This document shows, piece after piece, positions 1 to 64,000 of a DNA stretch of 64,000 nt. Source of the DNA: Novipirellula galeiformis (lineage in GTDB: Bacteria > Planctomycetota > Planctomycetia > Pirellulales > Pirellulaceae); contig NZ_SJPT01000001.1 in the NCBI RefSeq assembly GCF_007860095.1, forward strand, positions 944,212-1,008,211, in the 5' to 3' direction. A program made the position numbers and the translations under genes. Below the pieces are notes generated by a model. It was not told the DNA's origin, ran no database searches, and saw only the letters and a list, made by a program, of their open reading frames with translations. Each line of letters begins with the position of its first letter. Position 1 is the stretch's first letter.

Positions 1-195
1 CAATTCGTGCAGTCCGAATTGGACGGAATACTCGACCACTCCGAATACATTGTGCCGGAGACGGTCGTCGTCGATGCCGATGCTTTCAAAATACCAGAGC
101 TGGTTTCCGAAAGCTTGTTCGGATTCGCAGGATTCATCCACGCAGCGCAACTGAATAATGTCGCTTTGATCAGGACAAAAGCGTGCACGAGTCAT
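1..195 (-). CDS. Partial hypothetical protein (5' end only)
   Basis: An open minus-strand frame starts at an ATG at 195 and runs without a stop off the left edge, giving the first 65 residues of a protein. The translation is acidic with two cysteines early on (CVDESCE) and no signal peptide or membrane segment. I do not recognise the family. Support is limited to the open frame and its orientation away from the kinase gene at 517; no clear ribosome binding site precedes the start. The overlapping plus-strand frame at 7-495 has a low-complexity tail and no binding site, so I prefer the minus strand. Confidence 0.4.
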   Translation of the reverse strand, partial: MTRARFCPDQSDIIQLRCVDESCESEQAFGNQLWYFESIGIDDDRLRHNVFGVVEYSVQFGLHEL

Positions 196-516
196 GGCGC
201 GGTTACAATCCAAACGTACCTGCCGAATCGTTCGTTCAGAAAAACGCCGTGTTCTTGTTTCAGCACCCATCGGCCTGCTCCAGTGTACGCCGCTAAGGAG
301 GATCTCAACGCCTCATTACCATCATTATTGCCAATTTATACATTAGCGTCACTGGCAGAATCAAAGAATTTCCAAAGTCCAGTGCGAAGTGCCCACTTTA
401 TTTTCCGTAAACCGAATCTCTTGTCAGCTGGGCTGATGCATATTCTACCCTTTGTTGGGGGGGATGTGTTCGGTTGGCTGTTTTTTTCCTCTTGATGACT
501 CGCTGTGTAGTTCTCT
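196..516. other. Intergenic region between divergent genes
   Basis: About 320 bases between the partial minus-strand gene and the histidine kinase. It should hold both promoters. I could not pick convincing -35/-10 pairs. An AAGGAGG string at 296-302 is on the plus strand but is not followed by a usable start codon and open frame of any length. Confidence 0.5.
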
Positions 517-1467
517 ATGGCCTCAAGTATGTTTGAACGTCGTTCCTTGACGGCTCCCATCACATTGGGAGTGGTGATGATCGTCATCGTCGTTGTGTTA
601 GCGGCCGTTTGGGTGATCGCCAGCTGGTTGAGCGCCCAGGGAGGGCAGGCTTCGAAGCCCGTTTTTTGGGTGATTCTTGCCACCGGAGCGATCCTGCTTG
701 CCGGAATGCTGGCCGGTTCGATCGCCTATCTTACTTTGACGGTCAAGGCGGTGAATTTGAATCGACGGCAATCGAACTTTATTGATTCGGTTACCCACGA
801 GCTGAAAAGCCCGATCGCTTCATTAAAGCTCTATTTGCAAACCTTGACTCGGCGAAGCGTTGGCGAAGAGCAGCAGAAGGATTTTCATCGTTTCATGCTT
901 GAAGATGTTGAGCGACTCGATGCCTTGATCAATCACCTGCTCGATGCCGCTCGGATCGAACGAGGAACCGAGCCGAGTGAGAGCGAGCGTGTCCGTTTGG
1001 ATCAGTTGTTGATCCAATGCAGTTCCGCAGCCTGCTTGCAGTATCGAGTTCCGCAGGACACGATCACGGTCGATAGCCCCCCAATCACGCTGCGTAGCCA
1101 ACCGGTGCAGTTGGAAATCTTGTTTCGAAATCTCATTGATAACGCGGTAAAGTATGGCGGGACACCCTCGCGGGTAGCGGTAACGGTTCGGGTTACCGGC
1201 GACCAGCAAGTCGTGGTGTCGATCATCGATAACGGAAATGGCATTCCGGCAAACCAGAAACGTAAAGTGTTTGGACGGTTCGTGCGGTTGGGTAACGAGT
1301 TGGAGCGTAGTCAGCCGGGCACCGGGCTGGGGCTTCATCTGGTTCGCAATGTGACCAAAACGGTGGGAGGAACCGTGCGGATCTTGGATCGCACCGACCA
1401 ACCGGGAACGGAATTTCAAGTCACCCTTGGTGGGCTGGTCGCCAGCCCCGAAACGAGTTCACCGTAG
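517..1467 (+). CDS. Membrane sensor histidine kinase
   Basis: A 316-residue transmembrane histidine kinase that should autophosphorylate and pass phosphate to the response regulator 56 bp downstream. Two hydrophobic stretches (about residues 13-38 and 48-77) flank a very short extracytoplasmic loop, so sensing may occur in the membrane or through a partner. The HisKA box has the phospho-acceptor His at about 94 in SVTHELKSPIASL. The ATPase domain follows with an N box (NLIDNAVKYG), a G1 box (DNGNGI) and a G2 box (GTGLGLHLV). The signal is not predictable. The start is the first ATG of the frame; an ATG four codons later is equally possible. The catalytic boxes make the assignment firm. Confidence 0.9.
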   Translation: MASSMFERRSLTAPITLGVVMIVIVVVLAAVWVIASWLSAQGGQASKPVFWVILATGAILLAGMLAGSIAYLTLTVKAVNLNRRQSNFIDSVTHELKSPIASLKLYLQTLTRRSVGEEQQKDFHRFMLEDVERLDALINHLLDAARIERGTEPSESERVRLDQLLIQCSSAACLQYRVPQDTITVDSPPITLRSQPVQLEILFRNLIDNAVKYGGTPSRVAVTVRVTGDQQVVVSIIDNGNGIPANQKRKVFGRFVRLGNELERSQPGTGLGLHLVRNVTKTVGGTVRILDRTDQPGTEFQVTLGGLVASPETSSP

Positions 1468-1523
1468 GTCCAAGGCGCAGACCGACGAGGACAATCGCGA
1501 AAGGCATTAAATAAGCAGTCATC

Positions 1524-2270
1524 ATGAGCGCTCATATTCTAGTTGTTGAAGACGAAAAGCATCTCGGGGTTGGCATCAAGTACAACCTCGAAGCGGAGGG
1601 GTATCGGGTGTCGTTGGTCGAGGACGGGCCGACGGCTTTGCGTTTGATCGAGTCCAGTACCGTTTCGATCGATTTGATGGTGCTCGATTTGATGCTGCCC
1701 GGAATGAGTGGCTATTCGGTATGCGAGTCGATACGCGAAAGTGGCTCGATGATTCCGGTGTTGATGTTATCAGCCAGGACGCTTGCGGAAGACCGAACAC
1801 GCGGATTTGATGTCGGTGCAAATCAATACATGAGTAAGCCGTTTGAGCTGGATGAGCTGCTCAGTCGGATCAAAAACTTGCTGCAAATTTCCGGGGGTGA
1901 GCGCAGTAAGCCCGCGGCCAAGAAGCAGCGGGCCACGGTGGATAAGATCCAATTTGGATCGGTGAACGTTGATTTTGAAACGCACGAAGTGCTGGTCGCT
2001 GGCAAGTCCGTGCGGATGACGCCCAAGGAGCTGCGGCTGCTTCGTTACTTCGTCGAAAATCCCAACCGAGTGATTCGTCGCGACGAACTGTTGAGCGAAG
2101 TCTGGGGGATGTCGGGAAATCTGCAGACCCGTGCGGTCGACCAATTCATCGCGCGGCTGCGAAAGATCATTGAGCCGGATAGCTCGGTCCCGGTTCATCT
2201 TTTGACGATTCGTGACGCCGGCTACCGATTTGTCTTGGAGCCCAACCCAAGCGAACGCGATGGGAGCTAG
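1524..2270 (+). CDS. OmpR/PhoB-family response regulator
   Basis: A 248-residue two-domain DNA-binding response regulator, partner of the kinase just upstream and probably co-transcribed with it. The receiver domain (about 3-120) has the acidic pocket VVEDE, the phospho-acceptor Asp55 in LDLMLPG, and the conserved Lys105 in SKPFELDEL. The C-terminal winged helix (about 145-240) shows the OmpR pattern, with TPKELRLLRYF, a long recognition-helix region around RAVDQFIARLRKII and the terminal hairpin RDAGYRFV. A basic linker (about 128-138) joins the domains. Target genes cannot be read from this window. Confidence 0.92.
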   Translation: MSAHILVVEDEKHLGVGIKYNLEAEGYRVSLVEDGPTALRLIESSTVSIDLMVLDLMLPGMSGYSVCESIRESGSMIPVLMLSARTLAEDRTRGFDVGANQYMSKPFELDELLSRIKNLLQISGGERSKPAAKKQRATVDKIQFGSVNVDFETHEVLVAGKSVRMTPKELRLLRYFVENPNRVIRRDELLSEVWGMSGNLQTRAVDQFIARLRKIIEPDSSVPVHLLTIRDAGYRFVLEPNPSERDGS

Positions 2271-2601
2271 CCCGTGTCATGCGCAATGCGACGCGTCTGT
2301 TTTGAAGTCGCGCTGTTCGATGGGGCCGGGCCGAAGGCTCCCCGATTTGCCAGGAGCAATGTGGCAAATGGCGTAGGGTTCAGGCCGTAACGGCGTTCGC
2401 CAGAGCAGGGGCGAGCGTCGGGGATTGCTCACGACATCAAGTGTAAAAATGCGACCGCAAGGGACGACCGCAAGAGATAGGGCCAATCTCGCTCGTTCTT
2501 GCCCCCCGATGAAGCCAGGCCACGAAAAAAGCCAACCTGCTTGTACAGCAGATTGGCTTTTAGTGGATTTGAACCGCATATTTGCGGATCCGATATTTTG
2601 A
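2271..2601. other. Intergenic region between convergent genes
   Basis: About 330 bases between the response regulator and rplQ, which converge. Apart from the hairpin terminator at 2525-2561 I see no gene; short frames here lack binding sites and family resemblance. Confidence 0.6.
2525..2561 (-). terminator. Rho-independent terminator of the rpsM-rplQ operon
   Basis: On the minus strand a 15-bp stem (arms 2527-2541 and 2547-2561, with one G:T-type mismatch) closes a five-base loop and is followed by a run of T. It lies about 40 bp past the rplQ stop, as expected for the end of this operon. Confidence 0.8.
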
Positions 2602-3213
2602 TTACTCGTTGCTGGAAGCAGCGACGGTTTCGCTTTCTTGTGCTGGCGCTTCGGACTCAAACGCAGGGCGTTCGGCTTTGCGCTTCACGCGGTCGTTTTT
2701 GCCAACCAGTTCGAGGATTGCTCGGGTGCCGGCATCGCCGAGTCGTGGCTTGGCCAAACGCAGGATGCGTGTGTATCCACCTGGGCGTTCGACGAAGCGT
2801 TCCGCGATGGTGTCGAACAGGATGCTGGTAGCTTGGCGATCGCCAATCAGTTGCACCACGCGTCGTTGAGCGGCAACGACGGGGGCACGAGCGGCAGCCC
2901 ATTTCTTCCAGTCATCGCTGGTTCGCCATTTCTTGTATGCGTCGCTGCCACGTTCGGCAGGAGCAGCGTACTTGCGAGCTTCTTCAGCCGCAGGAATGGA
3001 CTTTTTCGCGATCGTGATGCACTTTTCAACCAAGGGGCGAACCTCTTTGGCTTTGTGCAGGGTCGTGATGATACGGCCTGTCACCTTCGGCGCGTTGTCG
3101 TCGAGGGATGCATCGCGTTCAGTAAGGAATAGAGCACTGGCCAAGTTCTTCAGCAGCGCCTTGCGGTGGCTAGGACTTCGTCCAAGCACGCGGCCTTTTC
3201 GTCGATGTCGCAT
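2602..3213 (-). CDS. rplQ: 50S ribosomal protein L17
   Basis: L17 of the large ribosomal subunit. The N-terminus RHRRKGRVLGRSPSHRKALLKNL and the segment with the RIITTLHKAKE motif are diagnostic. At 203 residues it is much longer than the usual 115-130. The extra length is an alanine/glutamate-rich tail (about residues 165-203, ending AASSNE) plus an insertion around residues 85-115. It is the last gene of the alpha operon, 66 bp after rpoA, and is followed by a terminator. The start is the ATG that begins the conserved N-terminus. Confidence 0.95.
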   Translation of the reverse strand: MRHRRKGRVLGRSPSHRKALLKNLASALFLTERDASLDDNAPKVTGRIITTLHKAKEVRPLVEKCITIAKKSIPAAEEARKYAAPAERGSDAYKKWRTSDDWKKWAAARAPVVAAQRRVVQLIGDRQATSILFDTIAERFVERPGGYTRILRLAKPRLGDAGTRAILELVGKNDRVKRKAERPAFESEAPAQESETVAASSNE

Positions 3214-3279
3214 GGCGGAATATCCGTCAAAAGTTTCTAAGGGAATTTGTAAGGGGGTCGTTGATGGCTGGGGGCCATC

Positions 3280-4275
3280 TTAGAACAAAGGTTGGTTTGG
3301 CACTCGCATGCCAAGATGCAAACCGTACTGTGAGAGTTTCTCGCGTACTTCGTTTAGCGTTGTGTCGCCAAAGTTGCGAACTTCAAGCAGTGCGTCTTCG
3401 GAGCGTTGCACCAAGTCGCGAACGGTCATGATGTTTTCGCTTTCCAAGCAATTGTTTGCTCGGACCGACAATCGCAGATCGCCCAGCGTCATGTTGAGCT
3501 TCGCTTCGAGTTGTGCCTCGGGCGATCCCGTTCCCCCGCGTGCTGCCGAGAAGATACTCGGGCCGAGTTCGCGGTATTGAACGAATGGGTTGAGGTGCTT
3601 GCGGAGAATCTTCGCCGATTCCACCAACGCCAACTCAGGGCTCACGCTGCCATCGCTCCAAACTTCCAGCATCAGGCGGTCGAAGTTAGTCTTTTGACCA
3701 ACACGAGTTTCCTCGACTTCGTAACGCACACGCGTGATCGGGCTGAAGACCGCATCGATTGGAATGATTCCAATCTCGTGGTCCACGCTGCTGTGTTCAG
3801 TGCTCGGGACGTAACCACGACCGTTTTCAACGACCATTTCCATCATGAATGGAACGTCGTCTGTGAGGGTCGCAATGACGTGATTTTTGTTGATGATCTC
3901 AACGTCGGCATCGGTTTGGATGTCGGCGCCGGTGATCGGTCCCGCTTTATCGCGTTCGACCGTGATCACGCGAGTGGCTTCGGTGTGATTGCGGACGACG
4001 AGGCTTTTCACGTTCAACACGATCTCAGTCATGTCTTCCATCACCCCAGGAATGGTGGTGAATTCATGCTGAGCGCCGCGGATTTTGATTTGCGTGACCG
4101 CACTGCCCATCAAGCTGCTCAGCAGCACGCGTCGCAGGCTATTGCCCACGCTTGCACCAAAGCCACGCTCGAAAGGTTCAGCCGAAAATTTTCCGTAGGT
4201 CGATGTGAGGGTATCGCGATCGACTTCGAGCGAGCTTGGAAGTTCCATGCCACGCCATCGAATGTGCATCGTCAT
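3280..4275 (-). CDS. rpoA: DNA-directed RNA polymerase alpha subunit
   Basis: The alpha subunit nucleates assembly of core RNA polymerase and contacts promoter DNA and activators. At 331 residues it has the normal length. The N-terminal domain carries [26 protein letters not shown], the conserved dimerisation region. The C-terminal domain (about 260-315) carries [18 protein letters not shown] and the helix-hairpin-helix around [12 protein letters not shown], including the UP-element-binding Arg region. It sits between rpsK and rplQ. In many bacteria rpsD lies directly upstream of rpoA; here the 105-bp gap before it is empty. An ATG two codons inside is an alternative start. Confidence 0.97.
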
Positions 4276-4380
4276 AAAGCCTCAATATGTGGTTTGAGTG
4301 TGTTGGGATGGTAGCGGCTGCGAGCATAGCGGGGCTTACAGCCGCAGCCGAGTTGCAAACGCGGAAGGGGAAGCCGCAGG

Positions 4381-4764
4381 TTACACGCGTCGCTTTTTGC
4401 GAGGACGGCAACCGTTATGAGGGATCGGAGTCACTTCTTCGATCAACTTCACATTCAAACCTGCTGCTTGAAGCGAGGTAATCGCACTCTCGCGACCTGA
4501 GCCTGGGCCCTTCACGCGGACTTCAACGTCACGCATGCCGAACTTGGTGGCCTTCTCGGCAGCTTGCTGTGCCGCACATTGGCCGGCGAACGGAGTGCTT
4601 TTACGGCTTCCTTTGAAGCCACTGGTTCCGGCACTCGCCCAGCACAACGTGTCACCCTTGGGATCGGTGATGGTGACGGTGGTGTTGTTGAACGTTGCGT
4701 GGATGTGCGCAATGCCGCTGGTGACGTTACGGCGAACTCGCTTCTTTTTATTTGTCTTTGCCAC
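4381..4764 (-). CDS. rpsK: 30S ribosomal protein S11
   Basis: S11 of the small-subunit platform. The conserved core is complete: [18 protein letters not shown], the [14 protein letters not shown] segment and the basic tail ending [10 protein letters not shown] place the start at a GTG at 4764, which gives a 127-residue protein beginning (V/M)[13 protein letters not shown], the normal length and N-terminus for S11. The longer in-frame extension upstream is low-complexity (serine/threonine-rich) and runs through the gap behind rpsM, so it is not credible protein. It is co-transcribed with rpsM (108 bp upstream) and rpoA. Confidence 0.95.
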
Positions 4765-4872
4765 TGCAAAGTCTCTATCAGTGAAGGTTGTTGAGGTGGT
4801 GGAAGTTGACGCTGAAGGTGGGAGGCATGGCGAGCAGGTTGGCGGTGCCAACTCGCTCGGCCATCAGACTTG

Positions 4873-5256
4873 CTAGCGCAAATCCTTGACGCCCTTCTTG
4901 CCTGCAACGGTCTTGCGTGGGCCTTTACGGGTCCGAGCGTTCGTTTTGGTTCGCTGGCCACGGACAGGCAAACTGACGCGATGTCGGATGCCGCGATAGC
5001 AGCGGACTTCGCGAAGTCGGTTGATGTTTTGAGTGATTTGACGACGAAGGGGGCCTTCGACGGTGTAGTCACGCTCGAGTAATGCGGTGATTCGGCTGAG
5101 TTCATCCTCAGCTAGGTCGTTTGCGATTCGAGTCGGCTCAATCCCAAGCTTTTCGCACACCTCACGGGCCGTATGCAGACCGATCCCAAATAAATAGGTC
5201 AGCGAATATTGGATTTGCTTGTCGTTTGGCACATCGACGCCCATCAGACGGGGCAT
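4873..5256 (-). CDS. rpsM: 30S ribosomal protein S13
   Basis: S13 of the small-subunit head, contacting the P-site tRNA and the B1 bridges. It is 127 residues long with the family pattern: MPRLMGVDVPNDKQIQYSLTYLFGIG at the N-terminus, the CYRGIRHRVSLPVRGQRTKTNART region and a basic C-terminal tail. It is the first gene of the alpha operon, with a good AGGAG ribosome binding site about 8 bases before the ATG and a readable promoter about 100 bp upstream. No rpmJ (L36) or infA is present upstream; folA follows instead. Confidence 0.97.
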   Translation of the reverse strand: MPRLMGVDVPNDKQIQYSLTYLFGIGLHTAREVCEKLGIEPTRIANDLAEDELSRITALLERDYTVEGPLRRQITQNINRLREVRCYRGIRHRVSLPVRGQRTKTNARTRKGPRKTVAGKKGVKDLR

Positions 5257-5355
5257 AGCTTAACTCCTGAAGTATCGATCAGATGGTCGGCAAAATACGA
5301 CGAACACGTTGGGACATCATCGGGATGTAGACGGTGCATCGGCCAAGAATTCCGG

Positions 5356-5385
5356 ACTATACCGTCTGGCCCCCTTTTTGCTCAA
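5356..5385 (-). promoter_or_regulatory. Probable sigma-70 promoter of the rpsM operon
   Basis: On the minus strand TTGAGC (5380-5385) and TATAGT (5356-5361) are separated by 18 bp, matching the -35/-10 consensus at 4 and 5 of 6 positions. It lies about 100 bp upstream of rpsM and reads into it. Confidence 0.6.
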
Positions 5386-5406
5386 TGGGGACGTGGGATG
5401 ATTTTT

Positions 5407-6021
5407 CTAAGAATTTCTGCGAACCATGCGGAGGAACTCCGTGGGAACACTGTTTTTCGCAGAGGCGGGGAGTCGAGTTTGTTCGATTTGAAGGAAATTA
5501 GAGAGGTCGATCTGCAGAATCGTGTCGCCCGAAACCGTTGACCAGACACGAGTTAGCCACACTTCGTCACACTCCGGTATCAACTGGTGGTAGACCTCCG
5601 CTCCGCCTACGACAAACACGTCTCGATTGACAAGTGCCCCATTAGGGGTGGCGGAAGTTTCCGTCAGAGCGGTGGCGGATTGTTCGGCTAGTTTTAGCGA
5701 TTCCGCAGGGTTTTCCGCTCGTAGTACCCCTGCGCTGTGCCAATCGGGGTTGCGCGTGATCACGATGGTGCGACGCCCGGGCAGCGGTCGCCCAATGGAA
5801 TCATAGGTGCGGCGCCCCATGATCAAGGTGCCTCCCATGGTCAGGCTTTTGAACCGCTGAAGATCGCTGCGCAGCCGCCAAGGCATGTCGCCATCCTTGC
5901 CAATCACCCCCGTAGGGGTCATGGCAACCAACGCGATTACGCGAGATTGACGGGCCGATCGAGATTGACGGGCCGATCGAGATCGAGGGGCCGAGGAAGT
6001 GAGGTCGCCGCTTGGGTTCAT
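5407..6021 (-). CDS. folA: Dihydrofolate reductase
   Basis: Reduces dihydrofolate to tetrahydrofolate with NADPH, replenishing the cofactor oxidised by ThyA. The family core begins at about residue 28 ([21 protein letters not shown]), with the catalytic acid Asp53 in RSDLQRF, then the NADPH-binding GRRTYDSIG and ITRN segments and VVGGAEVY. The ATG at 6021 overlaps the thyA stop as ATGA, so translation is probably coupled. At 204 residues it is longer than the usual 160-170. The excess is a serine/arginine-rich N-terminal extension encoded by an 18-bp tandem repeat, and an internal insertion around residues 105-130. No other start codon sits closer to the core. Confidence 0.93.
5943..5996. repeat. 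18-bp tandem repeat in the folA N-terminus
   Basis: Two perfect 18-bp copies (5943-5960, 5961-5978) and a degenerate third (5979-5996). Being a multiple of three, the repeat stays in frame and encodes a duplicated six-residue Ser-Ala-Arg-Gln-Ser-Arg unit. Confidence 0.9.
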
Positions 6022-6812
6022 ACCGCGATCGGGGCTTTGATGCTTGGATCGGGGTTGTAGTCGATCAGTTTAAAGTCGTCGAAAACAAACCCGTCGAGTG
6101 TGTCGGGGGCAGATTGAATTTGCATCTTGGGCAGCGGTTTGGGGTGCCGTGTGAGTTGTTCACGCGCCTGATCAAAGTGGTTTCGGTAGAGATGGACGTC
6201 GCCGAGCGTGTGGACAAAATCGCCCGCCTCGAGCCCGGTCACCTTCGCCATCATCATGGTGAGCAAGGCGTAGCTGGCGATGTTGAAGGGAACGCCTAAG
6301 AACAGATCGGCGCTGCGTTGATAGAGTTGGCAAGACAACTTTCCGCCGGCCACGTAGAACTGGAACAGCAAATGACACGGGGGCAGTGCCATTTGATCGA
6401 TCTGGTGGACGTTCCATGCCGAAACCACCAGACGCCGAGATTCGGGGTTTTCGCGGATCTCTTGGGTGACTCGGGCGATTTGGTCGATCGTCTCGCCGTT
6501 TCCTCCCTCCCAGCAACGCCACTGTTGTCCATAGACCGGGCCAAGGTTGCCATCCTCATCGGCCCATTCGTCCCAAATGCTGACGCCGTTTTCACGCAAG
6601 TAGTGGATGTTCGTATCGCCAGAGAGAAACCACAGCAATTCATGCAAAATCGAGCGGACGTGGAGTTTCTTGGTCGTCAGCAAGGGGAATCCTTCGCTGA
6701 GGTCAAAGCGCATTTGACGACCAAACAATCCTCGGGTCCCCACGCCGGTGCGGTCGTCGCGGTCCAAGCCATGATTCAAGACTTCATCGAGCAGTTGTAG
6801 GTAAGTTCGCAT
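6018..6812 (-). CDS. thyA: Thymidylate synthase
   Basis: Methylates dUMP to dTMP with methylene-tetrahydrofolate and yields dihydrofolate, which the overlapping folA product recycles. At 264 residues it matches the compact E. coli-type enzyme. The catalytic Cys146 lies in [13 protein letters not shown]. Other landmarks are [12 protein letters not shown] near the N-terminus (folate/phosphate loop), [15 protein letters not shown], the [20 protein letters not shown] stretch and the C-terminal tail ending IAV. It is the first gene of a two-gene dTMP-synthesis operon. Confidence 0.97.
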
Positions 6813-7178
6813 CGTAAGAAGTTTGGGCGGAGGAGGGAGAGAGGTGATCGACGGCAGCGAAGGTTACCGGCCAATCGTGAGTGGCTAAATTCTATGTAGG
6901 AAAGTGTTCTCTTCCGAGAGGAAGCAGCGGAAGACTGGGCGATTTTGCGTAGATCCGTAGTGCGGGCCCCGAAAAGGATGCAGGCCCCGGAAAGGTGGAC
7001 CCCAAAATTGCCTCGTGAAGCGTCAGCGGGGGGAGTGCTTGTTCGCCAAGCGTTCTGTGTTCGCCAAGCGGTGCGGGTAGCGGTGTCCCTGAAAACAATG
7101 GGGGGGCTGCTGCTCTCTATCGCGATCCGATTCGCCAGCTGAAAAATCGCTTCATGAATTTATCTTATCGGCTGTGCC
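6813..7178. other. Intergenic region with two 18-bp tandem duplications
   Basis: About 365 bases without a credible gene. It contains two separate imperfect 18-bp tandem duplications, at 6960-6995 and 7041-7076. The thyA promoter should lie in the right-hand part adjoining 6813, but I could not fix it. Confidence 0.6.
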
Positions 7179-7844
7179 TCAGGGACGCGTCCAGTCAATC
7201 GTCCAGTGTCGATCGCTCGTGCTCTGAACGCAGTCGGGATCGATTCCACATGCCTGGGCAATCTTGCGGATTTCATCGAGCGTCAGAGCGGCGTGCAGCG
7301 ATTGTCGCAGCAATTGCTGGGCGACTTCGTTTTCATCACCGGCGTGTAATTGAACGAGCCTTTCCAAAGCCGCTTCGGTGTCCGGACGCATCAGGTCTCG
7401 AATGAAGACACGACCTTCGGTTTTGACCAAGCGCATCGCGGTCTTGATCGTGGACGCGGGATTTTCCAAGTGATGTAGCAAGCTATTCGAAACGACCGTA
7501 TCGGCGATCTCGTCTTCATACGGTTCCATCGATTTCGCATCCGCCTGGTGAAGCGAAATTTGATACAGCATGCCAGCAAGATCAATTTCGATCTTGGCTA
7601 GATCGAGCATCTCGCCCGATAAATCGATGCCCATCACTTCGATCGTGGGGGCCCGCGAGGCGATTTCGATGGAGAGGATCGCCGGCCCGCAACCGAGATC
7701 GATCACTCGGGGGCCCGTGGATCCGCCAGCGAAGAGGTCGTCGACAAAGCAGCGATTGACCGCCGAATGGTTCATCTCAAGGTAAGCCACCGCTTCGTCA
7801 AGCCCATCCATGGTCTCGGGTTCAAGGGTGCGAGAGAGTGTCAC
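7179..7844 (-). CDS. Class I SAM-dependent methyltransferase
   Basis: A 221-residue protein with the Rossmann-like methyltransferase fold. Motif I for S-adenosylmethionine binding is VIDLGCGPAILSIEIA (about residues 47-61). Then come the acidic end of strand 2 (MGIDLSGEML), the ADAKSMEP segment and the SNSLLHHLENP motif typical of methyltransferase family 11/25 enzymes. Substrate is not deducible. The gene stands alone, between thyA (same strand, 366 bp away) and a divergent glycosyltransferase gene, so context gives no hint. Confidence 0.82.
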   Translation of the reverse strand: MTLSRTLEPETMDGLDEAVAYLEMNHSAVNRCFVDDLFAGGSTGPRVIDLGCGPAILSIEIASRAPTIEVMGIDLSGEMLDLAKIEIDLAGMLYQISLHQADAKSMEPYEDEIADTVVSNSLLHHLENPASTIKTAMRLVKTEGRVFIRDLMRPDTEAALERLVQLHAGDENEVAQQLLRQSLHAALTLDEIRKIAQACGIDPDCVQSTSDRHWTIDWTRP

Positions 7845-8177
7845 GTTGTGGTTCCAGCAAAAAGGATAGCGAGGGAGGCTAACGCGGCGAGCTATTTTTG
7901 CGCGTGCATTCTAAACACTCGGCGTTTTATGTGTTTATCTTTCTACTAAAATGGCTGCACGCCTATCCCAAAACGGGGTTTGCTGGCTACGATCGATCCT
8001 TCGTGAATACCTCTCTAGGGAGGCGCTTGCTTTGACGGGCCGTCGTGGATGGGGGCCGCGAGTGGACGGTCGACGTCACGGCCCACGCATCGCGGAGAAT
8101 TGTTCGCCCACCCCGTCGGATATGTTACGGCGGGTCACGCTGGCGAATCCCACTCTTTGAAGACAGCTAGAAAGACG
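7845..8177. other. Intergenic region between divergent genes
   Basis: About 330 bases between the methyltransferase and the WecB/TagA gene. Short open frames on the plus strand here lack binding sites and are probably not expressed. I identified no promoter with confidence. Confidence 0.5.
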
Positions 8178-8984
8178 ATGATTGATTTAGGAAAGTTTAA
8201 TGTTCTGGGGATCAACGTCAGTGCGATCGATTACGAATCGGCCGTGCAGCAAGTTGTCGAAGCGGGCCGCAAAGGCGAACCGCTCGCGGTCACCGCGTTG
8301 GCGGTGCACGGGGTGATGACAGGAGTCGGAGATCGTGAGCACCAGTACCGCTTGAATCAGTTTGATTTGGTGTGCCCCGATGGCCAACCGGTTCGTTGGG
8401 CGCTGAATCGGTTGTACGGGTGTGGGTTGTCCGATCGCGTCTATGGTCCGAATTTGACGTTGAAAATTTGTGAAGCGGCGGCGGCGGCAGGAGTCTCGAT
8501 CTTTTTGTTTGGTGCGACCCAAGAGATGCTCGATGGTTTTGCCGAGAATCTCGGTGCACAGTTCCCGAAACTTCAAATTGCCGGAAAGCGAGCGTCCAAA
8601 TTCCGCCACTTGACGGTTGCCGAGCGGGATGAGTTGGCCGCCGAGATTCGCAGCAGCGGTGCTGGGATTTGCTTCGTCGGTCTCGGCTGTCCTCGCCAAG
8701 AGGTGTTTGCCTATGAGATGCGTGAGCGAGTCAGTATGCCGATGATCGCGGTGGGAGCCGCGTTTGCATTTCACGCTGGGAAGCTGGCCCAAGCCCCGCC
8801 GTGGATGCAGCGTCTTGGCTTGGAATGGCTGTTTCGTTTTACTCGCGAACCGAAGCGATTGTGGAAACGCTATGCCACGACGAATCCCGCGTTTGTCTCT
8901 TTGTTCGCGTTGCAAAAGCTGCGTCTTTATAAACGGCACCCCGAGGCAGGGGTTAAACCGCAAAGCGATGTGTTGTTTGGCTAA
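8178..8984 (+). CDS. WecB/TagA/CpsF-family glycosyltransferase
   Basis: A 268-residue transferase of the family that moves N-acetylmannosaminuronic acid or N-acetylmannosamine onto lipid-linked sugars in exopolysaccharide, teichoic acid or enterobacterial common antigen synthesis. Family landmarks are VLGINVSAIDYESAV at the start, LVCPDGQPVRW, SDRVYGPNLTLKICE, FVGLGCPRQEVFAYEM and the C-terminal APPWMQRLGLEWLFRFTREPKRLWKRY. I start at the ATG at 8178 because the conserved N-terminus begins there; the upstream in-frame extension is not conserved-looking. It is probably cytoplasmic and membrane-associated. No polysaccharide cluster surrounds it, so the product is unknown. Confidence 0.9.
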   Translation: MIDLGKFNVLGINVSAIDYESAVQQVVEAGRKGEPLAVTALAVHGVMTGVGDREHQYRLNQFDLVCPDGQPVRWALNRLYGCGLSDRVYGPNLTLKICEAAAAAGVSIFLFGATQEMLDGFAENLGAQFPKLQIAGKRASKFRHLTVAERDELAAEIRSSGAGICFVGLGCPRQEVFAYEMRERVSMPMIAVGAAFAFHAGKLAQAPPWMQRLGLEWLFRFTREPKRLWKRYATTNPAFVSLFALQKLRLYKRHPEAGVKPQSDVLFG

Positions 8985-9157
8985 CGCAAACGCGGCACGC
9001 GCCGGAGGGCTCTCCGGGCAAGAGCCTGGGAATGAGAGCTTCACGGGGGGCGTATAAGTCCCGTTTTGCGGATCGTAGGGATGTTTATTACACTGTGGGC
9101 GTCCCACCTTCCCCCTCCCTCTCTCGTGTGAAAGCCTCTCCTGTGACAAAACCTAGG

Positions 9158-10204
9158 ATGCGTTCGTTCCGTGTCGCTGTTTCCGCCCTCTTGCTGATCG
9201 GCGGATGCACCTCGCTTGGCTTGTTGATTGGGATGAAGGTTGCCGATCCGCCAGGGATGCAAATGAAGATGTTCGCCGATGCGTTTTTGGAAACGCTCGA
9301 CGAAAAGCAAGCCGCTCTCGTGGCGAAAGACTATGATTCGGCCGAACGAGTTGATTGGCATTTCATACCGATGCCAACTCGCAAAGGTTTGGTTTTGAAG
9401 GAGATGAACACGGCTCAGCGAACCGCGGCGCTGCGTCTGTTGCGTTCGGCACTGAGCGAAGCGGGTTACGGCAAGGCGAGCAAGATCATGTTGCTCGAAG
9501 GCGTGCTTCGCCAATTGGAAGGTCCCGGCAGCGAATCGCGACGCGACTCTCAAAAATATTACGTGACGATCTTCGGTACTCCCAGCGAAACCGAACTGTG
9601 GGGTCTCAGCTTCGAAGGGCATCACCTCTCGCTAAACTTCAGCTGCCGTGACGGCAAGTTGGTCGACAGCTCGCCACAATTCTTTGCGACCAATCCGGCA
9701 AAAATCATGAGCGATGTCGAAGGACCGCTGGGCAAGGGGACGCGCGTGCTGAGCGAGGAAGAGGATCTGGGCTTTGAGCTCGTCAACCGCTTGGACGAAG
9801 CTCAGAAGAAAGTCGCCATCATCGACGAAAAAGCGCTCAAAGAAGTGCGTTTTGCCGGAGAGCCACAGCCTCAAGTCGGTGAGCCTGAAGGGATCGCTTT
9901 TGACAAGTTGTCGCCGAAACAGGCCGAGTTATTGAAACGGCTCGTCGGCGTTTATGTCGATGCGGTTCCTGAAAAGACGGCTCAAACGCGTCGTGAATTG
10001 ATCGAGACCAACGGATGGCAGCACGTCTATTTCGCATGGGCCGGAGCCCTGGAGCCAGGGATCGGACATTACTATCGCATTCGCGGTAAAGATTTTTTGA
10101 TTGAGTTTGTGAACACTCAGGCGGATGCATCGGGGAATCCTGCGAATCATATCCACTGCGTCTGGCGTGACCTGACTGGCGATTTTGACTTGCCGATCAA
10201 ATAG
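9158..10204 (+). CDS. DUF3500-like secreted or lipid-anchored protein
   Basis: A 348-residue exported protein resembling the DUF3500 family of unknown function. The C-terminal part shows the family signature: HVYFAWAGALEPGIGHYYRIRGKDFLIEF, then NHIHCVWRDLTGDFD. Earlier, YVTIFGTPSETELWGLSFEGHHLSLNFS fits the same family. The N-terminus has a hydrophobic segment with a lipobox-like LIGGC about 14-18 residues in, so it may be a lipoprotein. I chose the ATG at 9158; a GTG five codons upstream is a close alternative. Planctomycete genomes carry several such proteins. Function is not known. Confidence 0.75.
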   Translation: MRSFRVAVSALLLIGGCTSLGLLIGMKVADPPGMQMKMFADAFLETLDEKQAALVAKDYDSAERVDWHFIPMPTRKGLVLKEMNTAQRTAALRLLRSALSEAGYGKASKIMLLEGVLRQLEGPGSESRRDSQKYYVTIFGTPSETELWGLSFEGHHLSLNFSCRDGKLVDSSPQFFATNPAKIMSDVEGPLGKGTRVLSEEEDLGFELVNRLDEAQKKVAIIDEKALKEVRFAGEPQPQVGEPEGIAFDKLSPKQAELLKRLVGVYVDAVPEKTAQTRRELIETNGWQHVYFAWAGALEPGIGHYYRIRGKDFLIEFVNTQADASGNPANHIHCVWRDLTGDFDLPIK

Positions 10205-10219
10205 ACTTCGGTTGGTGAA

Positions 10220-10249
10220 AGCGAGGGACTGATCAGCGAGGGACTGAGT
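10220..10249. repeat. 15-bp tandem duplication
   Basis: Two nearly identical 15-bp units (10220-10234, 10235-10249) just past the stop of the DUF3500-like gene. Confidence 0.85.
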
Positions 10250-10342
10250 CAAGAGTGAGATTCCCTCGCTGACACGTTTAGCTTACCAACCCCGGGGCGA
10301 TCTGCCGGGGAAGGTTTTGGTGATCGTTCCTGGTAAGGCACT

Positions 10343-10795
10343 ATGCTCGATTGGTTAAAGCATCTGCGTGAGCGATGGGATAATTGGTGCGGTGATCGCG
10401 ACATGGAGCTGGCGATTCGCAAGCATCTTTCGGAAAACGGCTACTATGGCCGCACCGCCAAGTTAAAGAGCGTGCGGATGGTTGCGGTGCAGCGCCCCGG
10501 TTGGTTCCAAGTGTTTCGCTTTGAAGCGACCGCGCGTAGGGTACCACCCCATTTGTTAAGCGAGGCCCATTCGTCAGGCCAGGCCGGTTCGTCAGGCGAG
10601 GTCGATTCGTCCGACGAGGTTCCCGACGCGGCCCCCGTTTATGACGAATTGTACGGGTTGGTGAAGGATGACATTCGTCACAAGATCAATGTGGTCCGAG
10701 TGTTTGACCGCGAAGACGAGCGGCGTGCGCTGTTCGTGCGTTGGAGCGAAGGACTGATTTGCCTGCGTGGTGCTCACGGGCTGAAAAGTCCTTAG
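10343..10795 (+). CDS. Hypothetical protein, about 150 residues
   Basis: A small soluble protein I do not recognise. The N-terminal part (about 1-75) is rich in Trp, Arg and aromatic residues (LDWLKHLRERWDNWCGDRDMELAIRKHL), and the C-terminal part (about 100-150) looks like a compact beta domain (VRVFDREDERRALFVRWSEGLICLRG). Between them lies a Ser/Gly/Glu linker made of three six-residue repeats (SSGQAG, SSGEVD, SSDEVP) encoded by 18-bp tandem repeats. No signal peptide or membrane segment. It lies 49 bp before the long peptidase gene on the same strand and may be co-transcribed with it. Confidence 0.6.
   Translation: MLDWLKHLRERWDNWCGDRDMELAIRKHLSENGYYGRTAKLKSVRMVAVQRPGWFQVFRFEATARRVPPHLLSEAHSSGQAGSSGEVDSSDEVPDAAPVYDELYGLVKDDIRHKINVVRVFDREDERRALFVRWSEGLICLRGAHGLKSP
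10570..10623. repeat. 18-bp in-frame tandem repeat
   Basis: Three diverging 18-bp units (10570-10587, 10588-10605, 10606-10623) encode a six-residue repeat in the linker of the hypothetical protein at 10343. Confidence 0.85.
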
Positions 10796-10843
10796 AATCG
10801 TACGCGTGTGAGACGTGTTTCCCTTAACTCAAATGGATTGAAA

Positions 10844-13800
10844 ATGTCGAGGCTTCTGTGCTCGTTCGTTGTCGTTGCCGGATTGTCGGCAAGTGGTTTG
10901 GTCGTGAATTCCGCCGTGGCAGCAAAGCCTCCTACCGTGGCCTCGGCCGCGGTCGCCGAGGCCGCTCGGACCGAAACCGAGCCCGATTCGAAGGCGGATT
11001 CCGATTCGAAGGCGGATTCAGCGGCTGTGGCTGCAGCCAAGTCGCAGGTTCCTGAAACGGGAGCCCAAGAGCGGGCCTTGGTCGACAACGTACGGCAGTG
11101 GACGTTCGAGGGCCGCCGCGCCGGTGAAGGTTACTTTAGCGCTGATGCTCGTCACATGGTCTTCCAAAGTGAACGGGATCCCGCGAACCCGTTCTATCAA
11201 ATCTATCTCACCGATCTGGAAACGGGTGACATTGAAAAAGTGTCTCCAGGAATCGGCAAGACGACCTGTGCATGGATCCATCCCGAGGGCAATCGAGTGT
11301 TGTTCGCTAGTACGCACGAGGATCCTGCGGCAAAGCAAAAGCAAGAGGACGAGATTGAACTGCGAGCCAGCGGGAAGCAACGCCGCTACGCTTGGGACTA
11401 CGACGAGAACTACGAATTATACGAGCGGGTTGCCGATGGCCAGTACAACCGCTTGACCGAAGCGCAGGGCTACGATGCCGAAGCGAGCTACAGCCCCGAT
11501 GGAACTCAGATCGTCTTCGCGTCCAATCGCGAAGCCTACTCGCGTGAATTGACGGCCGTCGAGCAAGCAAAGTTTGAGATCGATCCGGCGTTCATGATCG
11601 ATTTGTACATCATGAATGCCGATGGCACGAATGTGCGCCGCTTGACCACCGAGCCGGGTTATGACGGAGGCCCGTTTTTCTCGCCTAACGGAGAGCGAAT
11701 TTGTTGGCGACGTTTTTCCGAGGACGGAGCCACCGCTGAAATCTTTACGATGAACATCGACGGTAGCGACGTTCGCCGTTTGACCGATTTTGGAGCGATG
11801 AGCTGGGCTCCGTTTTATCACCCCAGCGGCGACTACTTGATTTTCACGACCAACAAACATGGTTTCGCAAATTTTGAGCTCTACCTCGTTCGCGCCGATG
11901 CTCAGGGGGAACCAGTCCGGGTGACGTATACCGATGGTTTTGATGGACTGCCCGTCTTCTTGCCCGACGCTAAGCGATTATCGTGGACCTCGACGCGCAG
12001 CAAAGGAAAGCGATCCCAAATTTTCATCGGCGATTGGAACGACGCCCATGCACGTGAACTGCTGAAGCTCGAATCTGAGTCCGAGTCGAGTGAGGATCGC
12101 TTGGCTGCGGTCGCGTCCGCAGAACACACCTCGCCCGAGTTTTCACCCGCCGATGTGATGCGGCATGTTGATTATTTGACACGCCCCGAATTGGCCGGAC
12201 GAATGACCGGCAGCGACGGGGAACGCCGCGCTACGGCGTATGTGGCTGCCTATTTACAAAGCCTCGGGTTCGAGCCCGCTGGTGCCAACGGCAGCTTCTT
12301 TCAAGAGTTCGAGTTCCCCGCCGGATCTAGCTTGACCGCTGCGAATGCGATGGCACTGGGCGACAAAACGCTCGATTTGAATCAACAGTGGCGTCCGCTT
12401 TCATTTTCAAGTGACGGAGAAATCGAGGCGACGGAAGTCGTTTTTGCGGGCTATGGCATGAGTGTGCCCGGTGGCGACGACGTCGAAGAATACGATAGCT
12501 ACGTGCATCTCGATGTTGCCGGTAAATGGGTGTTGGTGTTTCGCGATTTGCCCCAAGAGATCACTCCCGAGCGACGGCAACAGATGGCGCGTTACAGTTC
12601 GCCACGCCGCAAAGCCACCGTCGCACGCGACCACGGGGCCAAAGGGATCCTCTTTGTGGCGGGGCCAACCAGCAAAGTGACTCGCGAATTGATTCACTTT
12701 GATCGCGACGCGTCCCAGGCTGGCGTCAGCATCGCGGCGCTGACGATCACCAATCAAGTGGCGGAGGAAATGTTCCAAATCGCCAACAAGAAGCTGGGCG
12801 AAACCCAAGCAACGTTCGATGATGGTTCGCCACAGATGGGATTCCCGCTGGAGGGTGTCTCCGTTTCATCGACCGTGGGTATCGAACGCAAGACGGGGAT
12901 CGGACGAAATGTAATCGCGCGATTGCCGGTCCAACCGAATCGTCAAACGTATCCGGTCGTCATGATCGGGGCTCACGTGGACCATCTTGGTCGCGGCGGC
13001 GGCAGTAATAGTTTGGCTCGTGATGACGAGGAACAGTCCATTCACTTTGGTGCGGACGATAACGCCAGCGGCGTCGGCGCTATGCTCGAAATCGCACAGC
13101 ACCTTGCCGCTGAGAAATCGGCGGGCCGATTGAAACCGAAGCGAGACTTGTTGATCGCGGCGTGGAGCGGTGAAGAATTAGGGTTGTTCGGATCCCAGCA
13201 TTTTGTCAGCGAGTTTTACACGCTGTATCCTCAGGCGCCGCAGCCGATAACGAATGCCGCTGCGGATGGCGAGGCGAATCCTCACGCTCATGCTCACGCT
13301 CATGGCGTCAGCAGCGATGCGGAGCCTTTGACGCAGGCGATGGCAGCCTACCTAAACCTCGACATGGTGGGACGACTGCGTGAAAAGTTGATCGTTCAAG
13401 GGATTGGTTCGTCCCCGGGATTTGAAAACGAGGTCCAACGCCGCAACGGTCCGGTCGGCTTGGAATTGCAGTTGGATAAAACCAGCACGCGATTGCCGAC
13501 CGATGCATCGGCGTTTGTGGCTCGCGATGTGCCGATTCTGTCCGCGTTCACTGGGGCTCACGAGGATTATCACACGCCACGCGATACAGCGGACAAGGTG
13601 AACTATGACGGTGCTGCAAAAATCTCGCGTTTGTTTGCGCTGTTGACTCGCGGGTTTTTGATTGCGGACGAACCGCCCAAGTTTGAACTCGATGAAGGCG
13701 AGAAACGGGGGGAAACGCCTCGCGCGGTACTCACCGCCTACCTTGGGACGATCCCCGACTACGCTGCGGGCGAGGTCAAAGGCTTGAAACTGAGCGGTGT

Positions 13801-13999
13801 TGCCGGCGGGGGGCCTGCGGCAAAAGCAGGGGTCAGCGGAGGTGACGTGATCGTTCGCTTGGCAGGGCGTAAAATCGAAGATATCTACGATTACACTTAC
13901 GCGATCGAAGCCTTGAAGATCGGGGAGGAAGTCGAGATCGCCGTTCAGCGAGGCGAAAAGACCGTGACCATGAAAATCACCCCCACCGCACGCGAATAG
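10844..13999 (+). CDS. Secreted TolB-propeller / M28 aminopeptidase / PDZ protein
   Basis: A 1051-residue exported multidomain peptidase. After a signal peptide (about 1-28) and a charged linker comes a beta-propeller of TolB/PD40 repeats (about 90-405; repeated YSPDGTQIVFASNR-like units with IYLTDLETG or IYIMNADGTNVRRLT). Next is a PA-type insert and a zinc M28 peptidase (about 425-940). Its metal ligands are visible: GAHVDHLG near 709, DDNASG near 738, the EE pair in WSGEELGLFG near 776, LNLDMVGR and HEDYHTPRDTADKV near 905. A PDZ domain (about 955-1051) closes the protein. A His-rich stretch (HAHAHAHG) interrupts the peptidase domain. A GTG 12 codons upstream is a possible alternative start, but the ATG at 10844 begins the signal peptide. 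Confidence 0.9.
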   Translation: MSRLLCSFVVVAGLSASGLVVNSAVAAKPPTVASAAVAEAARTETEPDSKADSDSKADSAAVAAAKSQVPETGAQERALVDNVRQWTFEGRRAGEGYFSADARHMVFQSERDPANPFYQIYLTDLETGDIEKVSPGIGKTTCAWIHPEGNRVLFASTHEDPAAKQKQEDEIELRASGKQRRYAWDYDENYELYERVADGQYNRLTEAQGYDAEASYSPDGTQIVFASNREAYSRELTAVEQAKFEIDPAFMIDLYIMNADGTNVRRLTTEPGYDGGPFFSPNGERICWRRFSEDGATAEIFTMNIDGSDVRRLTDFGAMSWAPFYHPSGDYLIFTTNKHGFANFELYLVRADAQGEPVRVTYTDGFDGLPVFLPDAKRLSWTSTRSKGKRSQIFIGDWNDAHARELLKLESESESSEDRLAAVASAEHTSPEFSPADVMRHVDYLTRPELAGRMTGSDGERRATAYVAAYLQSLGFEPAGANGSFFQEFEFPAGSSLTAANAMALGDKTLDLNQQWRPLSFSSDGEIEATEVVFAGYGMSVPGGDDVEEYDSYVHLDVAGKWVLVFRDLPQEITPERRQQMARYSSPRRKATVARDHGAKGILFVAGPTSKVTRELIHFDRDASQAGVSIAALTITNQVAEEMFQIANKKLGETQATFDDGSPQMGFPLEGVSVSSTVGIERKTGIGRNVIARLPVQPNRQTYPVVMIGAHVDHLGRGGGSNSLARDDEEQSIHFGADDNASGVGAMLEIAQHLAAEKSAGRLKPKRDLLIAAWSGEELGLFGSQHFVSEFYTLYPQAPQPITNAAADGEANPHAHAHAHGVSSDAEPLTQAMAAYLNLDMVGRLREKLIVQGIGSSPGFENEVQRRNGPVGLELQLDKTSTRLPTDASAFVARDVPILSAFTGAHEDYHTPRDTADKVNYDGAAKISRLFALLTRGFLIADEPPKFELDEGEKRGETPRAVLTAYLGTIPDYAAGEVKGLKLSGVAGGGPAAKAGVSGGDVIVRLAGRKIEDIYDYTYAIEALKIGEEVEIAVQRGEKTVTMKITPTARE
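10985..11020. repeat. 18-bp in-frame tandem repeat
   Basis: Two 18-bp units differing at one base (10985-11002, 11003-11020) encode a repeated Asp-Ser-Lys-Ala-Asp-Ser in the linker after the signal peptide of the M28 protein. Confidence 0.9.
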
Positions 14000-14132
14000 C
14001 CTCGGTGGGCTTCGGTTAGACTTGGTGGGACAGTCGTCGAGCCGGTCATCGACGACGCGGGCTAGGCTTCCAAGCGGGGCGTTCCTAAAACGAATCGCGG
14101 GAAGCCTATCCCCCTGGGTTCACTTCGTGAAG

Positions 14133-15206
14133 CTACTTCACCAGTCGCTCGAGCACGGCGGCGCCCATTTCCTGGGTGCCGATGTGCTTGCCGCCGCGAG
14201 CGATGTCTTTGGTGCGAAGCCCGTCGGCGAGCACGTTGGCGACTGCGTTTTCGATCGCATTGGCTTCCTCGGTCAGCGACAACGAGTGACGCAGTAACAT
14301 TGCCGCAGCAAGGATCGTCGCCAATGGGTTGGCAAGCTCTTGGCCGGCGATATCGGGAGCCGAACCATGGATCGGTTCGTACAACCCTGGTCCATCGGAC
14401 CCCAGCGAAGCGCTCGGCAGCATCCCCAGCGAACCGGGCAACATCGAAGCTTCATCGGTCAGGATGTCGCCAAACAGGTTGCCCGTGACCACGACATCGA
14501 AATCGCGTGGGCGATTGATCAAGTGCATGGCCATCGCGTCGACGAGCACGACATCGTATTGGACGTCGGGGAATTCTTCGGCCATCACGCGCGCGGCGGT
14601 TTGACGCCATAGCCGACTTGGCTCGAGCACGTTGGCTTTGTCCACGCTGGTCAACCGATTGTCGCGTTGCCGAGCCGCCAAGGCCGCCATGCGAACGATG
14701 CGCTCGACTTCGCGGACGCTGTAGGCCATCGACTGGAACGCCGTTTCATCTGGGCCGCTGCCCGATCGGCCCGATTCGCCAAAGTAAATGCCACCGGTCA
14801 ATTCACGAAAGAACAGGATATCGGTGCCTTCGATGATTTCGCGTTTCAGCGGCGAGGAATCAACGAGTTGGTCAAACAACCGAATCGGCCGCAAGTTGGC
14901 GAACAGTCCGAGTTCTTTGCGGATTTTTAGCAGACCCGCCTCCGGACGCGTTTTGGCCGAAGGGTCGTCCCATTTGGGGCCGCCTACGGCGCCCAACAAG
15001 ATCGCGTCGCTCGCTTTGCACGCGTCGATGGTCGCTTGAGGAAGGGGATCGCCGCATTGATCGATCGAAATGCCACCGATCATCTGAGACGAGAATGCAA
15101 AGTCGTGACCAAACAGAGTCGCGATCTTTTCAAGAATTCGCTGAGCTTGGGTGACGATTTCGGGGCCAATGCCATCACCAGGCAAGAGGACGATGTTCGC
15201 TTTCAA
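14133..15206 (-). CDS. leuB: 3-isopropylmalate dehydrogenase
   Basis: Oxidatively decarboxylates 3-isopropylmalate with NAD+ in leucine biosynthesis. At 357 residues it has the family length. It has the N-terminal LLPGDGIGPEIV, LLGAVGGPKWDD, the substrate-binding RPEAGLLKIRKELGLFANLRPI, the ELTGGIYFGE segment, the catalytic Tyr/Lys region (AYSVREVERIVRMA and VDKANVL) and the metal/NAD segment NLFGDILTDEASMLPGSLGMLPSASLG. The ELTGGIYFGE sequence favours isopropylmalate over isocitrate or tartrate dehydrogenase. It stands alone, without leuCD nearby. Confidence 0.96.
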   Translation of the reverse strand: MKANIVLLPGDGIGPEIVTQAQRILEKIATLFGHDFAFSSQMIGGISIDQCGDPLPQATIDACKASDAILLGAVGGPKWDDPSAKTRPEAGLLKIRKELGLFANLRPIRLFDQLVDSSPLKREIIEGTDILFFRELTGGIYFGESGRSGSGPDETAFQSMAYSVREVERIVRMAALAARQRDNRLTSVDKANVLEPSRLWRQTAARVMAEEFPDVQYDVVLVDAMAMHLINRPRDFDVVVTGNLFGDILTDEASMLPGSLGMLPSASLGSDGPGLYEPIHGSAPDIAGQELANPLATILAAAMLLRHSLSLTEEANAIENAVANVLADGLRTKDIARGGKHIGTQEMGAAVLERLVK

Positions 15207-15522
15207 GGCAGTGCCCTTGGGGCAAGAGGGGTGGGATGGAATAAGCCACTAATTTAGTCCAACAAGCCGATTTGCCCAATCCGCGGTCGTCCTAGAAAAA
15301 TGCCGCCGTCATACCGCCATCTTCGCCACCCGCGGCGTCACACCCCTCGCACAACCTCTCCATTCGTTGCAACCCGATCAAGGGGGGACCCTGGGGGGAA
15401 AGTCCGCTGGGATCGTGCCAGCCCGAGAGGCAAAATCGTCCCAAGCTTCAATATCCGTAGAGATTCGCTCTGCGGACCTCGCGGATCCTTTCGCGGTTTT
15501 CTCAAACGTCTCGGCACCCCCC
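15207..15522. other. Intergenic region between divergent genes
   Basis: About 315 bases between leuB and the glycosyltransferase. The glycosyltransferase frame is open back to a TTG at 15367, but that stretch looks non-coding. I see no T-box or attenuator I can defend ahead of leuB. Confidence 0.5.
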
Positions 15523-16797
15523 ATGTTGCAGAACCAAACCGATCTCACGTCGCATTCGACTCCTGTTCCTGTCGTCGTGCCGAGCGCGCCGTCATCGTCT
15601 CGGTCGATCCAAGCAAAGGTATTGCATGTGATCAACGGCGAGCATTTTGCTGGTGCCGAACGCGTCCAGTCACACTTGGGCCGCTGCTTGCCGGCGTGCG
15701 GGATCGCCGCCGACTTCGTTTGTGTCAAACCAGGAAAATTCCCAAAAATCATGGCGGAACAGAATCTGCAATGGGGCCGTTGCCACCTGGCCCCGATGAA
15801 ACATCGCTTCGATGTCCGCGCCGTGCTTCGCGTTCGCGATCTGGTCCGCTCGTATGGTTACGATTTGTTGCATGCCCACACCCCACGCACCGCAATGGTG
15901 GCGTCCGCGGCATCGCGGTTGGTGGGCATTCCCTGGGTCTATCACGTCCACAGCCCTGCGGCCCGTGATTCAGCGAACCCCTGGAGCAATCGAATCAATG
16001 CGTTGATGGAACGAATGTCGTTGACTGGATGTTCGCATCAAATCACCGTCTCGGAAAGTTTGCGATCGGATTGCATTGCCAAAGGGGGAAACGAGAAGAA
16101 CATCACCGTGGTTCATAACGGCGTACCTACGATTCGTCCATCACGGAGTCATTTTCCTCGCTCCGGCGAGCGCTGGGTCTTAGGAATGGTGGCATTGATG
16201 CGGCCACGGAAAGGTTTGGAGGTCGTGCTCGATGCATTGGCCACCCTGCGTGGGGAAGGGCATGACGTCGTGCTGCAGTGTATCGGTCCTTTTGAAACCG
16301 ACGCGTACGAGAGCGAAATCAACGCTCGCATCGAACAACTTGGCATCGCTCGCCATGTCCAACGCGTGGGCTTCGCCGACGATGTTCCCGCGGAGCTTGC
16401 CAAGGTCGATGCGCTCGTCTTGCCAAGTTTGTTCGGCGAAGGCTTACCGATGGTGGTGCTCGAAGCGATGGCAGCCGCGGTTCCGGTGATCGCGACTCGC
16501 GTCGAAGGAACGCCCGAAGCGGTGACCGATGGCGTCGAAGGATTGCTTGCCGAGCCCGGTGACTCGGTCAGTTTGGCCAATAAGATTCGGTTGCTTGTCC
16601 GTGGCGAATATGACTGGGCGACCATGGCCGAAGCCGCTTACGAGCGGCAAACGCAATGTTTTTCCGACCTTTCGATGGCGCGGGGGACAGCCGAGGTTTA
16701 TCGCAGCTTGCTTAACGTTGCCGCCGAAACGCCGCGATCAAGCAAGTCCCATGTGTCGCAACGCGGCAACTTCGTGGCGGTGGGACACACGCGTTAA
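15523..16797 (+). CDS. Glycosyltransferase family 4 (GT-B fold)
   Basis: A 424-residue retaining glycosyltransferase of the GT4 type. The N-terminal domain has VLHVINGEHFAGAERVQSHLG and YDLLHAHTPRTAMVASAASRLVGIPWVYHVH. The C-terminal domain has VVHNGVPT, WVLGMVALMRPRKGLEVVLDAL and the family E-x7-E motif in FGEGLPMVVLEAMAAAVPVIATRVEGTPE (about residues 305-335). Donor and acceptor are unknown. I start at the ATG at 15523; an upstream TTG at 15367 would add 52 unconvincing residues. No other sugar genes flank it. Confidence 0.88.
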   Translation: MLQNQTDLTSHSTPVPVVVPSAPSSSRSIQAKVLHVINGEHFAGAERVQSHLGRCLPACGIAADFVCVKPGKFPKIMAEQNLQWGRCHLAPMKHRFDVRAVLRVRDLVRSYGYDLLHAHTPRTAMVASAASRLVGIPWVYHVHSPAARDSANPWSNRINALMERMSLTGCSHQITVSESLRSDCIAKGGNEKNITVVHNGVPTIRPSRSHFPRSGERWVLGMVALMRPRKGLEVVLDALATLRGEGHDVVLQCIGPFETDAYESEINARIEQLGIARHVQRVGFADDVPAELAKVDALVLPSLFGEGLPMVVLEAMAAAVPVIATRVEGTPEAVTDGVEGLLAEPGDSVSLANKIRLLVRGEYDWATMAEAAYERQTQCFSDLSMARGTAEVYRSLLNVAAETPRSSKSHVSQRGNFVAVGHTR

Positions 16798-16905
16798 TTC
16801 CTAAGTAGACTTTGAGGGATCGCTGCAGACGGCTACCGTCTCCTCGAGCGACTGTACACGCTAAACTGAGGACGCCAGCACCAACAAAGACAAAACGGAT
16901 CGGCG

Positions 16906-17664
16906 ATGCGAAGCGTTTGGGGAATACTATTCATTGGATTCGCTTCGTATACCGTGTCCGAATCATCGGTTGCGTTTGGTGATGAGCAGAGAGGCGATCC
17001 AGCCGATGCGGTGTCACAGCCGATCGTGATCTCGGATTTGCCGTCCCCTCCTGCAGCGATCGCGTCGCTGATCGAACGCGGGAATGTTCGCTTTATCTAT
17101 GGACCTCGGCCCGATTCGATGCAATCGCCTTGGCAAGAGGATTCCCGCTTGGCGCGGCTGCGGCGAGGCCGACGACTCGCCGCCACCACGGAATATCGGC
17201 TGGAGTATCACTTTCGCAGTCGTAATCAATGGGAATTTGAGGATCGCGGTGAGGACGTTCGTGATCTTCGTATTTCGGTGTGGTTTACGGAGGCACGAAT
17301 CGAGCGAGAGCATACGGTTTGGTTTCGCCAATGCCCCGAATTCGAATCCTTTTGGACGAATCGGCTGGTGCTGCATGAGCTCGACCACGTGCAAATCTCC
17401 GTCGACCCGGGATTGGAGCAACGATTTCGAGAGCGTTTGCACAGTCCAACGACGATCAAGCGGCAATTCAAGCGAAACGAGACGGTGGACGAAGCGGTGG
17501 TCCATCGGATCGTCGAAGCCCATGTCGCGGAAATGTTCGCACCGATTTCGGATCTCGTCAAAATTCGCTACCAGGAACTCGATCGAATCACCGATCACGG
17601 GCTGCTCGATTTTCCCCCTCCGACGTCGATTCAAACGGTCAAGCAATGGACGCCTGAGCGTTAA
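16906..17664 (+). CDS. Exported protein with an HExxH motif
   Basis: A 252-residue protein with a signal peptide (about 1-25). Residues 157-161 read HELDH within WTNRLVLHELDHVQISVD, which fits the HExxH zinc-protease signature. The preceding region (YRLEYHFRSRNQWEF, LRISVWFTEARIEREHTVWF) resembles a beta-rich domain. It could belong to the secreted zinc-protease-like DUF922 group, but I cannot confirm this by eye. No third zinc ligand is obvious. It is a monocistronic gene with no informative neighbours. Confidence 0.65.
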   Translation: MRSVWGILFIGFASYTVSESSVAFGDEQRGDPADAVSQPIVISDLPSPPAAIASLIERGNVRFIYGPRPDSMQSPWQEDSRLARLRRGRRLAATTEYRLEYHFRSRNQWEFEDRGEDVRDLRISVWFTEARIEREHTVWFRQCPEFESFWTNRLVLHELDHVQISVDPGLEQRFRERLHSPTTIKRQFKRNETVDEAVVHRIVEAHVAEMFAPISDLVKIRYQELDRITDHGLLDFPPPTSIQTVKQWTPER

Positions 17665-17841
17665 TTGCCGCCCATTCGGGCCCGCGTTCGGCCCGCGTTA
17701 CCGATGCTCGCCCCCACTTTCCAAAGCATTTTCGTCAGGGGGTTCAGATTCGTAGGTGAATCATGGTAAATTCGTCCACCGAGGCAGCCTCCGCATGGTG
17801 CGGCGGGAACCAATTTACCTATTCGCGTAAGCAAGCATCCG

Positions 17842-20007
17842 ATGTCAGTCGACCACTATGCAACCTGCCCTTGTGGCAGTGGAAAGAAAATCAAGTTCTG
17901 CAAATGCAAGGATTCCGTTAGCGAACTTGATCGTGTGATGAAAATGGTCGAGGGGGGACAGGTTGTCCCCGCTCTGGATCGTTTGTCCACCATCCTCTCG
18001 GAACATCCTGATGCGGCCTGGGCATTGGCGATTCGGGGACGCTTGCTGCTTGATTTGCGTGAATATGACACGTTGGCCGAGAACGCGGATCGATTTATTC
18101 GTTTGCAACCGAGTAACCCGCTAGCGTTGACTCAGCGCGCGGCGGCTCAGGTTTTCCGCGGTGACGTCAAATCGGCAACCGATTCGATGCTCGAAGCATT
18201 GACCGAAAGCGGTCGCGACGTCGACGCGTTTGTGTTGGATGTTTCCTCGGCAGTCGCGTTTTTGCTCGGACGCCAAGGGGTCTTTCTCACCGCACGCGTC
18301 TACGCCAGTTTGGCGATGATGGCGGAAGGCTACGAAGGGAGCCAGATGTCGGCGTCGCTGCTGCGTCAATTAAACAGCTCACCGTCCCTTAGCCAGCTGG
18401 TGAAGTCGATCCCTCAACCCATCGAGCGGCCTGCGGATGCAGATTGGGGTGAGCGTTATGACGAAGCCGCCACGCTGCTGCGCAGCAACAAGGTGTTACT
18501 CGCTGAAGCCAAGTTCCAATCGCTGCGGCGGACGTTGCCGGACGAGCCCTCGATTTTGTCGGGTTTGTTGACCTGTGCGATTTGGCGTGGCGATGTCCCC
18601 GCGCAAAGCGAATTTTTGAAGAAATTGTCGGCTTGCGAATCACTCGATTTTGAACAACGCGTTCAATTCCGTGCGGTATCGTGCCTGGTCAACCCCGAAG
18701 ACAAAGATCTCGCCGCGGAATGTTTCCGCTTGGATGCGGACATCGAAAGCGCCGAGCCGGTTGAAATGGCGATGATCGCTGATGCTCGTTTTGCACCGCT
18801 GCCCCCTGAGATGCTGGCTCAAATGCGTGAGTCCGAGGACGATGTCCCGCCACGTGCCGGTTTCCAAGTGCTCGATCGCGATCGCCCTGAGGTCAGCGAA
18901 GGCTTGCCACCGATTGATCAGATCCCCGAAGCCAACGCGATGGCGTTTGTTTATGGCAAGCAAACCGACCGTTCGGCACGCATCGAAGTTCACGACGTGA
19001 CCTCCTCGGTGCTCGATGATGTGCGCGCTCAAATCCAGAAGGTGATTGGCGATTCGGTGGAATTGCAACAGAAGTCAAGCGATCCGCTTCCCTTCTTGGC
19101 CGTCGTGCAACCGCAAGTTGCGATGGTGCGGTTCAAAGCGAGTGCGATGGAAGCCGACGCGATGCAAGAGGAATTGACTCAAACGCGGATGCCGGTTGCG
19201 ATTGCGAACGCCAAGCTTGGTATCTTGGGCAATGCATCGTTGGTCGAGACCGCCGAGGATGCGACGAAATTGCTCGAGCGAACCGTGGTCGTGCGTGTTG
19301 CCGAGCAATACGATGCGTTGATCTCCAAGGGAGAGGACGTGCTCAAGAAAGTCTATGCGTTGGCGAAGCTTGAGCCGCTACCAGCAATCACGCTGCAAGA
19401 CAGCGAGATTGAATCGGTGTCCAATACCGATTTGAACCGGATTGATTCAAGTCAACTGAGCGAAGAATCGTGCTTGTACTTGCTACAACGGGCGCAACAA
19501 ATTTCCGCGACTCCGGCAATTCGACACTTCGCCCAACGCATCATTGCGGCTGAGTTGCCCGAAGATCAAAAGATGGCGAAATTGTTGGCGTATTCGACCT
19601 TGGTCAACGCCTCGAGCAATGCCCAAGACGCAATCGCGACGATTGATGAAGCCAAGGCGTTCGCCGAAGCAAACCAGTTGCCGACCGCCAATTTGTTGCT
19701 CAGCGAAGTCAGCTTGCGATTGCAGGCTGGCGATGGCGAAGGATTCCAGAAGGCGATCGAAACGCTGACGCAGCGTTACGGCAACGAGCCCGAAGTGATG
19801 GCTCAGCTGCAGCAGATGTTGATTTCGATGGGCTTGATTCGCCCCGATGGCAGTCCCAAGCGTGGTCCCGGTCCTGGCGGAGTTGCCCCTGCGGGCGCGG
19901 AAGCCGCTGGCGGAGGAATCTGGACGCCCGACGGTGGTGGAGCCGCCGCACCGGCAGACCCCGCTTCCGGTGGCGGCAGCAAGTTGTGGGTTCCTGGAAT
20001 GGACTAA
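17842..20007 (+). CDS. SEC-C motif / TPR-like repeat protein
   Basis: A 721-residue soluble protein. It opens with a SEC-C zinc motif at about residues 9-24 (CPCGSGKKIKFCKC), known from the C-terminus of SecA and many uncharacterised proteins. Helical repeats of TPR character follow (about 35-320: VVPALDRLSTILSEHPDAAWALAIRGRLLLDLREYDTLAEN and similar), then an alpha/beta region and a second helical-repeat region (about 530-660). The C-terminus is a Gly/Pro/Ala-rich linker ending KLWVPGMD. The closing WTPDG / LWVPGMD pattern may be a short binding motif. Function is unknown. Confidence 0.75.
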   Translation: MSVDHYATCPCGSGKKIKFCKCKDSVSELDRVMKMVEGGQVVPALDRLSTILSEHPDAAWALAIRGRLLLDLREYDTLAENADRFIRLQPSNPLALTQRAAAQVFRGDVKSATDSMLEALTESGRDVDAFVLDVSSAVAFLLGRQGVFLTARVYASLAMMAEGYEGSQMSASLLRQLNSSPSLSQLVKSIPQPIERPADADWGERYDEAATLLRSNKVLLAEAKFQSLRRTLPDEPSILSGLLTCAIWRGDVPAQSEFLKKLSACESLDFEQRVQFRAVSCLVNPEDKDLAAECFRLDADIESAEPVEMAMIADARFAPLPPEMLAQMRESEDDVPPRAGFQVLDRDRPEVSEGLPPIDQIPEANAMAFVYGKQTDRSARIEVHDVTSSVLDDVRAQIQKVIGDSVELQQKSSDPLPFLAVVQPQVAMVRFKASAMEADAMQEELTQTRMPVAIANAKLGILGNASLVETAEDATKLLERTVVVRVAEQYDALISKGEDVLKKVYALAKLEPLPAITLQDSEIESVSNTDLNRIDSSQLSEESCLYLLQRAQQISATPAIRHFAQRIIAAELPEDQKMAKLLAYSTLVNASSNAQDAIATIDEAKAFAEANQLPTANLLLSEVSLRLQAGDGEGFQKAIETLTQRYGNEPEVMAQLQQMLISMGLIRPDGSPKRGPGPGGVAPAGAEAAGGGIWTPDGGGAAAPADPASGGGSKLWVPGMD

Positions 20008-20021
20008 TCGATGGAGCCGGC

Positions 20022-20051
20022 GTAGCCCAGGGGGCGTTGCCCCTGGGCTAC
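20022..20051. repeat. Inverted repeat after the SEC-C gene
   Basis: Arms of 12 bp around a short loop form a strong GC-rich hairpin 15 bp past the stop. No T-run follows, so it may stabilise the mRNA end or be a dispersed repeat rather than an intrinsic terminator. Confidence 0.6.
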
Positions 20052-20204
20052 AGCGTTTGAATGATGTTGGGAATCTCGGGGCGAGTGCTTCATCCCAATT
20101 CAAATTTAGGGTGGCCGAACTCGTCCACGGCGGTCCCTGCTAACTCTTAGCAGAGACAAACCACTCGGGGCGTTGTCTCGGTGACCGCACGCAAAATGGT
20201 AGCG

Positions 20205-21320
20205 ATGAACCCTCTCCGCTTAAAAACCGATGACGATTTTATGCGTCGCGCACTCGACTTGGCTGCGCAGGGACGCGGAGCGGTTGAACCGAATCCGATG
20301 GTCGGATGTGTGCTGGTACGCGATGGCAACATCATTGGCGAAGGCTACCACCAACGTTTCGGTGGGCCGCATGCTGAAGTCAACGCCCTGCGTTGCTGTG
20401 ATAATGCCCGCGGCGCGACCGCTTACGTGACGCTCGAACCGTGTTGTCATCACGGTAAGACGCCACCATGTTCGGACGCATTGATTCAAGCCGGCGTGGG
20501 ACGCGTCGTCGTGGCGATGGCCGATCCGTTTGAAAAGGTGGACGGTGGAGGGCTAACGCAACTTCGCCGTGCCGGTATCGAAACCGAATTGGGAGTGATG
20601 CAAGAAGAAGCGTGCGAGTTGAACGCCGCTTACTTGACGCGGATTCGCACGGGGCGGCCCTTCACGATCGCTAAATGGGCGATGACCGTCGATGGACGAA
20701 TTGCCACCCACACGGGACAAAGTCAATGGATCACCAACGAGGCGTCACGCGCCGATGTGCATCAATTGCGTGGGCGTGTCGATGCGATTGTCGTTGGGAT
20801 GGGAACCGTCACCGCCGATGACCCAATGTTAACCGCCCGCCCGCCGGGAGTTCGCACGGCAACGCGAGTGGTGTTTTGCGCGCATCGAGTGCCCAATGTG
20901 CAATCGCGTTTGCTGCAATCCGCACGTGACGTTCCCGTGTTGCTTGTTGTTGCGTCTGAAATTGAGCAAGCGGCAGTCGCGGCGGCGGAAAAACGAGGGG
21001 CCCGTATTTATCGATGTGCAAGTTCAGACCCCGTTGCGATGATTCACGAAGCCCTTGACCATCTGGGCTCCCTTGAGATGACCAACATCATGATTGAAGG
21101 CGGCGGCGAATTGATGGCAAGTTTCTTAAACGCCGGTGCAATCGATCAATACGAACTCTACGTCGGTGCCAAGGTGTTTGGCGGACGCGATGCCTTGGGC
21201 CCCGTTGCTGGCGAGGGCTTTGCACAAGTCGCTGAGGCAGCGGCGTTGCGATTGGTCGGTCTCCAACGCCTCGGAGAGAATGATGTCAAATTGGTGTACC
21301 GGGGCGGTCTGAAAAATTGA
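20205..21320 (+). CDS. ribD: Bifunctional riboflavin deaminase/reductase RibD
   Basis: Carries out the second and third steps of riboflavin synthesis: deamination of the pyrimidine, then reduction of the ribose side chain. The deaminase domain (about 8-145) has the zinc signature HAEVNAL and the PCCHHGKTPPCSDALI motif, plus VEPNPMVGCVLV. The reductase domain (about 150-371) begins with GRPFTIAKWAMTVDGRIATHTGQSQWITN, contains GMGTVTADDPMLTAR, and has MIEGGGELMASFLNAGAIDQYELYVGAKVFGG. The start is uncertain: GTG at 20181 and ATGs at 20196 and 20205 are in frame. I prefer 20205 because it leaves the usual N-terminal length. No FMN riboswitch-like element is visible upstream. Confidence 0.93.
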   Translation: MNPLRLKTDDDFMRRALDLAAQGRGAVEPNPMVGCVLVRDGNIIGEGYHQRFGGPHAEVNALRCCDNARGATAYVTLEPCCHHGKTPPCSDALIQAGVGRVVVAMADPFEKVDGGGLTQLRRAGIETELGVMQEEACELNAAYLTRIRTGRPFTIAKWAMTVDGRIATHTGQSQWITNEASRADVHQLRGRVDAIVVGMGTVTADDPMLTARPPGVRTATRVVFCAHRVPNVQSRLLQSARDVPVLLVVASEIEQAAVAAAEKRGARIYRCASSDPVAMIHEALDHLGSLEMTNIMIEGGGELMASFLNAGAIDQYELYVGAKVFGGRDALGPVAGEGFAQVAEAAALRLVGLQRLGENDVKLVYRGGLKN

Positions 21321-21415
21321 AGGCGAGAGCGATCCGGTGGAGGCCCCTAATGACTCACGATTTCGCGTTGAAACGAACGATTTTGAAACATTTTTCGAGT
21401 TTTAGTAAACTCGTC

Positions 21416-21445
21416 TTGACCTGATCAAAAGCGAACCTCTATTCT
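21416..21445 (+). promoter_or_regulatory. Possible sigma-70 promoter
   Basis: TTGACC (21416-21421) and TATTCT (21440-21445), 18 bp apart, lie about 60 bp before a small open frame. Confidence 0.45.
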
Positions 21446-21501
21446 TCGCCCATCGCTGAGCGACACCCAGTGTGTCGGCCAGTGAGAGGCATTAAAGAAT
21501 C

Positions 21502-21624
21502 ATGACGATTCTGCACTTGGTAACGAAATTTTTTGTTGCTGCGGAACACGTCGAAGGCACGTTCACACGGATGTGGTCTTGCATCGACGACGATGATTTG
21601 GCAATGTTGCGTTCGTCCAGTTGA
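21502..21624 (+). CDS. Possible 40-residue small protein
   Basis: A frame of 40 codons, MTILHLVTKFFVAAEHVEGT followed by a Trp/Cys segment and an acidic stretch with IDDDDLAML. It lies between a promoter-like pair and a hairpin with a T7 tail, which is the only support besides a weak GAGAGG about 12 bases before the ATG. I recognise no family. It could instead be part of a small RNA. Confidence 0.35.
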   Translation: MTILHLVTKFFVAAEHVEGTFTRMWSCIDDDDLAMLRSSS

Positions 21625-21663
21625 TACAAGGATGTATCTTCTGTGTCGGACCACCAATCCACC

Positions 21664-21730
21664 GGCTCCCGGAACTGAAGCGCGTTGTCCTCCGCCCCCC
21701 TAGGATATCGTACTTTCCGGGAGCTTTTTT
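21664..21730 (+). terminator. Hairpin with T7 run after the small frame
   Basis: Perfect 9-bp arms (21664-21672 and 21715-21723) are followed at once by seven T residues. The 42-base loop is long for a simple terminator, so it may instead be part of a larger RNA fold. Confidence 0.5.
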
Positions 21731-21980
21731 TATGCGCCGACCGAATCAAGTTCGTCGGCAAGGTTACCGCCCGCTGCGAGGCTTAAGTGCCGCGCGGTGG
21801 CGACCGGGGCGTACGCGTGGAGGTTCATTCGTCTCGTCGCACGCTTGCTTGGCCAACCTCTTCATGCCCAGCGAATCCTCGGGCACGATGGTTTGTCGCT
21901 ACGAAATGCCGAGCTTCCGCTGTGGCAAACCGCTACAAACGACTGGCTACGAAAGACCAGTCGGAAAAATGAAGCCCGTA

Positions 21981-22020
21981 AAACCGGCGAGCCTGCGTTG
22001 GCAATGTCACTCGCCGGTTT
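21981..22020 (-). terminator. Terminator of the ECF sigma gene
   Basis: Perfect 11-bp arms (21981-21991 and 22010-22020) with an 18-base loop and a short T-run on the minus strand, a few bases past the sigma-factor stop. Confidence 0.65.
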
Positions 22021-22025
22021 CGGTT

Positions 22026-22637
22026 TTAGACGGCCTGCAGAAGTTCAGGTTGAGTTTCCGCATCCGTTTCCATCTCCTTTTGCAATCGCTTTCGAGCGAC
22101 GTGCAAACGGCGCTTGATCGTTCCCACCGGCGCGTCAAACTCGTTGCTCATTTCGAGCAACGACTTGCTGTGCAAGTAGAACGCGCTGAGCGTTTGGCGA
22201 TCGAGGTCGCCCAGTCGATCAATGCTGCTACGAACCACGGCGGCTTGCTCTCGATCTTCGGCAAACGAGTCAGGGGTACCGACCGCAAAGCAGGTCGCTT
22301 CGAGCGTTTCAGGATCGCAAGCGATTGCCGTTCGGTTACGCGTCATGCGGTTGATCGCCATACGATGAACGATTTGTCGCAACCAGCCTCCGAAGGCTTC
22401 AGGGACCCGCAGTTGATCAATCTTTTGCATCGCTTGGATGAAGACGTCCTGGGCGAGTTCTTCGGCCTCGTCGGCGTTGCGAACGCGTCGCATGGCGAGT
22501 GCAACGATGCCGACGCGGTAACGTTCAAACAATTCGCCGAACGCATCTTGGTCGCCGCTTTGTACCGCCAACACCAATTGGGCGACGGTGCGTGTATCCG
22601 AATTTAAGTCGAGGAAGCTATTTTCAGTGATATTCAT
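22026..22637 (-). CDS. ECF-type RNA polymerase sigma factor
   Basis: A 203-residue group-4 sigma factor. Region 2 runs from about residue 20 to 95 (LVLAVQSGDQDAFGELFERYR, RNADEAEELAQDVFIQAMQKI, GGWLRQIVHRMAINRM). Region 4 runs from about 135 to 190 and carries the helix-turn-helix LLEMSNEFDAPVGTIKRRLHVARKRL. The ATG at 22637 begins the typical short N-terminus and has AAGGACC a few bases upstream, so I reject the 91-codon upstream extension. No anti-sigma factor is adjacent: the next gene on the strand, 362 bp upstream, encodes a 102-residue protein without a membrane segment. Confidence 0.92.
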   Translation of the reverse strand: MNITENSFLDLNSDTRTVAQLVLAVQSGDQDAFGELFERYRVGIVALAMRRVRNADEAEELAQDVFIQAMQKIDQLRVPEAFGGWLRQIVHRMAINRMTRNRTAIACDPETLEATCFAVGTPDSFAEDREQAAVVRSSIDRLGDLDRQTLSAFYLHSKSLLEMSNEFDAPVGTIKRRLHVARKRLQKEMETDAETQPELLQAV

Positions 22638-22999
22638 GTTTTCGGTCCTTCCGAAAATCAACCACGTGCGGCGGCGATGCTTTCTTTCATCGCAGAGGAA
22701 ATGTGGTTGCGGCCCTACAACGATTGCAGCGTGGGTCACCACGCTACAACGTGCAGCAATGCCTGGGGGGGATTCGGTTCTGGGGCGTTGGGGCCAAGGG
22801 GTGGAACGAACCCGTTCCAATTTCCTGTGCCCAAACGAGGGAAACAATCGCCGGATCGCTTCGCCACGACGTCGGGTTCGCTTGGCGAACGGACGAATGC
22901 GCGAAACCACACGGATTGTTACCAGCTTGCGGTTCAGGCTTCGGCGTTAACGGCATGGCCGTCAACCAACCGGGCGCTGACCGGGGATGAACGAAGTGT
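22638..22999. other. Upstream region of the ECF sigma gene
   Basis: About 360 bases without a supported gene. The frame of the sigma gene stays open into it, but the sequence is Arg/Pro-rich and looks non-coding. No clear promoter could be picked. Confidence 0.5.
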
Positions 23000-23308
23000 T
23001 TAGCTTCGGCCAATACCCGCTGGATAATCCGCGGCTGCCATCGATTGATAGCCGCTCGGATTACCGGTTTTGAGTCCGCGTTTTAGTCGGAGCCGCAGCA
23101 GATCACGATCGCTGAGATCACTCAGCAATAACGGTGATCCAGTCGGCCAACTACGCGATCCCGTATAACACGGCATCCCCAGATGCATCCGCGTTTGCCA
23201 ACGATGGAGGCACGATGCGACGGTGGTCGATACGGCGTTACGAATCACGCGGACTTCGTTGGAGGCGAAGAAGCGAGTGACGACGGCGATAATCGATACG
23301 TTACGCAT
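23000..23308 (-). CDS. Hypothetical protein, about 102 residues
   Basis: A small basic protein starting MRNVSIIAVVTRFFASNEVR. The start is well supported by a strong GGGAGGA ribosome binding site about 6 bases before the ATG at 23308, unusual in this window. No recognised domain, signal peptide or convincing membrane helix. The C-terminal half is Arg/Leu/Gly-rich. It precedes the ECF sigma gene on the same strand, 362 bp away, so co-regulation is possible but unproven. Confidence 0.5.
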   Translation of the reverse strand: MRNVSIIAVVTRFFASNEVRVIRNAVSTTVASCLHRWQTRMHLGMPCYTGSRSWPTGSPLLLSDLSDRDLLRLRLKRGLKTGNPSGYQSMAAADYPAGIGRS

Positions 23309-23563
23309 TGGAATCCTCCCGGCACCCGAAAGGTGCGGCGGCGGAGCAAAGGAAAAAACAGAAATTTCCGTTAGCAACGAAATGGGGCTAACGAATGACT
23401 TAAACCAACAATATCCCGAGGTCGGCAGGAAATCCAGTTGGAATTTCCAGCGACGACAGGATGGTTGTCTATGGTAATGACGATTTAGACATCGTTACCG
23501 ACTGGGGGTTCGCGGGTAAAATCAAAAAGTCAGGATTTTTAAAAAACTTTTTGCGATGTTTTC

Positions 23564-24448
23564 ATGTCGACCTTGCTCGCTGGCACGATCGTGAAACTCC
23601 GTGTTGCCAGTGGTGCAGTGCGTCGAGGAGCGAGATCGGCAAAAAATGCCGTTCTGGATCTCGCTTTTCCGCCCGCCTGCCGGCTGTGCAGCCAACTGAT
23701 AGCCTCCGATCGCGATTTTTGCCAGGCTTGCTGGACCGCCCTGACAGCCTCCGAACGGCAAATGAGGCAGGGATGTGAGCGTTGTGGCCACCCCCTGGGA
23801 TGCCGAACTCAGGACCCGCTAAATCAGGGCCTCGACCATCAGGCTGCGGTCATCCTCGAGAGCCAATCGGACGCTGAGGACGAACCCTCCGGATGCCCTC
23901 AATGTCAGGGGGAAACCTTCCATTTTCATCGTGTGGTAGCGATGTGGCACTACCACGGATTGGTTTGTGACGCGGTGGTGGCGGCAAAATATGTCAGTCA
24001 ATCGCCGCTGGCCGACGCGCTCGGACGACGACTTGGTGTTGTCTTGGCGGAGCAACTTTCCGAAGATCGACCGACACTGGTCACCTACGTCCCCTCGTAC
24101 TTTACCCGCCAATGGGTTCGCGGCGGCGTTGGCGTCCGCACGATTGCCAATGCCGTCGCTTCGACACTTGGTATTCCCTCTCCCTCCCTGCTGCGAACCG
24201 CACGCCAAATTGCCAAACAGGCCTGGCTCGACGATCAAGAACGTCTTCACAATGTCCTCGATGCGTTCCAAATTCGCAGACGATTCGGGGTGCTGCGGTC
24301 GCCAGATTTGTCGAATCAGCATATTTTATTGGTGGATGACGTGTTCACGACCGGAGCGACCTCCAACGAAGTCGCCAAAGTGCTTCGCCAAGCAGGGGCC
24401 CGGAAAGTGACCATCGGCGTCGTCGCCCGCACCGTGAGGTCTGGATAA
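23564..24448 (+). CDS. ComF-family phosphoribosyltransferase-like protein
   Basis: A 294-residue ComF-type protein, a family linked in other bacteria to DNA uptake and ssDNA handling. A zinc-ribbon-like N-terminus supplies paired cysteines (CRLCSQL, CQACW, CERCGHPLG and CPQCQGE, about residues 40-125). The C-terminal phosphoribosyltransferase fold ends in the PRPP-binding motif ILLVDDVFTTGATSNEVAKVL near residue 256. The insert between the third and fourth cysteine pairs is longer than in short ComF proteins. No other competence genes are near, so the link to transformation is only by family. Confidence 0.85.
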   Translation: MSTLLAGTIVKLRVASGAVRRGARSAKNAVLDLAFPPACRLCSQLIASDRDFCQACWTALTASERQMRQGCERCGHPLGCRTQDPLNQGLDHQAAVILESQSDAEDEPSGCPQCQGETFHFHRVVAMWHYHGLVCDAVVAAKYVSQSPLADALGRRLGVVLAEQLSEDRPTLVTYVPSYFTRQWVRGGVGVRTIANAVASTLGIPSPSLLRTARQIAKQAWLDDQERLHNVLDAFQIRRRFGVLRSPDLSNQHILLVDDVFTTGATSNEVAKVLRQAGARKVTIGVVARTVRSG

Positions 24449-24668
24449 AGCGATCACAAAAGACAAAATGGAGATTGTGACCGTAGTGGATGTCGATAAG
24501 ACCGTTGGAGAGGGAGGCGACTCGTGACCCAGCGCTACTCCCCCAGCGGACGAAACCCCGAGCGGACGAAACGGACACGGATGTTCCGCTAGTGGTGACC
24601 GCAGGTTACCTTACCTACTCATTTGACCACCCCCGGCGTTTACGTCGGTCCCCCTACCTTTGACTCGT

Positions 24669-25652
24669 ATGCAACCCACTCATCCTGAAACGGAAACTAA
24701 TGACTCCCCGTCCAAGCCGTCTCGTGTGGGGGGCTTTCGCCGCGCTATCCTTCGGGGATTGGGCGTCGTGTTGCCTCCGCTCTTGACGATTGCGGTGCTG
24801 ATTTGGGCCTGGAGCACGATCGAAAGTTACGTTCTTAGCCCGATTGAATCGAGTATTCGATCGGCGATTGTGAAAGGCGTGAGCCACCGGAAAACCTTTT
24901 CGCAGGTGCCTTCTGGGGCGACCCCCACCGGCGAGCGCCGGCTCGACGGGTTTTCGTACCAAGGCGACCGGTATGTTCCCGATCCAACGGGGCGACGGTT
25001 TTTGCCGGAGTATGTCGTCAAAGTGGTCAACGAGAACGCGGATCGTTTCGGGCCCTACACGGCGTCGCCTGCCAGCGCGAATGCGTTTTGGCATCGCTAC
25101 GTCGAATTGGAATACATGCCCCGTTCGGTCGTCGTGCCGGTGTTCTTGATCGTGTTTCTCACGCTCCTGTACTTCGTCGGACGATTGTTTACGTTCGGGC
25201 TAGGCCACTGGTTTGTCCGTTCCTTTGATGCCGCAATTCTAAGAATTCCGATCGTCAATAAGGTCTACGGCAGTGTGAAACAGGTGACCGACTTTGCCTT
25301 TAGCGAACGCGAAATCGAATTCAATCGCGTGGTGGCGATCCAGTACCCAAGCAAAGGGATTTGGTCGCTCGGCTTTGTGACCGGCAATGGCATGCGGGAA
25401 ATCTCGTTGACCACCGGCGAACCGATGCTCAGCGTGCTGATGCCAACAAGCCCCATGCCGATGACCGGCTTCACGGTAACGGTCAAACGGAGCGAGGCGG
25501 TGGACTTGGATTTGACGGTCGACGAAGCGATTCAGTTCGTCGTCAGCTGTGGTGTCGTCGTTCCGCCACAACAGCGATACGAGCACCCGAACTCGGTAAA
25601 ATCAGTCGCGGCCAATCAACCGGTCGCCCTCTCTAGCAAACGTCAATCTTAG
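24669..25652 (+). CDS. DUF502 family membrane protein
   Basis: A 327-residue inner-membrane protein of the DUF502 family, function unknown. The first membrane segment (about 27-50: GLGVVLPPLLTIAVLIWAW) and second (about 152-178) flank a long extracytoplasmic loop of about 100 residues, longer than in most members. The family core follows: RIPIVNKVYGSVKQVTDF, then IQYPSKGIWSLGFVTGNG and VLMPTSPMPMTGFTVTVKRSEAVDLDLTVDEAIQFVVSCGVV. I start at the ATG at 24669; a TTG three codons earlier is in frame. Confidence 0.88.
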   Translation: MQPTHPETETNDSPSKPSRVGGFRRAILRGLGVVLPPLLTIAVLIWAWSTIESYVLSPIESSIRSAIVKGVSHRKTFSQVPSGATPTGERRLDGFSYQGDRYVPDPTGRRFLPEYVVKVVNENADRFGPYTASPASANAFWHRYVELEYMPRSVVVPVFLIVFLTLLYFVGRLFTFGLGHWFVRSFDAAILRIPIVNKVYGSVKQVTDFAFSEREIEFNRVVAIQYPSKGIWSLGFVTGNGMREISLTTGEPMLSVLMPTSPMPMTGFTVTVKRSEAVDLDLTVDEAIQFVVSCGVVVPPQQRYEHPNSVKSVAANQPVALSSKRQS

Positions 25653-25690
25653 GTTCCAATCAAGAACGTTCCCCTACCCCCGGTGTGTCA

Positions 25691-25747
25691 GGCACACAGC
25701 GTTGCGATCGGCACACAGCGTTGGGTCAGGCAAACAGTTTTGCGATC
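25691..25747. repeat. 19-bp tandem repeat reaching into the DUF1501 gene end
   Basis: Two close copies (25691-25709, 25710-25728) and a diverged third (25729-25747). The third lies inside the last codons of the DUF1501 gene; the second covers its stop codon. Confidence 0.85.
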
Positions 25748-27027
25748 GGCACTCCATTGTCCGTGATCGGAATGGGGCGATCGCCGTCGTAGAGGTACTT
25801 GGCCGGATCGATTCCGAGGGACGCGTGAATGGTGGCAAAAAAGTCTGGCACGCTGACAGGATCGGTTACGATCGATTGCGATAATTCATCCGTTTCGCCA
25901 TACGCTCCGCGGTGCTTCAAGCCACCCCCGGCCAACACACAGGTGAACGTTTTGCCTTGATGCCCTCGTCCGCCACCTCCATCGAACTGAGGGGGGCGAC
26001 CAAATTCGCTGGTGATCACGATCAGCGTTTTATCGAGCATCTTGCGGGCTTCGAGATCGGTGATCAAGGCCGCCATCGCGACATCGAGCTCTTGGATCAA
26101 TTGATGTTGGTTGACAATCCCATCGTTGTGGACGTCCCATCCAGTTCCGTTCAGAAAATTCAAGTTGTGAGAGACCTCGATAAATCGCACCCCGCGCTCG
26201 ACCAAACGGCGTGCGAGCAGGCATCGTTGCCCAAACTCGCCTCCGTATTGATTGCGTAGGTCGGCGGGTTCTTCGTCCAGCTGAAACACCCGATTGAAAT
26301 CGGGGCCGCTGAGTTTCAAGGTCTGCGAGAGCGCGTCGTCGTAGTCGGCGACTTTCTTGTCGGCGCCGAATCGTTCACGGGCGGCGCGACGTGTCGTGGC
26401 AAGAAATTGCTCGCGACGCGATTGCCGTGAGGCGTTGATGCCGTAGGGATGCGACAGCCCCGACGGGCCTTTGGAGGTATCGGTTAAGTACAGGTAACCG
26501 CTCGCTGCCCCGAGAAAACCGGCTCCGCGAGAGACGTTCGGGTAGCCAATCAAAACGTACGGCGGCGCGTCATCGCTGGCCGCTCCCAATTGATTCGCAA
26601 CGATGGAACCGAGCGACGGATAAACGACGGTGCCGGTGACGGGCCGCCCCGTGTGCATTCGGTTGGACGCTGCGGCATGCTCATCGATCACGTCGTGATG
26701 GACCGTTCGCACCGCCGTAACGCGATCCATCAATGGGGCGAGGGTGGAGAGATGTTCACAGACCTGGACACCGTCGACGGCCGTCGCAATCGAGTTGTAG
26801 TACGAACCTGCCTTTTTCGCTTTGGGGTCGCCCCGACGTTTGGGATCGAAGGTATCGATTTGCCCCATCCCGCCGCCCAGCCAAATGGAAATGACATGCT
26901 CGGCGTTACCGCTTGGCAGCGGCGAAGCTTGCTCGTTGCCGTGAGCCGAGAACGCTGACAAGCAGGCGCCGCCCGCAGCCAGCGAAAGGGCGCTGCGGCG
27001 ATTGAGTTTCATGCGATCGAGGGTCAT
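25726..27027 (-). CDS. DUF1501 family exported protein
   Basis: A 433-residue protein of the DUF1501 family (sulfatase-like fold), abundant in planctomycetes. The N-terminus has a twin-arginine-type signal ([19 protein letters not shown]), suggesting Tat export of a folded enzyme. Landmarks are [85 protein letters not shown] and the C-terminal [14 protein letters not shown]. It pairs with the DUF1553 protein directly upstream on the same strand (87 bp), the usual planctomycete arrangement. An ATG five codons inside is an alternative start. Substrate is unknown; surface sugar or sulfate-ester metabolism has been proposed for the family. Confidence 0.92.
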
Positions 27028-27114
27028 GGTCGTTTTTCCAACCTGGGAAGAGGCATCTAATCGGTGTGTTAACGCGGGGGCAATTTCCAGCCGGTTTGTC
27101 CAGCAAGCGATCCG

Positions 27115-30100
27115 TTATGGTACCCATACAAACTCAGGTGAATTGAACACGGACCAAACCACGTCCTCATAGCGTTCACGCCACGCAGGCACGATTCGTG
27201 GGTCCGCCGGGTCGCCTTCTCTTGCTCGTTGCTCTAATTCAATTTTGATGCGATTCGCTTCCGCAGCCAAATGATTCGACCACGAGACTCGGCCAAGCAT
27301 CGGAGGATAAGCAGGCTCGTGGATTTCATTCACCGGAATCCTTCGCGAATCAAATCCGTCGGCCAGGACCGGCTCGAACGCTTCGCGTTCGGCGGAGCTT
27401 GGCATTCGTGTCAGGAAACGCAAGTAGATCGATTCGAGCAGCAACTGCGGGGTGGTGGCGGTGACGGCCAAGTCGGCCAGCTCGCTGCGGTCCGAGGCTG
27501 ACGTGATCCACGAGGCAAATACGCCATTGGCGATCGCACCGGGTTGCAAGACGTTCGCTTCGACCTCACGCTCATTGATCGCCGATTGCCTTGATCCGGT
27601 CCACCCAAACGCGGTCAGCACATCGATGACGGCGGTGGCTCGAGGGAACGCCAAGCTCGGCCGATCACGCTCGTTCGAAAGCGTTGCAAACATCCATGCG
27701 CGACGCGGTACTCCCATGCTCACCATCGTCGTTGCCGGGCGTTTCGCCTCGGGGTCAAACGAAAGCTCTTCGACATCCAATGGACGTCCCGAAGCGGCGA
27801 CCATCGAATCGACCACTTGTTCGGCCGTCAAGCGGCGGCGGTCGGGCGATGCAAAAAATCGGTGTTTGGGTTCGGCGAGTCGATTGTTGCCTCGCGCCTC
27901 ACGTTGATAGACATCGGAGTTCATGATGGTGCGAACGAGACTCTTGAGGTCGTAATCGTTTCGCACCAATTCGTCGGCCAACCAATTCAGTAATTCGGGA
28001 TGACTTGGCGCTGTCGAATCCCAATCATCGACCGGTTCGACGATGCCAGTGCCCAGCAAACGTTTCCAGAGTCGGTTTGCGATCACGCCAGCGAACCGTT
28101 CGTTGGTGGGAGATGTGATCGCCACCGCCAATCGCTCTCGCGAGTCGTTGGGATTATTGATCCATTGGGCATCGAGGTTGGCAACATCGACGATATGAGG
28201 AAAGGGCCACTCGGGCAGCACCGGTTCGCCCGGCTTTAGCGTGACCTTGATCAGCGATTCACGCCCCGCATTCTTTTCGAAGAATCCCGCCGACACCGTG
28301 CTGGTGGGAGGCACTGTCACGTTGCCGCGCGAGATCATTGCGGCGAGTGAGAACAGGTCGCGCTGGGTGGTGTCGTGATAAGGCGAGTCGTGACAGCGAG
28401 CGCATTGCAAATTGATGCCCATGAAGGCCGATGCCAAAATGATACTGCGTGATGCCAGCGGTGCATCGTTCTCGGCGGCCATGCCAAAGCCCGCACTGCC
28501 TCCTTCACGCACGCTGCCGCGAAGCATTACCAGTTCGGTGACCATTCGATCGATTGGTTTGTTGTCGCGCAGCGCCTCGTGCAAATACCAACGGAACGGA
28601 CCGGTATTGTTCAACGAGGGTTTTAACAAGTTGGGGTTTTCCGCCAACACATCTTGCCAATAACTGATCCAATGATCGGCCCACCTTGGATCGCTTAGCA
28701 AGCGGTCGATCAGGTGCGCGCGTTTTTGAGCGTCGGGGTCTGCTAGAAAGGCACGCGCTTCCGCTTCGCTCGGTGGGATACCGATGATGTCGAGGTAAAC
28801 CCGTCGCAAGAATGCGTCGTCGTCAATTTTTGAACCGACCACCCAGGCATCAGGATCCATTTTTTCGACCCAACGAGCTCCGAGTGAAATCCACTGGGTC
28901 AGCAGTTCGATCTCGTTTTTCGCGAGCGGTTTTGACGGGGGCATCCGTTCGCCTTCGTCCGTCGTCAACAGTCTCGCAATCAGCTGACTCGTGTGGGGGT
29001 CGCCGGCAACGATGCCAGGGACGCCCGAGTCACCGCCCGCCAACAACGATTCTCGGGTGTTGAGTTTGAAGCCTCCTTCGTCGGTTTCACCATGACAACG
29101 AAAACAATTTTCGCGGAGGATCGGAAGAATCTGTTTCTGGAAGTCGATGGCGTCGTGATCGGCGTCAGCGTCGCGGTGGACGTCGGTCGATGGAGCGGAG
29201 TGCGTTGATTTTGCACGCGAGATTTTCGCGTTCAGAAAACGATCGATCGGATGCGCCGCTGTCTCGCTGGGCTGCACGCTATCGGGCGGCACTTGATCAC
29301 GCAGCCGATTTCTGGCCTGCTTGTGACGTCGATCCCAATACTCGTTTTGGCTGCTGGCGAGTTGTTGACGCACCGAATCGTCAAAGGCTTGAAGCGAGGA
29401 TTCCGTTTCTGCGATTCTGGCCAGCACGTTTTCATCGTGGATGACAAAACCGGCGGCATCGCTTTGCGGTGCATCGCTGGCGGGCCGCAATAATTGATAA
29501 TGATCCACGTTTGGCGGCTGAATCGCCACCATCATCTCACCCGGTTCCGCTCGGTAGGACGAACCGCCCACCAACGTTTCAAAGATCACACGAGCGGTCG
29601 TGGGTTCGGCGAAATCGACATCCCCAAAGGACTCCTTCAAACCATAGCCGACGATGCGCATGCCAACGGCCGGAGGTTCCGGAAGGGGATCGACCGGTTG
29701 ATGTCCATCGGTCGAACCGCCATGCGGGCCTAGGCGAGCCACCGCGTGACCATCGACCCACAAGCGACTGAGGCCGCGAGCGCGAATCAGCAGTCGACTT
29801 TTGCCAGCGGCGAAATGGACATCGGCGGCAGCGCGAACCAAAACGGCGCTCTTCCAACTGTCGCGGATTCCCCAGCCATCGTAACGATACGGTAAACGAG
29901 GAATTAAAAATTGCTCGGCATACCAGTTGGGGAGCGACGGTTTGGATGGGCTCGCAAAAGCGGGGTCCGTGAACGAGTCCTCGGGCCAATCGCGGTGCGA
30001 GCTCGGCGAGTCGTCCAAGGCAACGACCACCTTGCCGGGGACCGTTTCTAATTCCGGTGCCGCTTCGAGCGTCGGTTCGCGAGGGAGGGTTCGGAAACGC

Positions 30101-30903
30101 TGCTGCATCGTTTTGTCGGTCTGCATGCCGCGATAGATACCGACAAAATCGAGCCAGCCGCGAAAGCTGTTTCCCGGGCTGCCCCCCATCGAAGAGCCGA
30201 TCCAGATCGCGTCGTTATCCACCACCGGCGGCTGTTTCGTTTCGCCTCCCATGTCCCATTTACCCTGGGATGGTTTTCCGTCAATCCAACCGCGGATGCT
30301 TTGGGGGGAACCAAAGCGATAGGAGACCGCGATCGAGTGCCATCCTTTGGCGGGTTTCAAGCCTTGGATCGTGGTCCAGCGATGCCAATGCGATCCGGCG
30401 GCAGCGCCTGGTTTACGGGGCGTCGCAAACAGAAAACTAACGCAAACGTTTCCGTTGAGCTCACGCAGTCGTAATGCCCAATTCTGGTTGTCCTGGGCAA
30501 ACCCTTTTGTATGCGTTCGCCCTTTGCCGATCACGTAAACGTTTTGGCCACGGTGGATGGCGCCGACCTTCACGCACGCTTCCAACGTGATCTCGTCGCC
30601 ATCACCGAAATCAAACTCACTCTCGTCCCCAGGATCAGGAAAGAAATAACGCGAGCCGCTGCCGTCAAAGCGAACCGACAAATTCGATTCTTCAAAGTCA
30701 GGGAATTCAGGCGGACGTGGCCCCAATTGATCGCGATGAACGCTGCCATGCGATTGCAGCGCCGAGGTTTCCTCGCTGCTGAAATCCCAGCGTGCCGTCT
30801 CGGTTAAATCCTGGGCATGGCCAAGCACACTCCATGGCAGCAACGCTAAGGCGAGCCTCGGAAGAAGCGTGCTTCGAAAAAATGGGGACGTTGTCCAATG
30901 CAT
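27115..30903 (-). CDS. Cytochrome-C-like / DUF1549 / DUF1553 protein with LamG domain
   Basis: A 1262-residue exported planctomycete giant. Order: signal peptide (about 1-30), LamG/concanavalin-like domain (about 35-245; RFDGSGSRYFFPDPGD, GWIDGKPSQGKWDMGG), a beta-rich linker region, a planctomycete cytochrome-C domain with a CxxCH haem motif near residue 600 (ENCFRCHGETDEGGFKLN), DUF1549 (about 690-900, including the second CARCHDSPYH motif near 833) and DUF1553 to the C-terminus (LANRLWKRLLGTGIVEPVDDW; VDSMVAASGRPL). The ATG at 30903 has an AGGAG site and begins the signal peptide, so I prefer it to the longer frame. It is probably transcribed with the DUF1501 gene. Covalent haem would imply a redox role outside the cytoplasm. 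Confidence 0.93.
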   Translation of the reverse strand: MHWTTSPFFRSTLLPRLALALLPWSVLGHAQDLTETARWDFSSEETSALQSHGSVHRDQLGPRPPEFPDFEESNLSVRFDGSGSRYFFPDPGDESEFDFGDGDEITLEACVKVGAIHRGQNVYVIGKGRTHTKGFAQDNQNWALRLRELNGNVCVSFLFATPRKPGAAAGSHWHRWTTIQGLKPAKGWHSIAVSYRFGSPQSIRGWIDGKPSQGKWDMGGETKQPPVVDNDAIWIGSSMGGSPGNSFRGWLDFVGIYRGMQTDKTMQQRFRTLPREPTLEAAPELETVPGKVVVALDDSPSSHRDWPEDSFTDPAFASPSKPSLPNWYAEQFLIPRLPYRYDGWGIRDSWKSAVLVRAAADVHFAAGKSRLLIRARGLSRLWVDGHAVARLGPHGGSTDGHQPVDPLPEPPAVGMRIVGYGLKESFGDVDFAEPTTARVIFETLVGGSSYRAEPGEMMVAIQPPNVDHYQLLRPASDAPQSDAAGFVIHDENVLARIAETESSLQAFDDSVRQQLASSQNEYWDRRHKQARNRLRDQVPPDSVQPSETAAHPIDRFLNAKISRAKSTHSAPSTDVHRDADADHDAIDFQKQILPILRENCFRCHGETDEGGFKLNTRESLLAGGDSGVPGIVAGDPHTSQLIARLLTTDEGERMPPSKPLAKNEIELLTQWISLGARWVEKMDPDAWVVGSKIDDDAFLRRVYLDIIGIPPSEAEARAFLADPDAQKRAHLIDRLLSDPRWADHWISYWQDVLAENPNLLKPSLNNTGPFRWYLHEALRDNKPIDRMVTELVMLRGSVREGGSAGFGMAAENDAPLASRSIILASAFMGINLQCARCHDSPYHDTTQRDLFSLAAMISRGNVTVPPTSTVSAGFFEKNAGRESLIKVTLKPGEPVLPEWPFPHIVDVANLDAQWINNPNDSRERLAVAITSPTNERFAGVIANRLWKRLLGTGIVEPVDDWDSTAPSHPELLNWLADELVRNDYDLKSLVRTIMNSDVYQREARGNNRLAEPKHRFFASPDRRRLTAEQVVDSMVAASGRPLDVEELSFDPEAKRPATTMVSMGVPRRAWMFATLSNERDRPSLAFPRATAVIDVLTAFGWTGSRQSAINEREVEANVLQPGAIANGVFASWITSASDRSELADLAVTATTPQLLLESIYLRFLTRMPSSAEREAFEPVLADGFDSRRIPVNEIHEPAYPPMLGRVSWSNHLAAEANRIKIELEQRAREGDPADPRIVPAWRERYEDVVWSVFNSPEFVWVP

Positions 30904-31279
30904 TGTAAAGACTCCTAGGATCACCCTCGACAAAACCAATCGATCCAATGCAAACGAGGGCGTCAAACAAGACCATCATCGAGGAAGGTGGGCAACCGAG
31001 AGAATCCGTTTTGGCAACCGTTAGGGTCTTGGTGGGGGTGCGAATGTGCCCTTCTACCATAGGCAATCGAGGGCCCGTCCGCAAATTGCCTGATCGCAAG
31101 GTTCGATGGATTGCGACAAGTTTCCGAGCCCATGCAACACAGGGGCACCGCCGTGGCTCGACCGATCCTCGCCACCACCGGTGCGGCAAGCCCGAATGGA
31201 TTGGGTGGAGGGGGACGATGATCCCGCGGGGTGTAAGCAGGGAGGCAGGAATGATGGGGTGAAACCCCATTAGCCATTC

Positions 31280-31321
31280 GGCGTTAGCCCCGGTTGAACC
31301 GCTTGAACCGTGGCTAACGCC
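31280..31321. repeat. Long inverted repeat
   Basis: Arms of 16 bp match at 15 positions around a 10-base loop. The T-run needed for a terminator is missing. It may be a dispersed intergenic palindrome. Confidence 0.7.
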
Positions 31322-31423
31322 AAAACGGCTAATCTACCGAAAGACTCCTGCCTACCTGCTTCGTGAACATACGGGGAAGCAAGAAAACGAGTCGCTTGAA
31401 CCGTCGTAAAGCGAGTGGAGTGA

Positions 31424-31465
31424 AACAAAAAAGGACGCCGTTTGAAATTTCAAACGGCGTCCTTT
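31424..31465 (-). terminator. Terminator of gpmI
   Basis: A perfect 36-base palindrome (31430-31465) is followed on the minus strand by TTTTTTGTTT, about 30 bp past the gpmI stop. This is the clearest intrinsic terminator in the window. Confidence 0.88.
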
Positions 31466-31494
31466 GCTTGGTTTTATTTCGCGTTTCCGTCGGC

Positions 31495-33099
31495 TTACAA
31501 CTTCAACAACGGTTCGCCTGTCATCTCGGCGGGGATTGGCACGCCGAGTAGTTCCAGGAGGGTGGGCGCGATGTCGGCTAAGCGGCCACCGGGATTGAGC
31601 GTGCGACCTTCGAGCCCGGGTTCGACCACGATCAACGGCACGTCGTAGGTGGTGTGCGCGGTGTGGGGGCCACCGGTGACGGGGTCGGTCATTTGTTCGC
31701 AATTGCCATGATCGGCGGTGACGATCAAGGAGCCCCCTTTCTTCAGCGTGGCTTCAACCACTTGCCCCACACAGGCATCGACGGTTTCGACCGCTTTGAT
31801 GGCCGCTTCGAGGACGCCGGTGTGCCCGACCATGTCGCCGTTGGCATAGTTGATGATCAACAAGTCGGCCGTGCCCGCTTCGATCTCGTGGAGCACCTTT
31901 GCGGTGATCTCGTGCGCCGACATTTCGGGAGCTTGATCATACGTGGACACGGTGCGAGTGGACGGTGCCATTTCGCGTGCTTCGTGAGCGAAGGGATCGT
32001 CGCGGTAGTCATTGAAAAAGAAGGTGACGTGGGGGTACTTTTCGGTTTCCGCACATCGGAACTGATTCAAACCAAGCGAACAAACGTACTCACCGAGAAT
32101 GTTGGGCATCTTGGCTGGTTTTTCAAAGATCACCTCCACCGGAAGCCCCGTTTGGTAAGCGGTCATGGTGGCGAAGTAGAGGTTGTCAATTTTGGCTCCA
32201 CGATCGAAACCGCCCCCTTCGATGTTTTTCCAAGCATCGTCGTCGAAGGTAAATGCCTTGGTGATCTCGCGAGTTCGGTCGCCGCGATAATTAAAGAAGA
32301 TGACCGCATCGCCCTCTTTGACAAGCGTCGGCTTGCCATTGTGCTCGATCGAGGTGGCCGAGATAAACTCATCGCCTGTACGGCTCGATTCGATCGGGTG
32401 ATCGTAGTAACGTTGGATCGCTTCGCTGGCGGATTCGGCGGTGTTATCGGCTCCCTTGGTCATCATGTCATAGGTCGCTTGAACACGTTCCCAGCGCAGA
32501 TCGCGGTCCATTGCATAGAAGCGTCCGATCACCGATGCGATTTGTCCGACTCCCTTTTCCTTCAGCGCTTGCTCGACTTTGGCGACATAGGCCTTGCCGC
32601 CGGTCGGCGAAGTATCACGGCCATCGGTGATGGCGTGTACCGCAAATTGGCTGGATTCGAGACCCGAGCGGCGCACCATTTCGACGATCGCGATCGCGTG
32701 TTCCAGATCGCTATGGACGCGTCCATCGGACATCAGCCCGAGTAGATGGAGCGTGCCACCGGTCTTCTTCACATGCTCAATCGCACCCAAGAGGACTTTG
32801 TTGGCAAAGAAGGATTCGTCGCGGATCGCACGGGTGATCCGCATTACTTCTTGGTCCACGATGCGGCCTGCGCCAATGTTCTGGTGACCGACTTCGCTGT
32901 TGCCCATCACGCCGGCGGGTAGCCCGACATCTTCGCCCGAGGTGTGGATCAGGGTATGGGGATACTGGGCCATCAACGCATCGGCAACCGGCGTGTTCGC
33001 CAGATGGATGGCGTTGGCATGATTCCACTCGGCATGCGGGTTTTCGCCCCATCCATCGCGGACGATCAAAACAACGGGTTTTCGGCGAACTTGGGTCAA
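31495..33099 (-). CDS. gpmI: 2,3-bisphosphoglycerate-independent phosphoglycerate mutase
   Basis: Interconverts 3- and 2-phosphoglycerate in glycolysis, using two Mn2+ ions and a phosphoserine. It is 534 residues, normal for the family. The N-terminal metal site is VVLIVRDGWGENP and the catalytic Ser is in GVMGNSEVGHQNIGAGR (about residue 67). The phosphotransferase insert has HAITDGRDTSPTGGKAYV and SVIGRFYAMDRDLRWERV. The C-terminal metal site has INYANGDMVGHTGVLEAAIKAVE and LIVTADHGNCEQM. It has its own terminator and runs divergently from the PGI-like gene, 242 bp away. Confidence 0.96.
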   Translation of the reverse strand: MTQVRRKPVVLIVRDGWGENPHAEWNHANAIHLANTPVADALMAQYPHTLIHTSGEDVGLPAGVMGNSEVGHQNIGAGRIVDQEVMRITRAIRDESFFANKVLLGAIEHVKKTGGTLHLLGLMSDGRVHSDLEHAIAIVEMVRRSGLESSQFAVHAITDGRDTSPTGGKAYVAKVEQALKEKGVGQIASVIGRFYAMDRDLRWERVQATYDMMTKGADNTAESASEAIQRYYDHPIESSRTGDEFISATSIEHNGKPTLVKEGDAVIFFNYRGDRTREITKAFTFDDDAWKNIEGGGFDRGAKIDNLYFATMTAYQTGLPVEVIFEKPAKMPNILGEYVCSLGLNQFRCAETEKYPHVTFFFNDYRDDPFAHEAREMAPSTRTVSTYDQAPEMSAHEITAKVLHEIEAGTADLLIINYANGDMVGHTGVLEAAIKAVETVDACVGQVVEATLKKGGSLIVTADHGNCEQMTDPVTGGPHTAHTTYDVPLIVVEPGLEGRTLNPGGRLADIAPTLLELLGVPIPAEMTGEPLLKL

Positions 33100-33341
33100 G
33101 GCTCTCTCGCTTATTCAAAAAAGGATGTTTAACTGACGCAGGGCAAATCACCTTGGTTTTAGCCAACGCAGCGGAACTTCGGAACCTCGTGTCCGCTTCG
33201 AACTTGTCCCGAGGTCGGGTAATCTACCGCAGTAGGCTGCAAAACAAGCCGGCACACGCCGTCGCGGGAGGCCACTTTTTTGAGCTGCCTTGGGGGGGGC
33301 TTTCCCTACTACAACTTCCACTTTCCGAAGATTGATCCGTT

Positions 33342-34700
33342 ATGAGTCGATTGCGTTTTGACGCATCCCGAGCCGTTGCCACCGATTTTGGGGTCGCCGA
33401 AGAACGCTTGGCACGTGAGCTTGATGAATTCGATTCATGTCGCGCCGAGATCATCGAGGCTCCCTTTTTTCGGCTGCCCGCTCAACAGTTGGCGGATTAC
33501 GGTGCCGTGCGTGAGGCCTCCGAAGTGGGCCGCATCTTCAAAATCGCAAACACCATTCACGACAAAATCGATGCCGTCGTGGTGCTCGGCTCCGACTCGC
33601 ATGCCGCTGGTCCGGTCGCCTTGAGGGACGCCTGCTGTGATCCTTATCACAATGAACTGACCCGAGGGGGGCGTGGTAGCAAGCCGCGAATGTACTTTGC
33701 CGGCAACTATCTCGACAGCGATTCGATCGGGGCGCTGCTGAATCGGCTTCGCGGAGGCGGTTATGGCGAGAACGCTCCCGAGAGCCGCTGGGCGATGGTC
33801 GTGATCGATCCTTGTGGGCAAACTCGAGAAACCTCCGTCGTCCTGCCCCACTTTATCGCTGCCCTCGAAGCATCGTTGGAGGGGGGAGGAGAATCGTCGC
33901 GTGCATCCAACGGCGATTACGTTATTCCGATCACCGGGAAATCGGGACCGCTACGATCCTTTGCCACGGACATCGGCTGCAGCGAAATCTACGATCTTCG
34001 CGATGACATTCCCGCGTCCCACAGCATCTTTACGGCGGTGGGATTGATGCCAGCGGCATTGTTGGGGCTTGATTGTATGAAGTTGCTCGAAGGGGCGGTG
34101 GCGATGAATGAGCATTTCATCTCGGCCGCACCCGCCCAAAACGTTGTGCTGCAATACGTTTGCACGAACGCGTTGTTGGCCCAGCGATGCCGAGTCGTCA
34201 ACGTCTGGACCGAAGCACTCCAATCGGTCGCTCGTTGGTACACGCAACTCTTGGACGAGCCGCTCGGGACCACCGTGATGACGACGCCTAGCGATCTGGT
34301 CCGGCAAACCCGTTCCGCTCGATCGGCGGCATCGGACTCGTGTTGCCAGCCCGGCACGGTGGTGCATCACTGGGCGACATCGGCTTGGCGGATGGACCCC
34401 TTGTCGTCCGAGCCATTCCGCGGCGGGTTAGTGAAATCGGCGCAGGTCGAAGCAACCGAGCCGCCCGCGTCTGGGGCACTACCGTCAGAGCCGGATTCGC
34501 GGTCGACCGCGACGATCCCCCAATTGCTTGCCGAGCGGATGGGCACGACGCGCGACGCGGTCCATCAATCGGGTTATCCTACGACCTGTTTTGAATTGCC
34601 TTACATCGATACTTACACGCTCGGGCAATTGTTCCAGATGTTGATGATTGCCACCGCGATCGAAACCCGTTGTAGGAAAGCTTGCCCGTCTGGCGTATAA
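33342..34700 (+). CDS. Diverged glucose-6-phosphate isomerase family protein
   Basis: A 452-residue protein with the overall layout of phosphoglucose isomerase: a SIS-type first domain (VVVLGSDSHAAGPVALRDAC), IDPCGQTRETSVVL where PGI has the SKSGTTxE loop, DDIPASHSIFTAVGLMPAALLG where PGI has the GGRxS signature, WYTQLLDEPLGT, and DTYTLGQLFQMLMIATAIE near the end. The phosphate-binding Gly-Gly-Ser, the Ser-Lys-Ser-Gly and the Gly-Arg pair are all replaced. The protein stops about 13 residues past the last PGI helix, before the usual GxNxxxQPGVExxK region holding the catalytic Lys. It is thus probably not a normal isomerase: a pseudoenzyme, a paralog with a new substrate, or a decaying gene. 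Confidence 0.7.
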   Translation: MSRLRFDASRAVATDFGVAEERLARELDEFDSCRAEIIEAPFFRLPAQQLADYGAVREASEVGRIFKIANTIHDKIDAVVVLGSDSHAAGPVALRDACCDPYHNELTRGGRGSKPRMYFAGNYLDSDSIGALLNRLRGGGYGENAPESRWAMVVIDPCGQTRETSVVLPHFIAALEASLEGGGESSRASNGDYVIPITGKSGPLRSFATDIGCSEIYDLRDDIPASHSIFTAVGLMPAALLGLDCMKLLEGAVAMNEHFISAAPAQNVVLQYVCTNALLAQRCRVVNVWTEALQSVARWYTQLLDEPLGTTVMTTPSDLVRQTRSARSAASDSCCQPGTVVHHWATSAWRMDPLSSEPFRGGLVKSAQVEATEPPASGALPSEPDSRSTATIPQLLAERMGTTRDAVHQSGYPTTCFELPYIDTYTLGQLFQMLMIATAIETRCRKACPSGV

Positions 34701-34737
34701 CTTGCCATCCCTCATTCCTCGTTCTCTGCTTAAGTCT

Positions 34738-35547
34738 ATGTCTGCGATTGACCAACTTTTTACTCAGCTTCGTGCGTCCGATAAAAAGGCGTTGATGCCG
34801 TTTGTCACCGCCGGTTTCCCCTCGCTTGAAACGACCGAAGCGGTGCTCCGCAATCTCGGGGCCGCGGGAGCCGATTTGTGCGAACTGGGGGTCCCCTACA
34901 GCGACCCGATTGCCGATGGCCCCGTGATCCAGGCTTCCTACCAACAGGCGCTTGAGCAAGGGTTCCGCTTGCAGAGTGTCTTTGATCTAGGGAAACGACT
35001 CGGCAGCGAGGTTTCGATGCCGCGCGTCACGATGGTCAGCTACTCGATCATTCATCGCATCGGGACCGAAGCTTATGTGCAAAAGGCGAAGGAGTCCGGT
35101 TACGCCGGTGCGATCGTCCCCGATTTGTTGGTCGAAGAGGCCGAGGAGTTTGCCAAGATTTGTCAGGCGGCTGATTTCAGTCTGATCCAATTGGTGACCC
35201 CAACCACGCCCAAGTCGCGTCAGGTGCGGATCGCCAATTCCTCCTCCGGATTCCTGTATTACGTTTCGGTCACCGGAATCACGGGCGAGCGAACGAAGCT
35301 TCCCACGGATCTGGAGGAAAATGTGCGATGGCTGCGTGGCGAGACCGATTTGCCGATTTGTATCGGTTTCGGGATCAGCAGCCCGGAGACCGCCGCCCAG
35401 TTGGCTCCTGTGGCGGACGGGTTGATTGTGGGCTCCGCGATCGTGCGCCGCATCGCCCAGTCCAAGGATGCCCCCGATGCGGTCAAGAACGTTTGCGAGT
35501 TTGTGGGCGAATTGCGCCAAGCCATGGACGCTGCTACCGCAAATTGA
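34738..35547 (+). CDS. trpA: Tryptophan synthase alpha chain
   Basis: Cleaves indole-3-glycerol phosphate to indole and glyceraldehyde 3-phosphate, normally in an alpha2beta2 complex with TrpB. At 269 residues it has the family length. The catalytic Glu is in AGADLCELGVPYSDPIADGPVIQASYQQAL, the catalytic Asp in GAIVPDLLVEEAEEF, and the phosphate-binding loops are in YYVSVTGITGERTKLP and ICIGFGISSPETAAQL plus the following ADGLIVGSAIV. The ATG at 34738 is chosen by homology length. It starts 37 bp after the PGI-like gene and could be co-transcribed with it. No trpB is adjacent. Confidence 0.95.
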   Translation: MSAIDQLFTQLRASDKKALMPFVTAGFPSLETTEAVLRNLGAAGADLCELGVPYSDPIADGPVIQASYQQALEQGFRLQSVFDLGKRLGSEVSMPRVTMVSYSIIHRIGTEAYVQKAKESGYAGAIVPDLLVEEAEEFAKICQAADFSLIQLVTPTTPKSRQVRIANSSSGFLYYVSVTGITGERTKLPTDLEENVRWLRGETDLPICIGFGISSPETAAQLAPVADGLIVGSAIVRRIAQSKDAPDAVKNVCEFVGELRQAMDAATAN

Positions 35548-35918
35548 TTTTCCAGTCCCAGTGAGTGCACCCCCCCCTTTTTTCCCTCCTGGGGCTGGGG
35601 TGGAGCTTCGCAGCGTTTTATCGCGTCGCGTGTGCCTGCCGCGAAGTGGGATCCTGCCCGTCGTGAAGTGGGATCCTGCCTGCCGTGCTGCGGACTTCCG
35701 TGGCGCAACCGGCACGACCGTCACAGCCGGCCCGTTTCTCTAGCCCGCACGGTTTTTCTAACCGGAAAGGTGGACGAAAACAGCGAATTTGACTCAAGGG
35801 GTGTGCTAGGTTTCTTTGGCCCAGCACATACCATCGCTGTTACAAGAGTCTTCGCTACAGCTTGCCACTGTCGCAATCCAAAGGCTCTTCACAACACTTC
35901 ACACGGGACATCACTTCA
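35548..35918. other. Intergenic region with a 22-bp tandem duplication
   Basis: About 370 bases without a credible gene. A 22-bp unit is repeated at 35643-35664 and 35665-35686. The promoter of the next gene should lie in the right part but is not obvious. Confidence 0.5.
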
Positions 35919-36332
35919 ATGACTAAATTCGTCACTGCACATCCAGCGGAAGACAAAAACATCGTCACTCTTGATCGTCGCGGCATCAGCGACGATCGAC
36001 GCAGCGGAAATCCCGACGCGGTTGTCGCCGACATGATTGGAAAGCCTCAACGTAAAAAGCAACGTCGTCGTCACATCGACCCCACCACATGTGAACGCGA
36101 CTACAACGAGCAAGAAATTGAATTCATGCAAGCGATGGACGACTACAAACGGTCGGCCGGACGAATGTTCCCGACCTGTAGCGAAGTGCTCGAAGTGATC
36201 CGCGCCCTCGGTTACATCCAACTCAATGCCGACCAACGCGAAGAGTTGTGTATCGACGAGCAAGGCAGCGATTACTTCGACGCCGATTCGAATCTCGAAA
36301 CCGAATTGGAAGACGAGCTCGCCGGCGCCTAG
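35919..36332 (+). CDS. Hypothetical protein, about 137 residues
   Basis: A small soluble protein of unknown function. A basic segment (about 38-52: GKPQRKKQRRRH) is followed by a helical region with NEQEIEFMQAMDDYKRSAGRMFPTCSEVLEVIRALGY, reminiscent of a short winged-helix-like domain, and an acidic C-terminus. The mix of basic stretch and small helical domain would suit nucleic-acid binding, but that is inference. It is a stand-alone gene. Confidence 0.7.
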   Translation: MTKFVTAHPAEDKNIVTLDRRGISDDRRSGNPDAVVADMIGKPQRKKQRRRHIDPTTCERDYNEQEIEFMQAMDDYKRSAGRMFPTCSEVLEVIRALGYIQLNADQREELCIDEQGSDYFDADSNLETELEDELAGA

Positions 36333-36405
36333 TCGCCCCTCGGGGGGGATCGAACTTCTCTAAAACAAAGTAACAGCCTGGCTGGCACGTGCGGTAGAAT
36401 CCGTC

Positions 36406-36837
36406 ATGCTGGCTCAGGCTGTTTTCGGTTTCCAGAGGTCGTTCGTGCGCCTTCTCATTCAAACATTCGCCTATTTATGGGCATCGCCCTACACGATCAC
36501 GGGCGTTGCGATTGGGTTGATTCTGGGCGGTCGATTCCGCCGCGTTGAGGGGGTTATCGAAATCGCGGGACCGCGAATCGCAGGCGTACTCGATCGCATG
36601 CTGGTGCCTGCACTTGCCTTGACCTTCGGACACGTGGTCTTTGCTCGGTCCCAGGAAGCGCTCGATTCCACACGGTTGCACGAACGCGTGCATGTTCGCC
36701 AGTACGAGCGTTGGGGGCCTGCGTTTGTGCCGGTTTATCTATTGCTTTCGGTACTGCTATATCTACGCGGCCGAGACGGCTATCGAGAGAATCCCTTCGA
36801 GCGTGAAGCCTACGACGTCGAAGATTCCTGTCGCTAA
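36406..36837 (+). CDS. Membrane protein with an HExxH motif
   Basis: A 143-residue protein with two or three hydrophobic segments (about 17-41, 65-80, 104-120). Residues 92-96 read HERVH inside STRLHERVHVRQYERWGP, and downstream is NPFEREAY with Glu134, placed like the third zinc ligand of gluzincin metalloproteases. It may be a very small membrane metalloprotease or a relict of one; proteolysis has not been shown for this group as far as I know. The start is the first ATG; a GTG 12 codons later is possible. Confidence 0.6.
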   Translation: MLAQAVFGFQRSFVRLLIQTFAYLWASPYTITGVAIGLILGGRFRRVEGVIEIAGPRIAGVLDRMLVPALALTFGHVVFARSQEALDSTRLHERVHVRQYERWGPAFVPVYLLLSVLLYLRGRDGYRENPFEREAYDVEDSCR

Positions 36838-37069
36838 GGCACTGTCGCCCTGGGCCGCGTTGTGCCCCAAACTACGCATTCTTTTTGTTTGCCGCCGCTT
36901 ATCAATTGCCTGCAATTGGATTGGGGGAATTCTTGATGGTTTGCCGTTGTCGTTAGGACCGCGATTTTTGTAGGGTCGGCGACTGCCGATGCAACGATTG
37001 CCGAATTTTGCCGCGGAAGGGTTCCGTCGGCACTCATCGTCAATGCTCAAGAACACTCGCGAGGCCCCG

Positions 37070-38806
37070 ATGCTCTCTCGCTCATCGAAATGGATTTCTT
37101 TCTCGCTGATCGCAATCGTGATTGGGGTGTTGGGGTGTCGTTCGCAGATGCCCGTAGGAAATCTTTTCCAAGTCACTAAACGCGATGCCGTGGATCTGCC
37201 CGGGGTAGAACCGCCACGTCAACGACTGGCCTCGGCGAGGCCGCGTGCGGGGATCGATCCCGCCGCAGAGAATGTTTTTTCGGCCAGCGATGTATTCGCT
37301 AATGACGCTGGAGATTCCACTCCTGACGAGGCAACTCAATCGTCCACTGCGAGGACTCGATCGCGAAGAATGGATCCGGCGGAACGAGAGCGACGTACCC
37401 ACCACACCGTGGCCACTCGATCGCCAAGCGAGAAGATGCCGCGGGATGCCGAAGCGCAGACCGCAAAGGCACCGTCGCGGAACAAAGCGAATCCCAACGA
37501 CACCGATCCCAAAAATGCCCAAGAGAATCTTTCGGATGATGAGTTGATGGCAGCCTTTGAAGGCACATCACCCGAGGTCAAAGAGCAGGCGCTGCGTCAG
37601 TTGATTGCCGTGTTGTCACGAAGTGCAGAATCCACTGCACAACCCGCCCCGCTCGATCAAGCCTTTCGCGAATCATTGAAACGCGAGCACGATTTGCCAG
37701 CGGCGAAAAACGAGATTGCGGCGGAACCGGTTAAGCGACTCGCCCACGATCAGGCTCCGCAAGAAGAAGCCGGCAACGCAGCCCGTTCTCAGCAGAAGAA
37801 ACAATCCAATGTTGTTATCACTTACGAAAATCCAACAAAAGCCGACCCCACGAAAGCCAGCCCAACCGAGCCAAACCAGGACGTTCCTCGTACCGTCGCC
37901 AATGCGTCGGCAATGCCGGAGTTAGAGGAGACGGTTGTCGAGTCGATCACCGATATTGCCAAGAACTACCCGATTCACAGCCACGGATCGGTGAAGCCCG
38001 TTTCGGCCACGAGTTCGGACCAGGCATCGTCGCCGGTGGCCACGGCGTCGATGCAGGCAAAAGCTTCATCAGCTCCCGCGGGTGGGGCCTCAAGCGTCGA
38101 GGGCGTTTCGGATCAGGTCTTGTACGAGACGCTTTTGAAGCGGGTGGCATCCCCGGTTGCGGGTGAGTCCGAAGCCGAGCGAGCGCGACGGATGATCACG
38201 GCACGTCACTTGATGGTCTTGGCGGGAAACCCCGATCAAGCGGTCGAAAAGATCGAAGGGATGACCGACAAGGAGCAAGAATACTTGCGTCATCAATTGC
38301 TGGGGCTTTGGACGATGGTCGATCCCGAAGGGCATCCGGTACAAAGTCGTCGGTTCAGTTCGGCGCTACCTCAATTGCGTGAGGCCACCAAATACTTGGC
38401 TGCGGCGACGGATGCATTAGAAGTTCGTTCGTTGGCATTTTGCACTGAGATTTTGGCTTACGGCCAAGTCAAACCGTTTGCCTCCAAACGCTTTCAACCC
38501 GGCCAGCAGGTCATTTTGTACTGCGAAGTCGAGAATTTCATCGCTCGAAAAAACGACGAGGGGTTTCAAACGCATCTGCAAGGCAGTTACGACATTCTCG
38601 ACGCCAACAATCAAAAAGTGGCGAGTCAACTCTTGCCCGCCGATCAGCAAACGTCGGCCAACTATCTACGAGACTACTTCATCGCCTACCAAATGCATCT
38701 GCCTCAACAAATTGGGCCCGGTGCGTACCGGTTGCAGTTGACGATGGAAGACGTCGAAGGCAAAAAGTACGGGCAAGCAAGTATCTCCTTTGAAATCACC
38801 AAGTAG
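37070..38806 (+). CDS. Lipoprotein of unknown function, about 578 residues
   Basis: A long exported protein. The ATG at 37070 gives a clean lipoprotein signal ending in VLGC about 23 residues in, so I reject the 27-codon upstream extension. Residues about 30-320 are low-complexity, rich in Ala, Thr, Pro, Glu and Arg. The C-terminal third (about 345-578) is a folded region with a helical part (ESEAERARRMITARHLMVLAGNPDQAVEKIEG) and a beta sandwich-like part (VILYCEVENFIARKNDEGF, GPGAYRLQLTMEDVEGKKYGQASISFEIT). No family recognised. It is likely anchored in the envelope by the disordered linker. Confidence 0.7.
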   Translation: MLSRSSKWISFSLIAIVIGVLGCRSQMPVGNLFQVTKRDAVDLPGVEPPRQRLASARPRAGIDPAAENVFSASDVFANDAGDSTPDEATQSSTARTRSRRMDPAERERRTHHTVATRSPSEKMPRDAEAQTAKAPSRNKANPNDTDPKNAQENLSDDELMAAFEGTSPEVKEQALRQLIAVLSRSAESTAQPAPLDQAFRESLKREHDLPAAKNEIAAEPVKRLAHDQAPQEEAGNAARSQQKKQSNVVITYENPTKADPTKASPTEPNQDVPRTVANASAMPELEETVVESITDIAKNYPIHSHGSVKPVSATSSDQASSPVATASMQAKASSAPAGGASSVEGVSDQVLYETLLKRVASPVAGESEAERARRMITARHLMVLAGNPDQAVEKIEGMTDKEQEYLRHQLLGLWTMVDPEGHPVQSRRFSSALPQLREATKYLAAATDALEVRSLAFCTEILAYGQVKPFASKRFQPGQQVILYCEVENFIARKNDEGFQTHLQGSYDILDANNQKVASQLLPADQQTSANYLRDYFIAYQMHLPQQIGPGAYRLQLTMEDVEGKKYGQASISFEITK

Positions 38807-38838
38807 GTGACCCGCGAAGAGGCCGCAGTCGCCGTGAT

Positions 38839-38935
38839 GACCGCGGTTGGGAAGACCGCGATTGGGAAGACCGTTGCGGTCATGGTGGTCGCGGAGGTCA
38901 CTGTCGCGGAGGTCACTGTCGCGGAGGTCACGATG
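38839..38935. repeat. Two 15-bp tandem repeat blocks
   Basis: A 15-bp unit is repeated at 38839-38868, with a weak third copy, and a second unrelated 15-bp unit is repeated three times at 38891-38935. Both sit between the convergent lipoprotein and thpR genes. Confidence 0.88.
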
Positions 38936-38946
38936 GTTGAGGGGAG

Positions 38947-39522
38947 TTATTCGCCCAGTTCAATCGTGTCCATCACTTGATAGCTGGGACCCTGCTTTTC
39001 TAAAAAGCTTGCGATCAATTGAACGGTGTCGACGTTCATTTGTCCCAGTTTCATTTCCGTGTTCGCTTTGACCCGGTCGATCACATCGCCACTGGCGCGG
39101 CGCGAGCCACTCTTGGTTCGTCCTAGCGTGAGGTGGGGAACATAGTCTCGCGGTTCGGGTTTGAATCCGATCGCGGCCAATTCATCTTCGAGTCGTGCCA
39201 CGATTCGGCTCAGCGAGTTACTGGGATCGTCGATATGCACGCACAACACGCGAGGCCGCTCGAGGTTGGGGAAACCACCGGCTCCTGCAAAGTCGAGATC
39301 AAACGGCTCGAAGTCCTTGGTAATATTGCGGATGATGTTGCACACCTGAGGAACTTCGGTATTGTCGACATCTCCGAGGAACTTCAGCGTGAGATGAAGG
39401 TTATCCAGTGGCACCCAGCGGATCCCGTCACCGGGAGCCGAAAGTCTCTCGACCAAGCGAGTCGCGCTGCGTGCGACTTGGTTTGACAGCGGGATGGCGA
39501 TGAAGGAGCGAATCGTATGCAT
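38947..39522 (-). CDS. thpR: RNA 2',3'-cyclic phosphodiesterase (2'-5' RNA ligase family)
   Basis: A 191-residue member of the 2H phosphoesterase superfamily, which opens 2',3'-cyclic phosphates on RNA and was first seen as a 2'-5' RNA ligase. Both catalytic HxTx motifs are present: HLTL at about 43-46 (LDNLHLTLKFLGD) and HLTL at about 130-133 (YVPHLTLGRTK). The N-terminus RSFIAIPLSNQV and the VLCVHIDDPSNSLSRIVARLEDEL stretch match the ThpR subfamily. The ATG at 39522 is chosen; a TTG three codons earlier is in frame. Confidence 0.92.
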   Translation of the reverse strand: MHTIRSFIAIPLSNQVARSATRLVERLSAPGDGIRWVPLDNLHLTLKFLGDVDNTEVPQVCNIIRNITKDFEPFDLDFAGAGGFPNLERPRVLCVHIDDPSNSLSRIVARLEDELAAIGFKPEPRDYVPHLTLGRTKSGSRRASGDVIDRVKANTEMKLGQMNVDTVQLIASFLEKQGPSYQVMDTIELGE

Positions 39523-39536
39523 AAGGGTCAAACCGC

Positions 39537-39600
39537 TTTTTTAAAGTCAGCGAGTGTGTTTTAAACGAGTGTGGTTAAAGCGAGTGTGTTTAAAGCGTGG
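39537..39600. repeat. Degenerate tandem repeat upstream of thpR
   Basis: Three to four diverged units of about 18 bp with a core AGCGAGTGTG lie just upstream of the thpR start. Confidence 0.7.
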
Positions 39601-39776
39601 AAGGATGGCGGTCGAGAAGTGTAGCGAAAGTCACTGCGATAGTTGTACTCGCCCTGGGAAATTTACATCACACCGGAATACATGCCGCCGGCATAACAGG
39701 TCGGACAGGGCTCTGGGCAAAACGCTCGGTCATTCCTGCGGCGCCGATTTACCAACCCGCTACTTTATAGCGAAAT

Positions 39777-40766
39777 ATGATTTCATTTCAGCCACCTGCC
39801 TTTGAACCTCATCAGCTGCTGCGAGGCGGCCATCTGCAAACCTTGGCCACGGTCGCTCCCGCAGGGCCGATCGGTTTGCCGACACGCAAGCATGTTGTCG
39901 AATTGATCGACGGCGATGCGGTGGTGCTGCATGAAACTTGTCCGCCGGATTGGCCCGCGAACGGTCTTGCGGTCTTATTGGTCCATGGTTTGTCTGGGTG
40001 CCACAGTGCACCTTACATGATTCGTTTGGCGAAGCAATTTCACCGCCAAGGCGTGCGCGTTTTCCGAATTGACATGCGTGGCTGTGGCGAGGCCTATCGG
40101 TTGGCGAAACAATTGACCCACGCGGGACGCAGCGATGATTTGCTCGCGGCACTCGAGACCATCGCCACGCTGGCACCCCAGGGGCGGTTGGGGGTGGTGG
40201 CTGTTTCGCTTGGCGGGAACCAGATTTTGCGTGCCTTGGGACGGATCGGGGCGGGGGTGGATACAGGGCCCCTCTGGATCGATCGGCTCGAACGCATTGT
40301 GGCCGTTTGTCCACCCATCGATCTGGTCCGCTGCAGCGAGAATATGCAGCGCTGGATCCTGCGGCCTTATAATTATTACTTCATTCGCCATTTGATGTCG
40401 CGGATCCCTCCAGGCGTCCGGGCACGCGACGATTTCGAGCTGCGAAAATCACGCCCTCGACCTCGCACGTTGCGAGAATTAGATGAGCAGTTCACCGCAC
40501 CGCTGAGCGGTTTTTCGGGAGCTTTGGAATACTACGAGCACTCGTCCGCCGCCAATCATATTGGGACGGTCCTGGTTCCCACATTGCTGTTAGTGGCGGA
40601 CGATGACCCCGTTGTTCCCGTCGATTGTTTCAGCGAGTCAAAACATCCGTGGAGCGATTCGACCACGCGGCTCGTCTCCAAGCATGGCGGACACGTGGGG
40701 TTCATCGACCGTCAACGCAATTGCTGGATGGATCGCGTGATTTTGGATTGGTTTGCCCGGCGGTAA
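39777..40766 (+). CDS. YheT-type alpha/beta hydrolase
   Basis: A 329-residue hydrolase of the YheT/ABHD1-3 group. The N-terminus has the group signature LLRGGHLQTLA. The oxyanion region is VLLVHGLSGCHSAPYM, the nucleophile Ser144 is in VVAVSLGGNQI, the acid is probably in LLLVADDDPVVP and the His is in SKHGGHVGFID. Members act on lipid or ester substrates, but the native substrate is generally unknown. It is divergent from thpR (254 bp, with repeats) and precedes a hairpin at 40768-40785. Confidence 0.88.
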   Translation: MISFQPPAFEPHQLLRGGHLQTLATVAPAGPIGLPTRKHVVELIDGDAVVLHETCPPDWPANGLAVLLVHGLSGCHSAPYMIRLAKQFHRQGVRVFRIDMRGCGEAYRLAKQLTHAGRSDDLLAALETIATLAPQGRLGVVAVSLGGNQILRALGRIGAGVDTGPLWIDRLERIVAVCPPIDLVRCSENMQRWILRPYNYYFIRHLMSRIPPGVRARDDFELRKSRPRPRTLRELDEQFTAPLSGFSGALEYYEHSSAANHIGTVLVPTLLLVADDDPVVPVDCFSESKHPWSDSTTRLVSKHGGHVGFIDRQRNCWMDRVILDWFARR

Positions 40767-40767
40767 C

Positions 40768-40785
40768 CGCAGGCGAGAGCCTGCG
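40768..40785. terminator. Hairpin between convergent genes
   Basis: A 7-bp GC-rich stem with a GAGA tetraloop lies just after the hydrolase stop. There is no T-run; it is a weak terminator candidate. Confidence 0.35.
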
Positions 40786-40865
40786 ACGCGATTGCATGAT
40801 TCGTTGCGCACGCAATGGCAGGTGCACGCTCGCCCTACCGCTTCGCTCGCAGGCTCAGGGCAGCC

Positions 40866-41228
40866 TTAGCGGGTCGTCCATTCCGGCGCAGGTTCGATCG
40901 CGTCGGCGACCGGTCCACCTTGATCTTTACGGCCACTTCCTTCGAGTCGGCTGATCAGTTCGACGCTCATGTCATGGTCGCAAGCAATTTGGCAACTCAG
41001 ACGCACGCCAGGATCGGTAACGCCACGGACTTTGAGTGTTTCTTTTTCGGCTTCGGTGATGTTTTTGGGTTCGCCTTCAACAAATTTCACACGACAGGTG
41101 GTGCAGCGTGACACGCCACCACAGGCGTGTAGTTGATCGGTTCCTGCGTCCTCAATCAGTGCTTTTACGAGTCTTTTTCCAGCGGGGATATCGAATTCGC
41201 CGATACCTTGAACCGTCAATTTGGGCAT
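40866..41228 (-). CDS. 2Fe-2S ferredoxin
   Basis: A 120-residue plant-type/adrenodoxin-like ferredoxin. The four cluster ligands are Cys36, Cys42, Cys45 (CGGVSRCTTC) and Cys79 (RLSCQIACD). The N-terminus LTVQGIGEFDIPAGKRLVKALIEDAG fits the beta-grasp fold. A short acidic tail of about 25 residues follows the fold. No redox partner gene is adjacent, so its electron donor and acceptor are unknown. Confidence 0.92.
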   Translation of the reverse strand: MPKLTVQGIGEFDIPAGKRLVKALIEDAGTDQLHACGGVSRCTTCRVKFVEGEPKNITEAEKETLKVRGVTDPGVRLSCQIACDHDMSVELISRLEGSGRKDQGGPVADAIEPAPEWTTR

Positions 41229-41597
41229 GAATTACTCCGGAAGGTTACGAGTAGGGAAGATGAAGCTCACGTGAGGCTCCCTAACACTGTACCGAGAAAA
41301 AGAATCGAGCAAAGACACCGTGTTTTCAAAGCAGCCGGACGTTAGAATGCCGGATTGGCGCAATCCAGAGAAGGTGCACCGTGATCGAGGTGGACCGTGA
41401 ATCGAGGGTCACCATTTGCGTCAATGGCGAAGGGGCAAAGGGGCGTTGCGTTTCCGATCCGCATCGTCGATGTGACGTGCCGACGACGTACCGATCTCCC
41501 TCTCCTTTTACTTCAGCAGCGCAGCGAGGATCGGCAAGCGTCGATACAATGGTGCCCCTTGGTGCTTCGAGATTCTCCCGACAATGGAAGGCAAAAT
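41229..41597. other. Intergenic region between divergent genes
   Basis: About 370 bases between the ferredoxin and the SNF2 gene. The SNF2 frame stays open back to 41397, but the stretch looks non-coding and the start at 41598 has its own binding site. No promoter is assigned with confidence. Confidence 0.5.
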
Positions 41598-44500
41598 ATG
41601 GATTTGATGTCCGACGACGCGATTGCAGCGTTTGGGCTCCTCGTCGGCGAAGCGGTCGAGCGTTTGGTGGATGAGCATGATGAGTCGTTCGATAAACGTG
41701 CGGCGATGTTGACGATCGACGCTCCCACGCTCAGTCGCGAAGGGAGCCAGCTGAAGTTTGACTTTAAGGTCAAAGGGAATCGCCAACCCACCGCTGCGAC
41801 GACCATCGATATTGCAGCGGACGTGGAGGCGGATGACGAAGATTTTGACGGTTCCCCCGACAATACCTCGCTCAAGGCAATTGGGACCTGTGAATGTGCC
41901 CAGTTCAAGACTCACTACCAGTGCTCGCACACGCTCTCGGCGGCATGGTGGTTGCAAGAGCAACTGGGGCGTCGCAGCATCAGCGATGTGTTGGGCTTTC
42001 TAGGTGAACTCGAAGTCGATTCGGTGAGCGTGGGCCGTGATCTGGTCGACAATATTTTGTCGCTCGCCGAAGAATCATGTCGCCCCGCAGAAGTCGAGGA
42101 AGAGGGGACGCGGTTGCTGTGGCGTATCGGTTTTTCTCGCTCTCGATACTACGCCCCGCTCTCGATTACGCCGTTCGAGCAGAAGCCTCGCAAGAACAAA
42201 AAAGGTTGGACCAAGGGCAAGGAGGTGCGTGGCTTCGAATTGCTCAAGCGTGACTTTACTGCGTTCCCGATCGATGGAAGAATCGCTTCCTTGGTCGCGT
42301 CTCGAAGCTACAGTTTTGATGAGGATCATTACGCCGAGTTCCAAGCCCTTCAATCCCTTGTCGGACATCCCCATGTGGGTTGGGCCGATGGCGACATGAG
42401 TGACTTGGATGTGTTTTCCGCCGAGCTGAGTTTGACGCTTGAGCCGGTCGATCGCGAGCTCGATGGCGACGCAGAGGATCTCGAAATCAATCATGACGAA
42501 ACTGGTTTAGCCACCCATTTTCGCCCGACTCTGCATGTCTCGGGGTTCAATGTCGACGTCAATCAATGCGAAGTGGTGATGGGGCATAGTAGCCCTGTGG
42601 AACCGTTGGTGATTTTGGCGGATCGCAAACAGCATCGCTTAATTATTTGCACTTTGCGCGACCCACGGGCGACGAAAGTGGTCCAGTTTTTACTGAAAAG
42701 TGAGTTGCAGGACGCGGTCTTGGATGCCCCCTCGGCCGCTCGGTTGGCGATCGGTTGTGCCGCAGTTGACTCCCTCGTTCGCGTCGATTTGCCTCCACAG
42801 TTGGCCGGGCCGATTCAGCCCATCGAAGGCGAGTTGGTTTTCGAATTGCGGCCCCGCCCTGGGGCGGGGCTGTTGATTTCGCTCGTCATCCATGAAGAAC
42901 GTTTTCGCGAAGTTTTGGTCCCAGGGGCGGCTCCCAAAATCGTTCCCTGTTTGACCGAACAAGGGCCCGTGCGGCTGGAACGCGACTTGGAAGTGGAGAA
43001 ACAGAAAGCGGATACCGTGGTTCAGCGTTTTGGTTTTAACCAGCTGATTCTCGAATCCAGCTATCGATGGGTCGCGGAATCGGACGAGGTCGCGCTCGAT
43101 CTGTTGGGACGATTGTACGACGGCGGTGCCGAAGCGCCTCGAATCATTTGGCCCGAAGGACAAACGATTCGAGTGCGAGGTGAATTGACGCCATCGGCGC
43201 TTCGTGTCCAGATCGATGACAAGCGAGATTGGTTCGGGCTCACCGGCTCGGTCACGATCGATGGTCAAGATATTCCCTTGTCCGAATTGCTCGCGGCGGT
43301 TCGTGAAGATCGAGCGTTGGTTCGCGTTGGCGATCGTGAATTTGCGAAAATCAGCGAAGCCTTTCGCCGGCGATTGCAACAGCTTGGCGATGTGATCGTC
43401 AGCGACCGTGATTCGATGAAGATCGCCGATGCCGCGATGCCGGTCGTACAAGAATTGCTCAGCGACGATGTCGTGCTGGAAGCCACCGCGCGATGGCACG
43501 AATCGGTCAAACGGCTCGAGTCGTTGGCCGATTGGTCGCCGGAGAAACCCGAGGGGCTCGATGCCGACTTACGCGACTACCAACTCGATGGTTATCGCTG
43601 GCTCGCCCGGCTTAGCAAATGGGGCGTCGGGGGCGTGTTGGCGGACGACATGGGGTTAGGGAAAACCGTACAAACGCTTGGCGTGCTGTTGGATCGAGCC
43701 GCCTTAGGACCAACATTGGTCGTCGCGCCTACCAGCGTGGGGGACAACTGGGTTCGAGAAACCGAACGATTTACACCGTCGCTGAAGTCGTATTTGTATC
43801 GCGATTCAGACCGCCAAGAGTTGATTGATGCGGTGGGGCCGGGTGATTTGGTGATCGTGAGTTACCAATTGGTGCAGCGGGATGCGAAGAAATTCGCCGC
43901 ACGAGATTGGAGTACGCTCGTCCTCGACGAAGCTCAATTCATCAAAAACTCACAGACCAAAACATCGCAAGCGATTCGTATGATCAACGCCGATTGGCGA
44001 ATCGGTTTGTCGGGAACGCCTCTGGAGAATCATCTGGGAGAATTGTGGAGTCTGTTCCGCACGCTTTCGCCTGGATTGCTGGGATCGTGGGACCGCTTTC
44101 GCAATCGTTTTGCCGATCCGATCGAACGCCATAAAGACGACAAGCAACGTCAATCGTTGGCGCGACTGGTTCGCCCCTTCATTCTGCGACGAACCAAGAA
44201 CAAGGTGCTCAAAGAGCTGCCCGAACGAACCGAGATCACGCTGCATGCCGAGCTCAGCAAGGCGGAGCGGAAACGTTACGAAGACGTGCGGATGGCTGCA
44301 CTGGCGGAGCTCAGCGGCGAGTCGGCAGATGCATCGCAAGTCGGGCAACAACGTATCCGTACCTTGGCGTGGTTGACCCGGCTTCGGCAATTGGCTTGTC
44401 ATCCGCGGCTCGTCGATGCGACGTGGAAGAAAGGCTCTGCGAAGCTCGATCTGTTGATGAATTTGGTCGAGGAGCTGCGTGAAGGAGAGCACCGAGCGTT

Positions 44501-44954
44501 GGTGTTTAGCCAATTCGTCAAGCATTTAAGCGTGATTCGCGAAGCCTTGGATAAGCAAGGTATCCAATACCAATACCTCGACGGGGCCACACCGGCGCCG
44601 GAGCGTCAACGCCGCGTCGATGCGTTCCAAAACGGCGAAGGCGAATTGTTTTTGATCTCGCTCAAAGCTGGCGGAACCGGATTGAATCTGACGGCGGCGG
44701 ACTACGTGATCCATTTGGATCCATGGTGGAATCCGGCGGTTGAAGATCAAGCGACCGACCGGGCGCACCGCATCGGGCAACAGAAACCAGTGACCGTCTA
44801 TCGGTTGGTGGCCGAAGGAACGATCGAAGAACAAATCCTGCAACTGCACGCGGATAAGCGTCAATTGGTTGCTGGGGTTCTCGATGGTACCGATCGGGCG
44901 GCGCGAATGGATACCGATGAATTGATCAAGTTGATCCGAGAGGGGGCGCGGTAA
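41598..44954 (+). CDS. SWIM-domain SNF2-family helicase/ATPase
   Basis: A 1118-residue SNF2/Rad54-type ATPase. A SWIM zinc motif (CECAQFKTHYQCSHTL, about residues 97-113) near the N-terminus should bind DNA or protein. A long middle region (about 120-640) matches bacterial SNF2 regulatory domains. Motor motifs are Walker A in LADDMGLGKTVQTL near 681, DEAQ at about 777 in LDEAQFIKNSQT, WRIGLSGTPLENHLGELWSLF, then the C-terminal lobe with ALVFSQFVKHLSVIREALD, LISLKAGGTGLNLTAADYVIHLDPWWNPAVEDQATDRAHRIGQ. The ATG at 41598 has GGAAGG 7 bases upstream. No methylase or nuclease genes adjoin, so I see no restriction or defence cluster. Confidence 0.93.
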   Translation: MDLMSDDAIAAFGLLVGEAVERLVDEHDESFDKRAAMLTIDAPTLSREGSQLKFDFKVKGNRQPTAATTIDIAADVEADDEDFDGSPDNTSLKAIGTCECAQFKTHYQCSHTLSAAWWLQEQLGRRSISDVLGFLGELEVDSVSVGRDLVDNILSLAEESCRPAEVEEEGTRLLWRIGFSRSRYYAPLSITPFEQKPRKNKKGWTKGKEVRGFELLKRDFTAFPIDGRIASLVASRSYSFDEDHYAEFQALQSLVGHPHVGWADGDMSDLDVFSAELSLTLEPVDRELDGDAEDLEINHDETGLATHFRPTLHVSGFNVDVNQCEVVMGHSSPVEPLVILADRKQHRLIICTLRDPRATKVVQFLLKSELQDAVLDAPSAARLAIGCAAVDSLVRVDLPPQLAGPIQPIEGELVFELRPRPGAGLLISLVIHEERFREVLVPGAAPKIVPCLTEQGPVRLERDLEVEKQKADTVVQRFGFNQLILESSYRWVAESDEVALDLLGRLYDGGAEAPRIIWPEGQTIRVRGELTPSALRVQIDDKRDWFGLTGSVTIDGQDIPLSELLAAVREDRALVRVGDREFAKISEAFRRRLQQLGDVIVSDRDSMKIADAAMPVVQELLSDDVVLEATARWHESVKRLESLADWSPEKPEGLDADLRDYQLDGYRWLARLSKWGVGGVLADDMGLGKTVQTLGVLLDRAALGPTLVVAPTSVGDNWVRETERFTPSLKSYLYRDSDRQELIDAVGPGDLVIVSYQLVQRDAKKFAARDWSTLVLDEAQFIKNSQTKTSQAIRMINADWRIGLSGTPLENHLGELWSLFRTLSPGLLGSWDRFRNRFADPIERHKDDKQRQSLARLVRPFILRRTKNKVLKELPERTEITLHAELSKAERKRYEDVRMAALAELSGESADASQVGQQRIRTLAWLTRLRQLACHPRLVDATWKKGSAKLDLLMNLVEELREGEHRALVFSQFVKHLSVIREALDKQGIQYQYLDGATPAPERQRRVDAFQNGEGELFLISLKAGGTGLNLTAADYVIHLDPWWNPAVEDQATDRAHRIGQQKPVTVYRLVAEGTIEEQILQLHADKRQLVAGVLDGTDRAARMDTDELIKLIREGAR

Positions 44955-44977
44955 CACGCGCCGTTTCGCGGCAATCC

Positions 44978-45006
44978 AAGCCCCGCCGATGGGCGGGGCT
45001 TTTTTC
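44978..45006 (+). terminator. Terminator of the SNF2 gene
   Basis: A perfect 10-bp GC-rich stem (44978-44987 with 44992-45001) with a 4-base loop and T-run, 24 bp after the stop. Confidence 0.88.
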
Positions 45007-45108
45007 ACCGGCTGGCGGCTCGTTCTCGCCAGCGTGGCTGGGGTGATCATTCGCGGATGGTTGCCATTCGTGGCGGAATGTTGCGGTTGTAGCATGATGG
45101 ATTGTCGA

Positions 45109-45165
45109 GCGTTCTCGTTGCTCGGGCGTTATCCTTGCTCACGCGTTATCCCTGCTCGAGCGTTA
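45109..45165. repeat. 17-bp tandem repeat
   Basis: Three diverged 17-bp units (45109-45125, 45126-45142, 45143-45159) and a partial fourth that touches the stop codon of the DUF4184 gene. Confidence 0.85.
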
Positions 45166-45972
45166 CCGATTGTCTCTTGTCGGCGGCGCAGCTTCGCGTG
45201 CTTGGAGCGTCCAGAGCACATGCATCGCGACGCAATACAGCAGGATAATGATCATCATCAATGCGCCGCTCTGTTTGACGCTGTAGGCGGTCAGTTGCAG
45301 AAACGATTTCCAGGGAAATTGCTGCCGCGTCCAGCCCACATGAATCCCCATGGTCAGCACCATTATCGCGATGGCCGTCCACGAAACCGTACGCGGTAAT
45401 TGAAAGTGGTTGTGTTGACTCGCGTCTCTCGGTTGCTGCCAAACCCATAAAAAGAAACCGAGCAATAGCGGCGGCAAAAAGACCAGCGAGCTCAAATGTT
45501 GCAGTACCGAGTACCACGAAATGACGCGGTCGTTCCAATCGAAGGCCGGCGCGCTGAGCACCGGGAATTGTTTGACGCCCCAGCGTCCTCCGTGCGTGAA
45601 CGAGTCCCAGAGGACATGCGTCGCTGCTCCGAAAGCGATACACACGATGACCGCGAAGATCGCGGTGACCGAAAAATCAATGGGCTTGTTGAGCCACGGC
45701 CAAAGTCGCTCGGACAAGCTTCGGGGGAGTAAATCCGCTAACGGGCGTTTTAGCAGTGATTGATACAAATAGTAAAATGCGATCCCGAGCGGTAAGCAAT
45801 GGGTGAGCACGCCCCGAATGGAATGGGTTGCGCCATAGTCGACCCAGTGTGGGTAAAAGGCAGCGATGTCAGGGATTGCACAGCCGATGGCCAAAGCGGA
45901 AAAGGGCAATCGCCAGCGACAGAACCAAGCGACGGGAATCGCCGCAGCAATATGGGTGACGGTGAACGGCAT
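45163..45972 (-). CDS. DUF4184 family membrane protein
   Basis: A 269-residue integral membrane protein of the DUF4184 family (function unknown). The diagnostic N-terminus is MPFTVTHIAAAIPVAWFCRWRLPFSALAIGCAIPDIAAF. Further landmarks are THSIRGVLTHCLPLGIAFYYLY, AATHVLWDSFTHGGRWGV and about six hydrophobic segments. The two His-bearing motifs (THS, THVLWDSFTH) resemble membrane-bound metal-dependent hydrolase DUF457-like proteins. The ATG at 45972 is chosen because the family N-terminus starts there; the upstream extension looks non-coding. Confidence 0.88.
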   Translation of the reverse strand: MPFTVTHIAAAIPVAWFCRWRLPFSALAIGCAIPDIAAFYPHWVDYGATHSIRGVLTHCLPLGIAFYYLYQSLLKRPLADLLPRSLSERLWPWLNKPIDFSVTAIFAVIVCIAFGAATHVLWDSFTHGGRWGVKQFPVLSAPAFDWNDRVISWYSVLQHLSSLVFLPPLLLGFFLWVWQQPRDASQHNHFQLPRTVSWTAIAIMVLTMGIHVGWTRQQFPWKSFLQLTAYSVKQSGALMMIIILLYCVAMHVLWTLQAREAAPPTRDNR

Positions 45973-46332
45973 GGGATCGGTGCAGTGGCCTTGAACTCTC
46001 GGTAGCGAAGCTCGCAGGATGAGAGTGTCGCCGATTCTTCGTCGAGCGTGAAGCGGTGCAATCTCGCGGTGAATGCCGGGACGGAGCACGTCGGGTGTCC
46101 CCCCCGGCATATTCCACCCGCTCGAAGCGGCCCCCCCAACGCGGAAGGTTTTTGCAAAAGGCTTCGTCTCGCGGGTGAGTCCGCGGGGTATCGGAGTGAA
46201 TTGGGAACTTTGATGATGTACCGGGGGGCGTCAAACCGTTTTCCTGGGGCACTTCGACCGCTAATTCGCGGTTTCCCATTTTCAGAATCAAGCCGTCTGG
46301 AGAAACGCTCGCTTCATGATAGCCTTAGTGCC
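45973..46332. other. Intergenic region between divergent genes
   Basis: About 360 bases between the DUF4184 gene and pabB. Both frames stay open into it, but neither extension looks like protein. No promoter picked. Confidence 0.5.
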
Positions 46333-47802
46333 ATGACCCGCTCGACCACCTCGCTTCCCGTGATCCGACGCTTACCCGACGATTTTTCGATCGAGCGAGT
46401 TTTTTCACATTTTGCTAGCCGTGCGGGGTGCTTGTGGTTTGATTCGGTTCCCACCGCTCCCTTTGCGGCGTCGGCCGCAGACGACGCTGCTATCGATCTG
46501 CCGTCGGCCCGTTATTCCTTTCTGATGTCGGACCCGCTTCGCACCTTGGTCGCGGAGGTGGGCGACCCCGATCCTTGGCCCCTCTTGGAAAAGTGGTTTC
46601 GTGACATGCCCTCCGCGGTCGTTCCGGGGTTGCCACCGATGCAGGGGGGAATCGCGGGTTTGATTGGATACGAAGCGGCGACGTGGCTCGAGCGTGTGGG
46701 CGTGTCTCGGCAAAACGAGCTTCCCACGCCCGCGATCTCGCTGGGGCTCTATGACTGGACGATTGCGACGGATCACCACCTGGGGCAATCGTGGTTGATC
46801 TCTCAAGGGTTTTCGGTCGATGCAGACGCTCCATCCCCAGCGGATCGGTTGCAGCGAGCGAACGATCGCGCCGATCAAGTCGAGTCGCAAATCCGTCTCG
46901 CTTTGGAGAGGGCTCCGGAGTCCACCGTTGCGCGGCCCAGTGAAGCTCGCAGCGATCGGAATCAGGTCACCAGTAATTTTAGCAGCGAAGGTTTTCGCGA
47001 AGTGATTGCCGAAGTGGTTCAGCGGATTCGTGATGGAGACTCATTCCAGGTGAATTTGGCTCAGCGGTTGTTGCATCCCGCTGTGCTTTCATCGGCTGCG
47101 CTTTACCGTCGGCTCCGCGAAGCCAATCCTGCGCCGTACAGCGTTTATTATCACGGCGATGGATTTGACGTATTGAGCAGTTCGCCCGAGTTATTTTTGC
47201 AGCTCGATCATCACAAGGTGCAAACGCGACCGATCAAGGGAACGGTGCCGCGAACCGGTGATCACGATCAGGATCAAAGGCTTGCCGAGTCGCTGCAGCA
47301 GAGTCTCAAGGATCGCGCCGAAAACATCATGATTGTCGATTTGATGCGAAACGATCTGTCACGGGTCTGCACCGACGAGAGTGTTCAAGTGCGCCAATTG
47401 TGCCAAGTGGAACGCTATCAGTGCGTCCAGCATTTGGTTTCGATTGTGGAAGGCGAACTGCGAGACGGGTGCAGCATCATCGACTTGCTCAAGGCCTGTT
47501 TTCCGGGGGGCAGCGTGACGGGGGCTCCCAAGATCGAAGCGATGCGGACGATTGCGGAATTGGAGCCCGATCGTCGAGGCCCCTATTGCGGTTCGATGGG
47601 GTACATCAGTTGTTCGGGACAAGCGGAATTCAATATCTTGATTCGCACGATCACGGCCACACGAGGGCAATGGCAACTTCACGTCGGTGGCGGCATCACC
47701 GCCCGCAGCAACCCGCTCAGCGAAGAGGCCGAGACGTGGGCCAAAGCCGAAGGAATTTTGCGTGCGTTGCCTGCCCCTAATCACGGCCAAGAGACAGTCT
47801 AA
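46333..47802 (+). CDS. pabB: Aminodeoxychorismate synthase component I
   Basis: Converts chorismate and ammonia to 4-amino-4-deoxychorismate for folate synthesis. At 489 residues it is normal for the anthranilate synthase I/PabB family. The key motif is PIKGTVPRT (near residue 300): the Lys is characteristic of PabB, where TrpE usually has Ala (PIAGT). Other conserved segments are GDSFQVNLAQRL, AENIMIVDLMRNDLSRVC, CFPGGSVTGAPKIEAM and FNILIRTITATRGQWQLHVGGGI. The ATG at 46333 begins the first conserved region. No pabA (amidotransferase) is adjacent. Together with thyA/folA it adds to folate metabolism genes scattered in the window. Confidence 0.92.
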   Translation: MTRSTTSLPVIRRLPDDFSIERVFSHFASRAGCLWFDSVPTAPFAASAADDAAIDLPSARYSFLMSDPLRTLVAEVGDPDPWPLLEKWFRDMPSAVVPGLPPMQGGIAGLIGYEAATWLERVGVSRQNELPTPAISLGLYDWTIATDHHLGQSWLISQGFSVDADAPSPADRLQRANDRADQVESQIRLALERAPESTVARPSEARSDRNQVTSNFSSEGFREVIAEVVQRIRDGDSFQVNLAQRLLHPAVLSSAALYRRLREANPAPYSVYYHGDGFDVLSSSPELFLQLDHHKVQTRPIKGTVPRTGDHDQDQRLAESLQQSLKDRAENIMIVDLMRNDLSRVCTDESVQVRQLCQVERYQCVQHLVSIVEGELRDGCSIIDLLKACFPGGSVTGAPKIEAMRTIAELEPDRRGPYCGSMGYISCSGQAEFNILIRTITATRGQWQLHVGGGITARSNPLSEEAETWAKAEGILRALPAPNHGQETV

Positions 47803-47822
47803 AAAAGTGAGCAGACTGGTTA

Positions 47823-47850
47823 TTGCGAGAGCTCGCGAACTTGTTAGAAT
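47823..47850 (+). promoter_or_regulatory. Probable sigma-70 promoter of tRNA-Lys
   Basis: TTGCGA (47823-47828) and TAGAAT (47845-47850), 16 bp apart, lie about 45 bp upstream of the mature tRNA. Confidence 0.55.
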
Positions 47851-47894
47851 CTGACCTTCGTTGCGGAACGCAAACTAGATTTCGCATCAAATAA

Positions 47895-47967
47895 GCCCCT
47901 ATAGCTCAGTTGGTAGAGCAACGGACTCTTAATCCGTGTGTCCAAGGTTCGAGCCCTTGTGGGGGTA
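47895..47967 (+). tRNA. tRNA-Lys (anticodon CTT)
   Basis: A 73-base cloverleaf: 7-bp acceptor stem (with two G:T pairs), D arm with AGTTGGTA loop, 5-bp anticodon stem around CTCTTAA (anticodon CTT at 47928-47930, reading AAG), a five-base variable loop, and a T arm with TTCGAGC. The discriminator base is A, and CCA is not encoded. Anticodon and stems are unambiguous. Confidence 0.96.
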
Positions 47968-48732
47968 CTTTTAATCTAACGATTTTCTTAAAAAGCCTGC
48001 AGTTCGCGGGCTTTTTTCGTTTTCAGGCGGCGGGGAGTTTCTTTTTCCTGCCGAGCCCCCTGTCCTGCCTCGCCATCCCGGCGAGCTCCTTGTGGCGGTG
48101 ACCTCATCGCGATACCGCTCGCTCGATTCACCGACGGGCCGATGCAATCCGTTTGAGCCTACTTGCTCGACCCAATTCTTGGGGGGGATGGTTAAGGGAG
48201 GCAAGTCACGGACCATTTCGGTCGTTAGGGCGTCTCGGCAGATCAGAGCGGGCTGTCACGTCAGCGGGGCGAGAGACACTTGCCCGGCATTTTTCTTGGA
48301 TCGTGCCTATCGAGAGGACATCGAAGGGACACTCGATGCTGAATTTCTTTTTTTTGCCGTCATTGTGACTCGCTTCGAACCGCCGAACGCTGGCAAACAC
48401 AATGGTGCGATTGAGGCAATCGCACCAGCCGATTCGGGGGCACCGGCGGCCTCTCGTTGGCTGCGCCGTCCGCACTATTAAGTCGACATGGAGTTAACTT
48501 TCTGACGTCGTTTCCCCACGTCGCGTTTGGCGATGCGTTTTCTCTTTTTTGACTGCTTTATTGCTGGGACATCCTGCTGTCTCACGCATGTCTCGCGATG
48601 TCCTTGCCCGCTAGAAGTGCAAGGTCATCGGGAACGCTCCTCCGAAGGTGACCATTGACAACCATGTTGTCGCAAACGTCTTGCGGGTAACGGTCATCAT
48701 CATTTGAGGAGCGGAAGAAGCATCGGTTCAAT
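47968..48732. other. Intergenic region before the FeeM-like gene
   Basis: About 765 bases. Apart from the tRNA terminator at 47991-48017, I see no supported gene; a 129-codon plus frame at 48092-48481 has no binding site and a shuffled composition. GAGGAG at about 48704 lies too far from the next start to be its ribosome binding site. This gap marks the left edge of the accessory-looking block. Confidence 0.5.
47991..48017 (+). terminator. Terminator of tRNA-Lys
   Basis: A 9-bp stem (one G:T pair) with a T6 run begins 24 bp after the tRNA. Confidence 0.85.
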
Positions 48733-49386
48733 ATGCGTTCTAGCGGAGTGGGTTTAGCAGGCCAATATCGCTTTCTCTTCGAAGATGTAACGCTCGGCCT
48801 CACGATCGCTCGGGACTTCGGGACGGAGAATCGTGTGCATGAGCAAGTGATGCAGGTACGTCGCGAAGGTGGCGGTGAGCAAGAGTACTTTGATTTCGAC
48901 TCCTATAGTTTTCATTACAGCTTGCTCTACGAAGGACAACCCGTCGGTGCGATGACGGCAACGCGTCCCGTCGATGGAGCGATTGATTGTTCCGATGTGT
49001 ATGCACCGCAACTGATGACGCGTTACCACGATTGTCTGGTTTCGACGTGCAAGTTCCGCATCAACCGCAGCGGTTGTTCGTCACTGAAAACGTTACGAAC
49101 GATGGTACGCGAGTTTTGGCGAGACCAAGTCAGTGTTGGTTCGCGATTGAATCTGATCAACGCAGACAAAAAGATGGTTGCGTTCTATCAACGGATGGGG
49201 TACTGCGTTGTCGAAGGATCGGATTTCATTCATCCCACGTTGGGCACCGATAGCGTGGTGATGATGATGTCGGCCGATCCCACTCGGAAGTCTTTCTGTA
49301 CCGATATTTTCTCCAACCTCGATGACGTCCTGTCGATGGACGAAGTCATTACAACCTGTAGCGAAAGTCTACTCGTCGATTTGTAA
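48733..49386 (+). CDS. FeeM/LuxI-like GNAT acyltransferase
   Basis: A 217-residue protein that looks like the N-acyl amino acid synthase (FeeM) branch of the GNAT superfamily, relatives of LuxI autoinducer synthases. What I see: an N-terminal segment, then FDFDSYSFHYSLLYEGQPVGAMTATRPVDG (the strand pair after the acceptor loop), VSTCKFRINR (the usual strand before the acyl-CoA/ACP loop), a helix (SLKTLRTMVREFWRDQVSVG) and LINADKKMVAFYQRMGYCVVEG, the Y.RMGY end typical of these enzymes. If so, it joins an acyl chain to an amino acid or similar amine. Similarity is at motif level only. The start lacks a good binding site. It precedes the ANL-like gene by 200 bp. Confidence 0.55.
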   Translation: MRSSGVGLAGQYRFLFEDVTLGLTIARDFGTENRVHEQVMQVRREGGGEQEYFDFDSYSFHYSLLYEGQPVGAMTATRPVDGAIDCSDVYAPQLMTRYHDCLVSTCKFRINRSGCSSLKTLRTMVREFWRDQVSVGSRLNLINADKKMVAFYQRMGYCVVEGSDFIHPTLGTDSVVMMMSADPTRKSFCTDIFSNLDDVLSMDEVITTCSESLLVDL

Positions 49387-49586
49387 GCCACTTGGCTGTC
49401 GCACTTCGATCGAAATCAAGATCAGAATCTGTAACCCTATCTAGCCGTCGTTCTTTCGGATGAAGTTCTTCGCGAGTGATTTGATCGGTTCCCTTCCCGG
49501 AACGTCAAAGGAACGCTCGTTCACGAAGATCGGCTCTCCGGAAGGACAGCGGAGCCTTCCTTTCAAATTTTTGGCAAACAACGACG

Positions 49587-50558
49587 ATGATTAAACCGAA
49601 TTCGCCTGGGCGAACCGAACTGGGACAACATCAATTATCGTACGCTGCGGGCTCGACATCACTGGAGCCCTATGGCTTCCGGATCTTAGGGCAATCGGAT
49701 AACAACCGCTTGGATCATTTGTTGTCCTCGTTTCCAGAGCTGTCGCGTTTGCTCCATCGCGAAGCATTGATTATCAGCGCGTATCCTGCGGCGTTGGGGC
49801 TAGCCGGTTTTGCGCCGCTGGTGGATACCTACCTTCATCCGCCTACCTTCATTCGTGCGATGAGATTGGCTGCGATCGAAGACCGCTCGGTGGTCTTTGC
49901 CGCGCAGCCACTCGCGGGCGTGGATTTGCTGTTACGCGCGATTCATCAACAAATGGAGCTGCCACAGCGAATGCTGTGGGCGGCGGGGGGATATTATTTT
50001 CCTCGCTCGCTTGAAGTGTTTATTACAGATTGCTTGGCGCAACAGGGGTGTCAAATTGAGTACCTGCACTGCTACGGGGTTGCTGAGATCGGCCACACCT
50101 GTTTCGCCGCGATGGAGCGATTTGATTCGGGGCATCCACGTTTTCGGAAAGTGGCTCCGGAAGTAACCGCTTCGGTGATCGGGGGGAACAGCCAACTTGC
50201 TTTGCAACGCAGTGACGGTCGTTCGATCGTAACGGAAGACTATGCCGATGAAATCAACGGCGAATGGTTGATTCAGAGCGGCCATGGCCGAATGTGCCCC
50301 GAGGTGCGTGAGCAGCTCGAGTCGTGGTCGCATCAAGATTGGATGCGTCGCACCGGGTATCTCGCCGCTCAAGCAAAAAACACTCGCTATCAGTTACGCG
50401 AATGGGTCGAGTGCTGCGGGGATGAACGCGAGCTGCGGTATTTTCGCTTCTGGGAACAGCACGGCGGTTCGCTGCAGTGCAAGCCAAAGTGGAATCGAGC
50501 GTCCGCGTCTGCGGTTACGCCACCGAGCGGACCCCATCCCGTCCCGCATCGTATTTGA
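49587..50558 (+). CDS. Protein resembling an acyl-adenylating enzyme (N-domain fragment)
   Basis: A 323-residue protein of uncertain family. Residues about 120-215 resemble the core of AMP-forming (ANL) enzymes: MLWAAGGYYFPRSLEVFITDCLAQQGCQIEYLHCYGVAEIG, where GYYFPRSL stands for the GGxxLxxxL region and YGVAEIG for the A5 motif YGxTE. A P-loop-like A3 motif (YTSGTTG) and the C-terminal lid domain are not seen, so it may be a degenerate or minimal relative. Activating a fatty acid for the GNAT next door would fit, but is inference. The 3' end overlaps the convergent XRE gene by 44 bp. No clear binding site; start is the first ATG. Confidence 0.4.
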   Translation: MIKPNSPGRTELGQHQLSYAAGSTSLEPYGFRILGQSDNNRLDHLLSSFPELSRLLHREALIISAYPAALGLAGFAPLVDTYLHPPTFIRAMRLAAIEDRSVVFAAQPLAGVDLLLRAIHQQMELPQRMLWAAGGYYFPRSLEVFITDCLAQQGCQIEYLHCYGVAEIGHTCFAAMERFDSGHPRFRKVAPEVTASVIGGNSQLALQRSDGRSIVTEDYADEINGEWLIQSGHGRMCPEVREQLESWSHQDWMRRTGYLAAQAKNTRYQLREWVECCGDERELRYFRFWEQHGGSLQCKPKWNRASASAVTPPSGPHPVPHRI

Positions 50559-51582
50559 TCGGCTTGACGACGCGTTGGAATGCGCTCAGTGTTCTGGCGA
50601 TCACGCGGCGGCGTGTCGCCGAGCGGAATTGCGAGCCAACCACGCGATGAAACAAGTGCGCGTAGTGAGTCGTGGTGGAAACCCGCGTGTAGGTTTCGTC
50701 CGAGCCGCCATCGTACTCCTGGGCGAATTCACAGATGGGAAAATCATACTCGGGCATCACCTTGGTGGAGTATAAGAATCCAATCGATTTCTGGCGTCGC
50801 ATGTTGGTCGAGCTGGCACCGAACGAGAGCATTCGGAAATCTTCGGCCAGCGGATCTTTGGCAAGCATCGCGATCTGACAGAACACTGCATAACTGAGAC
50901 TGTCAGTCACTTTGTACCAAGCCGGCCCACGGGTTTCCGAGAATTCGACGGCCGTGTCGAGCACCAAGTTTTGGCTTTCATCGAGGATATCGTCGGGACC
51001 AATATCCATGAACGAGATTTCGCCATCACGTAACTGTTCGTATGCGGAATCGGTTACGGGCAAAACAACACTGGCCCCATTTCGCACTCCTTCGGAGGCG
51101 GACACGATCAAGGTTTGCGGATGCCGTTGCCAAAGCGAGAGGTAGCGGTCTTCGTAGCGAAAGTATTGTTCGTTTAGCTTTTGGTTTCCGGCTCGGAAAA
51201 TTTCGTCATAGTTGCTGGGCGCCGAACACTCCAGATGAACGCCCCAACTCTCTCGCATCCGTTGGATGACGTTGCGGACGTCTTCGTCGTCTTCACAGAA
51301 AGCTTGTTGGCTAGGAACCGTCTTGCTTTGGATGAACTGCGACAACGACCATGGCCAGGCGTCAAATTGGTCGTCGGTCGGAGCGCTTTCCTGAATGACT
51401 TCTTCGTAAGGGAGGTCCAGGGCTTCGGCGATGCGGCGAAGCATCTTTGCTGACAACCGCTGTTTGCCCGCTTCGGCAAATTGCAGAGTCCGAACGGCAA
51501 TGCCAGCCTGGACGGCAAGTTCGAGCTGCGAAAGGCCTAGCTCCTTGCGGGTCTGGCTAATCTTGATACTACCTTTTGGCAT
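50515..51582 (-). CDS. XRE-family regulator with a GNAT-like C-terminal domain
   Basis: A 355-residue protein. Residues about 8-62 are a Cro/C1-type helix-turn-helix (ISQTRKELGLSQLELAVQAGIAVRTLQFAEAGKQRLSAKML). The rest (about 105-330) looks like an acyltransferase-type alpha/beta domain: IFRAGNQKLNEQYFRYEDRYLSLWQRHP, GASVVLPVTDSAYEQLRDGEISFMDI, then FRMLSFGASSTNMRRQKSIGFLYSTKVMPEYDFPICEF, which has the N..R.K.IGF flavour of GNAT folds. It may bind the product or an acyl donor and act as a sensor. It is convergent with the ANL-like gene (44-bp overlap), and a perfect palindrome sits against its start. Likely autoregulated. Confidence 0.6.
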   Translation of the reverse strand: MPKGSIKISQTRKELGLSQLELAVQAGIAVRTLQFAEAGKQRLSAKMLRRIAEALDLPYEEVIQESAPTDDQFDAWPWSLSQFIQSKTVPSQQAFCEDDEDVRNVIQRMRESWGVHLECSAPSNYDEIFRAGNQKLNEQYFRYEDRYLSLWQRHPQTLIVSASEGVRNGASVVLPVTDSAYEQLRDGEISFMDIGPDDILDESQNLVLDTAVEFSETRGPAWYKVTDSLSYAVFCQIAMLAKDPLAEDFRMLSFGASSTNMRRQKSIGFLYSTKVMPEYDFPICEFAQEYDGGSDETYTRVSTTTHYAHLFHRVVGSQFRSATRRRVIARTLSAFQRVVKPIKYDAGRDGVRSVA

Positions 51583-51597
51583 ATTGAGTTACTCAAT
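51583..51597. promoter_or_regulatory. Perfect palindrome at the XRE gene start (probable operator)
   Basis: ATTGAG-TTA-CTCAAT, a 15-bp palindrome with 6-bp arms, directly adjoins the start codon at 51582 and takes the place of a ribosome binding site. Placement and symmetry suit an autoregulatory operator for the dimeric XRE protein. Confidence 0.5.
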
Positions 51598-52203
51598 TCC
51601 GAGCTTTAAAAAAAAATTAGCAACCCAGCGGTCAACTTGCGCCATCATTGCGCACAACAATCAACTGCTTATTGTAATCTAGATCGTTGTGGGGTCGGCG
51701 GCTTGAGGTGGATCTTTTAGCGAGATCTTTGGGGCATCACCTCAGGCCACGACTCCCTCTATTTGACAGCAACTCTCTCCTGATTGCAAATTCAATTGAG
51801 GAGATTGTTTCGCTTAAAAGGTGCGTTTTTAACGCATTTGCGGGCCTCGCATGGCCATCCTGACCCAGCGTGGCTGGTACAGATTGCCAACAAGGAAAAG
51901 GGTACCCTGATCGAAAAATCTTCCCAGCAGATATCGGACCGTTTTGGGGGGCGAAATGGCAATCTTGGTTTCGCAATCTTGATCTTGGGTTCGGAATCGA
52001 GGTACCGCCCTTTTCTCTAGGTTCCGCCGTTTACCCCCTCCGCCACATCGCTGTCGCGGTGGCTGCTTTGGCGGGGTGAACGTGAGTCACGCCGATGGTA
52101 TCAAGGCGGGGCGGGATGCTAATTACTTCTTATCCGTGACACGTTAAACATGAGAGTGTGTCACTGAAGATGCACTTTGAAATCATACGCAACGGAGGCA
52201 CAC
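51583..52203. other. AT-rich intergenic region between divergent genes
   Basis: About 620 bases, more AT-rich than its surroundings, between the XRE gene and the NACHT gene. It holds the palindrome at 51583-51597, a TGCGC/GCGCA inverted repeat around 51638-51654 and an ACAAT/ATTGT inverted repeat at 51657-51675. Short plus-strand frames here have no support. Confidence 0.5.
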
Positions 52204-55200
52204 ATGATTGAGGCAAAGACTGCCATGGAGCGGGCGTTTCTGCTGTTGGCGGAGGCGGAGTTGGGGACTTGTTCCACTTGGCCACGTCCTGGTTGGCAGC
52301 AGGCAAGTGCCCCCGGTTCACGTGGCTCCCATTCCAATGCGCTGTCTGCAAATGGCCAGGGGCCCGATGAGCACCGTTCCCTCGAAGACCGTGTCGAATC
52401 GCTCGCCATTTTGTTGGACATCTTGCCTCGGAGCCGGCGGTCGGAATTAAATTCGCTCGTTAGCATGTGGTCCCAGCATTACTCGGCGAGCCGCTTTGTT
52501 AGCGCCGACGAGCTGCGACGGATCACCCGTCGCTGTTTGCGAACGCGAACGGCTCAAACCGCGACGGTTCCTAACTTTTTTGCGACCGCCGCATCGATTG
52601 CTCAGCAAGGCCGAGATGCGGACGCAGCGGTTTTGAGCAGCGTGACTCGATCGCAAACCGAGTGTTCCCCCACCGCAGAACAGCATTGCGTTGACGGATT
52701 GCAAACCTGGTTTGAGCACTTGCATCGAAAACAGTGTTGGACGCACCTCCCATCGGTGGTGCCCGGCGACAAGCCCGTTGCGGTGAACGAGATGTATGTC
52801 GAGCTCTTACTAAAAACGGATCGATCGGGTGAACGCGAGTTGGGTTTGGGCTCTGCTGGCATTGGGGACTTGCCCAACGCGGCGACGTCATGTCGTCATC
52901 CCGTGCCGCAATCACACGATGATGTTGGTGATCCAAGCGAGTGGAGAGAAAACGATTCCTTGTTGGACATTCGTACGATTGTTGCACGAACATTGAATCG
53001 ATGCGTTATCGTGGGTAGCCCCGGCAGCGGCAAGTCGACCTTGATCCAGTGGTTGGCTCAGGAGGTGGTGCGCGGCGGCATCCGAGACTTTGATGTGCCG
53101 ATCGTGATTGAGTTAAAGCAGTACGCTCGATCGCTTGCGGAGCATCCCGATCTCACGCCGCTACAGCATTTCTTTCGATCGCTGGGTAATCGCCACCTCG
53201 ATTCGGATGCCGCGTCGGTTTGGTTGCGGCGAGTTTCGCGTAGCCATCATCGAGTGTTGTTGATGTTCGACGGCTGGGATGAGGTTCCCGCTGAATCGCG
53301 GGCGAACGTTCGAGAGCAGCTAGAATCCGAAGCGAGTGATTTTGTCACCTTGGTCACCTCGCGACCCTCGGGGGTGCCGCAATCGTTATGTGACCGAGAA
53401 CACGTCGACTTTTATCGGATCGCGAACCTGTCGTCACGTTCGGCTGCTCAATTAGCGACGAATATTATTCGTAATCGCTTCCACTCCCATCCCGCCGGCG
53501 ACGGTTACGCGAATGCGATCATTGAGCAAATTCAATCCTCTGCAGAGCTGCGGACGTTGGCCAAAAACCCATTCTTACTTGGGCATGTTGTGCATGTGTT
53601 GGCCGATGCGTCGACTCGGCCTGGATCACTTAACCCGGCAAAGGCAATCGAGCAGGTGGTCGCCTGGGTCCGCAAGCAACACAATTTTGTCGCCGATCCC
53701 TCCAACCTGCTTCGCGTCGAACATCTACAGTCGCTGAGCCGATTTGCGTTTGATCGACTGTTCGCTGCGGAACGCGGTCGCGAGTGGTTTCACGAAACGC
53801 AATTGCAACAAGTCACGACGTCAGACGGGGTGTCAGAAACACCATTGTTACAGAGTCGGTTTATCGATCGGGGCGACGCGATGATCGATGAATACCGGTT
53901 TTCCTGCCCCGCGTTTCAGACATTCTTTGCGGCATTGCATGTCACCTCAATTCAATGTGCCACAACCCAAGCCGCGATTTTTGACCAAGCGATCCATGCC
54001 TCCAATCGCACCGAGGTACTCAACCACGCCGTAGGATTAAGTGAAGCGTTTCGCAAAGTGAGTCTGGAACGGGCTGCGTATTGGCTGCGGCATGGCGATG
54101 GTTTCCACCAGATTCTTTTGCGGTTGGCAAAGCTTGCCGCGATCGCTCGCCAAGTTCAAGGCAACGTTCATGCAAACGATGCGAAGTCCAAGGATTGGTC
54201 TAGCTTGATTGAACCGATCCGCAACAAACTGTGGCGATTGACCCAGGAAAGTTGCGATCCCATTGCGACCCGCGCGTACGTTCAAAGTTTAGCGGAATTG
54301 GATCCTGCATTCTTGCTTCGCAAAGCGATCTCATCGGTCGACTTGGATGAGTTTGTGCTGAGGTGTATCCACCGATGTCTTCCGGATGATTCCGGTTTCG
54401 GCGGCGAGAGGGTCCCGCGGCGAAACGTCACTCGAGAGGGAGGTGACTTGCCGCATGCCACGCTCGTTCCGCTAGAGCGAGATCGTGTGGTTCGTCGATT
54501 GGCGGCACTCTCGCCCGATCACCCCGAGGTCAAACAGGGCATCCAGCGGTTGGCGGGCCAGTCGGTTCGCGATGGCGCTAACGTGATCATGGCGATCGCA
54601 TCGGCGAGCATGGTTTGTGGTGACGTTCGCGCCACCGCGATCGAGATCGCGATGCGGTCTGCGGATCAGCGAATTCTCGATTGCATGGCAAACCAAATCG
54701 AGCGGGAGCATGATCCACGAGTTCAAAAGTCGCTGCTGCGTTTGGCCTTGGAACGACCCGTCGCATTCGATTTAGGCTGGCTCGAGACGCAAATTCGGAA
54801 AGACCTGGAGCACTCGTTTCATTCCTTGATGGTGCGGGTCTACGGCTGCGGTGCCGCGCCACGGACGCCAGACGAACGTTTGCGAATACGCCGTTTCTTC
54901 AGTGATTTGGTCATTTCGGCAATGAACCACGGCGACTCTCGCTCAACTGGATCGCTCACCGAATGTCTCCGCCTCGTTGCTCACACCGATGCGGGCGGGT
55001 TGGTGGACGATCGCGTCGTGTCGGCGGCCATCGATCGGATGATTCGTTTTAGCAAGGCACCTCAAAGCCAACGTCCCGAGGGAGTGTTGCTTGCCGCTCG
55101 CGTCCTGGTGGGCATTCCCAGCTTGGGGAATCGAATTCACTTGAAAAAGACCTTGGACGTGGCCTTGGACTTGGTTTCGTCGTGGAGCACGGGCACGATT

Positions 55201-55779
55201 CCGCTGACCGAAGCGGAGGTCATGCGCAGAGAGCGTTTTGCCACGGCGATCGCGCAATGTCTGGTCGAAGTCGATTGCGGCCTCCTGCTTGGTTACGACC
55301 GGTCGTGTCGCCCCGTCCAAACGGCGCTCCAATCGGCTGCGTTCGAGCATGGTTGGCTGGTGTTCAACGAACGTGTTCTCGATCGGGATGGAGTTGAAAT
55401 TGCCATTGCCGATGGCGATTCACTCGATCCCGTCGGTTGCACGACGTCCGAAGCGATTCAAGAAATCATGCACGACCTTCCTCCGCGGCAACGAAGTGAC
55501 TTTCTTAGTTACTGGCATATGGTTTGCGAAGGAGACGCCGACTATGTGCTCACCGAGCGAGAAACGGTTCATGAAGCCATTTGTACCGTGATGGCATCGG
55601 ATTTGAATACCGAACTGAGTGAACGTTTATGGTCGTGTTACCAAGAGGGCAAACCTCCTAGTTTCGCTTCGTGGAAAAAGAACCTCGCTCGCGTGGTTCA
55701 GCGTTATGAGAATCGTCCTGAATTACTTGCTCACTTGCAGCAATTGGGCTTGGGGATCCATAAACGAAAACCGCGATAG
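52204..55779 (+). CDS. NACHT-domain STAND NTPase
   Basis: A 1191-residue signalling NTPase. A helical N-terminal region (about 1-255) contains no effector domain I can name. The NACHT module spans about 265-560: Walker A VGSPGSGKSTLIQWLA near 270, IVIELKQYARSLAEHP, Walker B VLLMFDGWDEVP near 350, SRPSGVPQ, and the downstream LRTLAKNPFLLGHVVHVL and LSRFAFDRLF winged-helix stretch. The C-terminal half (about 580-1191) looks like HEAT-like helical repeats, the usual ligand-sensing part. The start is the ATG with GGAGG 7 bases upstream. Bacterial NACHT proteins include anti-phage NLRs, but others are regulators. No toxin or nuclease gene adjoins it. Confidence 0.88.
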   Translation: MIEAKTAMERAFLLLAEAELGTCSTWPRPGWQQASAPGSRGSHSNALSANGQGPDEHRSLEDRVESLAILLDILPRSRRSELNSLVSMWSQHYSASRFVSADELRRITRRCLRTRTAQTATVPNFFATAASIAQQGRDADAAVLSSVTRSQTECSPTAEQHCVDGLQTWFEHLHRKQCWTHLPSVVPGDKPVAVNEMYVELLLKTDRSGERELGLGSAGIGDLPNAATSCRHPVPQSHDDVGDPSEWRENDSLLDIRTIVARTLNRCVIVGSPGSGKSTLIQWLAQEVVRGGIRDFDVPIVIELKQYARSLAEHPDLTPLQHFFRSLGNRHLDSDAASVWLRRVSRSHHRVLLMFDGWDEVPAESRANVREQLESEASDFVTLVTSRPSGVPQSLCDREHVDFYRIANLSSRSAAQLATNIIRNRFHSHPAGDGYANAIIEQIQSSAELRTLAKNPFLLGHVVHVLADASTRPGSLNPAKAIEQVVAWVRKQHNFVADPSNLLRVEHLQSLSRFAFDRLFAAERGREWFHETQLQQVTTSDGVSETPLLQSRFIDRGDAMIDEYRFSCPAFQTFFAALHVTSIQCATTQAAIFDQAIHASNRTEVLNHAVGLSEAFRKVSLERAAYWLRHGDGFHQILLRLAKLAAIARQVQGNVHANDAKSKDWSSLIEPIRNKLWRLTQESCDPIATRAYVQSLAELDPAFLLRKAISSVDLDEFVLRCIHRCLPDDSGFGGERVPRRNVTREGGDLPHATLVPLERDRVVRRLAALSPDHPEVKQGIQRLAGQSVRDGANVIMAIASASMVCGDVRATAIEIAMRSADQRILDCMANQIEREHDPRVQKSLLRLALERPVAFDLGWLETQIRKDLEHSFHSLMVRVYGCGAAPRTPDERLRIRRFFSDLVISAMNHGDSRSTGSLTECLRLVAHTDAGGLVDDRVVSAAIDRMIRFSKAPQSQRPEGVLLAARVLVGIPSLGNRIHLKKTLDVALDLVSSWSTGTIPLTEAEVMRRERFATAIAQCLVEVDCGLLLGYDRSCRPVQTALQSAAFEHGWLVFNERVLDRDGVEIAIADGDSLDPVGCTTSEAIQEIMHDLPPRQRSDFLSYWHMVCEGDADYVLTERETVHEAICTVMASDLNTELSERLWSCYQEGKPPSFASWKKNLARVVQRYENRPELLAHLQQLGLGIHKRKPR

Positions 55780-55809
55780 GGAGTGAGGAGTGACGCTCTT
55801 CACGCGGTT

Positions 55810-57297
55810 CTACCGTAGCTTCAACACGCCGCGGATTTTGGCATTGACGATCGGGTCTCGCTCGTCGACGAGTCGTTGACGGAGTTTTTGGTTCATTGCG
55901 CTGTCGTTCATCGTGGCGATCACGGAAATCGTGCGCAGCCGCACTTCTCGACTTTCATCGTTCAGCAATAGCGTCAACCACGGCCGAGGGTCATCGATGC
56001 TCGAGCGAGAAATCGTATCCACCAATTCGATTCGCGACCCCACGTCCGCAGCGGCTATGTGAGTGGCGATTTCCATTTGCGACTTGGAAAATCCGCGGCG
56101 TTGTAATTCATTCTTGGCTCGCTCACGCAAATTCGCTTGCTCGCTGCCCAACCAATAGATGACCGATTCGGTCGTGTAGGTTTCTAGCGGCGACTCGGTC
56201 AAAAAACTTGTCGGAACGACGGGGCTCCGAGCCGACGCGGTTGAGGGTGCCATCGACGGCGGAGCCGTGGACGCCTGATCCGTGGATGTTGGGGCCATCC
56301 CCCGTGGATCATGAACATCGTTCAACACGATCGATTCGTTGGGATTGACGGGCTTTAACGCCGACGCGGACGAGCGATAGACCGACGGCGCGGGCGGGGA
56401 TTGCTCGGCGGCAGAGGCATTTTGAGAGGATCCGCCCGAGGAGATAATGGCGGGTTCGGCATCCGGCCATCCTGTCCATGCGTTGTCGGTATTGGCTTCG
56501 GAAACCGGCAGCGGTTTGGTGCGTACCGCCAATCGAACCGGCTGTTTGGGATCCAGGGGAGCGTCATCGACAACGCTCGCTCGGGCCCCGTCCGAAAGCG
56601 ACATGCGCGACAAGGTGGTCGTCGCTAAGTTGTAGAGGGATTGAGATTCTTGGTCACTCTTTTGCACGGACTCCATGATCGTTTGTTGCAACAATCCGCA
56701 ACTCCAACCGGTCCGCGACTCGGCAAGGGAGTCGGAGACCGTATCGAGTGCCATCACCATCGCGTGGTGGTGTTTGCGAGCGGTATTCCAATCGAGCGAC
56801 GTCCACGTGTTCTGGGACTCCAGCAGCAATTCGTACGCCGTCCGCGCCACTTCGGGCTGATGGTCGGTCATGGCATGGACCAGCGAATCGATCGCTGGCA
56901 AACCGAGTTCCGAAATTTGTAGCAGTCGTTGCTGTTTTTCTGCGACTTGAAGACTCTCAAAGTCACGCATCCATTGTTTGACAATCCATTGTTTGCTGTA
57001 ACTTCCCACTGCCAACGTCACGCCAAACAAGATCGCCACGATCGAAAAAAACTTGAGTGAGGTTTTGAATGCTTGGCGACCCGATCCCGGTTTCCCTGCG
57101 TTTCGCTTGACCGACCCATGGAGGTGCAGTGCGAAAGGATTGGGTAAATCGTGGGGGGCGCCGGATTGCATGTCAAAATCACCAGAATCAAGGAAGCTGC
57201 GGTCAATGGATTGTCGTGACAGAGGGCTTCCCGAGGCAAGGTCATTTTGACGCCGAACGGACGAGTCCGCGAGCGACGAGATCGGCGTATTCATCAC
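55810..57297 (-). CDS. HEAT-repeat membrane protein
   Basis: A protein of up to 495 residues. One membrane segment lies at about 81-100 (LKFFSIVAILFGVTLAVGSY) after a low-complexity N-terminus. Helical HEAT-like repeats follow on both sides of a Ser/Pro/Ala-rich spacer (about 225-360): residues 120-215 and 375-495 (LLLNDESREVRLRTISVIATMNDSAMNQKLRQRLVDERDP). The start is unclear: ATGs at 57297 and 57294 overlap the upstream gene by about 55 bp, while an ATG at residue 43 (57171) avoids the overlap; none has a clear binding site. It is probably co-transcribed with the lipoprotein upstream. Confidence 0.75.
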   Translation of the reverse strand: MMNTPISSLADSSVRRQNDLASGSPLSRQSIDRSFLDSGDFDMQSGAPHDLPNPFALHLHGSVKRNAGKPGSGRQAFKTSLKFFSIVAILFGVTLAVGSYSKQWIVKQWMRDFESLQVAEKQQRLLQISELGLPAIDSLVHAMTDHQPEVARTAYELLLESQNTWTSLDWNTARKHHHAMVMALDTVSDSLAESRTGWSCGLLQQTIMESVQKSDQESQSLYNLATTTLSRMSLSDGARASVVDDAPLDPKQPVRLAVRTKPLPVSEANTDNAWTGWPDAEPAIISSGGSSQNASAAEQSPPAPSVYRSSASALKPVNPNESIVLNDVHDPRGMAPTSTDQASTAPPSMAPSTASARSPVVPTSFLTESPLETYTTESVIYWLGSEQANLRERAKNELQRRGFSKSQMEIATHIAAADVGSRIELVDTISRSSIDDPRPWLTLLLNDESREVRLRTISVIATMNDSAMNQKLRQRLVDERDPIVNAKIRGVLKLR

Positions 57298-58669
57298 GTA
57301 AAACGCGGCGATACGCGGCGAGATCCTGCGTGTGTTGTTCCTTCATCCGCTGTGGAATATCGACCCCACCGATGGCATCGGCGAGGATCGCCCCCAAGGC
57401 CGGCAGCGACTCAGGCGATACGAGCGGCTGGATCCAAACCACACGTGCAGAGGAATCGACTAGCAATAGCGTGCCTGGCGCGATTGATAGCTTTCTTGCC
57501 AATTCATTTTCCTGGTCCCAGATCAGGGGCAGTGAGATCGATTGACGAAGGATCTGTTTCACTTCGTCTCGTAGCGAAACGGCGTCATCGAGCAGCAGCA
57601 CCGCACGCGAACGCTCGGCCAATTCCGCAGGCAATTGTTGGCTCCAATCTTGCAGCACGAGCGCCGAGTTCAACGCGTTGGCGTCGTCAGCAAAATAGAC
57701 GATCGCCGTCACGCTGGATTCGCTTTGGGGACGCCCCGCCGCAAAATCGTAAGGCTTTCGGTCGGAGGTTTTTAAACGGTTACTATCAATCCGAGTGCCG
57801 AGGCTGGATGGCGTCGACGCAGGAGGCAGTGGGACGAAATGGCCGACAAACTTGGGGGATTCGGGCAGCGAGTCGGCCGTCGGGGTTGTCTCCGGCGCGT
57901 CAAAGCTCGCCTCACGCAATTCAAGCGTCAACCGAATCGTGTGGGGCGAGGGAGTCGCCGGGATTTGCAGCGACGGAAGATCGACCTGGCGTATCAATCC
58001 CTGCTGGGGGTCGACCCAAAAAGCGTAGCGCTGATCGCCGCTAAGCACCTTGATCTCTTGGCAAAGCGTTTGTTCGATCGTCTGTTGTTCGCCGTATGCG
58101 AATTCGTGCGAATCATGAAACAGTTGCTTCATCGGGGCTTCGGCAAAGAGCCACTCCAATTGGGGAGGCGGCCCGGCTAATCCCGCAGCGACTTGTTCGA
58201 CCAAAATCGGGTCGGTTAACAGCTGCTTCAACTCGGGGCGGCGGCCAATCGGCGGCGCCCGCAACACTTGTGAATCAAAGTTTTTAGTGGAGGGGTCGAC
58301 GATCCAGGCTGTCATTCCTTCGGAATCGGACCACAGCCGAGTGTCGTAGGCCTGCACATAGACGGTGTCATGGTTGGTCCAAACGCTTAACGGAGCCACC
58401 TTGGTTTCAGGATGGGAGTTGCCCCCTTGTTCCACCGTCATCCGGACTTGCCCCCGATCGCGGTAAGAGCCTGCGGCGTGGTAGCGAGAAAAGATTGCTT
58501 GCAAATAATCACGTGGCTTCATTTGCCGGAATGCAACCGTGCGAACCGAGCCGGATGGGAGATTGTCCGCAGGGGGAACCACGGTATCGTCCGCCGAATC
58601 ACATCCCGCGATCACACCGCAGAGTAGAAATCCGCCGAGAAGCGAGCGGAGAAGTGAAATTCGCTTCAT
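57242..58669 (-). CDS. Lipoprotein with LolA-like and thioredoxin-like regions
   Basis: A 475-residue lipoprotein: signal with lipobox VIAGC about 22 residues in. Residues about 50-260 resemble LolA/DUF2092-like outer-membrane lipoprotein carriers (MKPRDYLQAIFSRYHAAGSYRDRGQVRMTVEQGG, YAFWVDPQQGLIRQVDLPS). Residues about 325-455 look thioredoxin-like (VTAIVYFADDANALNSALVLQDWSQQ; SISLPLIWDQENELARKLSIAPGTLLLVDSSARVVWIQPLV) but have no CxxC. The combination suggests an envelope protein that senses or binds rather than reduces disulfides. It precedes the HEAT-repeat gene, possibly overlapping it. Confidence 0.7.
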   Translation of the reverse strand: MKRISLLRSLLGGFLLCGVIAGCDSADDTVVPPADNLPSGSVRTVAFRQMKPRDYLQAIFSRYHAAGSYRDRGQVRMTVEQGGNSHPETKVAPLSVWTNHDTVYVQAYDTRLWSDSEGMTAWIVDPSTKNFDSQVLRAPPIGRRPELKQLLTDPILVEQVAAGLAGPPPQLEWLFAEAPMKQLFHDSHEFAYGEQQTIEQTLCQEIKVLSGDQRYAFWVDPQQGLIRQVDLPSLQIPATPSPHTIRLTLELREASFDAPETTPTADSLPESPKFVGHFVPLPPASTPSSLGTRIDSNRLKTSDRKPYDFAAGRPQSESSVTAIVYFADDANALNSALVLQDWSQQLPAELAERSRAVLLLDDAVSLRDEVKQILRQSISLPLIWDQENELARKLSIAPGTLLLVDSSARVVWIQPLVSPESLPALGAILADAIGGVDIPQRMKEQHTQDLAAYRRVLRDEYADLVARGLVRSASK

Positions 58670-59477
58670 CGGAATGCTTTGCTTTGCAGGTATTGGCAGG
58701 TAAGGGTGGCCAAGGGCGCTGGCACGAAACAGGGTGTGCTAGGCGAGATTACGAAAACCAGGCCGTTGGTCACAATCGCATCTGTTCGTTCCGCTCCTGC
58801 AGACGGTTTTTGTCAGGACCTTACAGACTCGGGCCGTAGCTGCGTTCGCCAGAACGCGGTCCACCGTCTGGCGACGGTAACTACCGCACAATTAAAAATG
58901 CACTTCTCCTTAAACAAGCAAGGAAAAACAAACAAGGCATTTGTCATTGGATCAATCATTACTTAGCAATGAGTCGTCTTTTGCAAATAATCCTAATTCG
59001 GTCTGTGCAATCGCGCTCGACCGTAACTAACCCGAGAAGATTGAGATTACGAATCAAGTGGAAAACCAAATCGAATTAGCGAATCAAAGTTCACGAGCCT
59101 CGGGCGTGTGAGCTTCACCCCCCATCAAGCACAACGACCCTGTCGTGCATGACGTTGTCCGATCTAGCGATATCGAGACTCGGGGGCACATCGGCTTTCG
59201 ATTAGCGTAATTTAGTGCGGATAAGTGGTCAGAAAACTTTGCTGCGTTAACCACTCATCTGCGCTACTCATCTGCGCTAATCGAACACGAGTCAATGCAT
59301 TGCACACGCGTGAACGACTACAGGTTCGGTTGCCTAGCATGATCTTGCCGCACATGCCCTGCGGGTACGGCTACGTTGGTAATTCACGGGCGCTGGCGTA
59401 TCATTAGCTATTCGTTCTTCAAAATCGCTCGCCCGTGCAAACTCGGCGTCGGCAAACACTTTCGTTGGGCGACCTGG
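58670..59477. other. Intergenic region between divergent genes
   Basis: About 800 bases, AT-rich in the middle (58885-59000). It contains a 13-bp tandem duplication at 59253-59278. I find no gene; a plus-strand frame at 58679-58966 lacks support. Confidence 0.55.
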
Positions 59478-59822
59478 ATGTTTCGTATCGCCACCTCCTT
59501 GCTGCTGTTGCCGATGCTTTGCGGTTGCAATTCGCAGACGCCGACTACCGCCCCACCTACTTTGACGGCAACGGTCATTTCGTACGAACCCAATGCGGAA
59601 TGGGATCACTTCGAGGATGGATCGTTCGCCACCTACGACCACCTGAGACTGAAACTTGATTCCGAAGACTCATTTTCGGTTGCTGTGTCACCGGACGATC
59701 TTCCCGACGACTCTCCGTTGCGTCGTTCCGGCACACGATTCACGTTTACGCTTACTGAACCGCTCGATACGGATACACACCTTGCATGGGGTGCGTTCCA
59801 CAATCCAACGATCATCGACTAG
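59478..59822 (+). CDS. Small lipoprotein, about 114 residues
   Basis: A small exported protein with a lipoprotein signal (MFRIATSLLLLPMLCGC) and a short beta-rich acidic domain (LTATVISYEPNAEWDHFEDGSF, HLRLKLDSEDSFSVAVSPDDL, GTRFTFTLTEP). No family recognised. I start at the ATG at 59478, which gives the clean signal; the 34-codon upstream extension is not protein-like. Confidence 0.6.
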   Translation: MFRIATSLLLLPMLCGCNSQTPTTAPPTLTATVISYEPNAEWDHFEDGSFATYDHLRLKLDSEDSFSVAVSPDDLPDDSPLRRSGTRFTFTLTEPLDTDTHLAWGAFHNPTIID

Positions 59823-59974
59823 CCGGTCGCCTAACATGGTATTTACGCAAGATCGCTTTGCGATCACCTTCGCTGCTTCGCGGGCGTGGACCTTTATTGG
59901 TCAACGGTTGGGTAATTCCGAGTCACTCGCTTTGTCGATGGCGGTGACGTGAAATCTTCTGTTAGGCGGACGAA

Positions 59975-60394
59975 ATGGCGATCAATCCTTACGATACGCC
60001 CTCGAAGGCATCGCCCACGCAAACGCCTGCCTACCGCCATTCTCGCGGAATGGCACTCATCATTACCGCACTTTCGTTGCTGGGCTTTGGCGTTGTCGGT
60101 TTTCAACTTCTGGCATGGTACGCGTTTTCAACCATGGTTGATCCCGCGTTACCAGAATCGGAACGATCGAGAATCATCGCGGATCGATTTCTGTTCAGCG
60201 ATGGCTCGTACCAGATTGTCCTCGTCTTTGTGTTTGCCGTGATCGCCGCGACTGGCCTAGCGTCAGGGGGCGTCCATCTTGCCGTTGCCATCTTTCACGC
60301 ACCGACTGCACGTACGGCAATGCTCTTGAGTTGCACCGGCGGATTGCTTGGAGCGATCACGTTGGTTGCTGTGTTCCTGCTGCGATGCGCGTAG
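59975..60394 (+). CDS. Small membrane protein, about 139 residues
   Basis: A protein with a polar N-terminus containing INPYDTPSKASP, a pattern common in planctomycete membrane proteins, and three hydrophobic segments (about 28-52, 80-105, 113-136). No known domain. It lies about 150 bp after the small lipoprotein on the same strand and may be in the same transcript. Confidence 0.65.
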   Translation: MAINPYDTPSKASPTQTPAYRHSRGMALIITALSLLGFGVVGFQLLAWYAFSTMVDPALPESERSRIIADRFLFSDGSYQIVLVFVFAVIAATGLASGGVHLAVAIFHAPTARTAMLLSCTGGLLGAITLVAVFLLRCA

Positions 60395-60580
60395 CGCCGC
60401 GCAACACTGAATGCCGCGAGGGGCCATCGGCCACACCTGCGATTTGGTCTCAAGCTGCGCCCCATCCGTGGGTGCTGGCGATCGACGCCATTTTTAAGAG
60501 AATGGAGGTGGATCGAGCGACAAAAATGTCGTGATGGATCCCTTGGGGACGCCGAACCGCTGGCCCCTTCTTATTCCCCG

Positions 60581-61837
60581 TTGGCAAAGAACGCTGCATT
60601 GAATCAATCTACCAATCCCGCCCCAGTCGCTGAGCGAATCGTTTCTAACGAGATTTGGCAATACGAAAGCGGTTTTAATCGCCGCGTTACGGATGTGGCG
60701 GGCGCGACGCGCGATGCCCTTCGCGGCCCCATCGATTTTCCGCCGCTGACCGCTGCGATCCTGCCCGGAGAGCGAATCGCTTTGGCGGTGGATCCCAATG
60801 TGCCAGAGGTCGGTGAGGTGATTCGCGGCGTGTTGTTAGCAATCGAAGAAGCCGATTGTGAAGCGATCGACATTGTGTTGTGGGACGAAACGAGCGATGA
60901 GCTGTTGCAGCAATTGCAAAGCGAGTTCGAAACGATCGCTCATGTCACTCGTCATGATGCTCAAAAACGCGACTCGCTGCGTTATCTAGGCGTGGATGTC
61001 GATGACGAGCCGATTTACTTGAGCCGCTTTCTTGTCGATGCCGACCTGGTCTTGCCGGTCTTAGCCGCCCGTGCTTGGGATGCGGCGGGGGCAAATCCAC
61101 TGAGCGGCGTCTACCCGATGCTGGCCGATTCCAACACCCGTTTACGACATCAAAAAACACTCCATTCCCCTGCGGCGAAACCGCAAACTTCGAACGAGTC
61201 CCAGGTCGGATGGATGCTCGGCGTGCAGATCATGTTGGCGGTCGCAGCGAACTCCGATGGAGAGGTGGGGGCCGTCTTTGCAGGTACGCCCGATGGGATT
61301 CGCCCCTCGTTTGAACGTCCTCGTCAAGAAGACGATGAATGCCCACCGGCGCCGCTGGTCGTGGCGACGATCGAGGGTTCAAAGCAACAGCAATCGTGGG
61401 CGAATTTTTCACGCGCGATCGCGGTCGCGGCCACGCACGCCGCGCCAGGCGGCACGATCGTGATCTGGTCCGACATTGAGCAACCCGCGAGCGACCGATT
61501 GGTGATGCGATTGAGCAGCGAACGCGATTTTGGGGATTTGGACTCCCAGAATGAGGAGTCTGAAGACGACGCGATTGCCGCGCTAGGGCAATCCGATGAT
61601 GGCTTCACGATCTGGGACGACTCGATCGCGATGGCTCGCTCGATCGAGCGCGTGCGTTGTGAGTACCGCGTGCTGTTCCACAGCAAGCTTGGGATGGAGC
61701 TGGCCGAATCACTTGGATTAGGAGCGATCGAATCGCTCGATGCCCTTGAGCATCTCAGCGGATCGTTCGAAGGTTGTGGCATTTTGCGAGCGGCTCAATT
61801 CGCCGGGGGAACGTTTGATGAGCCTCCAGTGCACTAA
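60581..61837 (+). CDS. LarA-like (lactate racemase family) protein
   Basis: A 418-residue protein resembling the LarA/DUF2088 nickel-dependent racemase family. VTDVAGATRDALRGPIDFPPL and GERIALAVDPNVPEVGEVIRGVLLAIEEADCEAIDIVL fit the N-terminal domain, and HDAQKRDSLRYLGVDVDDEPIYLSRFLVDADLVLPV fits the following motif. The usual region with the catalytic His and Lys (PHxxAGFSGGxK) is replaced by ARAWDAAGANPLSGVYPMLAD, so racemase activity is doubtful. A TTG at 60581 is the only early start codon I find in frame; the true start is uncertain. Confidence 0.65.
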   Translation: MAKNAALNQSTNPAPVAERIVSNEIWQYESGFNRRVTDVAGATRDALRGPIDFPPLTAAILPGERIALAVDPNVPEVGEVIRGVLLAIEEADCEAIDIVLWDETSDELLQQLQSEFETIAHVTRHDAQKRDSLRYLGVDVDDEPIYLSRFLVDADLVLPVLAARAWDAAGANPLSGVYPMLADSNTRLRHQKTLHSPAAKPQTSNESQVGWMLGVQIMLAVAANSDGEVGAVFAGTPDGIRPSFERPRQEDDECPPAPLVVATIEGSKQQQSWANFSRAIAVAATHAAPGGTIVIWSDIEQPASDRLVMRLSSERDFGDLDSQNEESEDDAIAALGQSDDGFTIWDDSIAMARSIERVRCEYRVLFHSKLGMELAESLGLGAIESLDALEHLSGSFEGCGILRAAQFAGGTFDEPPVH

Positions 61838-61994
61838 AGAATTGGTTCAGAATTCATTGCGTTCGTTCCGAATAAGCTTTAAGTGGCCTCCTGCGTATTG
61901 AGCGTGACTCGCGTAGGAGCGGCAAGCCAGAGTCCGGCGCAATCGCCTGCGGTCGATTCACCCACGCTGCCAACTTTCCGAAAAGCGAGATCTC

Positions 61995-62525
61995 ATGGCC
62001 GAAGTCGCGATCGAATATGCTCACCATTTTTGCCCCAATTGTGGGACGCCCAATGCATATCTCGGTAGCGTGCCGTTTCGTTGCAAGCAATGTGGCTTCG
62101 CAAACTTTTTTGGCCCCTGTGGAGCGGTGGGGGCTCTCGTGACGAACGACCAAGGTCAATTGCTCTTGGTGCGACGAGCACGCAACCCCGAAAAGGGAAA
62201 ATGGGGTTTGCCAGGCGGGTTTGTCGATCGCTGTGAAACGGTGGAGCAGGCGCTTGCCAGGGAAGTGTTCGAGGAGACCCAGTTAACGGTTTCCCACCAC
62301 GACTTTTTAATGTCACATCCCAATGATTACCGCTACGGCGGGATTGTCGTTTCGGTGATCGATCTGTTCTTCGTTTGCCAAGTCAGTAACGAAAACGAGA
62401 TCGCACTTCAGGAAACCGAGTTAACCGAGTACCGCTACGTCGAAAACGATTCGGAGCTTTTCGATCAAATGGCGTTTCCGTCGAACCGGATCGCGATCGA
62501 TTATTGGCGGAAGTCCACTTCGTAG
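61995..62525 (+). CDS. Nudix hydrolase with N-terminal zinc ribbon
   Basis: A 176-residue Nudix enzyme cleaving a nucleoside-diphosphate-X bond. A zinc ribbon uses Cys13, Cys16, Cys30 and Cys33 (CPNCGTPN, RCKQCGF), as in NADH pyrophosphatase NudC-like proteins. The Nudix box is GGFVDRCETVEQALAREVFEETQL (about 73-96), complete except that the final Gly is Gln. The NudC SQPWPFP tail is absent, so substrate is open; ADP-ribose or NAD(H)-like compounds are plausible. Start is the ATG at 61995. Confidence 0.9.
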   Translation: MAEVAIEYAHHFCPNCGTPNAYLGSVPFRCKQCGFANFFGPCGAVGALVTNDQGQLLLVRRARNPEKGKWGLPGGFVDRCETVEQALAREVFEETQLTVSHHDFLMSHPNDYRYGGIVVSVIDLFFVCQVSNENEIALQETELTEYRYVENDSELFDQMAFPSNRIAIDYWRKSTS

Positions 62526-62941
62526 CATTAAGCTCAAACGCTGCAGAAAAACGTCTTCGTGCACGCTGGCCGGTGACGGGCTGGCTGTTGACGGGGCGCA
62601 TTGTCTTGGATCTGCGGCTGCCGATGGTGGACGTTAAAGCGGCGTTTGGTTGGCAAAACTCGCTCCCCGCTAAGTGAGGGGGTGGCCGCGTCCTTGGCTT
62701 CGGGACGATTGGGGCTTCGCTGCGCCGCTCATCGATTTGCTTCCGCGTGTGTGGGGTGGGGTGGGGGGGCTTCTGGTTCACTCTTTGGGCCGTTTTCGGT
62801 CGGCCATTTTGTGAAATCTTTTTCGCTTTGCGTGTTGCGAATAATCAATCCAATGACTAAATTTCTTCTTGTTGCAAGTGATTCTCAATAGCAAGCCTGG
62901 GGTTTCCAGCGAGTGAAACCCCTGATTTTGGAGAGATAAGA
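62526..62941. other. Intergenic region before the DUF1559 gene
   Basis: About 415 bases without a credible gene. The last 100 bases are AT-rich and probably hold the promoter of the DUF1559 gene; I cannot fix it. Confidence 0.5.
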
Positions 62942-63958
62942 ATGGGCAAGGATTCACGTCATCGTATTGGTTTCACGCTGGTGGAATTACTGGTGGTCAT
63001 CGCGATCATCGGCGTTCTGGTGGGGTTATTGTTGCCGGCGGTCCAGGCGGCTCGTGAAGCGGCCCGTCGGATGAGCTGTAGCAATAACTTGAAGCAGATC
63101 GGATTGGCGGTTCACAACTATGAATCGTCCACCCAATCGCTACCTGCGGCTTGGTCCAAGCCTGGGATGACGGGGGATGGATGGTCTGCACAAGCTCGGA
63201 TCTTGCCTTATCTCGAGGCGGTTGCGCTCGGCTCGGAGATTGATTACGGAGCCGGTTACGGTGCCGCGACGATCGAAGTTGACGGGGTCGCGATTCCCAT
63301 CTCCAGCTTTCGCGTGCCAACCTATTTGTGCCCCAGCGAAGTCAAGGACACCCAGCGTCTCGGCAGTGGTGGTCCCGAACACTACCCATTGAGCTACGGC
63401 TATAACGGCGGCGTTTGGTTCACCTACGATGCCAATAGCGGTACGGTTGGCGACGGGACCTTTGCTGCAGGCCGGTATTTGAAGTTCCGCGATTGTTTGG
63501 ATGGACTCAGTAACACGTTGGCGTTTTCAGAGGTCAAAGCGTGGACCCCTTACTATCGTGACGCGGGACAAGCCGGCAATTTGACCCTTCCAAATCTGCC
63601 TGCGGAAGTTTGTGCACTGGGCGGATCGTTCAAGGCCGATACCGGACACACCGAATGGGTCGACGGACGCGTTCATCAAAGCGGTTTCACCACGACGTTC
63701 ACGCCGAACAAGAAAGTGCTTTGCATCGAGAGCGGCGTTGAGTACGACGCTGACTTTACCAATTTCCGCGAAGGGAAAACCGGGGCCGCTCCGCTCCCCA
63801 AGACGTACGCCGCGGTGACTTCGCGGAGTTATCATCCTGGCGGCGTGAACACCAGTTTGATGGATGGTTCCATCCGCTTTGTGAGCGATTCGATCGATCT
63901 GGAATTATGGCGAGGTTTGTCGACACGCGGCGGTCGCGAAGTGGTTTCGCTTCCTTAG
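62942..63958 (+). CDS. DUF1559 protein with prepilin-type N-terminus
   Basis: A 338-residue protein of the planctomycete-expanded DUF1559 (SBP_bac_10-type) family. It starts with a type IV prepilin-like signal: GFTLVELLVVIAIIGVLVGLLLPAVQAAREAARR, cleavage expected at Gly10/Phe11 with Glu at mature position 5. The DUF1559 body follows with CSNNLKQIGLAVHNYESS, FRVPTYLCPSEV, DGLSNTLAFSEVKAW and the terminal SYHPGGVNTSLMDGSIRFVSDSID. A GGAGAG binding site precedes the ATG. Such proteins are thought to be pseudopilin-like envelope components; the role is unproven. Confidence 0.95.
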   Translation: MGKDSRHRIGFTLVELLVVIAIIGVLVGLLLPAVQAAREAARRMSCSNNLKQIGLAVHNYESSTQSLPAAWSKPGMTGDGWSAQARILPYLEAVALGSEIDYGAGYGAATIEVDGVAIPISSFRVPTYLCPSEVKDTQRLGSGGPEHYPLSYGYNGGVWFTYDANSGTVGDGTFAAGRYLKFRDCLDGLSNTLAFSEVKAWTPYYRDAGQAGNLTLPNLPAEVCALGGSFKADTGHTEWVDGRVHQSGFTTTFTPNKKVLCIESGVEYDADFTNFREGKTGAAPLPKTYAAVTSRSYHPGGVNTSLMDGSIRFVSDSIDLELWRGLSTRGGREVVSLP

Positions 63959-63965
63959 CTCGGTT

Positions 63966-64000
63966 GGGCTCCGGCGTGGGCTCCGGCGTGGGCTACGACG
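63966..64000. repeat. 12-bp tandem repeat at the window edge
   Basis: Two perfect 12-bp units (63966-63977, 63978-63989) and a diverged third, directly after the DUF1559 stop; it may continue past the window. Confidence 0.85.

Follow-up and report, generated by a model that had tools for sequence, protein, structure and literature searches.

A short stretch of the Novipirellula galeiformis chromosome raises the question of whether neighbouring genes for acyl transfer, acid activation and regulation constitute one N-acyl unit, or whether they happen to lie side by side. The window analysed here, by which we mean the whole 64,000-nt stretch of DNA, covers positions 944,212 to 1,008,211 of the forward strand of NZ_SJPT01000001.1 (assembly GCF_007860095.1). 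A preliminary description had proposed three neighbouring genes in it, and the corresponding open reading frames, P1, P2 and P3, were confirmed. They form a cassette in the order P1, an optional gene Px, P2 and a convergent P3, followed by a divergent P4 (Table 1; L and G numbers denote loci and genomes). No match to a plasmid origin was detected. The window yielded a single tRNA gene, a tRNA-Lys (CTT) at 47895-47968, which separates the cassette from the gene at 46048-47802.

Table 1. Positions in the window of the cassette genes, the methyltransferase relic and the two candidate control elements
Feature	Position	Strand	Basis
Four-box array GGGACA-N6-TGTCTC-N5-TGTCTC-N4-TGTCCT	48566..48604	+	23/24 consensus positions
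P1, divergent FeeM-type GNAT, 217 aa	48733..49386	+	Pfam FeeM profile, relatives
Px relic, last 40 codons, one in-frame TGA	49465..49584	+	62% identity to L057 Px
P2, compact PaaK-like ANL enzyme without N-terminal subdomain, 323 aa	49587..50558	+	predicted fold
P3, XRE helix-turn-helix joined to GNAT-fold domain, 355 aa	50515..51582	-	HTH profile and predicted fold
Palindrome TGCGC-N7-GCGCA, candidate P3 operator	51638..51654	.	ten bases kept in 14/14 loci
P4, NACHT STAND ATPase, listed from a putative TTG start	52177..55779	+	NACHT match
P4 C-terminal domain, 111 aa, most conserved part	55444..55776	+	conservation profile

Homologues were sought in 199 Pirellulaceae genomes, the window genome counted, and P1 was matched in 16, P2 in 15 and P3 (at E<=1e-8) in 23 of them. 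The preliminary description had tied the idea of a unit to a conserved neighbourhood in related genomes, and such a neighbourhood was found: P1 adjoins P2 in 15/15 P2-bearing genomes, and P3 lies convergent beside P2 in 14/15. In the fifteenth (G187), P2 sits at a contig end and a P3 fragment opens another contig, while the sixteenth P1 match (G184) sits in a different cluster. The carriers include Rhodopirellula maiorica, R. rubra, R. sallentina, Aporhodopirellula aestuarii, Neorhodopirellula pilleata, R. europaea and two uncultured Pirellulaceae, and G077 belongs to the same genus as the window genome. Because the flanks of these loci fall into distinct contexts (L055-L057; L058-L060; L061; L062; L063; L064-L068), the block has been kept together beyond general synteny. 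P1, P2 and P3 are thus genes that belong together.

FeeM is an N-acyl tyrosine synthase from soil DNA, and P1 had been taken for a FeeM/LuxI-like GNAT. The sole Pfam match of the window protein was indeed FeeM (PF21926), whose profile aligned over residues 53-179 at 22.3 bits, below the 27-bit cut-off; the neighbours of P1 differ from those of FeeM. That cut-off was passed by 6 of the 16 P1 proteins of the units (L058-L062 and L063), and the FeeM character of P1 is supported through its relatives, whereas the LuxI part of the assignment was dropped: at E<=1, Pfam and NCBIfam gave no autoinducer synthase match for the window P1, and the other members scanned had none either. The FeeM profile is what suggests a GNAT fold for P1, and PDB sequence searches with P1, as with P2, returned nothing useful. 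A common descent of the GNAT parts of P1 and P3 was considered and set aside on an hhalign probability of 0.1%, obtained with shallow alignments (Neff 2.9 and 3.8). Another FeeM-type cluster lies in G184 (L070, 8458-11560), in which a CDGSH zinc finger is fused to a P1-like domain, a second protein matches FeeM strongly (46.8 bits), and a haem-oxygenase-like protein (Haem_oxygenas_2) stands beside a look-alike.

The acyl-adenylation-like core first suspected in P2 was recovered by structure prediction, by which P2 is assigned an ANL fold. The predicted structure aligns to PaaK1 only from residue 82 on, the N-terminal subdomain being missing. By sequence, P2 matched no Pfam or NCBIfam family, gave nothing significant against ANL profiles (AMP-binding was matched by 2/15 members, best E 0.09) and had no ANL match in a PDB profile search. 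P2 differs from PaaK-type ANL ligases both in its missing subdomain and in having no significant sequence match to them. Invariant in the 15 P2 sequences are SY-AGS-S at residues 18-25, GVAE at 164-167 and K299, which, judged by eye, may correspond to the ANL glycine-rich loop, YGxxE-like motif and C-terminal lysine. Among 343 phylum-wide genomes, with few candidates scored per genome, P2 was found in the window genome only, and all this search says is that P2 is rare.

A gene of about 240 aa, Px, lies between P1 and P2 in L056-L060, L062 and L063, and that of L056 is a class I SAM methyltransferase (Methyltransf_11, E 1.2e-15). In L069 (same contig as L084), methyltransferase and P2 form a single 589-aa fusion protein, whereas the MAG L085 has the methyltransferase as a separate gene. 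At this position the window carries a relic that matches residues 200-239 of the L057 Px (E 3.3e-5) and aligns at the DNA level with L056 and L057; no intact copy was found elsewhere in the window genome, the next match having an E of 0.13. Px is also missing from L061 and L064-L068, and it is thus dispensable and was probably lost more than once. Given these losses, the product should differ between lineages, and with Px broken in the window genome, the product there should be unmethylated.

The stop codon within the relic and the missing intact copy could also mean that the window copy of the cassette is a decaying remnant, the rest of which became non-functional after the methyltransferase was lost. 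We consider this very improbable. P1, P2, P3 and P4 are all open, and in comparison with two same-genus relatives dN/dS was 0.10-0.13 for P1, 0.08-0.10 for P3 and 0.12-0.16 for P4, with dS high throughout and saturated for P2. Moreover, L061 and L064-L068 are without Px yet retain P1-P2-P3, and both control sites described below are retained in the window.

P3 overlaps P2 by 44 bp, tail to tail. The XRE helix-turn-helix and the acyltransferase-like domain that the preliminary description had read in it were both recovered, the former as an HTH_3 match at residues 10-61 and the latter through structure prediction, which places the C-terminal part of this 355-residue protein inside the GNAT fold. 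CurA GNATL and other enzymes that use CoA or ACP are among the GNAT matches listed for P3; FeeM and LuxI were not among the structure matches listed for P2 and P3, which excludes nothing. In a PDB sequence search with P3, the best 60 of 84 matches all fell in the HTH part.

GNAT toxins with DNA-binding antitoxins exist, and the combination of an XRE domain and a GNAT fold in P3 would also suit a toxin-antitoxin-like protein, with an active acetyltransferase and its repressor in one chain, whose place beside P1-P2 is incidental. P3 without P1 or P2 nearby in six genomes (G165, G028, G086, G110, G163 and G171) is in keeping with such an independent element; weaker partial P3 matches occur in G052 and G067. 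However, P3 lies convergent beside P1-P2 in 14/14 loci with a continuing contig, and does so across different flanks, and we consider the toxin-antitoxin reading quite improbable.

The reading of P3 as the regulator of the unit brings its upstream region into focus. The palindrome listed in Table 1 starts 52-75 bp before P3 in 14/14 whole-unit loci (the window and L056-L068), with 10/10 bases in each; in the window, it is close to P3, spanning 56-72 bp ahead of that gene's start, whereas the start listed for P4 is about 520 bp away. Beyond the whole units, it is complete in L071, retains 9/10 bases in L073 and L075, and is absent from L072, L074, L076 and L085. A wider P3 regulon was not supported by the palindrome, since the window genome holds 6 sites versus 26 for the backwards control, and the evidence for the palindrome is therefore its fixed place rather than enrichment. 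A P3 site before P1 was likewise rejected, with no more than 8/10 bases in 14 loci. Both P3 and the palindrome persist with and without P4, making P3 the natural reader of this element.

Several loci add to this picture of P3. Two overlapping copies of the palindrome occur elsewhere in the window genome (L094, 6354-6381; G000:C10:76353-76380), and this contig 10 pair, the part of the five other sites that was inspected, has no cassette-like gene nearby. The flanks of G165 match those of L064-L068, and its locus (L075, 7554-11057) retains P3 and a near-complete palindrome but lacks P1 and P2, possibly leaving a receptor without its synthase. Tandem copies of a related ORF of about 270-309 aa stand upstream of the lone P3 in L071 (919-6663) and L073 (1194-4703), regularly spaced in both (by 1605 bp in L071).

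P4 lies beside P3 in divergent orientation in nine genomes, those of L055-L063. The NACHT domain was matched in the window P4 with an E of 4.8e-13 and 49.7 bits versus a cut-off of 26.7; the P4 of L062 also exceeded the cut-off (38.4 bits), and those of L061 (21.6) and L063 (24.0) fell below it. The last 221 residues of P4 used as a query matched 10/199 genomes, nine of them strongly and identical to the genomes of L055-L063 and the tenth (G085) weakly, at E 1.9e-4; no match was obtained in the five L064-L068 genomes or in G187. Conservation across the nine P4 proteins reached 0.72-0.75 in the last 100 residues versus 0.13-0.54 elsewhere, a pattern that would be unusual for a fast-evolving sensor. 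Pfam gave no DNA-binding domain in the P4 proteins or C-termini scanned and no credible match for the C-terminus (best E 0.012, a DUF), and the PDB returned just weak anti-sigma-like matches to it (E 0.096 and 0.24). A profile of the last 111 residues searched over 392 phylum genomes recovered the window's own copy and two weak matches in other planctomycetes (E 0.0015 and 0.0032), which proved to be small ORFs of another kind, so that no convincing copy of the domain was found elsewhere in these genomes. These two ORFs, in L096 (1375-1905) and L097 (1372-1875), carry a CF-PPAFSFW motif resembling part of this domain.

The second candidate control element lies 129 bp before P1 in the window. 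Its consensus, GGGACA-N6-TGTCYC-N5-TGTCYC-N4-TGTCYC, comprises one inverted and three direct boxes with spacers of 6, 5 and 4 bases, so that successive boxes start at intervals of 12, 11 and 10 bp, close to one turn of the helix. The array scored 19-24/24 in 8/9 P4 loci and 17, the background level, in L061, which also has the most divergent P4 C-terminal tail, and scored no more than 14 in the five P4-less loci L064-L068; the consensus was defined on the same loci that were later scored, and these scores are not independent. Elsewhere in the window and L056-L078, scores did not exceed 17 except in L063, where the same upstream region gave 18; neither L069 nor L085 has a cluster of three strict boxes. 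An earlier search with GGGACA-N6-TGTCCC in six genomes gave one site each in four and none in G000 and G129.

Whether the array is single-copy genome-wide is the better test. Allowing <=3 mismatches, one copy was found in each of 7/16 genomes, always before P1, and the copy before P1 is the sole one in the window genome; the backwards control gave 2 matches in the 16 genomes. The array was missing from the other 9/16, two of which (G150 and G197) have P4, and it was thus present in 7/9 P4 genomes and in 0/7 P4-less genomes searched. As the loci without P4 and array mostly belong to one clade (L064-L068), this co-occurrence represents few independent events. Because the array tracks P4 rather than P3, P4 (or another factor) is the best candidate for its reader.

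A NACHT ATPase also invites a different reading, since such ATPases are common in bacterial anti-phage defence: the cassette could serve defence or self-recognition around P4, the acylated product being an alarm or second messenger. Outside its C-terminus, P4 is a fast-evolving protein. PADLOC gave weak matches of P4 to mad8 (E 0.0026), PprDinG (0.0055) and IetA (0.0094), and likewise of P3 to HTH_VI (8e-8), capH (2e-5) and RmrA (4.4e-5), in or near its HTH. By contrast, PADLOC gave no strong match for P4 and none for P1 or P2, five genomes (L064-L068) have the unit but no P4, and promoter control is what the array suggests, so that we regard a defence role as improbable.

Promoter control by a protein such as P4 has a precedent in MalT and other STAND activators, in which a large STAND ATPase acts on a promoter with phased direct repeats. 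P4 and its array share both features, but P4 differs in having a NACHT domain and no recognised DNA-binding domain, its binding to the array being suggested by co-occurrence.

Taken together, the decayed methyltransferase, the NACHT partner and the two promoter elements carry the functional link between these genes further than adjacency. The reading that we favour, for which we see an even chance, is an operon for an N-acyl metabolite, controlled by an XRE-GNAT regulator that senses a ligand and, in lineages with P4, by a STAND activator of the MalT type. As to substrates, ligand and the pairing of sites with proteins, we infer the following. P1 would acylate an acceptor that bears an amine and is most likely an amino acid, and P2 would activate a carboxylic acid as its adenylate, while Px, where kept, would methylate the product or a building block. 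P3 would be the cognate sensor-regulator: through its XRE domain it would bind TGCGC-N7-GCGCA in the promoter of its own gene, and the acylated product or a precursor would dock in a pocket formed by its GNAT-fold domain. P4, where present, would act as a MalT-like activator, its conserved C-terminal domain reading the four-box array before P1.

Among the nearest described systems are the stieleriacine clusters of Stieleria, in which NasY occurs, according to a 2025 report, with ThiF-like, nitroreductase and methyltransferase genes (PMC12479983); the words regulator and ligase are absent from its main text. The cassette resembles these clusters in belonging to the same bacterial family and in combining a FeeM-type N-acyl amino acid synthase with a nearby methyltransferase. 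It differs from them in its ANL-fold enzyme, XRE-GNAT regulator and NACHT protein, and a scan of five window ORFs (48733-57297) matched neither a ThiF-like protein nor a nitroreductase. The pairing of a GNAT-type synthase with a neighbouring regulator also recalls the logic of LuxI/LuxR, but P1 has no LuxI match and P3 pairs HTH_3 with a GNAT fold and is not LuxR. Among the literature matches listed, judged by titles and the starts of abstracts, none described the cassette.

Alternatively, the operon may yield a secondary metabolite, a lipid, surfactant or antibiotic like the stieleriacines, that is not a signal, with P3 and P4 tuning it to metabolic state, for instance through acyl-CoA or acyl-ACP in the GNAT domain of P3. 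Planctomycete N-acyl tyrosines are reported to be made by FeeM-like (NasY) enzymes with methyltransferases nearby (PMC12479983), and the CoA- and ACP-using enzymes among the listed P3 matches would fit such a sensor. However, dedicated regulators and single-copy control sites suggest a private circuit, although they are compatible with a metabolite of this kind, and we consider the non-signal reading a serious candidate that is on balance rather unlikely.

The favoured N-acyl operon could go further and serve as a new planctomycete cell-cell signalling circuit, with a GNAT-XRE receptor, an NLR-like STAND ATPase switching the synthase operon on via the array, and dialects arising from repeated methyltransferase loss; this extension is tentative, and we think it unlikely. 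A 2025 review of planctomycete metabolites (PMC12078418) covers stieleriacines and contains neither the word quorum nor homoserine lactone. In the literature seen, how planctomycetes regulate their N-acyl tyrosines, and whether one of these compounds acts as a genuine signal that has a dedicated receptor, is an open question. To this question the cassette brings a synthase, a candidate receptor sharing the acyltransferase fold, a candidate NLR-like activator and two control sites, all in one small clonable stretch. It would thereby allow direct tests of three ideas: that a receptor can be built on an acyltransferase fold, that a NACHT protein can serve as a transcription factor, and that products diversify when a tailoring gene is lost.
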